Origin: Laccaria trichodermophora
Lineage: Eukaryota > Basidiomycota > Agaricomycetes > Agaricales > Hydnangiaceae
Length of the DNA: 64,000 nt
Assembly (NCBI GenBank): GCA_018417955.1
Contig: JACTVC010000035.1
Location: forward strand, 1 to 64,000
Direction: 5' to 3'
Shown piece by piece: positions 1-64,000 of the stretch (within the stretch, counting starts at the first letter, position 1; the number at the start of each line of letters is the position of its first letter). A program made the translations under genes and the position numbers. The notes under the pieces were generated by a model, which saw nothing but the letters and a program-made list of their open reading frames with translations, searched no databases and had not been told where the DNA came from.

Positions 1-662
1 GTTTTGGACAATGTAGACTGGGGGGCCCTTAGTCAGATGAGAGAGCTTGAATCAAAACTCACCTGTTTCGTATTCGCCGTCTCGCTGTAGGCAAGAGTTT
101 CGGCCCACGCCGAGTGGCAGCACAGTGTTTTCAAGCTGTTTTCGGCTTGCTGATAGATTTCTCTTGTAAACGACTCATAGAAATATTCCCCTCAGGAGCT
201 TTGTATGGAAAAAGATGGTCCGATCCAAGAGTTTTGAACTTCGGGGCGTGTTTCTGGAGACGAGCTCTCTAAACCCGGAATAAGGCGATAAGCTATTTGA
301 GGACAAAAAAGCATACTCTGATGCATCTGGTTCCGGAAGGAAGATTTCGTTGGGCGGCATTCTCATCGAGATCTTCATCATTGCTGTCTAATTCACCGTC
401 TTGACAAGGGATCCGAAGATTTTCTCTGATGGGATCTTCTGGTTCAGCTGCATCATTTCTCTAAAAGAACGTATGGAATGGTTGCTGTATTTGATCAGTC
501 TCTAGTCACATGGCGGGTTCAAACGACCTACCGCCTTGTTCCAACAACTGGGTCACCCGGTTGATACTGGTGGCAAGGTATGATGAGCTGCTTATCATTG
601 GAAATTGAGGTGATCAGTTAGACGTACCTCCAAGATAATCATCGCATGAAGACATCGGAACC

Positions 663-1305
663 CTATCCTGGTTCCATCGCAACTTGACCTCGATGCGGCT
701 CAACCGAGCCTGGTTTTGCAGCACCGACTAAAGGACATAAGCATCACAAAGAACTCGCATGGGAAGATACTTACCATCAACTTGGCGGTCTTCGATGGGA
801 GACTTCAGCTCCTCTAACTCAACATAATGGAACCAACCCGGTTCTTTTTCCTGTCAAGCGCCGTCCCCTTTCTCTGAAGATAGCCGACCAATGCGTGCTA
901 TCCAACGCTCAGTGTATCTTACCATCGAATCACAACGCCACCCACATTGTTTTGCAGGTCTTTGTCTGACCGCTAGAGACAGATACGTCAGCCTTCTAGC
1001 TGGGTTTTGGGTAGTAATATACGTACCGTGAAGTACGGCCATATCCCCAGGTCATCTTGGTAGAGATAGCCACTTGGTTGTAGTGTTCAGTTTGTGGGAC
1101 CAAGCTAAGCCCTGCGGATTCATCATCAGAAAGAGCAGCTGGGAAAGATAAGGCGACTTACGTGGTATGCTTTTGGCTTGCCTTCTGGCCTACTGAAGAA
1201 GTATCCAAAGAGCGTGTGGTCTGGCAGTTGGGTGTGGAGATCGGGGTTTCCAAAAACTTGGGCAAGCTCCGAGAAAGTTGAGACCTGCTCGGCTGCAAGG
1301 GCAGC
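663..1305 (-). CDS. Unrecognised multi-exon gene, 5' end missing
   Basis: Reading leftwards, pieces of coherent protein lie between splice-like signals at about 1158-1305, 1023-1111, 923-972, 775-850 and 663-727. They include GNPDLHTQLPDHTLFGYFF, QVAISTKMTWGYGRTS and KEPGWFHYVELEELKSP, and the model ends at a TAG near 663. The introns are about 40-72 nt. No ATG is in frame upstream of 1305: a stop precedes it, exactly where a short tandem duplication begins, so the 5' end looks cut off. One junction (923-972 to 775-850) does not keep frame in my model. I do not recognise the family. It is either a truncated gene or a pseudogene fragment at the edge of the inverted duplication. Confidence 0.4.
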
Positions 1306-1310
1306 ATGGC

Positions 1311-1631
1311 CGACTTAATGACAAGGGAAGTTAGCTTGTGATGCAGAAGAAGAATATGTTGGTCTTACATCGACCGAAAGCGGGAATGAGATGGTGGTGC
1401 TGGTGGTTGGTGCCAAAAGTCCCTTCACCGATGGGAGCGGGGTACGACGATTGCAAGGACATCATGGCGGACTTAATGACAAGTCAGCTTGTGTTACAGA
1501 AGAAAAATATGTTGGTCTTACACCGACCGAAAGCGGGAATGGGACGGTGGTGGTCTGATGGTTGTGCCGAAAGTCCCTTCACCGATGGGAGCGGGTTCGA
1601 GGAGTTCGAGTGGCCCGAGGTGGTTGCGTAC
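1311..1631. repeat. Two-copy tandem duplication, unit about 158 bp
   Basis: The stretch starting CTTAATGACAAGGGAAG near 1313 recurs as CTTAATGACAAGTCAG near 1472. Both copies continue through GAATATGTTGGTCTTACA-like and CCCTTCACCGATGGGAGCGG sequence with scattered differences. The second copy belongs to the left arm of the large inverted repeat; the first lies just outside it and abuts the broken gene. Confidence 0.75.
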
Positions 1632-4600
1632 TGCACAGAAAAAGCGTGAATATCTTTACCATGAGGTTTGGAGGAAATGATAAATTTGAACAGACGGAAT
1701 TGTTTTGGTCGTGGTCTGAACCGTGGCCATAAAAAAAGTCGGTTGGGCTGGCATTCTGGATGAGCTGGGGTGTGTCGAAAGTTCTCCCTTCGAATGTCAT
1801 GGGCCAGTTCTAAACGAAGTGCAACGTCAGCGTATCAGGGTCAGAGGAAGCTACATACGAACGCTACCCCTTGCTGGGAGGCGGGGATGGTTGATGGCTC
1901 AGTGTTTGCATCGTAGGGGTGAACCTCGTAGGTCGACGGGAATCCTGGTGCTTTGTTTCGTCTTGGAGAGAATCGAAAGGCTATGTTTGAAAGTGAATGG
2001 TCCGGATTATCCATACTTTCAGGGGGGTAGTCGAAGTTTGCTGCGATATTTTGTTGAATATGTACTATAACAATAGTAATGCACATATGGCCGGCTGATC
2101 GATTCAGCAACGTTTGACCCTGGATGTGCAGTAGTGGTTAGTACTACGTCAACGGTGATTTGATCACAACTTTGAGCTGGAGCGCCCAAGGATTCCAGTG
2201 GAATGCCAATTATATTGACGCCAGGGTAAGGAGGGCCAGGTCACGTGAGAGAATGAACGTCATTGCGGCAACACAAGTGAATGTGGATGTGGCATGGCTG
2301 AACTTAATAAAGGGTTCTAAGCCTCACATTGGCTGGATAAACTCTACGCGCCATTAAGACTAGGGACTACGCGCCATTATTAAACACACGTTCTCCAACA
2401 AATCCAGAAAACCTACTGTCAAATCGTACTCTCAAGGTAACCCTGTGAGCACCTGCCGAAGACGATGCTGTGGAGCCGACCTCCTCAATAAGACCTGATC
2501 AAAACGAAGACGGGCCAAATATATAGTCTACCGGCAGTTTTGAGACACAGGGCGAAGAAATGACAGTAATGAGGTTGATCAGCCAAGGATGGTTCCATTG
2601 ACAAAGGGCTTCGTAACAAAGACGACCATGCTGCGATTAGACTGCTAACCATAAAGATGCCCGTCAGCATCGGCCAAATAAAAAATCTGATATAGACGTA
2701 CATATTATCGCGGCCAAAAGAAACCTAGCAAGCACAATCGACGTCAGAGATCAGGCCTTGATAACGGCATTCAGATTGCTTGAAACCGACTCACAGACGA
2801 TTGATTATCCCATACCATCCCGTTGCTTGGTTATCCGTCCTTGCAATTAGAAGGACGCAGACAGGCGCCGTTTAGTATGTCCCTTAACGGCATGATCTTG
2901 GAGTTTGTCATTGCACAAGCGGCGCAAATGATGGTGCTTAACGCTTCGTTTCCGATTCGCCTTATGAATTGGGCAATGCATTGTTCGACAACTCCTTGCG
3001 TGGGCGCGCGTAAAAAGTTGTTGTCTCCATCGTTAAATGGAGAATTGTCTACAGTGCGTAGATCATTTTCGTCGGTGGGTAAAGATTCGCGCTCTACGGA
3101 GCTGGTAGGAGCGGAATGGTGTGTTCCAGAGAGAAAGGGATCGTTTTGTGTAGTGTGTAGGGGGATGATGTGATGAATCCGTGTCGTCGCTTCCAGAACA
3201 AAGGCTGGTGTTATTCTGGAAATGGCTTTGGAGCGTGTGCTGCTGTCACCCACTTGAATTCTACGGCGCCGTCTGGGAGGAGGCTCGGTAGAAAAGGGGC
3301 CCTTTTTGGCAGGTTGGACCAGCTCCGATGCAACACGAACACGGTTCTGTTCGTCTAGAAACGTAGCAGAAACCAGGTGTGGCCTGCTTTTTTTTTGTGT
3401 ACTTCGCAAGGGAAGAAAGGTTACTACAGGCTGAGCAATTGAGACTTTGTGTATCATCCCAAGTCATCCGCAGCTGTCTGTTGCTCTCCATGTACGTGAG
3501 GAGCGTGTAGGTATTGACGGGTATGATGAAAACAAAGTCAAAGCCTTTTTGTAGGTTCTATGCGCAAATTCTTGTCCAGCTTTTGTTCTAGTACTAAATC
3601 TAAATCTTTAATAGCTTGTGGTTATTACTTTCGAGTTATTTATCCGACGAATTGCGGTAGAGTGCGACAAGTCGTCTACAGATATACCGTATCTCTGCTG
3701 GCGGGTGCGGAGGCAGTAGGGAAAGTGGTCCGTATCAACGGTGAAGATGTGACGCTTAAGCATATAGTCTGAAAAACTGTCTTTAGACTTGTGTTGCAAG
3801 TAATCTCAGAAAGAAGAAATCTGCGTACCAACGTCAGTCCCCATAGTTTTGAGAGGGATACCAGCAGCTTCATATGTTGAATCACGATGATTCCGAGCTT
3901 CTTGAGGGACCAAGCTTGACTGACTTATTCAGCTTCGCCGTTGATGAGCCTCACAGGTGTTCCTACTTGGTGGTGTTCCTACTTGGTAGCGAGGAAGATC
4001 TTCTCGCGATTCTCAGTCACATTGAACCTGTCGAAGTCTAATAAGCTCCAATTGAAGTAGTTGGGTGCGCAATCACGTACCATTTCCCCAACAATTCCTC
4101 GTTATTGCCACAAAAGTCGGCCGTATCCCAGAAGGTCTCTTCGAAAGCCGCGTCCAGTACCTGACGGTTTCGTTAGCTTGCGAAGAGTTTGTGGTCAGAA
4201 CGACTAACCTTGAAGCTGTGGAGTCGTCATTCTAGATGGCACCATAGAACGCAGAGGGCCATATGGCCAAAACCAATATTTGAGACGACGTCGTTCCCAA
4301 CCTTTCTGGTGTGAACGGCCACGACAAGATTTGAGGGCTGTTGGTGAGACAGGCTAGAAATCACTGCTGAGAACCTCGCTGGGGTCGTTCCCTTCCTAGA
4401 CCACACACACTGGCATTCAATAAACTTGAATATCTTAGCACGTATGACCAAGTCACCTCGCGCCGGTATCTCCGTCGGATTTATGTTACGGCGCTCGTCA
4501 GGTATATACGTCCATCTTTTTGTAAAGAAAATCCTTTGCTCAAAGTTTGTGTCGATTATGTCGTAGGAATACATCAACAATACGTAGTGTATACACCGAC

Positions 4601-4743
4601 TCAGAGAAAATCTACGTGTGCTGAGGTAGAAGGAAAGAAAGTATGAAGTTCGACTTGAAACACTTATAAAGAGAACAACTTTAGGGCCAGTGTATCCGGA
4701 AATCGGAGGTACCCGGTTTTGCCGGGCGGACTCGGTAACGCCG
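1472..4743. repeat. Left arm of ~3.3-kb inverted duplication
   Basis: The reverse complement of this segment matches 14054-22067 once the inserted foldback element is removed. From about 1810 to 4720 the arms look almost identical: conceptual translations of several corresponding frames are the same, and I saw one clear 1-bp indel (CATACGTGC here, CATACCGTGC on the right). The outer part (1472-1800) is clearly more diverged. The inner boundary is near 4743. No intact gene with a known function lies inside; the longest open frame is at 2831-3457. Confidence 0.93.
2831..3457 (-). CDS. 208-aa ORF in inverted-repeat arm, possibly transposon-derived
   Basis: An uninterrupted 208-codon frame whose translation is identical to the copy at 15341-15967. 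The middle is basic, proline-rich and polar, with a run of arginines near residue 63. The C-terminal quarter has a compact cysteine motif (IICAACAMTNSKI). That motif faintly resembles the short CxxC segment at the N-terminus of proteins linked to fungal Helitrons (DUF6570-like), but no helicase or replication-initiator domain follows. The identity may only reflect recent duplication or gene conversion rather than selection. Function unknown. Confidence 0.35.
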   Translation of the reverse strand: MIHKVSIAQPVVTFLPLRSTQKKSRPHLVSATFLDEQNRVRVASELVQPAKKGPFSTEPPPRRRRRIQVGDSSTRSKAISRITPAFVLEATTRIHHIIPLHTTQNDPFLSGTHHSAPTSSVERESLPTDENDLRTVDNSPFNDGDNNFLRAPTQGVVEQCIAQFIRRIGNEALSTIICAACAMTNSKIMPLRDILNGACLRPSNCKDG

Positions 4744-4810
4744 AACTACTAGTTGAGTAGAGTTGAGTCTTGAAAGAGGTCAATTGAAGAAGTGAGAATG
4801 GAATGCACCA

Positions 4811-6437
4811 TTATGACGGTATGTCGGAGGTGGTTTTTCTACCCTTGCCCAGCTCCCCGATACTGTAAATGACAACATCCCCATCATCGTCAATCAATGC
4901 AATATCTGGAAGACCGGGCGCCACAACTCCTAGCCATAGAGCTAGGACCAGTGCATCCTTCGAACTCGGATTCACATACCCCACACCGAGATGCAATAAG
5001 GCATACGCCCGTACGCCACGTCTGGGTAAACGATTGGAATCTACGTATTGAAACGGAATGTAAAGCTGGCGCAGGCGCTCGCACTCCCGAAAAAAGGGGA
5101 CCAGGTCGCAGATAGAAACCGCCAATTCTCCACGAAAAGGAACGATGCAACCTACATCGACCCGAATAGAAACGAGGTTTATCCATGCAAAAGCCATTTG
5201 CGTCACAAGACCCGGGGTGGGCGGGAAAAGGGGAACCTGCACAGAGAGGCTCAGATTGCGGAGGGAGAAATCGAGGAGTGGTTGGAACGTGTGCAAACTA
5301 TAACCAGGACTTATCGGCATCAACGGTGGTGGGTTGATGTCTGATGCCTGCTTCTTGAACAATATTTCAAGGCTATTGAAAGAATTTGGTAGGCAAATGC
5401 GGCGTATTTGATGGGATATTGCGTTCAAGTCCTCTTCAAAGGGAAGAATTTCGTTGATTGAGATGGAGATACGGGTCACCTTCGGAATGCTGCCCATACA
5501 CTGGAAGAATACGATCGCAACCTTGGCTTGAGTAACACCAATATCTAGTCTGACCAGGTGGTCAAAGGATAGCGAACTCAAGGGAAGATCAGGTATTGTC
5601 GTTTCTTGGAGATGAATCGTTAGATGTCGAAGAGAAGGAAACCTCCCTATCCGGGTGAATGAGAGGGGTGAAAGGAATGCACAATCAAGAAGTACAGTTT
5701 GCAAGTTACTTTGGTTTTGAGGATTGGCGAATAAGTCGATTCGGCGGGCATTGCGTGGAAAGTAGCGGCCGTAAAGTCTCAACCTCAGATTACGAAGCGA
5801 CGGTGTGCGTTCGCTGAGGTCTGACATGAGGTCTAGAATCCCCTCAGAATGTGAATGGTGGGCGTGATATTCGATTGATAAATATTGCGTCCCGTACGAG
5901 GGAATGTGGGGCAGGAGGTCATCCAGCCAGCCCTTAGGTCGCGTAATTGTGACGGCAAGTCTTCTCAACGAAGGAAAAAGAGGGGTAGAGACCAAGGCTC
6001 TCTGGATGGCGTCAAGCACATTGGGGATCGTCATGTAATGCAGAAGGCGATCATATGCGTCATCCTTGTCTGAATAGGACAAGATTGACATGCAGCGCGC
6101 ATATTGCCTGAAAGGCATCCAAATGGCAACTTCGCATCCTGAATCTGGTCCAACCATGATGCCAAGCTACCAGGGAATAAAAGCCTGAAATTTTGCAAGT
6201 TTTAGAAGAACTCACATTGTCCTCAGACTCGGAGTGATGGCCTAGAATGGGCTTCGGAGCGCAACGAAGGAGAGGCCCAAGGCTAAATTGGTGGCATTTC
6301 CACAATACACGTAAAGCCACGGACAAGAACGAACGACAGACGAGAGCCATATGGAGAAGATCGCATGGGGATGTTAGGAAAAGAAGAGTTTGTTCGAGAA
6401 GTTCGTGAATGTTCAAAACTGGGTGTTGGCTAGGCAT
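4811..6437 (-). CDS. F-box domain protein with leucine-rich C-terminal region
   Basis: Two exons (6437-6216 and 6166-4811) are joined by a 49-nt GT-AG intron, giving 525 aa. Residues ~8-50 (NIHELLEQTLLFLTSPCDLL... LVCRSFLSVALRVLW) have the hydrophobic pattern of a fungal F-box, the Skp1-binding part of SCF ubiquitin ligases. The rest is rich in spaced leucines (SLRRLAVTI, SLRNLRLRLYG, SLRHLTIHL), typical of the degenerate leucine-rich substrate region in the very large agaricomycete F-box families. It lies just inside the left arm of the inverted duplication and appears intact. The substrate cannot be predicted. Confidence 0.8.
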
Positions 6438-6504
6438 GATTCGAGACTAGTACGGGATGCATCGAACACCGGCCCTTGCTATTAAATGAAATAACATCCA
6501 GCTT

Positions 6505-6697
6505 GAGATTTTGAGAGTTCGTGGTATTGCCGAGTCCGAACTTGAACATGACGGGGGAAGTTGGGGGGAAGTAGGTAGTACGTCACCATCATAGCCTGGG
6601 CCTGATGATGCCAACTCGACGGTGTGATTTTGAGAGTTCGTGGTAAGTATTGCCAAGTCCAACATGACGAGGGAAGTAAGTAGTACGTCACTATCAT
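6505..6697. repeat. Imperfect direct repeat upstream of the F-box gene
   Basis: GATTTTGAGAGTTCGTGGTA occurs near 6505 and again near 6625. Each is followed by related TTGCC(G/A)AGTCC, ATGACG(G/A)GGGAAG and GTAGTACGTCAC(C/T)ATCATA blocks. The 6438-6989 interval holds no gene that I can support; this duplication lies 70-260 bp upstream of the F-box start codon. Confidence 0.7.
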
Positions 6698-6989
6698 ACT
6701 CGAGTAGCATGTTGACTCGGTGAGTAGCGTCAATCAAAATTGGGAATTTGAAAACAAAACTCAGGGACCAAAGGGGACCACACTCAAGCAACTTATCGTG
6801 AAAACGTCATTAAGTTCAGGTTCGTAGCCTTTCTGGAATACTTAGTGTCAAGCTTCCGATGACGCATTCTCATACTAGTTCTGCCTTTGCAAAAGGTTTT
6901 CAACGCGTCAACCCTGATGAAGATTTTACAATAAAGTCCAGCGGGGCAGCGTCGAGGAAATCACCCAACCCAGCTTTACCATAGCGTAC

Positions 6990-8276
6990 ATGGATCCTCC
7001 TTCGAACATCTCCAGCCTCCCGCTGAAAATTCAGTTATTCTACGCTACTATGGGAACGCCTAATAAGCCGGGCAAATTAGTTCATTATGATGCCGCGACT
7101 GGAGATCTTATTGCGTATCTCTGGTAAGCCGAAGAACGCTTGCCACTCTGAACGTCCTCTTCATCATCCTTCAAGATTACTAACAAAATTCAATGTAGGC
7201 CAATTAACCACCGCCGGGATCGCATCCCCCCTGCTCTGTTTGCCTGTTATCGTTCGAAGCATCACTTTCGCAATCCCAATTGCTTTTGTCCGCAACAGAC
7301 TGGCGATTTGATCGGCAAAGAGACGTCCGTGTTTATGCCAACAGAGGGACCATTTAGATACCGATATATTGCCGCGTGCGCTACCGACGAATGCCTTTAT
7401 GTTGGTGAGTCGTTTACAGGGAAATCATCATGCTGGAATGCTTATGATACGTATATGCTCAAGCTCCTTTGTTTTTCTTCCATCACCTATCAGACGACGC
7501 AATCATGTACTATCCTCGTCGCAGTAAGTGTCATATCTGTTCAGGATCATCGTTAACCGTCCATCCATGCTGTTTGCAGTCGACGGAGATCCAGGCCCAT
7601 CTCCAGTTCTGCACATTTCTGAGATTCAGCGCGCTGGCGGGTGGGCCGGCTTGAACATCACCGACAATAATGGAGATGCAATGTCTGACGTTGCCACGGA
7701 TATATCGGATCCAAACATTTCCGACGGACAAGCCATAGCCTCAGTGCGACAGTCAATTCCTTGTCATCGACCCCAATTTCGTCCGTATCACCTCTGTTGA
7801 ATGGCCATTCAATTTTCTCAATTTTGGCATTAGATCTTTGTAGTGCAAATATTGTCACCTGGGACATGCCGCATCACCCTCCCCTCTCATTTTATGGAAT
7901 GACTTTGAATCTGGACGCTGTTATCAAGCCTGGGGTACTCGTTGACGACTTTCTCGGATCTGTGTCCCTTTGTTCCTGCGGGATTTTGACTTCGATTCGT
8001 GCATTCTCTGCCCACAACTGTCAAGTTTCTGCCAAACGTGAGTCGTAGCATTAGCCTTTCAATACTTCATAACTAAAATTTGTTCTTGGATAAGCCCTCA
8101 CTTTTGGGGTCAACCCAATCAGTGAGATTCTTCGGAAGCTTGACTGTCTTGTTGACCCAGGTGTCCCCGTCGAACAATTTCTGGCTGTTGTAGTTCAGTG
8201 CACCTGCGGTGTTATGACCACTCGAAGGGCTTTCCTTGCCCATAGGTGCCATCGAGTTCTCTTCATGACTTTGTAA
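6990..8276 (+). CDS. Unrecognised protein with duplicated CxC-HxC module
   Basis: Six exons fit in frame: 6990-7123, 7199-7404, 7494-7523, 7580-7780, 7834-8037 and 8095-8276, giving 318 aa. The intron after 7780 uses a weak GTCCGT donor. Without it the first product stops at 7800, and a second gene could start near 7761. The N-terminal half holds a cysteine-containing stretch (FACYRSKHHFRNPNCFCPQQ). The last two exons each encode a copy of one ~37-residue unit ending CSCGILTSIRAFSAHNC and CTCGVMTTRRAFLAHRC, 57 residues apart. Each unit has a CxC pair and a final HxC, which suggests metal binding. I do not recognise the family. Confidence 0.55.
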
Positions 8277-8466
8277 CCTACTCCATTGTTGCCGTGCAGT
8301 TGTAATCTATTTCAAATATATTTTTTGCCATGACAAGCTACAATACAACCAAGTCATTGAAAAACTCTGTACAAGCTTTGTTTGATTAGAATCATGGCAG
8401 GAGAATGGATGGAAGTTGTACATTTGGTAAAATAAACAAGAGAAAGAAGGGTTGTCCGCCTAAAAG

Positions 8467-8887
8467 TTACATCACAATATTGCTTTTCGCCCGCTTTAGG
8501 AGCTCGATTTCCTTCTCAGCCCTAGTCAGCATACGGCTGATGACCTCTGCCTCAACGACTGCCGGCGCCTCTGCATATATATAGCGACGAAGGCGCTGTT
8601 CTGCTTCGTATTGTTTGAGGAGGGCATCCATGAACTCTGGGCTCCCATCTTCCTCAATAACATGGACGAGCATATTTGGCAGCATATGCCAGGCCTTCCA
8701 GTCACAAGCGTCAACAGTGATACTCTGTAAAACAGGATGTGGCACTCACAAGCCTTGATCCATCAATGCCATACACTAAATCATGGTAGCCATGAAAGAC
8801 AAAAACTTGTGGATCATGAAAAGGGTTGGTGCGTGTGCTACTGCTACTTAGAGGGCGTTCGTGGTGAGGGCGTTGGATAGTAGCCAT
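8467..8887 (-). CDS. Small unrecognised protein, about 122 aa
   Basis: Exon 8887-8777 encodes a start beginning MATIQRPHHERPLSSSST with FHDPQVFVFHGYHDLV. Exon 8724-8467 encodes a helical C-terminus with EFMDALLKQYEAEQRLRRY and TRAEKEIELLKRAK. Two introns keep frame: 52 nt (GTGTAT donor) or an unusually short 25 nt (GTGAGT donor). I prefer the longer one because 25 nt is below usual fungal intron sizes. The N-terminal pattern is compatible with the start of a BTB-like domain, but too little is present to call it. Confidence 0.45.
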
Positions 8888-10261
8888 CTTGTGATGGTGA
8901 AAGTAACAGTGGGGGTGTTTTATACACTACGTGACAGGTTCAGCTTCCGAATCCCACGGTGGTCACAGATCAAGAAGATCTGTCCCGATTCGGGACATTA
9001 GTCCAAAATGACGTAATTTAAAATGTCATGTGATTGAAATCTGAGAAATACCGTCATCGCAGTACTAAACCTGAATCGGAATTGAGAGGGATTGACGTGA
9101 CTCGATCCCGGGGCTCCGATACACTAATTCTAGCAAATAACGAGTTGAGATTTATACCTTTTCGTTTTTTTAATTTTTTTGCGAGGGACATGCCCGATAC
9201 TTACTAAGTAATCTTGAGATCACTGAGTTAGATGAAATAAATCTATTGACTCGCAGAAGACTGGGCGCAGGTTCGCGAACCCTAGCCAGGCACATCAATG
9301 CACACACTGTAAAACTCCATCTACATTTTGAATCTTTGATGGTGATTGGCGCTCAGGTTCAAATGCCAGCACATTGAGTAGACAAGCATAAGTACTAGAA
9401 ACTTCTTGAAGTTAAGGCTGTGGTTCGCCAGCACCGCTCCCTCGCTGCATGCAATGTCTCCGCAAACCCATAGAGGTAGTGTGTCCAGCAGTCATGTGTC
9501 TCACCATAACCTTCGAATGTTGAGTGCAGTCGCCACCCATGGGTTCGATTCAAGCTAGTTCATCAGAACACGTGCGTTGGAAACAACCCGCCCTAAAGTC
9601 TCCCGATTATCATAAACGCCTCAGCTCTTCGTACGTTTTCCTTCTTCCCCATCTCCTCCCATTGATTCTATTTTCCCATCTACGTGTATTTCAAGTAGAC
9701 TGGAAGTAGTTGGAGTCGTATCTGTACCTTCTTGATAATTGAACCTCCCATGCCGATCTCCAAGCATCAATGAAATGTAACACGCTCGGCATGAAAAACG
9801 CTAAACAAAAGAAAGAGAGCTCTCCCTGCACTAAAGAAATGGACAGACCAATACTAGGCAAATAACACTATCATCGATGAAGTGCAATACATGTCACGTA
9901 GCTCCCTAGTACCGGACTGTTACCACCTTTACGTTCGTATGTACATGCATACCATGCATGCACATGTGCTGATAGAACTACTCTTTCTCTGCTCATAAGC
10001 TACCCGCTGGTTTTTGGAACAGAAACTCTATTGCATGGCCTTATTTGATATGATGTTGCCTTTCAAACCACGTGATACGTACGCACTGGCCCTAAAGTCA
10101 ACTGCACTAAAATGGCTCGTAAATCAATATCGAGCTTCTTTGCAAGTCCCGTGTACCATTCTTGTAGTTTGCAGTTCGTGAATTCCATTTCCGATAGAAA
10201 CGTTTGTGCTTCGCTAATAAATCTCAAATGACTACAACGTTAATATGAATACCAGGAAAGT
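8888..10261. other. Intergenic, no supported gene
   Basis: About 1.4 kb between two genes of the island. Short open frames (for example 9524-9709) show no splice-supported extension and no family resemblance. A T-rich tract lies near 9160-9180. I found no tRNA-like fold. Confidence 0.6.
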
Positions 10262-12857
10262 ATGGAATTAGAATACAGTCAGAGACCAACGAAACGTAGA
10301 AAACTCCAAGTACGTTCTTTTCATTCTTGCGAGATTTCGTAACAAAGCTACTATCACGTTATGTATAGTCGCCGAAAGTTCTTCAATTCGTGGATATTGA
10401 AGCACAAGTGTCAGAGGCTGAACTCGACGATCGGGATGACAGTGACCTAGGTGTGTATGATAGATTTTACTTATTTCACTGCTGATCCGTTCAAAAAGAT
10501 GATCTTATCAACGATGTTGAAGAAACTGAGTCGATCTCGGGAGATACCCACAGGCACCTTCTCCATGAATCTTTGCTCCCGTCCGATGACGATGCGTTTT
10601 GGGAGAGTTTTCTCGAGCACGTCAGGTCTCCTCATGAAAAAATCGCAGAAGAGGTCCAAGATGTTGAAAATGTGTCTTTATGGGCAGTGGTTGTCAAGGT
10701 AAAAGTTAACGAATATTGGGGGCTTGTCGTGTCATGACTTTTCCACTTAGCCTGGACATGAGGAGCAGATAGTCTTTCAAATTCATCATCGCCTCATTGA
10801 CCTCAGGTTTCCAGCGCACTTTCGACCCCCAGCGGTCTTTGGTTGGAAAGCACTACCGGGTAGAGTCTTTTTTGAAGGCGGTTCGCGAGAAATCATTCGC
10901 AAAGTCTGTAATGGCCTTGGAAACGTCATTGTTTCAAACATTTTTAACATCCCGGATCCCAACCCCTCCCTCTTCAATCTTCCGGATACCTTTAGACCAA
11001 AACGTCATTCATGGGTGAGATTGACCCGCGGTATTTATAAAGGAGATCTCGCCTTCATTCGGAGCATGAAATCCTTGCTCATAAACGTCATCGTGGTACC
11101 ACGCGTCGCTTACGACCCACCTTCTCCCAAAGTCAAAAGAAGCCTGGCCACCGTAAATGAGGATCGAAACGATGAGTCCGATGAAGATTTCGCAGGGTTA
11201 TACAACCCCAATCCCGAGCTGTACAGAAGAGCTTCAACACCGGGGCGGCCTCCGCAGGCACTGTTCAATGCAACGCTGGCGAAGCAACGGTTTCGTCGAG
11301 CATTTCAGAAGCGAAATAATTTGTTTTTATTCAAAGGAGTCATTTACGATGGCGATGGATATGCGTATTTCAGCAACCTCGACACTGATTGGTATACTCC
11401 AGAAGATGTTGTACCAACACCGAAAGAGTTTGAACTCTTCAGCGCCTCTTCGGACATTCCTCTCAAGGTCCGAGAGGACACAATGGCGAGAGTGTCGGCC
11501 AGCATTCTTCAAATAGGCGATGCGGTGAAAATAACTCGCGGAGAATCAAAGGGGCTTTTTGGGGTGATCGTCGAGACCAGGGAAAATGAGGCTGACGTCT
11601 TCTTGCCGCTGCAGGACTTAACAGCTTCCATACCTTTTTCATCGCTGAGGAAACATCTTAAAGTCGGGGATGAAGTGCGCATTCTATCGGGAGACAACCA
11701 AGGTGTTACGGGTTGGGTAGTGGCAAAAGATGACGACAATCTGTGCGTCTTTAATGACAGGACCGGAACAGAGGTGAATGCGATGGTTTTAAATTGTACA
11801 CTTCTGACATTCCATCATCTTTTAGGTAGAGGTATCCCCCGGCAATGTCGAGTTTTGCGGCTCTCCCTTTTTGTTTGCAACAGTATCCCCGGATTTGAAA
11901 GCTCCATTGACAGCTGCACAAAAGGATGTCATGAAGGGGGACTCAAACAGTCATCTCGTAGGAAAACACGTAACAGTCAGCAAAGGCAGTTTGAGAAGTT
12001 ACCGAGGCAGGATAAAAAGCACTGTTGGTGAGAAAAGGGTCTTGGTTGAACTCGAGGCGCGCCTCCAACGCCCAGAAATTTTTGACATTACATCCCTATT
12101 CATCATGCAAGTCATACATTTTTTTCTAAAACGATGCTAAATAGCTTCCAGCACCGACGAAAGGTTTCGTCCCGCAAGGCCTCGAAGCCTTCAGACAGAT
12201 ATTACTTACCCACTTGAGCCAGCGCCCGGACCTACTCTTGCAAGCCTTTTGACCCCCAGTCAGCCCTTGCTGCCTCCACAGCCCTCAGTCGCATATCCGG
12301 CCGCTTTCCTCCAGGTGGCTCCTGCCATTGAGGTGCCGTCTACTCCACTTCCCAACCCAGAAGGTGTTCCGACAAGCCCAGCTTGGGACCCAAGTTCAAA
12401 GACCCCACGTCATGGCGATGACGGTAACTACATTTTTAATTCAAAGTCAGGATATACTGACACATTTGTGGCAGCCCCTCCTCCATATTGGCTTAGAGAT
12501 GGCTGCTTCGCTATGATGAGATTGAGCCTTCGTTTAATCAACACACGCCCTAAATTCCATGATGGAAAGTATGAAAATCAGCGTGGAGAGTTCAAGGAGG
12601 TGGTCGGAGATCTCGTTAGGGTTCAACTTGGCTTCACAGCTGTGGAAGTCCCGTTTGAATACTTGATACCTGAAAGGCCGGAGTGCAAGGGCCAAGTTGT
12701 TACTGTGTTTGATGGCCCACATAAGGGGGCACAGTTCAGGATTCAGCGGTTTGGTGAAGGTTACTGTGGGTGCTCAAACTTGAAATCAACAGCACTTCGG
12801 AGAAAGATTAATGTCGAAATCCCAACCAATCAACTTGTAGTGACCTGGGGGCGATAA
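10262..12857 (+). CDS. SPT5-like transcription elongation protein (NGN + KOW)
   Basis: Seven exons (10262-10309, 10369-10450, 10499-10698, 10751-11773, 11826-12106, 12152-12423, 12475-12857) give 762 aa. A KRRK patch and an acidic region (LDDRDDSDLDDLINDVEE) precede an NGN-type domain (~residues 100-205: LWAVVVKPGHEEQIVFQIH ... HSWVRLTRGIYKGDLAFI). Several KOW-like units follow (IGDAVKITRGESKGLFG, VGDEVRILSGDNQGVTG, VGKHVTVSKGSLRSYRG, GQVVTVFDGPHKGA), with a proline-rich linker near 550-610. In eukaryotes SPT5 pairs with SPT4 and clamps RNA polymerase II. This copy lacks an obvious CTR heptad tail and sits in a duplicated, repeat-bounded island, so I read it as a divergent paralogue. The fifth intron is GC-AG (GCAAGT at 12107). 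Confidence 0.8.
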
Positions 12858-14053
12858 AAATACAAATCGGTTTCGACTAATGAGTACCCACTGATTGGGA
12901 CCTCATGGGCCGCTCGATATCTCTAGAGAAACTTTTTAGAATAGTTTGAACAATATACACTGTCACCACATCTGTTCTCTTATCCTTCATGGGGCAATAT
13001 CGATAACTTACAATTTGTGTGAAATGCGTATGTTTAGAATTTTAGTTTTGAGGATCTTTACAGGGATCCAGCGCAAGTTTTGGCTGCTCATTATCTTCTG
13101 GCTGTTGGGTTAGTAGGTTTCTTTCCTTTTCTTTGAGGATCGTGTACTGATGGGGTTTTTAAACAGTGATTTATGGATTGTTCTTCCATGATGGCACATG
13201 TGTTCTTCTTTTCCAGAGGGTTTGCGTTCATTGCTTTGTGGGAGTGATACTGCGGGATTCCAGAATCGACTTGGTTTGTCTTTTAGCTTTGCTCTTATCG
13301 TTCGCTCGGCTGGCCGTTTTGTTGCAGGGTGTCTTCTTCACGCTAGCGCTGTTTGGCTTCTCTTGTCTTTTTGCATCACCCAACGACGCCCTCCTGGGCG
13401 CGATGGCATCCGTCTGCGGCCAAGTCCCGCACCCATGGCGCAGCTTTTGGGACTTCACCTCGCGTTAGCTAGGTCTCCCAGCTTCATATGATTTCTAAGC
13501 AAACCAAAGAACTCGACTTCCTGGAGGTCATATTTTCATATTGGACCAAACACTCCCGGACTCTTCAGCAAACATGGCACGCCGTACACTTTTGCTAGTA
13601 GTTACGATTGCTTCTTACACTTTGCTTACACGAGATACAGTTGTCTCTCAGTTTGCTTACTGTAACACTGCTCATCACCTGGCCGACGAGCAGCGGCCTC
13701 CTTTGACAGGCTAGATATCCAATGCTCCAATGGAGCTCCCGTGAAGAAACAAAAATAAGAGGATCAGATTAAGAGTGATGAAACAACTACATTTTGGAAC
13801 TTTTTTTGGAAACCGAAGGTGTAAGAACCCTTACTAACGTATTTAAAATATAGATTTAGAAGCGAAGTCAACCTCTAGTGAACAAATGGCTGCCATGCCG
13901 ACTGTGATGAAAGGTCATAATTCCTTGCTGTACGACTTTCATGTTCAGGTCTTGATAAGCATCGGTCAACGATTCTCACACGTTTGGGGGATGGTGAACA
14001 TAGATTAGGCGGCCAGCGACTAGACTGTCCTCCAGTTTCAAGCAAGCCCGCCA
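12858..14053. other. Intergenic, no supported gene
   Basis: 1.2 kb between the SPT5-like gene and the right arm of the inverted duplication. A hydrophobic open frame at 13166-13468 starts with GTG, not ATG, and overlaps others in all phases, so I do not accept it. Confidence 0.55.
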
Positions 14054-15340
14054 CGGCGATACCAAGTCCGCCCAGCAAAACCGGGTACCTCCGATTTCCG
14101 GATACACTGGCCCTAAAGTTGTTCTCTTTATAAGTGTTTCAAGTCGAACTTCATACTTTCTTTCCTTCTACCTCAGCACACGTAGATTTTCTCTGAGTCG
14201 GTGTATACACTACGTATTGTTGATGTATTCCTACGACATAATCGACACAAACTTTGAGCAAAGGATTTTCTTTACAAAAAGATGGACGTATATACCTGAC
14301 GAGCGCCGTAACATAAATCCGACGGAGATACCGGCGCGAGGTGACTTGGTCATACCGTGCTAAGATATTCAAGTTTATTGAATGCCAGTGTGTGTGGTCT
14401 AGGAAGGGAACGACCCCAGCGAGGTTCTCAGCAGTGATTTCTAGCCTGTCTCACCAACAGCCCTCAAATCTTGTCGTGGCCGTTCACACCAGAAAGGTTG
14501 GGAACGACGTCGTCTCAAATATTGGTTTTGGCCATATGGCCCTCTGCGTTCTATGGTGCCATCTAGAATGACGACTCCACAGCTTCAAGGTTAGTCGTTC
14601 TGACCACAAACTCTTCGCAAGCTAACGAAACCGTCAGGTACTGGACGCGGCTTTCGAAGAGACCTTCTGGGATACGGCCGACTTTTGTGGCAATAACGAG
14701 GAATTGTTGGGGAAATGGTACGTGATTGCGCACCCAACTACTTCAATTGGAGCTTATTAGACTTCGACAGGTTCAATGTGACTGAGAATCGCGAGAAGAT
14801 CTTCCTCGCTACCAAGTAGGAACACCACCAAGTAGGAACACCTGTGAGGCTCATCAACGGCGAAGCTGAATAAGTCAGTCAAGCTTGGTCCCTCAAGAAG
14901 CTCGGAATCATCGTGATTCAACATATGAAGCTGCTGGTATCCCTCTCAAAACTATGGGGACTGACGTTGGTACGCAGATTTCTTCTTTCTGAGATTACTT
15001 GCAACACAAGTCTAAAGACAGTTTTTCAGACTATATGCTTAAGCGTCACATCTTCACCGTTGATACGGACCACTTTCCCTACTGCCTCCGCACCCGCCAG
15101 CAGAGATACGGTATATCTGTAGACGACTTGTCGCACTCTACCGCAATTCGTCGGATAAATAACTCGAAAGTAATAACCACAAGCTATTAAAGATTTAGAT
15201 TTAGTACTAGAACAAAAGCTGGACAAGAATTTGCGCATAGAACCTACAAAAAGGCTTTGACTTTGTTTTCATCATACCCGTCAATACCTACACGCTCCTC
15301 ACGTACATGGAGAGCAACAGACAGCTGCGGATGACTTGGG

Positions 15341-15967
15341 ATGATACACAAAGTCTCAATTGCTCAGCCTGTAGTAACCTTTCTTCCCTTGCGAAGTACA
15401 CAAAAAAAAAGCAGGCCACACCTGGTTTCTGCTACGTTTCTAGACGAACAGAACCGTGTTCGTGTTGCATCGGAGCTGGTCCAACCTGCCAAAAAGGGCC
15501 CCTTTTCTACCGAGCCTCCTCCCAGACGGCGCCGTAGAATTCAAGTGGGTGACAGCAGCACACGCTCCAAAGCCATTTCCAGAATAACACCAGCCTTTGT
15601 TCTGGAAGCGACGACACGGATTCATCACATCATCCCCCTACACACTACACAAAACGATCCCTTTCTCTCTGGAACACACCATTCCGCTCCTACCAGCTCC
15701 GTAGAGCGCGAATCTTTACCCACCGACGAAAATGATCTACGCACTGTAGACAATTCTCCATTTAACGATGGAGACAACAACTTTTTACGCGCGCCCACGC
15801 AAGGAGTTGTCGAACAATGCATTGCCCAATTCATAAGGCGAATCGGAAACGAAGCGTTAAGCACCATCATTTGCGCCGCTTGTGCAATGACAAACTCCAA
15901 GATCATGCCGTTAAGGGACATACTAAACGGCGCCTGTCTGCGTCCTTCTAATTGCAAGGACGGATAA
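15341..15967 (+). CDS. 208-aa ORF in inverted-repeat arm, second copy
   Basis: Identical in translation to the frame at 2831-3457, including the arginine run and the IICAACAMTNSKI cysteine motif. The same caution applies: a Helitron-associated origin is only a faint resemblance, and no neighbouring helicase sequence is present. The copy reads towards the foldback insertion. Confidence 0.35.
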   Translation: MIHKVSIAQPVVTFLPLRSTQKKSRPHLVSATFLDEQNRVRVASELVQPAKKGPFSTEPPPRRRRRIQVGDSSTRSKAISRITPAFVLEATTRIHHIIPLHTTQNDPFLSGTHHSAPTSSVERESLPTDENDLRTVDNSPFNDGDNNFLRAPTQGVVEQCIAQFIRRIGNEALSTIICAACAMTNSKIMPLRDILNGACLRPSNCKDG

Positions 15968-17177
15968 CCAAGCAACGGGATGGTATGGGATAATCAATCG
16001 TCTGTGAGTCGGTTTCAAGCAATCTGAATGCCGTTATCAAGGCCTGATCTCTGACGTCGATTGTGCTTGCTAGGTTTCTTTTGGCCGCGATAATATGTAC
16101 GTCTATATCAGATTTTTTATTTGGCCGATGCTGACGGGCATCTTTATGGTTAGCAGTCTAATCGCAGCATGGTCGTCTTTGTTACGAAGCCCTTTGTCAA
16201 TGGAACCATCCTTGGCTGATCAACCTCATTACTGTCATTTCTTCGCCCTGTGTCTCAAAACTGCCGGTAGACTATATATTTGGCCCGTCTTCGTTTTGAT
16301 CAGGTCTTATTGAGGAGGTCGGCTCCACAGCATCGTCTTCGGCAGGTGCTCACAGGGTTACCTTGAGAGTACGATTTGACAGTAGGTTTTCTGGATTTGT
16401 TGGAGAACGTGTGTTTAATAATGGCGCGTAGTCCCTAGTCTTAATGGCGCGTAGAGTTTATCCAGCCAATGTGAGGCTTAGAACCCTTTATTAAGTTCAG
16501 CCATGCCACATCCACATTCACTTGTGTTGCCGCAATGACGTTCATTCTCTCACGTGACCTGGCCCTCCTTACCCTGGCGTCAATATAATTGGCATTCCAC
16601 TGGAATCCTTGGGCGCTCCAGCTCAAAGTTGTGATCAAATCACCGTTGACGTAGTACTAACCACTACTGCACATCCAGGGTCAAACGTTGCTGAATCGAT
16701 CAGCCGGCCATATGTGCATTACTATTGTTATAGTACATATTCAACAAAATATCGCAGCAAACTTCGACTACCCCCCTGAAAGTATGGATAATCCGGACCA
16801 TTCACTTTCAAACATAGCCTTTCGATTCTCTCCAAGACGAAACAAAGCACCAGGATTCCCGTCGACCTACGAGGTTCACCCCTACGATGCAAACACTGAG
16901 CCATCAACCATCCCCGCCTCCCAGCAAGGGGTAGCGTTCGTATGTAGCTTCCTCTGACCCTGATACGCTGACGTTGCTCTTCATTTAGAACTCGCTCTTG
17001 AGTACCATGATCTTCGAAGGGAGACCTTTCGACGCGCCCCAAGTCTCTGGATTTATCTCAGCTAGAATGTTGGAACCGACTTTTTCGACGGTAACAGTAC
17101 CGACTACGATCAAAACCATCCCCTTTGTTTAAAATTCTTAATTTCCTCCGATAAGGATCTTCACGCTGCAGGGCCAT

Positions 17178-17184
17178 AATTATT
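17178..17184. repeat. Left direct repeat AATTATT of the foldback element
   Basis: AATTATT directly abuts the left terminus (GAGTGGTAGC...). The same seven bases directly follow the right terminus at 21883-21889, as expected for a target-site duplication. Confidence 0.75.
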
Positions 17185-17329
17185 GAGTGGTAGCTACCAC
17201 TTTTATGATAAAATACAGTCAAGTGCCTGCACAACTTTTTGGTAAATGGCACTGTGGTCTTATGAAATGAGAAACATGGGGGAAATCTAATGAAACATGT
17301 TTCATTTTTGGCCCAGACCATTTCATATA

Positions 17330-18180
17330 TATCTCATTGTTTCCCTAGCAATATTTCTTTGCCATTTCTTTCCCATTTCATTGGCTGACTGGCTATATTT
17401 CTTTTCCATTTCATTGGTTGCCTGGCCATATTTTTTTTCTATTTCATTGTTTCCCTAGCAATATTTCTTCGCCATTTCTTTCCCATTTCATTGGCTGCCT
17501 AGCCATATTTATTTCCCATTTCATTCATATTTCTTTTCCATTTCATTGTTTCCCTAGCAATATTTCTTCACCATTTCATTCCTATTTCATTGGCTGCCTA
17601 GCCATATTTCTTTCCCATTTCTTTTCCATTTCATTGTTTCCCCAGCAATATTTCTTCGCCATTTCATTGGCTGCCTAGCAATATTTCTTTCCCATTTCAT
17701 TCATATTTCATTGCCATTTCATTGACTCCCTAGCAATATTTCTTCGCCATTTCTTTCCCATTTCATTGGCTGCCTAGCCATATTTCTTTCCCATTTCTTT
17801 TCCATTTCATTGTTTCCCCAGCAATATTTCTTTGCCATTTCTTTCCCATTTCATTGGCTGCCTAGCCATATTTCTTTCCCATTTCATTCATATTTCTTTT
17901 CCATTTCATTGTTTCCCTAGCAATATTTCTTTTCCATTTCATTGTTTCCCTAGCAATATTTCTTTTCCATTTCATTGTTTCCCCAGCAATATTTCTTTGC
18001 CATTTCTTTCCCATTTCATTGACTCCCTAGCAATATTTCTTCGCCATTTCTTTCCCATTTCATTGGCTGCCTAGCCATATTTCTTTCCCATTTCTTTTCC
18101 ATTTCATTGTTTCCCTAGCAATATTTCTTCGCTATTTCTTTCCCATTTTATTGGCTGCCTGGCTATATTTCTTTGCCATC
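17330..18180. repeat. Foldback repeat array A, left arm
   Basis: Irregular ~40-100-bp units made of a few modules: CCATTTCATTGTTTCCCTAG followed by CAATATTTCTT, alternating with CATTTCATTGGCTGCCTAGC followed by CATATTTCTTT. Its mirror is at 20765-21740. Confidence 0.9.
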
Positions 18181-18679
18181 TTGTCAGGGTCCATCCAATG
18201 GGTCATCAGGAGGGTGGTCACATGACCAATTTCCTAAAATGGTGAAAATACAAAATTAATAGCCCTGAATTGTAGCTTTCAGAATCTGTTTGAATTATGT
18301 TCTAAAGTGCTCTCATTGTGGAGATATGAGGCAAATGAATTTTTACAGCGCCGGCTTTTTTCAACCTTTTTGTCTTTTTCTCCAGGAAAACAACACCAAA
18401 CAATATAATTTTAACATATTTAGAAAGCTAAGAAAAGGGGCTACAATTATCATATTATAGAAAAATTGACTCAAAAAGGAAGGTGCATAGCCTAAAAGGG
18501 ACATGCACACTAGTAGACTACAAAAGTCAGACCTAGACTAGAAATTTTACCAATAGGTTTACCAATAGATTACAAAAGTCAGACATAGAATACAAAAATG
18601 AGTAATGCACTACAAAAGACTACAAAGAGCTGGACATAGACTACAAAGTTTACTAATGGGCTATGACAGACTTCAAGAG

Positions 18680-19095
18680 TTGGACATACACCACAAAATC
18701 CGCTTTTCTCATTACAAAAGTTTTAGTGTCTGCTTTTTTCATTACAGCAGTTTGTAGTGTCCGCTTTTTTTATTACAACAGTTTGTAGTGTCCACTTTTT
18801 TATTACAACAGTTTGTAGTGTCCACTTTTTTTATTACAACAGTTTGTAATGTCCGCCTTTTTCATTACAACAGTTTGTAGTGTCCGCTTTTTTTATTACA
18901 ACAGTTTGTAGTGTCCAATTTTTTTATTGCAACAGTTTGTAGATCCGCTTTTTTCATTACAACAGCTTGTAGTGTCTGCTTTTTTTATTACAACAGTTTC
19001 TAGTGTTCGCTCTTTTTATTACAACAGTTTCTAGTCTCTGCTTTTTTAGACTACAACAGTTTACAATATCCACTTTTTAAGACTACTAAGTTCGT
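18680..19095. repeat. Foldback repeat array B, left arm
   Basis: About 13 copies of a ~31-bp unit with core TTATTACAACAGTTTGTAGT and a T-tract of variable length. Reverse-complement partner of 19625-20250. Confidence 0.9.
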
Positions 19096-19205
19096 AGTCT
19101 GCTTTTCTAATTTAGTTTGTGGGTATGGGTTTATGACATGTGAGATGAGTTGACTTTTGCCAGTCATGCCCAACTGTTGGCTTTCATACCAGTGGAGCCT
19201 GCACT

Positions 19206-19516
19206 GTGTTTTCAAGAACAACAGCTCTACTCATGGTCAACCTGGAAAAGATTCACCAGATTCCAGCTTGTATTCACCTGAGTAGACTAAGAACATAATA
19301 GGAATAGACAACCTTTCATTGTTCACTCCTAGTACTCTTGAATGGCTTTCAGTGAAGATTGGCTAGGATGAATGGTTGGACAGTGAAACCTTATCATAAT
19401 TTGACTTGACAGAGAAGACCAATGAGAGACACTCATTATAGGACAGTAGCTACTGATATCAATAAATGTTTGACTGAGTCCAGAGAGATGGGATAGTGGC
19501 TGGTCAGCTGAAAAGA
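19206..19516. other. Loop of the foldback element
   Basis: About 310 bp of single-copy sequence with no partner in the opposite arm and no open frame of note. The stem closes just outside, where CCAGTCATGCCCAACTGTTG (left) pairs with CAACAAGTTGGGCATGACTGG (right). Confidence 0.75.
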
Positions 19517-19624
19517 GAGACAGGCACCACTGATGTGAAAGACAACAAGTTGGGCATGACTGGCAGAGTCAATTCATCTCACATGTCATAAACCCATACC
19601 TACTACAAACTAAATGTCAGAAAA

Positions 19625-20250
19625 GCAGACTACAAACTTAGTAGTCTTAAAGAGTGGATATTGTAAACTGCTGTAGTCCAACAAAGTGGATTCTACCCAC
19701 TGTTGTAGTCCAAAAAAGGGAAGACTACAAACTGTCATAATCTAAAAAAACGGACACTAGAAACTGATGTAGTCAAAAAAAGCAGACACTACAAACTGTT
19801 GTAATGAAAAAAGTGGACACTCAAACTGTTGCAATAAAAATTGGACACTACAAACTGTTGTAATAAAAAAAGTGAACACTAGAAATGGTTGCAATAAAAA
19901 AATTGGACACTACAAACTGTTGTAATGAAAAAGCGGACACTACAAACTGTTGTAATAAAAAAAGTGGACACTACAAACTGTTGTAATAAAAAAAGTGGAC
20001 ACTACAAACTGTTGTAATAAAAAAAGTGGACACTACAAACTGTTGTAATAAAAAAAGCGGACACTACAAACTGTTGTAATAAAAAAAGCGGACACTACAA
20101 ACTGTTGTAATAAAAAAAGCGGACACTACAAACTGTTGTAATGGAAAAATCAGGCACTACAAACTGTTGTAATAAAAAAAGCGGACACTACAAACTGCTG
20201 TAATGAAAAAAGCAGACACTAAAACTTTTGTAATGAGAAAAGCGGATTTT
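19625..20250. repeat. Foldback repeat array B, right arm
   Basis: About 20 copies of the ~31-bp unit with core ACTACAAACTGTTGTAATAA, many nearly identical between 19910 and 20200. It is longer than the left-arm array, so copy number has changed in one arm. Confidence 0.9.
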
Positions 20251-20764
20251 GTGGTGTATGTCCAACTCTTGAAGTCTGTCATAGCCCATTAGTAAACTTT
20301 GTAGTCTATGTCCAGCTCTTTGTAGTCTTTTGTAGTGCATTACTCATTTTTGTATTCTATGTCTGACTTTTGTAATCTATTGGTAAACCTATTGGTAAAA
20401 TTTCTAGTCTAGGTCTGACTTTTGTAGTCTACTAGTGTGCATGTCCCTTTTAGGCTATGCACCTTCCTTTTTGAGTCAATTTTTCTATAATATGATAATT
20501 GTAGCCCCTTTTCTTAGCTTTCTAAATATGTTAAAATTATATTGTTTGGTGTTGTTTTCCTGGAGAAAAAGACAAAAAGGTTGAAAAAAGCCAGCACTGT
20601 AAAAATTCATTTGCCTCATATCTCCACAATGAGAGCACTTTAGAACATAATTCAAACAGATTCTGAAAGCTACAATTCAGGGCTATTAATTTTGTATTTT
20701 CACCATTTTAGGAAATTGGTCATGTGACCACCCTCCTGATGACCCATTGGATGGACCCTGACAA

Positions 20765-21740
20765 GATGGCAAAGAAATATAGCCAGGCAGCCAATAAAAT
20801 GGGAAAGAAATAGCGAAGAAATATTGCTAGGGAAACAATGAAATGGAAAAGAAATGGGAAAGAAATATGGCTAGGCAGCCAATGAAATGGGAAAGAAATG
20901 GCGAAGAAATATTGCTAGGGAGTCAATGAAATGGGAAAGAAATGGCAAAGAAATATTGCTGGGGAAACAATGAAATGGAAAAGAAATATTGCTAGGGAAA
21001 CAATGAAATGGAAAAGAAATGGGAAAGAAATATTGCTAGGCAGCCAATGGAATGGCGAAGAAATATTGCTGGGGAAACAATGAAATGGAAAAGAAATGGG
21101 AAAGAAATATGGCTAGGCAGCCAATGAAATAGCAATGAAATGGCGAAGAAATATTGCTAGGGAAACAATGAAATGGAAAAGAAATATGAATGAAATGGGA
21201 AAGAAATATGGCTAGGCAGCCAATGAAATGGGAAAGAAATGGCGAAGAAATATTGCTAGGGAAACAATGAAATGGAAAAGAAATGGGAAAGAAATATGGC
21301 TAGGCAGCCAATGAAATGGGAAAGAAATGGTGAAGAAATATTGCTAGGGAGTCAATGAAATGGCAATGAAATATGAATGAAATGGGAAAGAAATATTGCT
21401 AGGCAGCCAATGAAATGGTGAAGAAATATTGCTGGGGAAACAATGAAATGGAAAAGAAATGGGAAAGAAATATGGCTAGGCAGCCAATGAAATAGCAATG
21501 AAATGGCGAAGAAATATTGCTAGGGAAACAATGAAATGGAAAAGAAATATGAATGAAATGGGAAAGAAATATGAATGAAATGGGAAAGAAATTGCGAAGA
21601 AATATTGCTAGGGAAACAATGAAATAGAAAAAAAATATGGCCAGGCAACCAATGAAATGGAAAAGAAATATAGCCAGTCAGCCAATGAAATGGGAAAGAA
21701 ATGGCAAAGAAATATTGCTAGGGAAACAATGAGATATATA
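20765..21740. repeat. Foldback repeat array A, right arm
   Basis: Modules ATTGCTAGGGAAACAATGAA and GGCTAGGCAGCCAATGAAAT alternate, linked by GGGAAAGAAAT/GGCGAAGAAAT spacers. Mirror of 17330-18180 with a different unit order. Confidence 0.9.
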
Positions 21741-21882
21741 TGAAATGGTCTGGGCCAAAAATGAAACATGTTTCATTAGATTTCCCCCATGTTTCTCATT
21801 TCATAAGACCACAGTGCCATTTACCAAAAAGTTGTGCAGGCACTTGACTGTATTTTATCATAAAAAGTGGTAGATACTAGTG

Positions 21883-21889
21883 AATTATT
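21883..21889. repeat. Right direct repeat AATTATT of the foldback element
   Basis: Second copy of the putative target-site duplication, immediately after the right terminus ...ACTAGTG. Confidence 0.75.
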
Positions 21890-22067
21890 CTGTACTGTAC
21901 GCAACCACCTCGGGCCACTCAAACTCGTCGAACCCCGCTCCCATCGGTGAAGAGACTTGGGGCAACAATTACCAGACCTTTTTGAACACCACCGTCCCAT
22001 CCCCGCTTTCGGTTGGTGTAAAGCCAACATATTTTTCTTCTGTATCACAAGCTGTTTTGTCATTAAG

Positions 22068-22594
22068 GTACGTATGCTCTTAAGAGTCAATGAATACTGA
22101 TTAATCTTTGCACAGTGGCTGTGGATAGGTCTCCGTCGAATAAACACATTCGATAGCAGCGACATTCGAGAGCTCGTGAGAATCATGCGCTTCCGACTTT
22201 CGGTGACGCCTCGCACTTACATCGACTCCCTCTAATCCATCATCAACCATCATGCGGCCGTCTGAGCTACGATTCCCTGTTCCCCTATTCGTATGAATGT
22301 ACCTCCTTACACCGATACAATGCATAAACAGTTGACTGCCTTAAGCAGTCATCGTATGGAACATTTTAGGACGTCGAGACGGGCAACGCTGTTTTCCATC
22401 CAAAACATCCTCACGGCGTATATTTACGAACTCGCACCCTATTTCCCAAGTCACTCCCCCCTGATTTCTTCATCCATCTCTGGAATAGCTCCCCATCTCA
22501 CACAATGAATCGCAGATCGCTCACTCGTCTACGTTTTCCGGCGCGACCGTCGAAGTGACATCTCAGTCAGACGACTAAGACTAGAGTCGCTTCC
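22068..22594. other. Intergenic, no supported gene
   Basis: Short open frames only, with no coherent spliced model. Confidence 0.5.
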
Positions 22595-22738
22595 TTAGGC
22601 GTCATTATGCTCAAGCTCAGCATCATCACCACCCTCACTCCTCGAGTCTGTCGACAGATGGCCCCCGATAAATATCCTCGCCAGGGATGCGAGTGGGTCG
22701 ATGACATCGTGGTAACGACGGCTGCTGGCAATGGTTAG
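22595..22738 (-). CDS. Possible terminal exon of an unknown gene
   Basis: A coherent C-terminus read leftwards: SRRYHDVIDPLASLARIFIG followed by an acidic tail (EGGDDAELEHNDA) and a TAA at 22595-22597. It is preceded by an acceptor-like CCATTGCCAG. I could not find the upstream exons, so this may be a fragment. Confidence 0.25.
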   Translation of the reverse strand, partial: LTIASSRRYHDVIDPLASLARIFIGGHLSTDSRSEGGDDAELEHNDA

Positions 22739-22872
22739 TGACGTTCTTAGGTTGCAGGGCGATCTCATACGTCACGCAAAGCATCCGAGTCGATTGAGCT
22801 AGGGGTTAGCGGTTATTTAATTCTGATGCTCCTACCATCAGACTCTCTAATTTTTGTCACTCTTCCACCACC

Positions 22873-23277
22873 ATGGCCTCCTTGAAAACCTGCGTCCTTT
22901 GTCCACTATGCGTATGTTCGTTGGTTCAAATGCTTTGAGACCATAATAAAGTAAACAATGCAGTTTCCGGATGATCATACGAATAAAGCCAGGGCGAAAG
23001 AGGAATATGACGCACACCGTTTTTGCCTGTCCCCTAACATTTTCCATGACGTTCTAAAGGAACTTGCCCCTTCAAGGCAAGTTCACACCGCTCTCTGTTT
23101 TTCATCTCGTTAATGAGGATTGCCGGAAGCAGTCCCTCCTTACCAAGCTCTGCCCAAACTAAGATACAAGCACTGCTGTTGTCAATCTCCGCCGACATTC
23201 CAATTAAATCCAACGGTACAGAAGCAACGCCAAAACGGGCTCGCAAAGCCTGCTCACCTTGCAGCAAGAAATGTTGA
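22873..23277 (+). CDS. Small cysteine-containing unknown protein, about 103 aa
   Basis: Three exons keep frame: 22873-22911, 22964-23076 and 23118-23277. The start is MASLKTCVLCPLC, the middle is charged (DDHTNKARAKEEYDAHRFC), and the end is basic and cysteine-rich (TPKRARKACSPCSKKC). The second intron uses a GC donor (CAAG|GCAAGT, 41 nt). The alternative GT donor three bases on also keeps frame but stops after about 15 more residues. Family not recognised. The gene lies directly upstream of the DUF6698 gene on the same strand and could be its misassigned 5' part, though I found no in-frame link. Confidence 0.4.
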
Positions 23278-23679
23278 CGTCACGATGACATACAATTACC
23301 GTCCCACAGTTTCTCGTCCCTTACGAAGTCAACGTAACGCCGGTGTAGGCTGGTGTGCAGCTTGGCTACCGGAGTTGAGATGATGGTTTTAAGGCTACTA
23401 CGTAATTAACCCAATAAGAGGCAGGTCAAACAAACATGCCCTCCATGACGTGATTCAACGCCAAACCGTAATTGAGTCAAGCCCGCCGTGACAGCCTAAG
23501 CGCGGCTCCGAATGGAACATAAAAATGCTCACGGCACCAGCCGTCTACAATCCCTGGCCAATTACCCCTCGAGTTCTAACGTACTTCATGCTTGAAGGAG
23601 AGTGTGTTCAATCGCATAATATTGTGGGGACAGTGCGCCCAAATGCGCTGGAATTGGGCCCCCGGAAAAAACCGTCAGT

Positions 23680-25013
23680 GTGCTGACCGCTTTTACGACA
23701 AGGCTGACAACACGGTCCTACAGCTGCGTTACGGATCCCCTGGTTCACCACGGCCGTCATTTTGGCCGCACCGTTCACACGTTATGCAATATACACACCC
23801 TATTAACGAACGGCGTTTTACGGCTCGTAGAGTTAGCCGATAGACCGGCAGAGTCTTTCACTGCCGAGTCTGTCTCTTTTTGTCCTTGAACGTGACTATC
23901 CTGTGCTTACCGAGATACCCTAGGGAGCGTCGCGAACATGATGTATTTCTTTTGTTGCTTCAGTCTGTCCCTGGGCTAGAGGAGCGTCTCTTAAATGGGT
24001 CCGAAGAGGATTTTACTCACGTTGGGGAGCTCGTATGTCCCCCTCTATAACACTCAGGGGTGCTATCTCAAAGATAACAGCTGCGCAAAGGCGCTTCAGG
24101 TGCTCGAGGCGACGACACGAAAAGTTTGAAAAGCGCTGTTCTTGACTGGATTACCCCCAAAGGCCAAGCCCTGGTTCCGCCCCTGAGCCGTAATGTTAAA
24201 TCTGATCGAGGGTTCAATCATGAACGCACCGGGGCCCTTCTTTGCCCCGCAGGTCTGGACTGGTCAAACCAAGAGTGAGATTATTCATAATTGTTTCTCC
24301 CACCGCTTATCTGCCTTTTTCAAGGACCAAGGACAAGCTAAGAAGTGGGGAAATGGCCGTTAGCGGCGATCAATGGCCTATTTTTCTGTATGCTGGCTAC
24401 ACATATGACCCGGAGGATCCATGGAACGGCCTTCTTCGTTCCAACTTGTTGGTTTGCGTGAGTCTTTGCTGCAATCTTTTTTAGTATGCGTTTCTGATAA
24501 GTATGCGTTGAAGGCGTTCAAACACGTGTTCACGTCACCTAGTTCGGTCGATAAGGAACCGAAAGCCACAAGATCCGGAAATGCCCGTCTTCATGGAATG
24601 ACTCGCGTCACGCCTGGTTCCATTGCATACATTGCAACGCAGGTGTCGCCTTTCCACTTTTCATCTGGTATTTCAATGACTCACCTTGTTTCAGGTGCGC
24701 TTCTCATTGTCCGCCTCTCCTGTTTTTTCTCGCACAGATACAATCACGGACTCCGAGAAGTTCTATACCACCATTTTGGAGCTCTTATACGATCCCGCCG
24801 AGAAACGAGAAGTCGATGCGCTCTATGTTTGGTGGAACCGGTAAATAAATCAATTTCTTCGAACAAAGAATGATTGAACACTCGAATTTCAGGCAGGTAT
24901 TTCCCACCTACTCATCTGCCCAGCGCACCATCTCCAAGAATAGCGCGTTCGCAAAGATCAAAGAGAGGAGGCGAGCGCTCATGCAGTCCACCATTGAGAA
25001 CCCCGCAACCTAG
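23680..25013 (+). CDS. DUF6698-type protein, 5' end unresolved
   Basis: Exons: (start unresolved) -23871, 23928-24032, 24081-24274, 24325-24457, 24514-24642, 24695-24840 and 24893-25013. The protein runs HHGRHFGRTVHTLCNIHTLL, SVPGLEERLLNG, GDDTKSLKSAVLDWITPKG, NHERTGALLCPAGLDWSN, GDQWPIFLYAGYTYDPEDPW, HVFTSPSSVDKEPKATRSGN, RFSLSASPVFSRTDTITDSE and NRQVFPTYSSAQR. This order matches my knowledge of the agaricomycete DUF6698 family, whose members occur in many copies and have no known function. The reading frame is intact once the introns are removed. I could not place the true start codon; the first exon's open frame extends back only to a GTG at 23680. Confidence 0.78.
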
Positions 25014-26131
25014 TAATCTTGTGCAATGGGAATTACTATATTTGTGCAATTTATCGTATAACGAAATATGTATCTGATTTATATACGCCGTTGGAATGTG
25101 ATACAATGCTTGCTTATCTTAACGAAAACTACCAGCTTGGGATGGGGAAAAGGTTACCTGTATAATATTAGTGCGTCCAGAAGAACTTTTCCAGTGTTTG
25201 GAAAGCGAACAATTTTTGATAAGCCCGCTTCGAAGTTTATTATACCATCGCAAACTTCCAGTGATTTACAGCGTTGGCGAAGTTCCCCACTGACGTCTGT
25301 AGCGAGTAGAGCTTGCCTTCAATGAATTCAAGGTACAATTCTCCATCTACACCGTCGCCTACAATAACATCAAGGAAAGTTGGTGAAGACCATCCTCTAC
25401 AAATATTACGAGATTTTGTCATGCCTCACCAGCATGATGGTCAAATGTCAGAGCTTGAATGTGCATCAACCTACATAATGATAGTGAATGGAAGGTGGAT
25501 ATTGTTATTTTTCCAAGAAATTACTATCGCGAATCTTGGAGGCTCATAACGACCATATTTTACCGCGGAAAACAACATTGCGGTTACTGCCAAATGAATT
25601 ACATGTCTCAGCGTGTACACCCCCCTTGTAAAAGTTTTTATGATAAGTCTAGTGTTGCCCCTTTTGGGAAGAACTGTCGTCGTCCGGAAAAGAGGCACAC
25701 GTGGAACTACCGTCATCACAATGATGAAAGATTGACCGCATGTTATAAAAGCTACGATACTACAAAGTCTCCCAGGGGTTTTCCTATTACGACAATTGCC
25801 ATCAACATTCTCCTTTTGACTATTAGTCAGGTGATATCATGGTCTCTAAAACAGATATCAGATGACCGACCTTGGCCGAATTTTTGGTTATTGGCAAATT
25901 CACAAAGCATATCCTCTTATTTATGAATATATCTTCAGGCATGTAATCTTTACTTAGATTGGATCTTTTTTTTTATTTTTAAAACAATATCAAGTTTTAC
26001 CAGAATGAGGCAGGTTCCCTGATGACATAGTCACAACTCGGATACACCCACTATACACAAGGCTATCATACATTTCTTCTTCCTCCACGAACCCCCATAT
26101 TTCTGATCCCTCAGTCGCAGGACGTGTTCAA
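25014..26131. other. Intergenic, no supported gene
   Basis: AT-rich stretch with a 155-codon open frame (25459-25926) that resembles no family and has no supporting splice structure. The last part is the promoter region of UFD2. Confidence 0.5.
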
Positions 26132-29100
26132 ATGTCTGACAATACACCGACACCGCAGGAAGATGCTGAACGGGTGCATTTTCTTCAACCTCGCGTCTAT
26201 TTCTTCATTTAAATAATCATCGTACTCGTCTTTGTAGATCCGATTGAAGAGACTCGCGAGATTGCAAGCCGCTACGAACAGCGCTTCCACATCTTCAGGT
26301 CCATCGCTTGCGCCATCTCCGTCTCCTTCTACTCCATCGGTGGCCACTCCACCTCCACCCTCTCCAGCTCCGAGACCGCTCAAACCTTCGCCCCGTCCTC
26401 CAGCCGTGTCACACCTCTTTCAAGAACCAGTCTCTGCTCCAATATCAATAAGAAAGAAGGCGCCTACGGTCGCCAAATTGGACCTTGAGACTTGGGAGCA
26501 TGATGTTCTTACTAATGTCCTGAAGGTGACACTCAGGGTGCGTGTTATTTTTATTCTAATCAATGGGCCTGAGATATTCTTCTTTAGAAAGAAGTTGCCG
26601 AGAAGAGTGGCTTTGAAACTGTCTGGCTGAAGCAACTCGCGGATGACATGGCATCAGAGGGAACTGGTACGTATCTGTTTGCTTGTCCTTGTCCCTGTCC
26701 TCTTGCTGACACAATTCGGACGCGATTTAGCGCCTTCGCGGCTTTCCGTAGATATCTTGGACCAGCTTTTGATTTCTCGATTAGAGATTGATCCCCAAAC
26801 TATGACGTGATTACGCCTTTGACCATTTGCATAAAGAGCGCGATACTCATTGATACAATAGAGATGACTTAGACTTTCTTCCCGTACTGGCCTCCCTCCC
26901 TGCTCAGCAAACTATTTTCGAATTTATTGTCGGGTGTTGGAAGCGGTTGAACGCGACGAGGTCCGCGTTCCTGAAGAAGGTGTGCACAAGCAGCTTATAA
27001 AAGCGACCGTTGGAGCGTAACAGCCATTGCTCTAGAATTACCCCCCAGTGGACACGCAGAAGGGACTTGATCGCCTGGAGAAAATCCGCGAACTTCTTAT
27101 CAGTTACGCAGGATTCTCCCTGCAGGAGCCAGATATGTTTCCCCAACCATCAGGGTGAGCAAAAAGAAAAACTCAAAAAGATTTGATTAATTTTGACAAT
27201 CGCAGACGACCCCTCGGTCCACCGGAGCTTGTGCAACCACTTCTCTCCCTCTCAGCTCTCTCGGCCCCCCTCCTTTCAAGCCCTACATCTAATCCGAACT
27301 GTCTATCCCCTTCCGATATTGAACAATTCCTGCAGGACATCGCGCGCCGTTTCGAACCCGATAATGAGATCGACGGTATCCTCGGTCCTGTCGTTCGCGC
27401 GCTGCTTTTCCACGAATCACTCTTCAGGCCAGAAGGTCTCGGCGGAGGTGACGCAATCTGGCGAGGCGTTGTAAGCGGACTAGAGGTTTTGGTGTCAATC
27501 AAAAGCATTGCTATAATGATCACAAGAATGCCTGAGTGGAATCCCGTTACAACGGCTCCTCTTTTCGAACGTGTCTCGTTGCTAGGGCCATTGTGCAGGC
27601 TGGGCGTCTTTTCTGCTGAATGGGTGGGTTTTTCGTTAGATTGCTTAGGGACTGAGATGACTAAAACTTTTTTAGCCAGGAGTTGGACAGGCATACTTTT
27701 CTGATCCCGAGAAACGAACCAGAGACGATATCGAATCATCCTTTGCAAGTTTGAGGGGAACACTCAAAAGCTTGCAGGTTTGTTTGTTATCGAATGACCG
27801 AGTACACATCTTGACTTTTTTTTCTGATAGTCTTCCTTATTCCAAGTCTTTAACACGTTGGTGAGAGCGTCGGCAGAGTCACGGGAAGCCGTTCTCCAGT
27901 ACTTTGCACGCGTGATTGCACTGAATGTGAAGCGTGCAGGAATGCAGGTGGGATTCTTTGCTCAACGTTCTAATCGCCCAGCTCATTTCTTACCTCCAAG
28001 GTCGATCCAAATACCGTCTCGTCTGATAGCTTCATGGTGAATATACAAAGCATCCTGTATCGTTTTGCAGAGCCATTCATGGATGCAAACTATACCAAAG
28101 TTGGTTCTCTCTTTCAAAAATCTCAACTTCTTCTGACCGTAGTCGTAGATGGACCGCATCGACCCCCTGTTCTATGCACAGTCGTCGCGTATTGATTTGA
28201 AGGAAGAGACAAGAATTAAAGCGACAAGCGAAGAAGCAAACCAATGGTCTGAAGAGAACAGAAAACCCGATGGTCTGTGAACACGTCCAGCGTCTCTTTA
28301 ACAAATGTCTAACCAGTTCATTGAACTACAGCCCCACCTCCGAACTTCATCTCCAACATCTTCTTTATTTCAATCGCCATGAGTCACTATGGCTATCTAA
28401 AAACCATTCAAACATACAATGGGCTGGCAAAGCACGTTGAGGACATTCAAAGGCATCTCGAGATGTTGAACAGCGATGGATCGTGGATGGGTGTGCGCAT
28501 TCGTCTAATTTGACTTTTCGGGTTCTGCTTCTGACTTTGCTCAGACTCCCATGCAAGCTCGCACGGAAGCGGCGATCAAACACGTAAAGAACGAACAGGC
28601 GAAAATTAAGATGCAGCAACTCTCATTTGAGGCCGGCTTGCTTGATCCTGAACTCGTCTTTCGATCGATCGGATTCACGAATTTCTTGTCAACTTGGTTA
28701 ATAAGGCAAGCAGACCCGAAGAAGGCACACCCTAATCCAACTGTCGAGTACGTGTCAAACTCTCGCCCTCCAAGGTTTTCTTGGTTGATGATGAATTGGC
28801 AGGCTACCTCTTCCCAAGGAAGTACCCATGTCTTTCAGGGTGCTCCCAGAATATATCGTGGAGGACATCGTCGATTATCTTTACTTCGCTGTGCAGTGAG
28901 TGGTCAATAATTCTTTCATGTTCAACGCCTGAACCCACTGTCAAGGACATCCCCAGACAAATTTGAACTGTCAGGGAAGATTGAGCTATTAACATTTGTC
29001 CTGACATTCCTCACTTCGACGTGGTACATCAAGAACCCATTCCTTAAATCCAAAATCAACGATGTAAGATCACGTCCATTTCGTGAATACTCATTCTCAT

Positions 29101-30570
29101 ATCTTTGAAAGGTTCTTTTCATGAGCATCTGGGGTTATGGACGCGAAAGGAACGGCATCCTTGGAAATCTCCTGAACACTCACCCGATGGCACTGAAGTA
29201 TCTCATGCCCGCGCTGATGCATTTCTACATTGGTAAGTTGCAGTGTTGTTTGACGTGGTCGGAGGCCTTACTTGGACAGAGGTGGAACAAACTGGCGCAA
29301 GCTCCCAGTTCTACGACAAATTCAGTGCGTGATCCTGGCATTTTGCGCGGCATACAGCTCACAGGAAGGATTGTGTTAAATAGATGCGAGGTATCTACTA
29401 ATGTTGCAGCATCATATTTCCTTACTAACTGTGACGTAGACGGAACATCTCTTACATCCTGAAAGTGGTATGGAACAACCCTACCCACAGACAGGCACTA
29501 AACCTCGAGGCCTTGTGCGTTATATCGATTATGTGTTGTGAAGTCATTCATCTGAACGCACGATTAGAAATGTCGACAAGTTCGTTCGCTTTGTCAATCT
29601 TATGATCAACGACGTTACGTACCTCATGGACGAATCTTTGAGCGAGCTTACCCAAATCCACAACATTCAAGTTGAAATGGATGACAAGGAAAGTTGGGAT
29701 TCCAAGCCCGTTGAGTACAGGAGGGAACGTGAAAGCACGTTGCGGTCACTGGAACGTCATGCTTCAGGATATACAACACTTGGAAGATCTACAGTCGAGC
29801 TGCTGAAAGTGTTTACGGCGGAAACTAAGGGACCGTTTATGATGCCGGAAATCGTCGATCGTCTTGCAGCAATGTTGGACTACAACTTACAAGCCCTCGC
29901 TGGACCTCGGTGTCAAGAACTGAAAGTCCGTGAACCGGAAAAGCTTAAATTCGACCCTAAAGCACTGTTGACGGATATCATACAAGTATTCTTGAATCTA
30001 AGTGACCAGAAGGAGTTTATCCAGGCTGTAGCTGGCGATGGTCGAAGTTACACGAAGGAGTTGTTTGATCGAGCTGAGGGTATCGCTATCAGAAAGGGGC
30101 TGAAAACGGAGACTGAACTTGAAAGCTTGCGAATCTTTGTTGCCAAGGTCGAGGAGGCGAAGGCAACAATAGAGGCAGAGGAAGACCTAGGGGATGTCCC
30201 AGATGAGTTCCTAGGTGCGTATGCCAACAAATCCGCACTTAAGTTGCTAAAACATCTGCCAGACCCACTTATGTTCACCGTCATGAGGGATCCTGTACTG
30301 CTACCATCGTCCAAGACGATCCTTGACCGTGCTACGATCAAGTCACATTTATTATCGGATTCCAAAGATCCTTTCAACAGAGCACCACTGTCAATCGAGG
30401 ATGTTGTTTCAGGTCGGTTATTTCAGACGTACCATCACCGTCAAAGAATCTATACTGATGCTTGAATAGTGCCGGAACTCAAACAACGCATCGACACGTT
30501 CTTGTTGGAAAGGCAATTAAAGGGTAAGAATCCTCTTGAGACGACGGTGCAAATGGACACGACTACGTAG
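26132..30570 (+). CDS. UFD2: Ubiquitin conjugation factor E4 (UFD2), U-box
   Basis: All 21 exons keep frame and give 1120 aa: 26132-26173, 26238-26537, 26588-26666, 26731-26806, 26862-26979, 27036-27154, 27206-27623, 27676-27777, 27831-27947, 28001-28099, 28149-28272, 28332-28492, 28545-28747, 28803-28895, 28946-29063, 29112-29232, 29280-29324, 29384-29390, 29440-29514, 29568-30412 and 30470-30570. The start carries the family's [10 protein letters not shown] motif. The Ufd2 core follows ([33 protein letters not shown]), and residues ~1035-1108 form the U-box ([20 protein letters not shown]). UFD2 extends short ubiquitin chains on substrates handed over by Cdc48/p97. Exon 18 is only 7 nt. Confidence 0.95.
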
Positions 30571-30685
30571 AACTTGGGGACTAATTGGGTGGCAAACTTA
30601 TGGGTCGACACAATTGTTTTTGTATCATAGTCGCTAGTCAAATTTGTTGTATCTTCACTCCTTGTTCACGACACCAGTCACAAAT

Positions 30686-31736
30686 ATGACGAGCTCCTCC
30701 TTCTCCACAACGGTCGAAGTCATTTACAACGAAGCACGGGCAACCAACCAGCTGCGCAAACTCTCATCTGCTAAACTGAGGACATTTGCGGTTGACCTCG
30801 CCATTATCGGTCTTGGCCTACGGTGAGCCATGTGTTGGTACGGTGTACTTCAGCTCATCGCCCCCCAAAGAACTGGATTACTAGTTGACACTTTTGCGCC
30901 CAAGGATCCTGTTGATGCCTTTTCTTGGCTAATACGAAGTCTCCGTCAGGCTCGTCTAATTCTTACACCCCAACATGAGGTTGGAACCGCTCAAGAACCG
31001 CTCCACTAAATTCTTGTCGCAGAACCCCGAAGTTGGCCATCTTTTCAGGCATGTTTTCCATCTGTACGAAACTACCGCAGGGCAATCTTTCTTGGTAAAT
31101 GCTTCTGTATTTCGCCAACGCACAGTGGATATCAAAGGGTGCGACGCCCAGCAAGAGAAGACAGAGATAACAAACACCCTCCCATTATTTGTGCTCCTTC
31201 CTGGTGCCGCAGATCCAGAGGATTCGTTTGACCTTGTTAGTATTTTTTGCAGCACAACCTGAGATGCTCGACCGACAAATCTCATGACTTAGATAACAAT
31301 TCCAGAACCTCTGCTTGACGTCCTTCACTTTTTATCCGAACGGGTTTCTGTCGTGGATTCTATACCATCCTCGATCTCACCAGAAGGAATGCCACTTAGC
31401 AATGCAGTCCCTCTCGCAGCTGTCCTTCTAGACTATGAAGTCGCCTATGTTCCTCCTGATACCCCGACAGGACCTGCGGTTTTTCTCTGTGGAGTCACTG
31501 TAAACACATATGAATGTCTCCTGGATCTACTCCTCCCTGGTAGCGTCCATCATACAATTCTGAAGTTCTCATGTCCGAGCGCTCTTGCGATTTCATACCC
31601 CACGCAGTTTGGGCCTGATGAAATCGTCAGGCGGCTTACAGCAAAGTTTACAGAGCGGCTCGCCCAGATAGGAGACTTTACAGTCTCGCTTAGGGTAATA
31701 TGTGGCTCGATAACGCTTGACAGATTAGCGCTGTAA
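30686..31736 (+). CDS. DUF4504-like (C1orf74/UPF0739 family) protein
   Basis: Four exons (30686-30822, 30871-30979, 31023-31235, 31293-31736) join in frame to give 300 aa. The features are a helical N-terminus (NQLRKLSSAKLRTFAVDLAI), a hydrophobic strand ending in aspartate (GLLVDTF) and a PVDAFSWLIRSLR helix. Then come HVFHLYETTAGQSFLVN and a C-terminal half with AAVLLDYEVAYVP and GPAVFLCGVTVNTYECLL. This pattern recalls the small eukaryotic DUF4504 family, which has no known function; the assignment is from memory of the pattern only. It lies 115 bp after UFD2 on the same strand and ends 46 bp from the convergent PPWD1 gene. Confidence 0.6.
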
Positions 31737-31781
31737 ACTGTGCCCCGGACGCAGAAATTTTAGTAACGTACATACATTGCA

Positions 31782-34265
31782 CTACTCTACATCCACGTTA
31801 ACGATCTTGATGTCTTCGTATGGCTTGTCGACCTTGTTCGCCTTGACATTCTCTATGGAATGCACAACTTCAAGGCCAGACAACACCCGACCAAAGATGG
31901 TATGCTTCTTGTCCAGCCACGGGGTTGCTGTTGTCGTAATGAAGAACTGAGAGCCATTGGTTCCAGGTCCAGCATTTGCCATGCTCACTGTATACGGCCT
32001 AGCAAAAACATCAACTACCACAATCCACAAGAGAAAAGGACATTGAAGCCTACCTGTCATGCTTCAAATCATCCGAAAACTCATCCTCAAATTCCCTGCC
32101 CCAAATAGATGTTCCACCTGTACCATCGCCCAGTGGGTCGCCCGTCTGGATCATAAACTTTGGAATCACGCGATGGAAGAGAATTCCTTCAAAGTATCCG
32201 CTTCGAGCATGTCCCACAAAATTCTCCACAGCTTTTGGAGCTTGTTGTGGAAAGAGGCGCATGTGAATATCTCCGACTGTGGTGTGGATTGTCGCTGAGT
32301 TAGCCACGGGGGATGGGCCTGCGTTAGTAGCGGTGGTTGCTGCGGCAACGCTCTGTTCTTCTCGGGTAGGGCGTTCGTTGAAGACATCTCGCTCGCCGAG
32401 TTTATTGTCTCTGTAAGGAAGTTATGGCATGGCGAGACACTTAAAATGTAGAGCACGTACTCGGGCTCTGAACGCGTAAAGAGATAGAATCGAGGCCGCT
32501 TAAAACCCGTGCAGAAGAGGGTAGGATCCCTTTGGCCCTTCCCAGCCAAGATGGGGTTGGCAGACGCTGCCATGGCCTGTAATGGCAGCATTCACCCCGT
32601 CATCTATTCAAATGGATTTTAAGACTCACCATGGTAGTAATACTCTTCTTCGCAGGGGCACCCTGATAAACGCTAAGATTCAGGAATCTTACCACCTCAT
32701 CTTTCCCCAACAGTCGGACAACGCGATTCGTTACAGTGTTCACAACTAACACAGATTTAGCACTAGAACGATGAGTCCTGCACAAAACGCACCTTTTATT
32801 CCCAACAACGTAGGATAGATGATAAATGCGCCGCTTTCATCCCAAATCGCATTGCTCCAGCTTCCCGGTATTTTCCCATCGGGCCCAGGTAACTCCAGCT
32901 CTCTCTCTGCCGCCAGCCGCCGCCCGAACTCCATATCTTCAACCCGGTAAACGGCTGTACCCGCCTGCTGCATCTCTTGTATAGCCGCCAAAGATTCATC
33001 GTACTTCCGCGTCAACTTTCCAGTGAGGAATGAAAAGACGCGGATTTGTCGGTCCGGTAAGGAGAACGTCACAAACGACGAGAAATCGGGGGACAGGGTA
33101 ATGCACGTTGGCGTGGACTTTGACTGTTTATATGAAATTAGATGGTAGTTCCGATTGTGAAGGTGGAGATTTTTAACTTTTTTGAACTCGTATAGATCTG
33201 TTTCGCTCTTGTACGACCAGAGATTGGGAATGTTTTTGGGTAGCACAAAGGGCTCAATGGGCTGCCAGTACTCTACGAACCCGCCTTCATCAGCGGATAT
33301 GACGGTGTCATAACGGTCGCTGTACTATGACAAGATGGTCATTAGCCTATAATGTCAAGTGCTTGACAATACGCACAGTCATTATATGAACGGGGAAGCG
33401 ATGCAAAATTTCGATAGTTTCCAACGGCTTGTCACCTCCACGACCATCATACAGTCGTACCGTACCCGAAGACGCGTCAGAACTGGGATAAAAGATGAGA
33501 CTTTTGGTCGTAAAGTAGAAGCAAAGCATCTCACATTGCAAGCAATCCTTGTGCTTGCCCTTTCCGATGAACCCAACAGCACGCATGGGGCACGAACCCA
33601 AGCTTTATAATATTGATCATATCTAGATAATGGTAAGGAACTTTCGCACCTAAATGATGGAAGGCACACACACCGAAATTGACAACGTCGAACACTTTCG
33701 CAGTCTGATCCTCCGAAATCGTCCCAAACAGCTGTCCATCGGCGCTCGCGGACACACCAACCACTGGGCTGAGATGTGCGCGGTAATGTTTGACGAATTC
33801 TATACCGGCTTCTTGTTTCTTCCAGAGTTTCAAGTGGCCGTCCACCGACGTGGTAATCAGGAAATCAGTCCTGGGAATGGAAAGATAAATTCGAAGAGAC
33901 TAAAGAGATAGAGAAGAACGCGCACTTGGTCATAACGCAAAAATTGACGACGTCACGGTGCATGAAGCTCTTGTAGTATTGATCTTTGTCCGGGAGATGC
34001 TCGAGATACAAGCGTTCATGTGGGAGGACTAAAATTGAAGCCGAATGAGCATCATATGATGATTATTAGGTTCAGGCTGTATACCTTTTCGTTTCTTCTT
34101 TACGCCTCCTCCAACAGCGTCGGCGGGCAAAGGCATGGGCCCAACATCGTCGTCGCCGTCATCCTCTAATGGGTCTATTGGTTCGCCGTTGTTCGTGCCG
34201 TCCTCGTTTCGTAGCCGTTTACCAAGTACAGACGCGTCTGTAGGTTGTGCAGCTGGTTCAGACAT
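31782..34265 (-). CDS. Cyclophilin with WD40 repeats, PPWD1-type peptidyl-prolyl isomerase
   Basis: Eleven exons (34265-34085, 34028-33926, 33870-33674, 33622-33535, 33482-33377, 33324-33178, 33123-32793, 32745-32630, 32576-32461, 32410-32054, 31998-31782) give 652 aa. An acidic N-terminus with a KKKRK patch is followed by WD40 repeats ([36 protein letters not shown]). The last ~155 residues are a complete cyclophilin domain ([49 protein letters not shown]). PPWD1 is a spliceosome-associated nuclear prolyl isomerase, and the length matches the human protein closely. A second in-frame ATG at 34298 would add 11 residues. Confidence 0.95.
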
Positions 34266-34312
34266 GGGAGGATCGAAGCACGTGATGATATGCTTCACTC
34301 CTACATCTTATC
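34266..34312. promoter_or_regulatory. Very short divergent promoter
   Basis: Only 47 bp separate the PPWD1 start codon (minus strand) from the start codon of the C2H2-like gene (plus strand). Both 5' UTRs and core promoters must lie in this gap or overlap the opposite gene. Confidence 0.6.
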
Positions 34313-36168
34313 ATGACAACCCCCCTCAAGTTGAGCGAATTGCTGAAGGCGCCGTTTGGTCCATATCCGGTGGAAGAGATTCTGGAGAAGAATGCGCCAG
34401 ATTCCCTGTTCCGCCTGGAATCGACCAGGCTTTATTTCAAAGACGAGCCAATTGGGTTCGTTACCCCCATCTCGCCCATTCGTGTCGGCTTATGTTTTCT
34501 TAGATTTGACGAAACAGAGTTTATTACCACCCCTCCTCGAGGCAGCCGTCTCCTCGATCCACGAACTAACAAGGCCGAAACCCCAGTGGATGTATACGGC
34601 ATCTTGCGTCTGAACAAAACGGCATACTTGACTGAAACTGGTCGGATACGACTTCGAGCGGAACTCAGGCAGAGAGATGGTCCTGGCAGCGGCCTCACGC
34701 TAGAGCGCCTTTTCGGGGATGGAAAGAACTCTGGTTCAACCATCCGTGTCTATCTACGATTTCGCAAAACTCATCCAGCGGCATTTTTGACAAGTAAATG
34801 ACATTTCTGTTTGTGTGGTCTACTGAAGCCGATGGAACCGTCACCCAGTGGTTTCACGCCCTACATCATTGGTTGTAACGACAATAGATCCGTGCGTATC
34901 ATCTTTTCCAGAAGCGAAGCGACTAATGATTACTTACGATCGGTGGATTCAGAATACGAACTCTTGAGATCACAAGTCTCGATGTTCGCACATATGAACA
35001 TAGTCGCAACTTCCTGGATCGCTACTTCCTGTGGGCTATAATCTGCCAGATAGATGCGCTCGACAAAGGGAGAACACCTCTAGATCAACGCACCATCGAC
35101 TGGTTGGTTGAAAAATACACCACCGAAATTCGGAAGCACGATCTCTTCCGGCGTCTTATACATAACGGCCCCGACGAACAGACTTCAGTGAAACGCCACC
35201 TAAGGCATGTTTCTCAGGCTGATATCAGGGGTTATTTTGCGGCGCAGGCTGAGTGGCTCCTCGCACATCAATTGGCATCATCTCACAGCCAGGAAGTGCG
35301 GGGTCGGCTGAGCTTACGGCATTGGGTTGCGTTCTGTCGAGAGGTAAAAATTGATCGACAGAAGGCAAGATCGCAAGGAGTGAGGTGGGGAATGCCACAT
35401 GGTGCCAAAAAGGAATATATTGGCAAAGCCGGCGATGAATTTGGTTTGGCAAGATTTGGTATGGGCGAGAAGCCTGCTACGTTTTGGGAGACACAGCTGC
35501 ACAATGGGTTGAAAGAGAAAAAGAAGCAGGTATGATCTGGAAATAACTGTGGGTTAGCATAACGAGCATTGAGAAAACACTGGTAGATGGATTTCGAATT
35601 CGAGGCCCAGCTACCACGCAAAGAAGCCTCACACAAAGAAGAGTTACGCAAGGGAGAGTTCTCATATGATGGGGACTTTTCGGAACCATCTACACCAGGG
35701 ATGTCGGACACAGACTCTGATATTGAATCTGACATTTTTGCGCAACCAATCCCCCAATGCGTGTTTGATCCTCCAGAGATTCCTCCAGGTCGATTCACCT
35801 GGTTTTGTTGTATTCCCGGTTGTTCCTATACAATCGACCTCCTCAACCTGACAGAAGAGAATCTCAATGGGCTTCCGGAACATACGGCTTACATCTTGAA
35901 AAGCAAATCATGGTCATCTGTCAGGGATACCCCAGTACAACAATCGCTACAGCATCTGGTCAACATTCACTACAACTCGCATCTTGAAGAACATGGAATT
36001 TATGTCGATCTCAAAGGCAAGAGAAGGTACGTGGATGTGTGGCCACCAGGGAGCTCCAAAAAACGGCAAGTGAAGGAAACGGTGGTTAAGTTGGAAGAGG
36101 ATGACACTGGGCCGGAACTGAGACGCAGCCGCAGACCAAAGAGTGGACCAGTAGTGTATACCAGGTAA
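34313..36168 (+). CDS. Unrecognised 560-aa protein with one C2H2-like motif
   Basis: Four exons (34313-34793, 34849-34891, 34953-35529, 35587-36168) join in frame. The N-terminal third contains short beta-rich segments (STRLYFKDEPIGFV, VDVYGILRLNKT, STIRVYLRFRKTHPAAFL) that could form an OB-like fold. A helical middle follows (FLDRYFLWAIICQIDALDKG, IDWLVEKYTTEIRKHDLFRR), then an acidic linker (SDTDSDIESD). Near residue 450 a CIPGC pair is followed about 55 residues later by HLVNIHYNSHLEEH, a plausible but widely spaced Cys2His2 site. A basic tail ends RRSRRPKSGPVVYTR. This suggests a nuclear nucleic-acid-binding protein. The family is not recognised; the OB idea is speculative. Confidence 0.75.
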
Positions 36169-36318
36169 GATATATATGAGAGATATTAGCATTTATATGA
36201 GTCTATACATACAACTATGTACGTACGAAAGCAATATGTAGTCAGTGCGAAGTCCAATAATTACATTACTTAGTTCAAGAAGAGTTCCTCGTAGCTTGTT
36301 GCCTACGACCTATTGGCA

Positions 36319-36498
36319 TTATGCACCTGGAGCAACATATTTCAAGGACTCAAGCTCCGCAACACCCTGATTCCCTGTCTCGATGGCTTCCACGACGGAT
36401 TGGACGATGAAAATGATCAAGGCTGGTGAGCACCACCAAACAGTTGTTTGCCATGTTTTTTGGAGAAATAAAGAGAGGGTAGGGGGAACTGCGGACAT
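36319..36498 (-). CDS. Small single-span membrane protein, 59 aa
   Basis: Single-exon frame starting MSAVPPTLSLFLQKTWQ, with one hydrophobic span (TTVWWCSPALIIFIVQSVV) and a short polar C-terminus ending in LKYVAPGA. The open frame extends upstream to 36681, but the extra residues look like 5' UTR. Size and layout resemble small tail- or signal-anchored organelle proteins. I cannot name it. Confidence 0.45.
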   Translation of the reverse strand: MSAVPPTLSLFLQKTWQTTVWWCSPALIIFIVQSVVEAIETGNQGVAELESLKYVAPGA

Positions 36499-37120
36499 GG
36501 AGTAGAGCAACTCGTAGGACAATGACCGCGGATTGTTGTTGAGATGAAGATGTACTCGGACTAGGTCTAGATGACACAGGATTGCAAGGTTAAGGTGGAG
36601 GAACAGAGAAAGCAAGGTGAAGCAAGATGGAAAAGGAATCGACGGTTCATGTTCCACTGAGGAGGGGAAGATAATTAGCAAAGGGCTTTGCTTGCTTGGC
36701 GAGAAGAGGAAGACGAGTTGCCTGAATTGATTGTACTTTAGCGATGAATAAAGTTGGTTGATAGAACTGACAAGAGAGCCGACAGTGCAAGTACAATTCG
36801 TAACATAAGTTGGTATTGCGCGCTGGCTACAGCGTTCGCCCGACGTAGTTTCTCAACCACAGCGTCCTGTTCTGTGCCAGAAACCGTCGGTTGTGACACT
36901 TAAAAATAGGTCTAGTCGACATACGCTGCTCGTCCAAGACCTCCGCGTCTTCTCCAGACTCATGTTCGGAGAATTTGAAAGGGATTCGTCGCCGGAAGGA
37001 GTCCATATCAACCTTTTGTCGCATCGACGCACATGGTTGAATGCAGCTGAGCCCGTAGAGGCTGCATCGAGGTAGATGAACCACGTGATCTGATTTTCTC
37101 TCGAAATTTAATCTTTGACC
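36499..37120. promoter_or_regulatory. Divergent intergenic region before RIO1
   Basis: About 620 bp between the small membrane-protein gene (minus strand) and RIO1 (plus strand). It must hold both promoters. I see no further gene in it. Confidence 0.4.
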
Positions 37121-39182
37121 ATGGCGACCTTGATCAACGCTCCCATCGACGAAGGCCAATTCGATGATGCTCCTCGCCCAAGCCAGCTTTACATCGATAC
37201 ATACGATCCAGCAGAGGACGTCAACGCTCTTGACTGGCTAGATTCCCCATTGGAAGACGATGACGATGAGTTTGACGACACTTATGATGAGAATCGCGTA
37301 GAGGATGAGGATTGGGAGATCGCAGAGCGAGGTATGCCATGTTAACCCTCCGCAATTTGATTCCTTAAAATGTTAAAATGATTACAGATTTTACGAAGCA
37401 GTATAACCGTCTCAAACAACATGTTGCGGTACGAACAGGCAACGCTCAAGGTACTTCGTCCGCGCTAAACCAATCTTCGACCGTCGCGGCACTTCCTGCT
37501 GTAAACCATCCACGCACTACGATTCCTTTGAGTGTGCCTTCCAATCGATCGAATGGAAAAGATAAAACAATCGATCAACTCGCCTCGCTCGCAAAATATA
37601 GCTCCCGTATCGCAAAAATTGACGTTCCATACGTAATGGGTGTCGGGGTCAACAGGAAAGGTCCTAGCGCTCATGCGAACATAAAAGACAAGAGCGATCG
37701 AGCTACGAATGAGCAGGTTCTTGACCCACGCACTCGCCTTATCCTGTTCAAGATGATTGGACGAGGCTTGCTTCACGAAGTTAACGGCTGTGTGAGCACG
37801 GGGAAAGAGGTGCGACTTTTTTGTATCGTCCTCGTGAAAAATATCAATGTCCAATTATTAGGCAAACGTCTACCACGCCGTTACCGCAGACGCCTCCCAC
37901 CTTGCGCTGAAGATCTACAAAACCTCTATCCTCGTGTTTAAAGATCGCGCCAAGTACGTCACTGGAGAGTATCGTTTCAGGCGGGGGTATAGCCGTAATC
38001 CCAGAAAAATGGTACGTCTTTGGGCCGAGAAGGAGATGCGGAACCTTAAGCGGCTAGCCGCAGCTGGCATAAAATGCCCTGACCCGCTCGAAGTGAGAGA
38101 GAACGTCCTTGTAATGACATTTGTTGGTAGCAAGGAGGGCTGGTGGGTTTTTCACGTTCTCCTCAAGGTTCCATGTAAACAACATCTCTTCAGGGCCTCC
38201 CCGCGTCTTAAAGATGCGGAGCTCCCTGCGGCGTCGTGTGCCGCGCTTTATCGACAACTGGTATTAATAGTTCGACGGATGTTCCATGAATGCAAGCTCG
38301 TTCATGCCGATTTGTCGGAATACAACATCCTTTTCCACGAAGAAAATTTATGGATCATCGATGTTTCGCAAAGTGTGGAACATGATCACCCTTCCGCCTT
38401 CGATTTCTTGAAGAGTGATATCAAGAATGTCGAAGATTTCTTTGGTCGGCTCGGGGTCCGATGTCTCGGTCTCCGACGATGTTTTGAATTCGTAACCAGA
38501 GATAAACAGGGTGAAGATGCTGGGCAGGAAGAAGCTGTGTTGGACAAGTGGCTTGAAGAAGAGGGTGTGGGAGAGATTGACCAAGAGGAAGGCGATTACG
38601 CCATACCAACCTCCGAAAGGGCGGAGGAAGATGCGGCCCATGAAGACTCTGTTTTCCTTCGATCTTTCATTCCACGGACGTTGAATGATGTGTATGATCC
38701 AGAGCGGGATGTCGCAAAGCTCAGTCGCGGAGAGGGGAGTGAGCTAATATATGCTGATACTATCGGGGTTGTGGGCCCCGAGGGCGATGACACCAAGCAG
38801 GGTCTGGTGCAGAAGAGAACAAGGGTTAAATTTCAAGATCAAGCTGTGGAGTTGTCGGAGTCGAACACTATGGCCGACCGCAGTGACGCTGATGTTGAGT
38901 CGGATGAAGGAAATGGGGAGGAGTTTGTTGATGACAGTGAGGACAGTGACGATGAGGTTGAAGGAGCGAAGAAAGAGGGCTTTGTGGATCGAACCCCTCG
39001 AGGTCATCGTCACGAAGATCGCGACGCTAAAAAGGTTTCTCCTACCACATTTTGCTCTCAAAGATGCTAATTGTTGTTGACAGGAGCGCAAAAAAGCAGT
39101 AAAAGCAGAGGCCAAGGAAAAGCGGAAATCTAAGATGCCCAAATCGGAGAAAAAACGGATTATGAAGAAGACGAAGAGCTAG
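37121..39182 (+). CDS. RIO1: RIO1 atypical serine/threonine protein kinase
   Basis: Five exons (37121-37331, 37388-37809, 37862-38142, 38194-39034, 39084-39182) give 617 aa. An acidic N-terminus (LEDDDDEFDDTYDEN) precedes the RIO domain. The ATP-binding part includes GCVSTGKEANVYHA with the catalytic lysine in LALKIYKTSI. The RIO signature EYRFRRGYSRNPRKMVRLWA follows, then catalytic Asp344 and Asn349 in VHADLSEYNIL and metal-binding Asp361 in WIIDVSQSVEHDHP. An acidic segment and a very basic lysine-rich tail close the protein. RIO1 acts in late cytoplasmic maturation of the 40S ribosomal subunit. All catalytic residues are present, so it should be active. Confidence 0.96.
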
Positions 39183-39377
39183 GGATGGGTGCGCTTACTA
39201 CTGTGATGCGCACTGGGAAGATTTTGAATTTAATATTAATTCAGAAACAACATCCACGTTAAATCGACAGTTTTTAGATTTTTGCCGTAGTAACGGCAGA
39301 TGTGATCCAGGTATTGATTGCATTCACCTCCGATTTTCGACGTATCTTGCCCCCATGCATACCCCTCTGGAGCGGGT

Positions 39378-41834
39378 TTATGCGTCCGTCACACACCCAT
39401 GGCTCGCGTCTGTAACACTCTTAGTATACTTGTACAACGTTCCCTGGGATACCTTGAGTGCAGGTGCAATCCAAGACTCTTTTCTCTTCATTAACTCCTC
39501 GGGTGAGACGCGGAGCTCGATAGTGTTCTTAATGGCATCGACGACAATGGTGTCTCCGTCCCTGACGAGCGCTATGGGCCCACCAACCTGTGCCTCGGGA
39601 ACGACGTGTCCAATACAAAATCCATGGGATCTGAAAATTACAATCAGAACGAAGAACAAGCAGCGGTTAGCCATTGATATGTTGTCAGAGCGCAAAAACA
39701 TACCCGCCGCTGAATCTTCCGTCTGTGAGACAGGCAACGTCCAAACCCAAGCCGGCTCCCATGATTAAGCTTGTGGGTTTCAGCATCTCAGGCATGCCTA
39801 TAATGGGAAGGAAGTGTTAGTTGAAGGTTACATAAAGGAGTTATGATGGGAACAACAAGAAAGGATATCCCGGGAGTGCCATCAATGAGGGTGAAAACGT
39901 GGAGTAGATGGGAGAGCGGAAGAGATACGAGATAAGAAATACTGACCAGGTCCTCCCTGAGGGCCGAGATACCGAAGAATGACGACCGTTTTTTCACCCT
40001 TTTTGATAGACCCGCTTTCGACGGCCTTGACGAAATCGTCTTCTGTGTCGAAAGTCCGTGCCTTGCCCGTAAATTCCAAGCCTTCTTTGCCTGTAATCTT
40101 AGCCACCGCACCGCCAGGAGCCAGATTGCCTTTGAGGATTCTGTGAAAGTTCCGTATGTCTAAGCAATCCTGCGGAGTCTTGAAAACAAACGATGGATGA
40201 GACCAACCGGATGTGTCCTGTCTCTTTTATAGGCTTATTAAGAGGTCGAATAACGTCTTGTCGAGAATCCAGTTCGCCGTATCTGTGTGTCCATTCCTCA
40301 AGGTTTTCGCCGAGGGTTCGACCCGTGACAGTCATATTATTCCCGTCGATTAGCTTGTTCTTTAGCAAGAACGCCAAAATTTCTATTCATTGACGTTCCC
40401 ATCAGACATACACGTGGATGTGGCGAATGAAATCTTACTTGGGATTCCACCGATCTTGTACACATCTTCCATGACATATTTGCCACTGGGTTTGATGTCG
40501 GCGAGGAAGGGGGTGCGGTCTGACACGTTTTGGAAGTCGTCGATATCCAATTTAATGCCCACGGAAAGAGCCATAGCTATGAGATGCAGGACTGCATTAG
40601 TAGAACCGCCTAGAATGATTGTGAGGACCTGATAGAATGGTTAACATTGAGGTATAAGTGCCGTAAACAAGACAGACCATAGCATTTTCAAACGCGGATC
40701 TAGTCATGATGTCCCGTGGAAGTATGTTTTTCTCAAGAAGGTTGTACATAACTTTCCCAATTGAAGCACACTCCGTGTGTTTTTCCAGGGATTCGGCTGG
40801 GAAGGATGATGATCCGGGGATTGTCATCCCCAGTGCCTCCGCCGCACTTGCCATAGTGTTTGCTGTGTACATCTAGTATATTTCTCAATTCAGTTGAGCT
40901 GAGGGTCTGACTAGATGGAGACTTACACCACCACAAGCGCCTGGTCCTGGGCAGGCATGTCGAACGGTATTATATCGTTCGCGTTCCGCTTCGGGTGTCT
41001 TTCCGTCCTGCAGGTACTTTCCGTAGGACTGGAAAGCGGACACGATGTCCAACTGTGGCGCTCCTTCACACGACCCGGCACGAATTGTCCCACCATACAC
41101 CATAAGTCCAGGGCGGTTGAGACGCCCAACTATTCAAAAAATGCAAAACATTTACGGGGATAAAGGGAGCAAGAATGCGAAAAAAACTGACGGGCCATCA
41201 GAACACCAGGCATATTTTTATCGCAGCCGGGAACGACGACCATCCCGTCGAGATGGTGTCCTCCGGCAGCGGTCTCTACTTGATCTGCAATCAGGTCTCG
41301 GGATTGGAGGGAGTAGGACATGCCGCGCGTTCCCATGCTGATCCCATCGCTGACTCCAACGGTACCAAACTGGTAGCCTATGATACCAGACTGTGTAAGT
41401 GAAGCTTTGATTTCTTGACCCAGACCAAGGAGATGTTTATTGCATCTGTATTGAAATGTTCAAAACGCGTTGGTTGAGAATAATAAAGGACTTACGGATT
41501 ACCCTCGTACCTAACTCATACGGTCAGAATGGCATGGACACAAGCCGTAACAGCAACACACCAGACGCTGGCGACGCCGACCATGGCTTTGTTGAAGTCA
41601 TCATCCGTTTTGATGCCGTCCGTAGCATACAGCATGGCCTGGGGAAAAGAACGTCATTTCCTTCCGCCTTTGTTAATTGGGAAGTCAACATACCTGACTA
41701 GCACCTTGGTCTTTGGGTTGGGTAACCACCCTGCTGTGCCTGTTCATGATGGGCTTGTCGCTGCATCTTGAGGTAGTGCAGAACGCCCTAGAGGCAGTGA
41801 GAAACCGAGGATGAGGGAACGATTTGGAAGGCAT
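39378..41834 (-). CDS. ILV3: Dihydroxyacid dehydratase, mitochondrial
   Basis: Eleven exons (41834-41694, 41638-41562, 41510-41496, 41445-41192, 41129-40927, 40872-40678, 40628-40439, 40382-40208, 40140-39947, 39797-39704, 39630-39378) give 596 aa. The start [18 protein letters not shown] is a basic, serine-rich mitochondrial presequence. IlvD/Edd hallmarks follow: YEGNPCNKH (Cys79), [11 protein letters not shown] (Cys152), [17 protein letters not shown] (Cys222/Cys228, Fe-S ligand region), [21 protein letters not shown] and [17 protein letters not shown]. It dehydrates 2,3-dihydroxy-isovalerate and -methylvalerate to keto acids in valine and isoleucine synthesis. Exon 3 is only 15 nt. A TTG-initiated extension upstream is possible, but ATG at 41834 is the natural start. 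Confidence 0.96.
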
Positions 41835-42673
41835 CGCGACGCGAAGCGTTGACGCGACTAGCTTTGAACAAGCCAAGGACGACCTGGAAAATTGTTGCGC
41901 CGGCCTGCCGGTAAGATTATCCCCATGAAGCTAAGTTCCGGGATTCGCAAGTAATTCGGCCGAATATCTTGCCTAAAAAAGAACGAATCACCGGCATTCT
42001 GTCATGAAACCGCGTCGGAGACTAATACAATGAATGTTACGGCTGGCCGTCTCTGCCCGCCGAAGAAGAAAAAAATGAAGAAAAGAAATCGAGAAGAAAG
42101 CAGAGAGAGAGCCACGTTTTACGACATATGAGATTAGAGTTGGGTACCGAACCATGGGGACCATATGACCATTTGGGGTGTGACATGTCATTTAGGGGCA
42201 AGTTTTGCCTCAACGCATAAGCGGGAATGTGAAGGGACTATGTCGATTGAGGGCGTCGGTGAGCGTTAAGCTTAACGACGGCCGTCTACTTCTGACGGCG
42301 GTGAGCGACGAGAGCCAAGGATGGCGTGGTTGGGTGTGTGTGAGCACGGATCACCACCAATTTTCAGGCCTCCTCGCTTTCATCCCGTCCCATCTGTGTT
42401 TGGGCCCTGTTGCAACGCTGCGACGGAAGTAAACGTCTTGAAGGCCTCAATTCAGTCGTCGCCTTTTTCCTCCGCCATGTCGATCACTCGGTCGTCTTGA
42501 ATTTTTTGTTCCACCTTGGACGGTACTTCATTGCCAGCACATCTGGATGGGCTCTGCGCTCTACGACCCTTGCTCAGCTAGCTTGTTTCCTTTTCTTTCA
42601 CGACAAACCGTGTCCTCCTCCCTTCTTCTGGCCTCTGTCTCACTTTTAACGTGGACAAGCGCGTTGTGTCAAA
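41835..42673. promoter_or_regulatory. Divergent intergenic region, ILV3 and zinc-cluster gene
   Basis: About 840 bp between two divergently transcribed genes. It holds pyrimidine-rich stretches near 42480-42650, as often seen before fungal start sites. I found no gene in it. Confidence 0.5.
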
Positions 42674-44333
42674 ATGGAGAGGCGCGAAAATGACCCCAGG
42701 CAGAGCTCGCTGCCAAGCAGTCTCATCCCTCACTTGTTTACCGCTCCTCAGCAACCCCGCGACAGTTCAACCAGGACAACCCTCGCGCCATCTATCACCC
42801 CATCGGTGGCAGCAGAAGAGGCACCATTTGATATTGAGCAAACCTACATGCATGTCGTGTCGCCCTCATTTCCTATGACGCCCCTTGTGCCACATTCCTC
42901 CTTTGAAAGTAGACCAAGTTCCAGGACTTACTTTGCCTACGAGTCTGAACATCACGATCGACAACTCGCCTCCAGTTCCGTGAGCCTTGCAGAACTTTCC
43001 GATCAAACACTTCATCGACTCGAACCTTCCATTCCTCCCGTTCATGGCCAACGATTCGCCAGCCCGATCTACAGCGACCCAGTCTTCCATGCATCCCGTC
43101 CTACAATTCCGTCGCGCACGCCAAGCTACACTTTCCCGCCACCCGCCACCCGAGAAAATGTCCTACAGCGCACTTCATGGAGAGAGGGTGAGGCGGGGCC
43201 CTCATCCTTGCTGCCAGCTATACGAACAGACCAACGAACAAGCAGAGGACGTCGAGGCTCAAGTCAACCTGCTCGTCTTGGGCCTCAGACGGAGATGTTT
43301 GAGAGAGGAAGCAGTAGCTTCGATCCCGAAGTACCATTCGGAGACATGGCTAGACGGGAGAGTGAAAGAGAGGGTTATCTGCTCTCATCCGGCTCGCTTG
43401 GCCGAAGTACGTACTTCATTTTCCCTGCTTGACGCCTAAGTATTAACTGAAAAATCTCAGCAGGACTGTATGGACCGTCGTCTTCCCACAGCTTTCAGGG
43501 TTTACTACCACCCTTGCTGGTTCCCAGCTCAGGGGACCTTTTTGGGCAGCAAAATGTATATACATACCCATCCGCTCCACTTAACATTACATCTTCTGGG
43601 TCTACATCAACAGGCATGCGTGGTGGAAGTCCCGGATTAGAGCCGATGTATCCATCAGAAACTCGGTTTGATCCACCGAGTGCGTTTCGTTCAACTGAAT
43701 ACGGAAGTGACGAGGCGTCTCAGAAGGGGAAAAAACGAAGGGCGGGGAGGAGGGCAGATTCGGTGGAAATGGACAACGATAGCAACCCACGCAAGTCTAG
43801 AAATCCAAGAAAGACGGCTGTCGCGTGTAACTTCTGTCGAGGCAAGCCCCTTTCATTTGAGAAAACCAAATTGACCAACTTTGGCTACAATAGGGCGAAA
43901 ACTTCGCTGCAACGGTGCAAAACCTTCGTGTTACAATTGCACTGTAAGGAAATTCGAATGCGAGTATGTACCAATACAAAGGCGTCGGGGTCCTGGGAAG
44001 GCGCCCAGAGGAAGCCGGTCAAAGAAAGCGAGCACTTCTGGGCGAGTATCAGATGCTAGCTTGAGCACGAATGCTGCAGATCGACGTCCAAGTCCACTAG
44101 CGCCCGCCGACTATCCTCCTGACATACTTGTACCAGAGCTCCGGCCATACACATCTGGGATGTCTCTTGATAAGTTCTCTTTCCAACCGCCTGATTCATC
44201 TCCACCCTATCCATCTGCGCCGATTCCGGGGCGGATGAGGGAAATGGGGCCGCACGCACAGACACCCCGAAGTCGGGAAACAAGCTCAGAAGATGGGTCG
44301 GACACTGAGGAGTTTTATCGCAAGATGGGATAA
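42674..44333 (+). CDS. Zn2Cys6 fungal transcription factor with C-terminal zinc cluster
   Basis: Three exons (42674-43406, 43461-43841, 43894-44333) give 517 aa. The first ~330 residues are a low-complexity serine/proline-rich region. A basic segment (KGKKRRAGRR) is followed by the zinc cluster: ACNFCR (Cys367, Cys370), then GRKLRC (377), PSC (384), YNC (387) and EC (394), a complete six-cysteine pattern. The tail is proline- and serine-rich. The intron inside the cluster, directly after CNFCR, is GC-AG (GCAAGC ... TAG). The acceptor of intron 1 is a tandem CAGCAG, so one residue is ambiguous. There is no fungal-specific transcription factor (MHR) domain. Targets unknown. Confidence 0.9.
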
Positions 44334-44898
44334 GAATCCCGGATCACAAGATACCTCCGTGCTAGGTGCCAAGTGGGACAAAAATGCCGGTTGTCGATCG
44401 TCGCTCAAGAGAGTGTATCGATTTCAATTGGAATCTGCTTTTGGTTTGGTCGCTGTGTTTTCCCCACAGTCATTTCCCACTGTCCGCCAATGACAGATCG
44501 TCCTGAACTTCCTTTTACGTATTTCGTCGCCATCCACTCTTTTCTTAGCCTCTTACTTGCGCATTCCGGGCGCATGCCTACCGCTCCCACGATATTTGTA
44601 CCCTAAACTTGGAGGTGTGCAGCGGTGCAACCACCATCCTCAGCATAATTCTACAGCTGCATATTGTTACTAGCCTGTATATTGTTCGGTATTCAACTAT
44701 AATTTTACACCTTTCATAGTGAGGACGGAATGGAATGTGAAATGATATTATTGTACCTTGGATCGTTCCGATTGGCTCGGTGGGAATTAGACTCGGTTTC
44801 TCGCATCAGAGTTTTCGAAATCACCGCGCTTGACCTTGCGTGCGGGCAATCCTGCTTTCCCCGTTCTGGCGTCCGCCGCTCGTTGAAGACCATCTTCA
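44334..44898. promoter_or_regulatory. Intergenic region before the septin/zinc-cluster fusion
   Basis: 565 bp separating the stop codon of the zinc-cluster gene from the start of the fusion gene on the same strand. I find no gene in it. Both flanking genes keep their own start and stop codons, so read-through does not explain the zinc clusters in the next gene. Confidence 0.5.
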
Positions 44899-47854
44899 AT
44901 GAACTCCAACGACCACCGGATTCGTCACGAAGGGCTCGATCGGTCAACAGCTGCGGGTGCTGGTACCTATAGCAGCGTCCAAGCTCATCTCGGCAGTGCC
45001 CCAGGTAAGCAGACAACTTCCGTCGCCACTTCCGTTCAACTCACTCCTAATGCGCGCACTTTCCCCGTGTATCTCAGCAGAAACCCTCCGGTCAGAGTTC
45101 ACTTTGCTTGTAGCTGGCTGTCGGGGAGGCAAGTACTCGTCTCTGACCGCAGTCTGCACCCAAGGAGCTCATATATACCGCTTCCCTCGGATCAGGCAAA
45201 ACGTCCTTTCTCCGCCTACTCCTCGATACCAGCGACATTTCCCCCAATGTCGCCAAAGACCAGCTTGCCTCCGTCGCCAAATTCGTTCAAGGCTGCAGTG
45301 GACATACGTCCCACATCAGAACTGCATCAATTGATATCAACCTTGATGTTGAAGGGAATGGCGGCAGGCAGTGCTTGGGTCTAACACTCATCGACACTCC
45401 TTCGCTCGACTTTCAAGACGAGGCCACTTCTGAGCGGTTGTTGGCTGAAACCATTCGTCTTATTGACAACCGTTTCACAGAAGGTCTTGAGGATGTGAGC
45501 GCCCACATAATACTTCTGTTTTATTACTGACGTCGGCCACAGGAGTGGAAAGCCCACAGCGGTGACCGCTACGTTCACCTGTATGTCTTCCCATTCCTTC
45601 GTCTTTCCTTTACTCACTGAGCGCCCTCAGTTGCATCTACTTTTTGGATCCCGACTTGATTGTGCCACCCCCAGTCCCAGGCCCCCCCGCGCCACCCTTT
45701 CCCAGGGCTCGGACCAATAGCTTTTCTCAACCAGAGCAAGAACCCGTTATCCTTGAGCCGCCAGTAACCACGAATCCCCTTCTGTATCGGCCGACACTAC
45801 CTGCTGCCGACATCGCGGCGATACGTCGCTTGTCCGGGCGAGTAAATGTACTCCCTGTAATAGCCAGAGCCGACATTCTTTCCAATGACCGTCTGGCTGC
45901 CGTAAAGGTTGCTATCAGACGGGATTTGGCGGATGCGGGTATTGGTTTTGGTATATTTGACATGGATTCACACTATTCACATACTCCCGATGACTTCCCC
46001 GCTACAAATCGGGCTGAGCCATCAAATGGCTACGGCCACCCTAATGGGACGCCTTCCTCAAACAACAACACACCTCCTACGTCCCCCGTCGCTCCTTCAA
46101 TCTTGCGTTTACCTTATGCGCTCATCTCACCAGATATGTATTCTCATAGTGATGGGGTTGCTAGAATACCCCTTTCGCGCCATGAACTTACCCAACAGTA
46201 CACACCCTTTACTCACTACCCTCCACCTTCGAAATTTCCCCGCGGCAAGTTTATAAGAAGTTACCGTTGGGGTGTCTTGGATGTATTGGATCCTCTGCAC
46301 AGCGATTTCCTATCCCTGAGGTCTGCCATTTTCCATCATATGGAGGTACGAACACTGTTATGACCTTTCATTAGACCAAAACTGATTTATTTATTTTCAT
46401 AAAGACCCTACAAAAATATACCCGGGAGTATCTTTTTGACAAATTTCGGACTGACTATATGCAAAATCGCCCTTCCTCGCGTCATTCAATTTCACATCTT
46501 TCTCACATGGGTCCCATTCCTCATAGTTCTCGTCCCATCCTCGCCATTGACACAGCCCCCCACTCAAATGTCCACCGGCCTGCATCTATGAGCGTTCCCC
46601 GCGACGTTCCGCCAGGTGATCGTGATCCTCGCACAAGTCCTGTAACACGACCCTTGCCGGAGAACAACACAACCAGCGCATCGACTAAGGCTGGCGCCCT
46701 TCGTCAGTCTTCGCGCTTTCTCTTGGATTACCCATCCTTAACAATAAAACCGTCCTTAGGAACAACTAAACAGCGCACCAAGAAGATCACCGTTGCCTGC
46801 AACTTTTGTAGATGTAAGACTGGTCTATTGGATTGTCTCTTATAATTCATTGACCCCTTTTCTACACTAGCGAGGAAGCTTAAATGCGACGGTGGTCGAC
46901 CTGCCTGCGGACAATGCTTAAAGCGGAGTAATCCGTGCGATTACATGCCCCAGAACAAACGCCGCGGAACTATGAGGCAACGTAACAAAGGCGACGAAAG
47001 CGAGAGCGAGTCAGGCGACGAAAGATCTGCTGAAGCAGAGGAGCCTTCTCTGTCACCAGAAATCCCATCGCAGACATTATCACACCGGGGGTCTATTGTC
47101 GATAAACACCATTACGAGGATGCATTCCCGCCACAACTTCCTCCAATGTCCACCATCCATGAGCGACGCGAAGACCATCCTCTGGCTTCTTCTTCTAAAC
47201 ATCACCAAATGGGTCGAGAACAGCGTACTTTTTTCCCAGACAACGAATTGCCGCACATTGCTACCCTTTCGCTGCCAGACCCTTCTCCATCAACACCAGT
47301 CCCCATGTCAGCCCCCTCTCTTCCTCCCCTTAGGCCAGCATCCGAACAACAAGCTGCTCAAAGGAAACGCGCGGCCACAGTGCCGGGAAAGAGCAATCGA
47401 AATTCATCCAGTTCAGGTCCAAAAGTAGTGGCATGTAATTTTTGCCGAGGCAAGTCATGATTAACAGACAATATCAATGTTCTGACAGCGTCTAACAGCT
47501 CGTAAGACAAAATGTGATGGGGCCCATCCCGCTTGCGCAAGTTGTGCTCGCAGGCAACTTCCATGTAACTATGTTCATGATGCTGTTGTTTCCAACGGAC
47601 CGTCACAAAAGAAAAATCGGCGCTCTTCAACAGCCAAACCATCAGCCGATTCTTCTCGTTCTATTTCTCCGCCCTCTTCTCGAATGGTGCCTACTCCATC
47701 ATCAGCCATGTATGACGGACATGATCACCGGGAGGTTGACACGCATCTTGATGATGAAGTTGACCTGAAACGGCCTTTGGAGCATGGGGACATGGGTCGT
47801 GCGTCGAAGAGATTGAAGATGGACAATTCGCCAGCTGCAGCTGGTATACCCTAG
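44899..47854 (+). CDS. Septin-like GTPase fused to two Zn2Cys6 zinc clusters
   Basis: Eight exons (44899-45004, 45078-45128, 45196-45494, 45543-45580, 45631-46345, 46405-46813, 46871-47449, 47499-47854) give 850 aa. Residues ~40-430 are septin-like. There is a P-loop AGCRGGKTS (48-56) and a G3 site DTPSLDF (119-125, with Ser replacing the usual Gly). CIYFLDP and the AKAD-like G4 ARAD (243-246) follow, and the closing helix is TLQKYTREYLFDKFRTDYM. The exon that encodes this helix runs without a break into a linker and the first zinc cluster (Cys535, 538, 545, 552, 555, 562). A second cluster follows after ~165 residues (Cys728, 731, 738, 745, 748, 755). Introns split both clusters after CNFCR. 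The P-loop intron and the second-cluster intron have GC donors. Septins form membrane filaments and zinc clusters bind DNA; the combination is unexpected. Confidence 0.87.
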
Positions 47855-48193
47855 GTGCTTTATTGACTGTTCGTCTGTAGATTACTTTGTCTCGACCATG
47901 CTTTCCTGTTCGCTTTTGCTGTTTCGTGGGTTCTGTGGGTTCCTGGCAGTACATATGTTATATATGCCGAGCAGAGGAACTGTACTTTGTATCATGTTGA
48001 AATTACTTGGTGGGAACAATACATGTGTCCCTGTTGCCTGACGAATTTCCGACATTTTCTGATTTTGTCCTTTATTTGTCCCTGCCGTTGTTGCTCTGCT
48101 CAGCGCTCAGTCAGCGCTCAGTCTTTTTCTCCGGCTGCGTTCCAGGTCGAATACGGCGTTACCTCCACCTTCATTATCTCTTTTTCCTCTATC
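47855..48193. promoter_or_regulatory. Intergenic region between the two septin-like genes
   Basis: 339 bp with pyrimidine-rich stretches near 48040-48190, including a direct repeat of CAGCGCTCAGT around 48100-48121. No gene seen. Confidence 0.4.
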
Positions 48194-50370
48194 ATGTTCT
48201 CCTTCCGCCGAAAGCCCAAGAAGGCACCGGAAACTCCTCTAATTCGCACCTCTCCTTCTCTCCCAGAGCTCAATAGCCAGGGCATTCCATGGCCTGAAGA
48301 CCTGGTGGATATAGCTGCAATACGGCACTCGCCACCTCCTGAGGAGCTCGTTCATCAAGGTGCGGCTAAAACCTCTTTCCAGGGGAGTGACCATGCCGCC
48401 ATACCGTTCCATAAACCATTTCGGCCCTCTGTAGAGAATCCGAAAGCAGGAGGCACGATTTCTTCTTTATATATGTCTTCTGTGCCGCCCTCCGCGTTCG
48501 ACAACAGGAAGGCCCCCCCTTTATCGGCTGGCAGGTACAGCCAGCGACGGGCTCGCATTCCACCCACATTCAATCTAATGGTCAGTCATTTATGATTTTA
48601 GTGCGCGTCGTTGGCTGTGCTGATGCACTGGATCAGGTTGTTGGCGGCAAAGGAACGGGGAAGACTTCTCTACTGCGCTTGCTATTGGAAACGGCCGACC
48701 TATCACCCAGCGCCACAGATGATCAAAAGGCAGCAATGGACAAGTTTCTCAAAGGATCTACAAATACCACTCCAGCAATCCAGACCGCTTGCGTGGAAAT
48801 TTGCGAGTCGCGCTTCGACAGGGTGTTGTTTTCTGTGATCGATACGCCTGGACTTGAATTCCAAGAGGGACGCGAGTTGAAACTTGAGCGTCAAGTGAAC
48901 GCTGTTCTTAAGTATGTCGACGCACAGTATGCAGATACCATGAGCGAAGTACGTCGTTATCTGCTTGTTCACTCACCCTTCACGAAACGAATTATCTTTC
49001 AGGAATCCAAGGTCGTTAGACAGAGCAAAGGAGACCAGCATATCCATCTGTACGTCGAACCCGTTTCAGCGTAACACCGTCACTCACTTTTTGTGTAGTT
49101 GTATCTATATGATTGACCCAGCTTCAATCATTAGTGCTGAGGAACGACGTTCCTTGTCCACCCTTCCAACAAAGACGCGTTCAGAGACCACCGTCTCCAA
49201 TCGTGACCCGCCCGACCTTGTACCCGACACGTCGTCTGAAGATGAATCTGATGGCGAAGACGGCTCTCCGCTGACGATGTCTCCCGCGGAACTTAGAGTC
49301 ATTCGACGACTGTCAGCGCGCACCAACGTTCTGCCAGTGGTCGCTCATGCCGACTCACTAACAGATGACAAATTACACTCTATCAAGAATGCTAGTAAGC
49401 TCAAGCTGGTTGTCAGATTCTCATCCTTATGCTTAATTTCCCTTCTAGTACGTACAGGATTTGCTGAAGCAGGCATTGATTTTGGCGTGTTTGGACCAGC
49501 AAAGACTCCTGATCTCACCGCTACTCTGAAGAGACAGACTCACTTTTCTGATACAACCGAAAACGGAATTGAAGAAAACGACATAAATAGTTCTGTTACA
49601 GAAAGTGATGAAGAGGATGCGGAAGAAGAGCGGAAGCCTCGCCCGGTTATCAAGCTTCGCCCAAAACGCCACGGTACTCGAAATCTTTCCCGCTCGCGCT
49701 CTCGGAGGGATCTCTCTCAAGCTGCGGAAGATGATCGTCGTCCGGTATCGCCTGATGCTACCGACCACGAAAGCGTGGCCAATGTCCGTTTCTCGGCGCA
49801 CATTATTGCAAAGACGGACCTCAGTGAACTGATGCCTTTCGCATTAATCGCTCCCGAACCCAGCAAGCGCCGCCGTCGCCCATTTTATTCAGATGGCGTA
49901 TCATCGACCACTAGCCAGCAACCATCCGAAGATGACCATTCACAATCCAGTGACGTACCACCCACCCCCATGTCAGCTTATAGTTCAAGAACTCTCCCAT
50001 ACCTTCAAGGGCCGCCCGATGATTTGAAGGGTGTTTTTGTCAGAAAGTTCAGATGGGGGAAAATTGATGTCCTTGATCCAAATCATTGTGATTTTGCCGC
50101 ATTACGAACGGCAGTGCTGTCGACTCATCTCAAGGTTGATTTTATCATTCTCCCCTCTACGCTATTCTGACTTTACGTTTGCAGCTTCTCAAAGTTCGCA
50201 CCAAGGAGGTGCTTTATGAGAAATACAGGACCGAAAAACTTCTCGCCAGGCGCGCAACCCGTCAGATCTCGGAAGAACAGAGACAGCGGTTGCTAGAAGG
50301 TCAGTAGTCCATCGACATGCTTTATCATAGAGCTAAAGAAACTTTTCTTGTAACAGAAATGGGGCTCTGA
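48194..50370 (+). CDS. Divergent septin-like GTPase
   Basis: Seven exons (48194-48580, 48637-48948, 49003-49049, 49099-49394, 49449-50134, 50185-50299, 50357-50370) give 618 aa. After a ~125-residue polar N-terminus comes FNLMVVGGKGTGKTS (P-loop 132-139), VIDTPGLEF (G3, 198-204), CIYMIDPASI, the G4-like AHAD (331-334) and FRWGKIDVLDPNHCDFAALR. The end is a C-terminal helix (LLKVRTKEVLYEKYRTEKLL) typical of septins. Between G4 and the end of the G domain lies a long charged insert (ESDEEDAEEERKPRP, RSRSRRDLSQ). It is the tandem paralogue of the fusion gene upstream, sharing intron positions around CIY and the IR-AGIDFG block, but it has no zinc cluster. The last coding exon is only 14 nt. Confidence 0.88.
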
Positions 50371-50633
50371 CCGCTGTTGCACTATTTGAACGTTTCCATT
50401 CTGATGTCAAGATCGTTTCGTTCATTCCACCATACCCATCTGATTTCTTTGCTCTATTTCCATCTATCTTATTCCCTTTCGCTATGTTTTTTTGGATACC
50501 ATTATTTCAGATATCACTGGAAGGATATATAGTATAACCGTAGTCGATTTGATTGTCATCTTTATCCTTTTACCTCCTATAAATTGTATACACATTCCTT
50601 GATTATCATAACCCTATACAGTGTTGAGACTTT

Positions 50634-51742
50634 TCATCTTGACCTCGCCAGCTTGTCAATCTCGTCTTTCGATAGCCCATCAAGCCGATGTAGCAGGTAA
50701 TCCACCTGATATTGACTTGTGAGCACAATGCAGTATTCCAATCAGTGCAAACTTACTTCCACTTCCTTTGTTAATGGAATAATATAGCTTTCGTACAAAT
50801 CGACAACGCCATCCACATCTATTTTCCCGGATCCGTCTACTTTTCCATTGACCATGAGTTCCCCTTCAACCCCGAAATCTTGTGCATATGTCGTAGCTTT
50901 CTTTTGTAATCGCAAGAGTAGCTTGCGCTCTATCTCTGGTTTAGTTATCAACGCTTCAAGTGCTTTTCTGTTTGAATTGAGAATGTGGGGTATAAAATCG
51001 GCAGGTTTGTCCAAGAATTTTGACTCTGAAACAAATTTCCCTGTCCACAAGTTGAAGCGACTAACCCGATAGCTTCGAAATGAAGTCGACACGTACCATA
51101 GTGAACACGCTTGCTAATTGATTGCAGAACTTCAACGTCAAGGGTTGCTGCACTGCCGTGATTTCCATCATCCTCGGACTCTTCATCTCCGACGATCCCG
51201 TCGGCGTGCTTTTTTGTCGCTAAAGCGAGCGTCGCGCGACGAGTGATACGGGGAACGATTGCGCGAGTGTAAAAAGATAAGATGGAGGGATTTGCATTTA
51301 TCTTGTTGGGATATAAGATCTGGGGAAAGGAAAGTGGAGGGAGGACGGGGTCGGGTAGATCTGATGTAAAAGGATACTCGTCCGGGCTGCGAATGTCCTG
51401 GGGTATCAGACGTCGCTCAAGAACGAAGGTTATTTCAAATACCTCGTGTAACGTCGCGCCTTTGCTACTCAGGGGTACGAATTAGTGTTGTGCTATTTAA
51501 AAAAGGAACGACGCACCATGGAACGTCTCTGTTTCTTTCAGAAACCACTCTAGCCAACTACCATCGAAACCAAGATCAGTCAACTCTTTGAACGCCCCAC
51601 GTTGATACATGCGCGCATTGTGAGCGAACTGGGCGCGTTCGATGAGAGAAAAAATGATAGTATCCTCCAGCCTTGTTAAAACAGACCGTATCCTGTCCAA
51701 GGAGAGGAGATCCTCTCCCGTCATAAAATTTAAAGACGGCAT
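50634..51742 (-). CDS. ARO7: Chorismate mutase
   Basis: Five exons (51742-51517, 51465-51444, 51386-51097, 51040-50757, 50705-50634) give 297 aa. The features of the eukaryotic AroQ-type enzyme are in order: [67 protein letters not shown], an acidic loop, [23 protein letters not shown], and [26 protein letters not shown]. The C-terminal helix has [18 protein letters not shown]. The enzyme turns chorismate into prephenate for phenylalanine and tyrosine; fungal homologues are inhibited by tyrosine and activated by tryptophan. Exon 2 is 22 nt. It converges with the septin-like gene and diverges from the NAS2-like gene. Confidence 0.93.
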
Positions 51743-51934
51743 CTTGCAGATATTCAAGAGTGGGCAAGAGGTAGAAAGAAAGGCCGAATAAAGCCGGTGG
51801 TCAGATTCACAAAAACCGAAATGTCATGAACGCGTCAAAATTTACCTCCGTATGGAACGCGACTCGACGCTGTTTGGCGAAGCGCACTGAACCAAATATA
51901 AGGCTAATTAGCAGAATCTCTCTGTTACGTCGGG
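51743..51934. promoter_or_regulatory. Divergent promoter of ARO7 and the NAS2-like gene
   Basis: 192 bp between two start codons on opposite strands. I cannot identify a clear general-control (TGACTC) box here. Confidence 0.45.
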
Positions 51935-52640
51935 ATGGGTTTTATTCTTCCATCTCCAGAAAGCCCAATGGAACAAACTCGTGCCCTTATTGCCCAGAAA
52001 GATGGCATCGAAAGCCAGATCGAAACACACCTCGCAATACTCAAAGCCAACAATGTTACAATGAACACTCCCCTCGTTGATCCTGAGGGCTTTCCACGCG
52101 CAGACATCGATATCTACGCTGTTCGAAACGCGAGAGTCCGGATTATTGAACTGAGAAATGATTTGGATGCTGTGATGAAAGCTATTTCGAAGGCTCTCGA
52201 AGGGATATTTGACCCTGCTCTGGTGGTGACGCAATCTACGACCGAAGCCACTCCAATCCAGAACGTTGCCCCCCTGCCATTCGCGAGGGTCGACGGTGTT
52301 GCCCTGGGGAGTCCCGCCGCTGAAGCTGTACGTATACCATCGGCCTCACAGTAATCCGAACTTACATGAGACTTTTAACGATTCAGGGACTTCAACGGGG
52401 CGATTTGATAGTGAAATTCGGCCAACTGAGCAAACAATCATTTCCAAGCAGCTCCATGCAACCGCTAGCAGACCTCGTCGCGGCAAGCGAAAACGTACGT
52501 CCCGCATCCATGTATACATTGATCATCTTTTGACTGGCAGGCAGCGTCATATTGCGATTCGTGCGCTTCGCGGTGAGCAGACGAAGCTTTTGACACTAAC
52601 GCCTAGAAATGGATGGGGAGGCCGAGGGATGCTAGGGTGA
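51935..52640 (+). CDS. 26S proteasome assembly chaperone, PSMD9/Nas2 type
   Basis: Three exons (51935-52327, 52387-52494, 52545-52640) give 198 aa. The N-terminal coiled-coil half (ALIAQKDGIESQIETHLAIL, GFPRADIDIYAVRNARVRI, ELRNDLDAVMKAISKAL) is the Nas2 N domain. PFARVDGVALGSPAAEAGLQ and GDLIVKFGQL begin a PDZ domain that ends with LTLTPRNGWGGRGMLG. The protein escorts Rpt5 during assembly of the 19S base. The last acceptor is chosen from two neighbouring AGs (GGCAGGCAG); only the second keeps frame. Confidence 0.93.
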
Positions 52641-52791
52641 GTCAATAGATCAATCGGCCGTGTTGTCCCTCACAGCCTTTATATTCAAGGTGTTTCATCA
52701 TGCCATATTCTCCACCATGATCTCTGATGTAACCGAGATAAACCAGCAATGTACCATTAATTCCATTTGAGAAGAGTGTCACAAGTAGAAA

Positions 52792-54930
52792 CTACATTCT
52801 AGCCTTCCGCTTATTCCCAAAGGTAATCGCAAAGTTATTGTCAATCCGATTCTTCGCACCCTCTTTAACTTTCTTCACATCTTCAATCGCTGCAGCTGTG
52901 CCGCCTTCCAGGACCCATCTCCTGAACACTTCCACATCCACCTCACTGGAGTGTCCCTGTGTTGTTCTAGACCAGATTGCGTGTTCAAGGAGATATACAG
53001 ATGAAGCAATGCTGGCGACAAGCATAAGAGCTGGTCGAGGGATCAAAGGTGGCAGAGGCTGAGTATACGCTGTACGGAGCTCTTCAAGAGCATTCTTTAA
53101 GAGGTTCAAAGGACTCTGAAGATTTTCCTGCAGATCTGAAGGGGCACTGTTGATCACTCCGTTCGCCCACTAAGTTGCAAGTCAGTAAGCGCTCGAAGAT
53201 GTGTATATGTTACGCACAGAGGTGAATGATTCCATCGATTCGAGATCTTGAGCAGACCTTGCAAGATCAAGGGCCAGGACAACCACCGTTCCTTCCCATA
53301 TCCTGGAAATGTAAGGCACACAGCATTGAGAGAAAAAGAGCAAAACTCACTTTTCCACCAATGCATCTCGGATAGAGCGACCGATTCCGTTCTCTTCCAT
53401 ATAACCAACTCCGCCAAGAGCCACCATAGCTTCCTCCATCCCAGCACAAGCCTTCTCTGCAGCGAAAGCCTTGGCCACAGGCGTCAGCATCCTAAGTCTG
53501 CGAAGCTCATCAGTTGTGGCAACACCGCACTCTGACTTTCCCAGCAGGCTAATGACACCAAATGTCAGGTGGGTCAGAGCTCTGTACAGCAGATTGATAG
53601 ATGCCAGTTGGGCGACATGAATTGGAGTGTCCTGAAGGAGTTGACTTCCACCCTTTATAGAACGGACTTTGGCATATGCCGTTGCAATGGAGAGGCATTT
53701 ACGCAAATTTCCGACTGAAGTCGCAGCAGACCATAGTCGCGTTATGTTGAGCACTGGCGTTATATTCTTGATACCTTGGTTGGGTTCTCCCATTAAGTAC
53801 GCTTCCGTCGAGCTCAAAGTTAGTTCAGCTGTTGGTAGTGCGTGGGTCCCGATCTTGTTCTTCAGCCTGTGAACGAAGATGTTGTTGCTCACAGGGGATG
53901 ACGGGGGGTTTGAAGGTTCTCGCAGCAAAGGAAGCCGCAGAGGAACGAGGAACAACGAGAGGCCCCGCGATCCATCCTCGACGGTACCTGTGCGAGCAAG
54001 GGCAACAGACACTTCGCTATCCGTTGCACTGGAAAACCATTTGAAACCGTTTAGGCTGTATTTGGGCCCAAATGAGTTGCTCGTTCCGGTGCAGACCGCC
54101 GTCGTTTCGGTTCTTGACACGTCTGAACCCCCTGCACGCTGGAGAAATCATTAGTCTCATGGAGTAAGAGCGAGTAAACACTTGTGTACTTCTGTCATCC
54201 ACTGTCCTGATGTAAACGCAAAAGACGGGTCGCGGCTATCAACCATTTGGTGAGGTGTTCTGGTATTCTGGGAAGACATCTTACCTTATGAGTCTTGGCA
54301 GTATCTTCTTCTTCATTTCAGGAGTTCCGATGAGCTCAATTACTCGGGCACTTCCATCTGTCATACTCAACGGACAGAATACCTGAAGGAAAGTTAGTCT
54401 TACGCAAAGAAGCCAAGCGAACGACCGTACCTCGTGGGTATCTCCAACCATCATCATCATCTTTGCGAACCCATAAACACGACTGTGCTCCTTGAACTTG
54501 CGTTCATAGAATATACTAGGAATCCCCTCCTTCTGAGCAACTGCTTTGAGGTCCCTCCATCCTTCACTTGTTTGCAGGTTGTCCACTCGGCGACCCCATT
54601 GGTCGTATTGAGTCAATATTGGCGGAGAGATCTTATTGCCATCTCCAAGGGAGCGGATTGAGGTGATGATTTCTCCGCCGAGGCGGATTAGGTCTGGCTC
54701 TATTTGTTGGAATACACTGAAAGGTAGTTATAATTTGTGAGGTACCGACTGCTAAGGATGAGCACAAACCTTGTGGGGAGTGTACGTTTCAAAAGATCTG
54801 GAAGAACGGGATCGCTGGTGTAAACGTTCTCCTCCTGAAAGGGTACCTGACATAGTAGTGCTCTGGTAAGGAGAGAAATTCGACATTAGATGATAGCGCT
54901 CACAGGTTGGAAGCCTTCCTCAACTCGCAT
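52792..54930 (-). CDS. Acyl-CoA dehydrogenase, AidB-like
   Basis: Eight exons (54930-54904, 54846-54770, 54716-54431, 54382-54285, 54235-54190, 54138-53351, 53302-53218, 53169-52792) give 594 aa. The short first exon (MRVEEGFQP) leads into VPFQEENVYTSDPVLPDLL, as in AidB-type N-termini. Core motifs follow: FTSGQWMTERAGGSDVSRTET (FAD and substrate loop), YSLNGFKWFSSATDSEVSVAL, EPNQGIKNITPVLNITRLWS and GVGYMEENGIGRSIRDALVEKIWEGT. The C-terminal domain is helical. AidB relatives are FAD-linked dehydrogenases with uncertain natural substrates; some bind DNA in bacteria. No peroxisomal SKL-type end is present (the end is KARM). Confidence 0.92.
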
Positions 54931-55570
54931 GTTTCAGAAGCCTTCACTGTTTGTCTTTGAGAGTCGTCACCTGGGTATATTGTCTTCCCAAGTTCTGAGC
55001 GTCATTTGACCATCATCAAGGCGGTTATGTGCAAACTGGAATGACATATGTTCAACAGATTTCACCGGCTTACTTCCGGCCCGAGCGACATGGTTCATTT
55101 CTTTCCATTTGCCTTGACAATCTCCAAACTTGCTCCAAACAGCCTTGGCATTATTGATGGCGGCATGCAAGCATTTCGTTCAACGGGTGCGGAAAGAGTT
55201 TACGGCAGCCGGCCTGGAGGCGCGTTTTCTAATTGAATCACCAATAGGTCTGGAAATCATTCATTGAGAATCAAGGTGCGCGGATACCTCCAGGCCTTTC
55301 GGCTCACTGTTGAAATTGAAACTATGCAGGTCACGACGCGAGATGCTTTCCCAATGTAGGCTGCCTTTCCATAGGTTAGCCTTGACATGATGATAACTTG
55401 ATACAGCTCGTGATCAATCGCGCCGTTCCCGGCGAAGTTGAGGCGTCCCTACGAATCTCGCAATACAACAGTACGACCTTTTACCGCCATTTATTGATGG
55501 AAGGGCATCTAAACATTATTTTATACTAGCGAATCGTGTAGGAGTGCGTCACACGTCTACCATTTGACGG
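54931..55570. other. Intergenic or 5' part of the thioesterase gene
   Basis: 640 bp without a convincing exon. A 67-codon minus-strand frame (54967-55170) looks protein-like in part but is isolated. The first exon of the downstream thioesterase should lie here; I could not place it. Confidence 0.4.
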
Positions 55571-56131
55571 AGCAACGAATCTAATCCCGAGAAACAGACA
55601 GGTACCTGACCTTCGTAGCCTGGGATAGGGTGTATTTTGACAAGACGATTTAGTCCACGGCGGTCTTATCCTGTCGTTGACCGATACGCTTGGCTCCCTC
55701 GCCGTTGCAACAAAGGGTCAATGGATGACAGGTGTTTCTACCGACATCGGGACATCATTCGTTCGCCCTGGAGGTAAGGTGGGCGACATACTGCATGCCA
55801 AGGCTGTATTGACTGGGATGGGTATGTGAATTACCCAACTTTCACTGTATTGGTTCTATTTCGATGTAACAGGGAGATCGTTGGCGTATACCCGCGTAGA
55901 CTTTACAAACCCTGCAGGAGAATTGGTTGCGTACGGATGTGAGCCTATTCTCTTTCTCTCCTCATGACTTTTAGTCAAACACCCTCACAGATCACACAAA
56001 ATACGTCGGAAAGTCCTCATCTCATGATGTGAGTTCGTTTTACCCCTCTGTCTTGATTCTCATGTGATCAGAACAATCTCAAATTCTCCGAAGACGGACA
56101 GATCGTACTTGAGGGAAAGGATGTCGAGTAA
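55571..56131 (+). CDS. Hotdog-fold thioesterase (PaaI/THEM2 type), start unresolved
   Basis: Exons 55571-55601, 55645-55821, 55873-55938, 55991-56028 and 56072-56131 join in frame. The 4HBT/PaaI signature is clear: VHGGLILSLTDTLGSLAVAT, with the HGG loop and catalytic-type aspartate, then STDIGTSFVRPGGKVGDILH and SLAYTRVDFTNPAGELVAYG. The last exons (HTKYVGKSSSHD, FSEDGQIVLEGKDVE) finish the domain. Such enzymes cleave acyl-CoA. Upstream of 55571 the frame meets a stop and I found no start exon, so the 5' end is either a distant small exon or lost. Confidence 0.8.
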
Positions 56132-56730
56132 TCCTATGTGTGGTAGACTCGTTCAATAATAACCGAATCTTCTGCCTCTGTACTGCTTCTCTCACTCCCC
56201 TCGCTATCTCCCTTGGAACCTCTCGCTCTCGGTTTTTCCCTCCCTATGGTGTTTGTTGGGGTATGACTTTGGGCGAGTGTTGCGTCGAGGGTGTTTCGTC
56301 ACTTTCAAGCAGAGTCTTTTCAAGTGTTGTTGTTTTCAAGCAGAGGCGACTGGCGCTTACGCCGCTGCTGGATTATTAGTATATCACTGCAGCCTACCAA
56401 ACCAGCAGTTGGCTGCTTTTTCTACCTTGCAGATCACTCCTGATGGGTCTTTTGAACCTCCGTTCGCGTGAAGGGTAGCGAAGAAGATCATTTCCTGCAC
56501 ATCAAATTTGGTTTCCACCGTATCCTCCATCCTGACAATAATGCTTTCGAGCAATGGCGAGATGGCTTCCTTCCCATTGATTAGAGCCCAACACTTTCCA
56601 GCAAAACTAAAAAGAGTCTTGTACATCCTTGTGTATCTCACTCTCACAAACTTGAAACGATACCAGAAACAGTCCCAAGTGCAGCGAGCAGCACTCTTCG
56701 AGAGTGTTTCAGCTCTCACATTTAATCGCG
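56132..56730. other. Intergenic, no supported gene
   Basis: Contains pyrimidine-rich sequence near 56160-56250 and a 111-codon minus-strand frame (56384-56719) with no family resemblance; I do not accept it as a gene. Confidence 0.45.
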
Positions 56731-56893
56731 ATGGTGGTTCCTTGGGTAGGTTTCTTCTTCATCGTTGATCAAGGATAACTATCGAGCCAGATTACAGGCT
56801 AGGAAGTACGTGCAGCGGTTTCCATACAAGCCGCCTGTGCAGATGGTCGATGACTCAACACTAAGTGCTAAAGCTCGGAAGGATTATGGGTGA
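56731..56893 (+). CDS. Possible micro-protein, 36 aa
   Basis: A 15-nt first exon (MVVPW), a 52-nt intron with good GTAGGT and ATTACAG ends, and a 96-nt second exon (ARKYVQRFPYKPPVQMVDDS then TLSAKARKDYG). The second exon reads like conserved protein rather than chance. Just past the stop another frame reads DEEGDYGEDP, so the true C-terminus may be longer and the stop a frameshift. Identity unknown. Confidence 0.35.
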
Positions 56894-57295
56894 TGAGGAG
56901 GGTGATTATGGTGAGGATCCTTAAATAGTCAGTCTCTACAAAATGATACTGTTCTTTTCTTCTCGTTATGTTACATTTAGTCCGTCGAACTACTTTAATG
57001 TTATAACATCATGACATGTACCACAGGTGGATGAATGAATCAACGGAAATCTACTCAAAGACGTCTTGTGTCGTTTATAATGGGACATCGAGTTATCCCC
57101 AGCCCTATAGGCGAAGACGAAGACGTCACGGATGAATGGTGGTCACTTGTATCCAGCATAATACCATGATTCATCTTCGCTCGACTCGTTTTGGCGGGAT
57201 CCCCTAGAAAAGCTTCTGCCATAGCTACTTCATGGCTGAGCGGAATATGGGTAGTGGACATGTTGAAGCGCTTGTAGAACGCGGTTGCGGAGTAT

Positions 57296-58177
57296 TCATC
57301 TAAAGACCACTGAACCAAAGCCAACGAATCAGATATTGGATCGACTTACCCAGTTCTAAAAAACACCCGGACCGTGTTCTGATGATCACTTTCCTCAGAC
57401 GCTTAAAGTCCCCTCCTTTATCTTTGGCCCACCAGCCTTCTAAGATGCCACCCAAAAAAGCCTCCTCAATGAAACGTCCTGATTCTCTCAGGAGCGGACC
57501 AAGATCAGGCGTTCGACAATTCCCTCGTGACCACCAAACCAGAAGGCGATGGGCGAGCTCGTGCAGGAGGTCGGCGATGTAGGAGGCGATGATCTGTGAA
57601 GGGTCGATTCGTTGTCTGTACGGTGCCGATTTCTGAATGATATTGGTAATGAACACTAAATTGTAAGAAGCACTCTCACCGCTGACAGCATCAAGCATTC
57701 TGCAAGCTGGTACGCGATCTGCACGTTATCGTCACAGGCAGCGTCAACGCCGACGTTCGTATAGCCCCACTCGAATTCTGCACCGCCTTTGGATGTTACT
57801 AGGCGTACATTTGGGAAGCGACACCTGAAGAAATAACGAATGTCTTCGTCGTCGGGATGTCGGCAACGAACCTCTTCGAGCGTTGCTTTCACATTTGAGT
57901 TTTTGTAGACGTGATGAAGGAGGTCGAGAAAGGGTTGCCTGAGACCTGCATGTTCGCACAGGGCTTCTCGAACTGTCTTTGTGAGCATTACAATGGGCAT
58001 GTATCGCCCCGAGAGTGTGACGTCTTCTTCGTCAAGACCATTTATTGCGACGATTAACCGGAAAGGCATAGGGAGTAGTGGGAGGATGTGATAGATGCAA
58101 ATAGGAGTTCTTCTGTCTCGGGCTGACCTTCCACCAATGGAATCATGGACAAACAGGAAATGACTCGCACCAAACAA
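57296..58177 (-). CDS. Unknown protein with HExxH metallopeptidase-like motif
   Basis: Exons 58177-57680, 57632-57350 and 57309-57296 join in frame to give 264 aa (228 if the ATG at 58069 is used). The exon 1 product contains FRLIVAINGLDEEDVTLSGR and EVRCRHPDDEDIRYFFRCRF. Exon 2 begins with SQIIASYIADLLHELAHRLL, holding a textbook HELAH zinc-binding motif (His190-Glu191-His194), followed by GGILEGWWAKDKGGDF. The motif could make it a zinc peptidase, but I do not recognise the family and see no obvious third ligand. An overlapping downstream frame (57055-57324) looks protein-like, so the 3' end may be misread. Confidence 0.6.
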
Positions 58178-58771
58178 GCTTGAGTGTCTTCAGCTACATG
58201 GCAGACGCAAACGATCGCGCGCCTGAGCAGTAAAGCCGACACCAATCTCGACGGCAAACTTGGCTTGATTTCTTCTTTCCCGTCGCGTCTCGCCAGCAGT
58301 TGAATGGACAGGGCGACCGTTAGCTAGGTGGGACTATCAAGGGACTATGGATGAAAGAGTAAAATATAATGTAATACGAGAAACAGCACCTTGGATTTGG
58401 GGATGGCATGCATCGACATCATGGACGTTTGATCCGTTTGAGTTCTCTAGATAGATAGGATTAACCAGTTTACAAAAATATTAATCACTTGCCCACAGTT
58501 GAAGATGCGAGAGCCTTTAGGTTGAGTCGGAGTTGACCAAATTTTCTTGCCAGCGAGGCTTCGGTTTTCAGTATTTCAGCTTGTTGGTCATGTTGTCATT
58601 GACAGTGTTGTCATGACCCGGGTCTGACGAGGTCAGACCCTGACCTAGCGTCGAGTGACCTGACTTTGATTGACGGGGTCATGATCGGTCAAGGGTTCTG
58701 TGAGAACTTGTGTATGCACTAGTCTCCCGTAGGCAACTCCTATGATGAGGGTGATGATAGTCGATCTCCCT
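58178..58771. other. Intergenic, no supported gene
   Basis: Contains a small inverted motif, GGGTCTGACGAGGTCAGACCC at about 58618-58640. No gene seen. Confidence 0.4.
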
Positions 58772-58800
58772 CATACTATGTTTGTTCAGGTGTTTGAAAC
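58772..58800. repeat. 29-bp inverted repeat, left copy
   Basis: The segment reading CATACTATGTTTG ... GTGTTTGAAAC is the exact reverse complement of 61026-61054. The match stops at both edges. Confidence 0.85.
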
Positions 58801-59345
58801 CCATCAGGAGTTTGAAACTGTGGATTATTTTACCTTCCACTTGCCTTGAGGCCTTGGAATTTTCACAGAAGGTGTATTTATGTATTACATTCATTGTCTC
58901 AAAATTTTAGAACAAGAGTCAAAGATTTGTGGTTTGGGGACATGGATTTGTGGTTTTCATTACACCAGACAAACAAAAGTATGGAATGTTTACTCAGATC
59001 CCTCCAGATCGGCTTGACTGTTTATTCTAAAACTTTCCAATTGCATTTGAATGGCATACTTAAGTTCAAATAGAAAAATTTAGATAGCGAGGTGAAGTTG
59101 TCGTTGCAGGAAGGGCAAAAGACCAAATTCCGCTGTGAAACAGCTCGAAAAACGTGACATTTGCGTGACATTCGCACATCATCGATGCATCATCCATCAG
59201 CCAAATAAACACGTAGCGCGGCAAGCCGCATGGCCCGCTACAGCTACTTTAATGTACTAAGAATTCTTCTGCCCTTATTGACTTTATAATGTTATATCAT
59301 TTGTTTTATACTCAGTGTTGGCCAGGTTTTGTTTTATCTTAACTT

Positions 59346-59730
59346 TCATAGTAATGTTAAATACAATGTACTTACATACATTGAATTACCGTACGCTACA
59401 GCTGCTCGTCGCTCGGCCTTTGGCCAGCTCCTCGCAGCCAGTTGGCATAGAGTGCCAGGAGTATTCGAACAGGCTGCTTTCTTAGCAGCGTCCTCCTGAA
59501 CCTCACGCGCGTAAACATCAATCCTGTTCGCCAATCCGGCAGCAACAGTACCGTTCTTCTCGAAAACACGTTTCGCGCCCTTAGTATAACGGGCTTGTGC
59601 TTCTTATTGCCGTCTACTGAGGTCGAGTTGGCGCTTTTGTTCTGGGATCCGGCAGCGACAGCAGAAGCGGTGGCGTTCTTCCCTTATGCATATGGTGCTT
59701 GTGTTTCTTTTTCTTGCCGTCTGCTGAGGT
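59346..59730 (-). pseudogene. Decayed 3' extension of the secreted-protein gene
   Basis: Past the TGA at 59731 the same frame continues as TSADGKKKKHKHHMHKG. Then a second frame reads NATASAVAAGSQNKSANSTS and VDGNKKHKP, and a third reads KGAKRVFEKNGTVAAGLANR and IDVYAREVQEDAAKKAACS. The pieces resemble one longer lysine/histidine-rich protein broken by one nonsense change and two frameshifts. SADGKKKKHKHH and SVDGNKKHKP suggest an internal repeat. Confidence 0.45.
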
Positions 59731-60097
59731 TCAGTTGACGCTTTTGTTCAGGTCGATGACGTGGGATGGGGAGTCATCGTTGGCCACGAGAGTGGCGATA
59801 CTAACAGAGGAAAAAAACCGTAAATTCCTTTGTATGTCGTGGGTAAGAAAACAAGCACTTACGGAACGGGCGCCGTCATGTCGGCAGCTGTTGGGGTTGT
59901 TGAATTGGCGACGGAAGGTGACTTGTCACTGGGGGTGTTGTACGATCCTGCCTCACACGCCTCAAGGGGAACTGATAATGCAAAATAAGTTCATCAGTAA
60001 GGCACGAAGAAAGACGAGAAAAGAGCATACCGGCGTTAACGGGGTAGGCAGTGGCGGTCATGAGGAAAGCTACGAGGAGTAATGATAGTGGGGCCAT
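59731..60097 (-). CDS. Small secreted protein, 81 aa as read
   Basis: Three exons (60097-60031, 59971-59863, 59800-59731) give 81 aa. The start MAPLSLLLVAFLMTATAYPVNA is a classic signal peptide with probable cleavage near residue 21. The mature part is short and polar (CEAGSYNTPSDKSPSVAN, TLVANDDSPSHVIDLNKS). It stops at a TGA directly before sequence that still looks coding, so the functional protein may once have been about twice as long. No family is recognised; small secreted proteins of this sort are common in agaricomycetes. Confidence 0.5.
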
Positions 60098-61025
60098 GTT
60101 GTTCTTCTTGAGTTTGATAGAAAGTGAGGAGAGCAAGGGAAGGCGCAGGTAAAGTCTAGGTTTAGATGAACAAAAGTGAGGTCGACTCCGAACGTAGACG
60201 CCAGGTCAAGAAAAGACGGAATGACGCCAGCAACGAGAAGAGAGAGAGACGGGGAGAAGAAAGAGAGGTGAGGGGAAGAATGCGCAGTTCGCGATCCTTT
60301 TATACAAGGGAAACAATGAAAGAAGAAGCGATTGTGGATGAAAGGATGTATTTTGGGCCTTCGCGATAGTTTGTTTGAACTAAAAAAAAGTAAGCCTCAA
60401 ATAGATACATGGATTAGTCCAAAGACGCAAATTCTACCAGTTGTGCATCGGGAACTTTCGAACGTGAAATTTTGTCAGCAGCTCTCATAGGCTCTCGTGG
60501 TAGCTTGTCTCCCGTGGATCGATGACGTTTGGATGACATTCTAACTTCTCCTGGTAGGCGGCGGTCCGCTATTGCTCCTTGAACACGACCGAGGTGGTGG
60601 TCCTCCATAGATAATCTGGTGAGATGATGTCGAGCCCTCGCTATAATTGCTAGAAGGATCTCTATATGGATTGGCGTAATGTGGCTACGACAATCAGAGA
60701 ATGGTGGCAGTGGAATAAAAAGGAGAAGTGCGCATGTGATCTCCACTCACATGACTGTCCACGTGAGCAAAGTTTTTTTTCGAGGTCGACCCACAAGACC
60801 CACTACTAACGTAGCGAGAATTCGTTGTTACCTTGTGTGACACGAGTTTCAATCTCCTGATATATCTGAACCCTGAGCACCGGAATGCCTCCGACAGCGA
60901 ACATAACACATTTATACCAAAAAAAAGTAGATACTCTTATAGAAGAGAAAAAATATTATTGGCCTGTAAAAAAATCCAAAGAATTTGATGAGGTGGTGAG
61001 TCAGAAATCGCGAAGTGCTGAAAAA
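60098..61025. other. Intergenic, possible gene remnants
   Basis: Minus-strand text around 60550-60690 reads as a serine/tyrosine/proline-rich tail (NPYRDPSSNYSEGSTSS, YGGPPPRSCSRSNSGPPP) without a definable start. Nothing else is supported. Confidence 0.35.
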
Positions 61026-61054
61026 GTTTCAAACACCTGAACAAACATAGTATG
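61026..61054. repeat. 29-bp inverted repeat, right copy
   Basis: Exact reverse complement of 58772-58800. It is followed by A-rich DNA (61086-61130). Confidence 0.85.
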
Positions 61055-62144
61055 GATGTATGCACAACGTTCAAACATGAGTGTAGAAAAAAAACAAAAA
61101 CAAAAACAACAAAACAACCAAAAAAAACATGGGCATACAGTCATCCCCATTTGATACACTTTTGACTAGCATATATCTTGCTCAATACTAGACCGATTTT
61201 TACGAAACAAGTTGTAACAAGTAGTACAAACTCATATCTACCTACATATATATTTCAAACTTTTCCAAGAAACCTGTCACCATCTCAGCAGGGCAAGTTG
61301 TGAGTCTTGGACACAATCCTTCAGTCTGGCTAGACAAGGAAAGTAAATTACAGGAGAAGAAAGGGAGACTATCCACTAGTAGCTGCATTCTACATGGATG
61401 TATTTATGGCAGCTGCCATAAAAAAACTTGATCAGCTACCATGAATGAATGAAATGGTTTTTCATTGCTTCATGGCACCTGTTTCCAGTACTTTACCATG
61501 CCCCACCTATTCCTGCAGGAATCTAGGAATCCTAGGGGAATTCCTGTGTATTCCTGTGTATTCCACTGGAATTCCACTGGAATGGGACAGGATGTGAGAA
61601 GAATAAGCAGAATAAGGTATAAAACCTATATTTAAAATAATTTAAATGCAAGTATATGTTAATTTACACTAATATACACTTCTGCATACTTCTCTTTACT
61701 ACTATTTAGTTAACTGTACATTTACACTAATATACACTTCTGCTTCTCTTCACTACTAGTTAGTTATCCTCATCATCTTGAGCTTCTTCATCTAAACCTA
61801 AGTTTTCCTCCTCATCTTCATCTGATTTCTTCATCTCTTGTTTGTGGAGGACATACTTTGTGTGAAGCATCCACTCTGAACTTCTTGCATAGCTGAAGCC
61901 AAGAGGGAAGGAGGAGGCAAGAATGGGTGGATCTGGGATCAACACCCATGAGATGGATTTGAATCACAGTTTCAACATGGACTTTGCCTTGTCCAAGTTA
62001 AAGAAAATCCCAATTTTACCCAAAATGTCATGTTGCTTGAGCTAACTCAGAAAGCTGATAACTCAATCCTAAGCATTTGAACAAGTAAAATGCAAGTATA
62101 TTCATTGAATAGAAGTACATGAATTTATTTTACTACTTTGAATG
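61055..62144. other. Gene-poor AT-rich DNA with short repeats
   Basis: Contains an A-rich tract (61086-61130), back-to-back ATTCCTGTGT and ATTCCACTGGA repeats (about 61540-61585), and two copies of TTTACACTAATATACACTTC (near 61663 and 61722). No supported gene. Confidence 0.6.
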
Positions 62145-62370
62145 TTGAAGAGAGGGGGGGGAGTGCTGGAAAATGATGGAGAGAGGAGGGAGTGGCAGGG
62201 AGTGGGAGTGGTAGAGTGATGGAGGGGGGAGGGAGCAAGGGAGGAGAGTGATGGTTGGGGGAGAGTGATGGTGAGGGGGGGATGATGGTGGGGGCAGGAA
62301 GGGGAAGGGAGTGATGAAGGGGAGGGGGGGTGGAGTGATGAGAGGGGTGATGGAGGGGGAAATAATGGTG
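62145..62370. repeat. Polypurine low-complexity tract
   Basis: About 225 bp of plus-strand sequence that is overwhelmingly G and A, with many runs of five or more G. Open frames on the opposite strand are translated simple sequence (Pro/Ser/His). Confidence 0.85.
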
Positions 62371-62399
62371 GGTACTCCACCTGGTGTTTTGAAGCATTT

Positions 62400-63070
62400 G
62401 GGATCGTTGACATGGAGGTGTTGTACATGGGTGCTCGTCTTCATACGTGGGTGCTCATATCCGTATGTGGGTGCTCGCTTGTGTTGGTGCTCATTTTCAC
62501 ATGTGTACAGTGGATGTGGCTGTCATGGAGATGTTGTGCTCATGGTCATGTACATTGTGCATGGGTGGTTGTTCGTGGCATGGATGTGGAGGTGTTATAC
62601 GTGGCGTGGGCGCTCTTCATCATACGCAGGTGTTCGTTTTCATGTGTGGGCGTTTGTTTGCATATGGATTGTGTGGGGGCATCATCATCACTAGGGGGTG
62701 GGGGGACTGGGTGTGAACAAAGGAATGGGGGCAGGCAGTGGGGACTCACCTTAAAACCTGTGGATGGTGACGATGGCGTGCATTGTCACCGTCTGGACGA
62801 TGTGCCACATCTGCTGACTCACCACATCATTGTCTGCATACGCTGTTGACATGCTAGGCACTCGTTCAGCGTTGACACATTGTTGGGGGATTGACATCGT
62901 CTGAGAGGGGGATCGTCGCTGTTCCTGGGCATTGTTGTGCTTGTCCTAGTGGTCATCGTGCTTGTGCTTGTCATTGTCACGCTTGTGCTGGTTGTGGTTG
63001 TGCTCATGCTCATGGTTGTCATGGTCATAGTTGGCATGCTTGTGGTTGGCCGTGCTCGTGTTGTGGCCAT
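62400..63070. repeat. G/T-rich low-complexity region
   Basis: Diverged short repeats around GTGGGTGCTC, TGCTTGTG, GGTTGTG and TGGTCAT, with strong keto bias on the plus strand. Overlapping open frames in several phases are an effect of composition. Confidence 0.75.
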
Positions 63071-64000
63071 GGCATCAGGAAAATCACTTTTTTCCTGGGA
63101 CAAACATGTTTGTAAGCATTTTCCCAGGGTGTCACAAGGCATCACAGGATGTCCTCGGGCAACTTGGGGGTGACCTGAACTGTCCTGAGATAACCTGAAA
63201 CTACAAGTATACTAGATTTCATTAGAAAGAACATTTATTATTGTATGTGAACCATGTATGATCAAAATAAGACTGGAACAAGAAGAAAGTACACCACTGT
63301 CCAGAGATTGAATGACCTACAAAAATTGCAACAACAAAGAAGATGAGGTATCCTTTGCAAAACATATCCGTTTTTTGCGTTCTTTTTTGCGCTGAAAAGC
63401 GGCGGTTAAGCTGCTTCCAACGCGTCTATATACGTAACATCTGGCGCAAAACTCGCGGGGCTATGAACCAATTACTGGCGAAGAATCTGCCCAAAAACGG
63501 TAAATGTTATCGGAGGTCGCCTTAAACGTCAAAATATTAGGGGCTCTCAGACCCGTTTTAAAGCTTTAATTTGTGCGTTTCTAACAAGCCTAAAATCGCA
63601 TGAAACGGAGGAGAACTCATGATCATATAATACATGTTACATGTCTACTACAGGAAAAATAGTTTATGCTACAGTTTGTGAGGTACTTTGAATTTTTATA
63701 CGCCGTAAAGTGGGTTGCATTCACGTAAATAAAACAATTAAATCGAGCCTACATAGAGGCCAAACAGTGCAAAACTCATGAAGTTATAGGTATGAGCTGC
63801 CTTAGAAAGTGTAAGAGTGAATTGATGGCAGTCGGTACGGTTGCGGGATGTCATGTGACCTGCTCAACACACATTTTCGAACTTGGACAATTTCAATTGT
63901 TACTACTGCTGCCACCACAACCCAACAACGCTGCCCATTGCAACACAACACAGGTGCCATGTTCACCTCACAGTACCCTGTTCAACTGACTTCTATTCAA
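63071..64000. other. No supported gene to the window end
   Basis: Mixed AT-rich sequence with only short open frames. Confidence 0.5.

Follow-up and report, generated by a model that had tools for sequence, protein, structure and literature searches.

A predicted septin-Zn2Cys6 fusion protein in Laccaria trichodermophora and other mushroom-forming fungi

Septins are proteins known to associate with filaments and membranes. The septin genes reported for Coprinopsis cinerea number at least five, encoding Cdc3, Cdc10, Cdc11a, Cdc11b, and Cdc12 (PMC10287680), and a Cc.AspE is named in PMC4624876. Septins of Group 5 are reported to lie outside the core heteropolymers (PMC8801916, PMC6323724), which fits a septin that is free for recruitment elsewhere. 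Three residues of Cdc3, R360, W364, and H374, are reported to be kept in all septin groups (PMC6323724). Septin-like domains joined to other domains have a precedent in the dinoflagellate S. minutum, in which a protein of 4484 aa combines such a domain with SMC and HSP70 domains (PMC11238149). The initial annotation of the locus analysed here knew of no described protein joining a septin to Zn2Cys6 clusters. A search of open-licence literature, PMC4035324 and PMC5604158 included, is consistent with that: it gave no description of such a fusion, and the septin surveys PMC1931588, PMC6323724, PMC11238149, and PMC8801916 do not use the word 'zinc' in their main text. Databases do contain the combination, with at least 120 entries that carry both domains.

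The window, meaning the whole stretch of DNA analysed, comprises 64,000 nucleotides of Laccaria trichodermophora (assembly GCA_018417955.1, contig JACTVC010000035.1, positions 1-64,000, plus strand). The gene here called F lies on the plus strand, with its ATG at 44899 and its stop codon at 47852-47854. Its nine exons (Table 1) form a single spliced frame of 830 aa in which a septin-like G domain is followed by two complete six-cysteine clusters, as the initial annotation had proposed, and the domain search suggested there agrees. In a Pfam scan (E up to 0.1) of the 850-aa version of F, in which the linker intron is kept, Septin (PF00735) matches over three stretches at 4.4e-30 (105.3 bits, cut-off 26.2) and Zn_clus over two stretches at 1.7e-18 (66.9 bits, cut-off 21). 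Both domains are therefore far above chance; nothing else, Fungal_trans included, was found at this threshold. The genome scan places a Septin match at 45800-45970, within exon 5, and an Rfam scan of the window at gathering scores gave no match. The fusion in F is almost certainly real, and a single protein of about 830 aa, comprising a divergent septin fold and two Zn2Cys6 clusters, is strongly supported.

Table 1. Gene F and its neighbours in the window.
Feature	Position	Strand	Description
RIO domain gene	37862-39067	+	Pfam
Dihydroxy-acid dehydratase fragment	40885-41130	-	Pfam
Zn1	42674..44333	+	Upstream gene, about 516 aa, one Zn2Cys6 cluster; Pfam Zn_clus 1e-08
F exon 1	44899..45004	+	Start codon 44899; gene model, identity to intron-free P0001
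F exon 2	45081..45128	+	Strand entering P-loop (FTLLVAGCRG); then GC-AG intron 45129-45195
F exon 3	45196..45494	+	GKTS, switch I-like HTSHIR, DTPS (G3 site)
F exon 4	45543..45580	+	EWKAHSGDRYVHL; intron positions in common with gene D
F exon 5	45631..46345	+	CIYFLDP, IRRLSxRVNVLP, ARAD (G4 site), RSYRWG
F exon 6	46405..46702	+	Closing septin helix YTREYLFDKFR; linker start with conserved SRPILAIDTAP
F linker intron	46703..46759	+	57 bases, GT-AG, in frame, absent from P0001
F exon 7	46760..46813	+	KQRTKKITVACNFCR, zinc cluster A first half
F exon 8	46871..47449	+	Cluster A second half, low-confidence linker, cluster B first half; then GC-AG intron 47450-47498
F exon 9	47499..47854	+	Cluster B second half, tail, stop
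D	48194..50370	+	Downstream divergent septin, 618 aa model; Pfam Septin 2e-44
Nas2_N gene	51908-52351	+	Pfam
Acyl-CoA dehydrogenase	53347-54144	-	Pfam

The exon structure of F is informed by its best match, P0001, an 828-aa entry of 96% identity from source contigs of at most 3990 bases, which aligns to the window without any of the eight introns. P0001 belongs to a source, lgn, of which other entries read into introns: P0130 and P0134 after FHHME/FHHMK, and P0298 before RKLKC. P0001 is therefore best explained as derived from cDNA. The linker intron codes for 19 residues, QSSRFLLDYPSLTIKPSLG, without a stop, and P0001 lacks them in the alignment, so an intron probably separates the closing septin helix from the first CNFCR. 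Both had been placed in one uninterrupted exon, 46405-46813; the frame is indeed open across that interval in the genome (ORF 46375-46845), but P0001 implies two exons. Since the frame stays open, the fusion does not depend on how this intron is spliced. The product length is likewise corrected from 850 aa to 830 aa, the values of 849 or 850 (according to the acceptor of exon 2) corresponding to retention of the linker intron. GC donors occur at 45129 in the P-loop of F, at 47450 in its cluster B, and at 43842 in the cluster of Zn1; those in F may explain the frequent absence of the P-loop from annotations.

A search of about 5.8 billion proteins with the fused protein as query (E up to 1e-5, 7990 scored candidates) returned 199 matches. 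The best 120 all carry precomputed Septin and Zn_clus domains, and most are machine-named. With one species looked up for each, the matches listed include Agaricales, Boletales, Atheliales, Jaapiales, Russulales, and Polyporales. The architecture sought in other agaricomycetes is thus present in at least 120 entries and six orders. In four further lgn entries (P0043, P0243, P0280, and P0282) a single frame spans the closing septin helix and two clusters.

The fusion could be an artefact of gene prediction that unites two adjacent genes, the first septin-like and the second with both zinc clusters, and some annotations do divide the family in this manner. The septin part and the zinc part also served as separate queries, for which the length filter favours unfused forms. 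Of the best 120 of 279 matches to the septin part, the ends of 25 were read; most are single-exon pieces running into introns, and seven are annotated models without zinc clusters. In P0122, P0123, and P0129 the model terminates within the linker; in P0147, P0175, and P0211 it is cut short at the closing helix or earlier; and P0121, whose tail does not resemble the family, terminates 57 residues from where that helix begins. The zinc part gave 132 matches, and nine sequences were read from the best 120. Split genes with neighbouring locus tags on one contig were found in Termitomyces (P0122/P0248) and Tricholoma furcatifolium (P0123/P0251); the second halves, P0248 and P0251, begin with MPQNKRRG just after cluster A. 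Cluster A is thus in neither half, yet it is nearly invariant elsewhere, and fused entries exist in both genera (P0020 in Termitomyces, P0009 in Tricholoma), so we take both pairs to be annotation splits. Relatives encoded consistently as two genes had been named as the finding that would overturn the fusion; among the sequences read, only these splits and a few truncated models were found. Together with the continuous frames of P0001 and the four other lgn entries, and the fusion of all 120 models listed (for which the fused protein was the query), this makes a two-gene reading extremely improbable.

The domain at the N-terminal end of F is septin-like in fold and divergent in motif. The predicted structure of F has a septin fold that scores above other GTPases; the VIA-align comparison mainly covers model residues 37-424, and the absence of other folds from it is uninformative. 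The P-loop, AGCRGGKTS, was identified as such by the initial annotation and is present, but it is one residue short of the G1 rule GxxxxGK[ST] as used in PMC1931588. GxxxGK[ST] occurs in all 95 family members in which the motif can be located. In the other 25 of the best 120 of 199 it cannot be located, mostly where models skip that exon or start late; among them P0006, P0019, and P0035 match GxxxxGK formally, and we read these as models that skip the P-loop exon. A looser P-loop rule is [AG]x4GK[ST], and F conforms to it. The G3 site is DTPS, which departs from DxxG, and across the 120-row alignment the last position is Ser in 116 rows, Ala in one, Thr in one, and a gap in two. The G4 site, ARAD, departs from xKxD, with Arg in 102, Lys in 12, and Asp in 119 of 120 rows. 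With G1 shortened and G3 lost across the family, the 'GTPase' in the earlier term 'septin-like GTPase' is doubtful, while the septin-type domain stands on its Pfam match and fold. Of the 120 relatives listed, 108 show a pattern with [HR]T that resembles switch I, so some nucleotide chemistry is possible for F. Inserts of 52, 49, and 36 aa separate the conserved blocks, the first following YFLDP.

Septins bind membranes, and F might be a latent regulator whose septin part tethers it at septa or membranes until a signal (nucleotide state or cleavage) frees the clusters to enter the nucleus. The long low-confidence linkers could be cut or masked, and counterparts of Cdc3 R360, W364, and H374 (PMC6323724), matched by eye, are kept in the F family as R in 120, W in 119, and H in 109 of 120 rows. 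Against this, G1 and G3 are degenerate and inspection by eye showed no polybasic motif ahead of the G domain in F, although the neighbouring septin has one; the membrane-to-nucleus switch suggested earlier thus lacks sequence support. We regard such tethering as unlikely.

The zinc ligands of F are nearly invariant, being kept in 115-119 rows of the 120-row alignment. At least two complete clusters are recognised by pattern in 105 of the 120 relatives listed and one in the remaining 15, merged neighbours counted. Both clusters stay basic between the second and the third cysteine (RSRKLKC and RARKTKC) in nearly all rows. Spacing is near constant: in the 103 of 120 models with a recognisable helix followed by exactly two clusters, the distances have medians of 100, 190, and 121 aa and middle eighty percent ranges of about 92-107, 174-213, and 111-131 aa. 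The linkers contain two conserved stretches, resembling RP[IV]LAI[DE] (99/120) and ELPHIATL (106/120). In the predicted structure the clusters and linkers are of low confidence, the arrangement of the clusters is not predicted, and no long helix follows them. One metagenome entry, P0133, has a linker of only about 17 aa from the closing helix to the CNFCR half-cluster, in one frame; it may represent a divergent lineage or else a copy in decay.

Compared as a profile with solved structures, cluster A matches chains of GAL4, HAP1, and PUT3; the weaker matches of the zinc clusters include Cep3 (1.2e-4). Cep3 is a budding-yeast Zn2Cys6 protein of the kinetochore, and by analogy F could have a structural role in chromatin or at the kinetochore instead of regulating genes. 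F is strongly conserved, the searches made found one locus in the genome, and septins have a role in cell division. However, the Cep3 match covers the cluster only (chain residues 14-55) and nothing connects F to centromeres; we regard a structural role as unlikely, about as much so as tethering. The clusters could instead bind protein or RNA, making F a cytoplasmic septin cofactor: DNA binding by the clusters is a prediction, and Aspergillus nidulans AspE is reported to interact with core septins in a stage-specific manner (PMC11238149). The near-universal basic residues of both clusters and the matches of cluster A to the GAL4, HAP1, and PUT3 chains argue against this, and we hold it to be decidedly unlikely.

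F lies between Zn1 and D. The Zn1 model comprises exons 42674-43406, 43464-43841, and 43894-44333, its first acceptor being uncertain by 3 bases. D has a full-length P-loop, GGKGTGKT, and DTPG; a basic stretch, RYSQRRAR, precedes that P-loop, and about 55, 114, and 57 aa of additional sequence separate its conserved blocks. An open stretch at 51497-51820 on the minus strand has no Pfam match; by eye, we take it to resemble chorismate mutase. Eight of the 120 relatives listed exceed 1100 aa. Three are F merged with D (P0006, P0013, and P0023), four are an upstream Zn1-type gene merged with F (P0017, P0027, P0082, and P0083, the last with half a cluster), and P0095 is neither; none of the eight contains all three genes. 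The orders Zn1-F and F-D therefore both recur, Zn1-F also in Boletales (Lanmaoa, P0083).

D is, as judged from sequence, a paralogue of the septin part of F. F scores 205 bits against D (two stretches summed) and 57-86 bits against the five core septins of the genome. Aligned by eye, F and D have three introns in common in place and phase. The first two occur in none of the five core septins (exon pieces, by eye); the third is absent from two, about four codons away in one, and not covered in two. In a tree of 18 F, four D, and five core septins each group stays together; P0014 was dropped because its P-loop was not matched, two core septins have long branches, and one core row is under half filled. 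Sisterhood of F and D from the tree alone was rejected, as three single groups always leave one core-versus-rest branch. Since the tree alone gives no proof, their kinship rests on bit scores and introns. The gene order Zn1-F-D makes an origin by segmental tandem duplication, (Zn-Sep)(Zn-Sep), with later fusion of the middle pair attractive; the septin halves support it, the zinc halves do not, and it was set aside. Some other zinc clusters in the genome are at least as close to Zn1, cluster A, and cluster B as these three are to one another. All three are cut by a phase-1 intron right after CNFCR (donors 46814, 47450, and 43842). For some of the other zinc clusters an exon edge at about this point also seems likely; as L014, L016, and L019 seem to have one just before the RK motif, the shared intron is no special mark.

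We propose that F binds DNA in the nucleus, most likely to regulate transcription. Many factors of the Gal4 type function as dimers. F has no Fungal_trans domain and no long helix after its clusters, and it has a septin fold in front of them; on the simplest reading this fold dimerises or binds D. The septin part would thus be a module for dimerisation or partner binding, to itself or to the product of D, rather than an ordinary GTPase. It would help position both clusters at paired sites, and the clusters, carried on long linkers in one chain, would bind spaced sites. The septin part of F and D may share a single ancestor, a divergent septin, perhaps of Group 5, already free of the core filaments. 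The partnership of F with D is suggested by gene order and kinship. We judge this regulator model, taken whole, to be evenly poised between right and wrong. A broader proposal is more tentative, and on balance probably goes too far: a class of DNA-binding septins conserved across Agaricomycetes, of Group 5 type and free of filaments, would have lost the normal GTPase motifs, gained two zinc clusters, and formed a nuclear dimer with D, so that a septin-dependent event, for example septation or clamp-cell division, would be read out directly on DNA.

The occurrence of the F family in many mushroom-forming fungi suggests that a septin has been recruited to work on DNA. If so, the septin fold can serve regulation or dimerisation on DNA, and the family would offer a handle on what Group 5 septins do.

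Like the core septins (Cdc3, Cdc10, Cdc11, and Cdc12; Groups 1-4), F has the septin fold and closing helix and keeps the R, W, and H positions and a G4-like ARAD. Unlike them, it has a P-loop one residue short, DTPS in place of DTPG, inserts of about 50 aa, and two zinc clusters, and by eye no polybasic motif was seen. Pfam septin matches occur in at least five other places in the genome (best candidates scored). As in Group 5 (AspE-type) septins, F and D lie outside the core septins, in a comparison with the five of this genome, and their septin motifs are weak. The AspE of the genome may, by elimination, be D or else F, and D, aligned by eye, has Pro where four Group 5 septins reportedly have Pro (PMC1931588). 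F resembles Gal4-type Zn2Cys6 factors in its two complete clusters and in the basic residues between their second and third cysteines, but differs in having the clusters about 190 aa apart in one chain, without Fungal_trans and with a septin domain in front. The multidomain septin reported from S. minutum, like F, joins a septin-like domain to others, its partners being SMC and HSP70 domains where those of F are zinc clusters.
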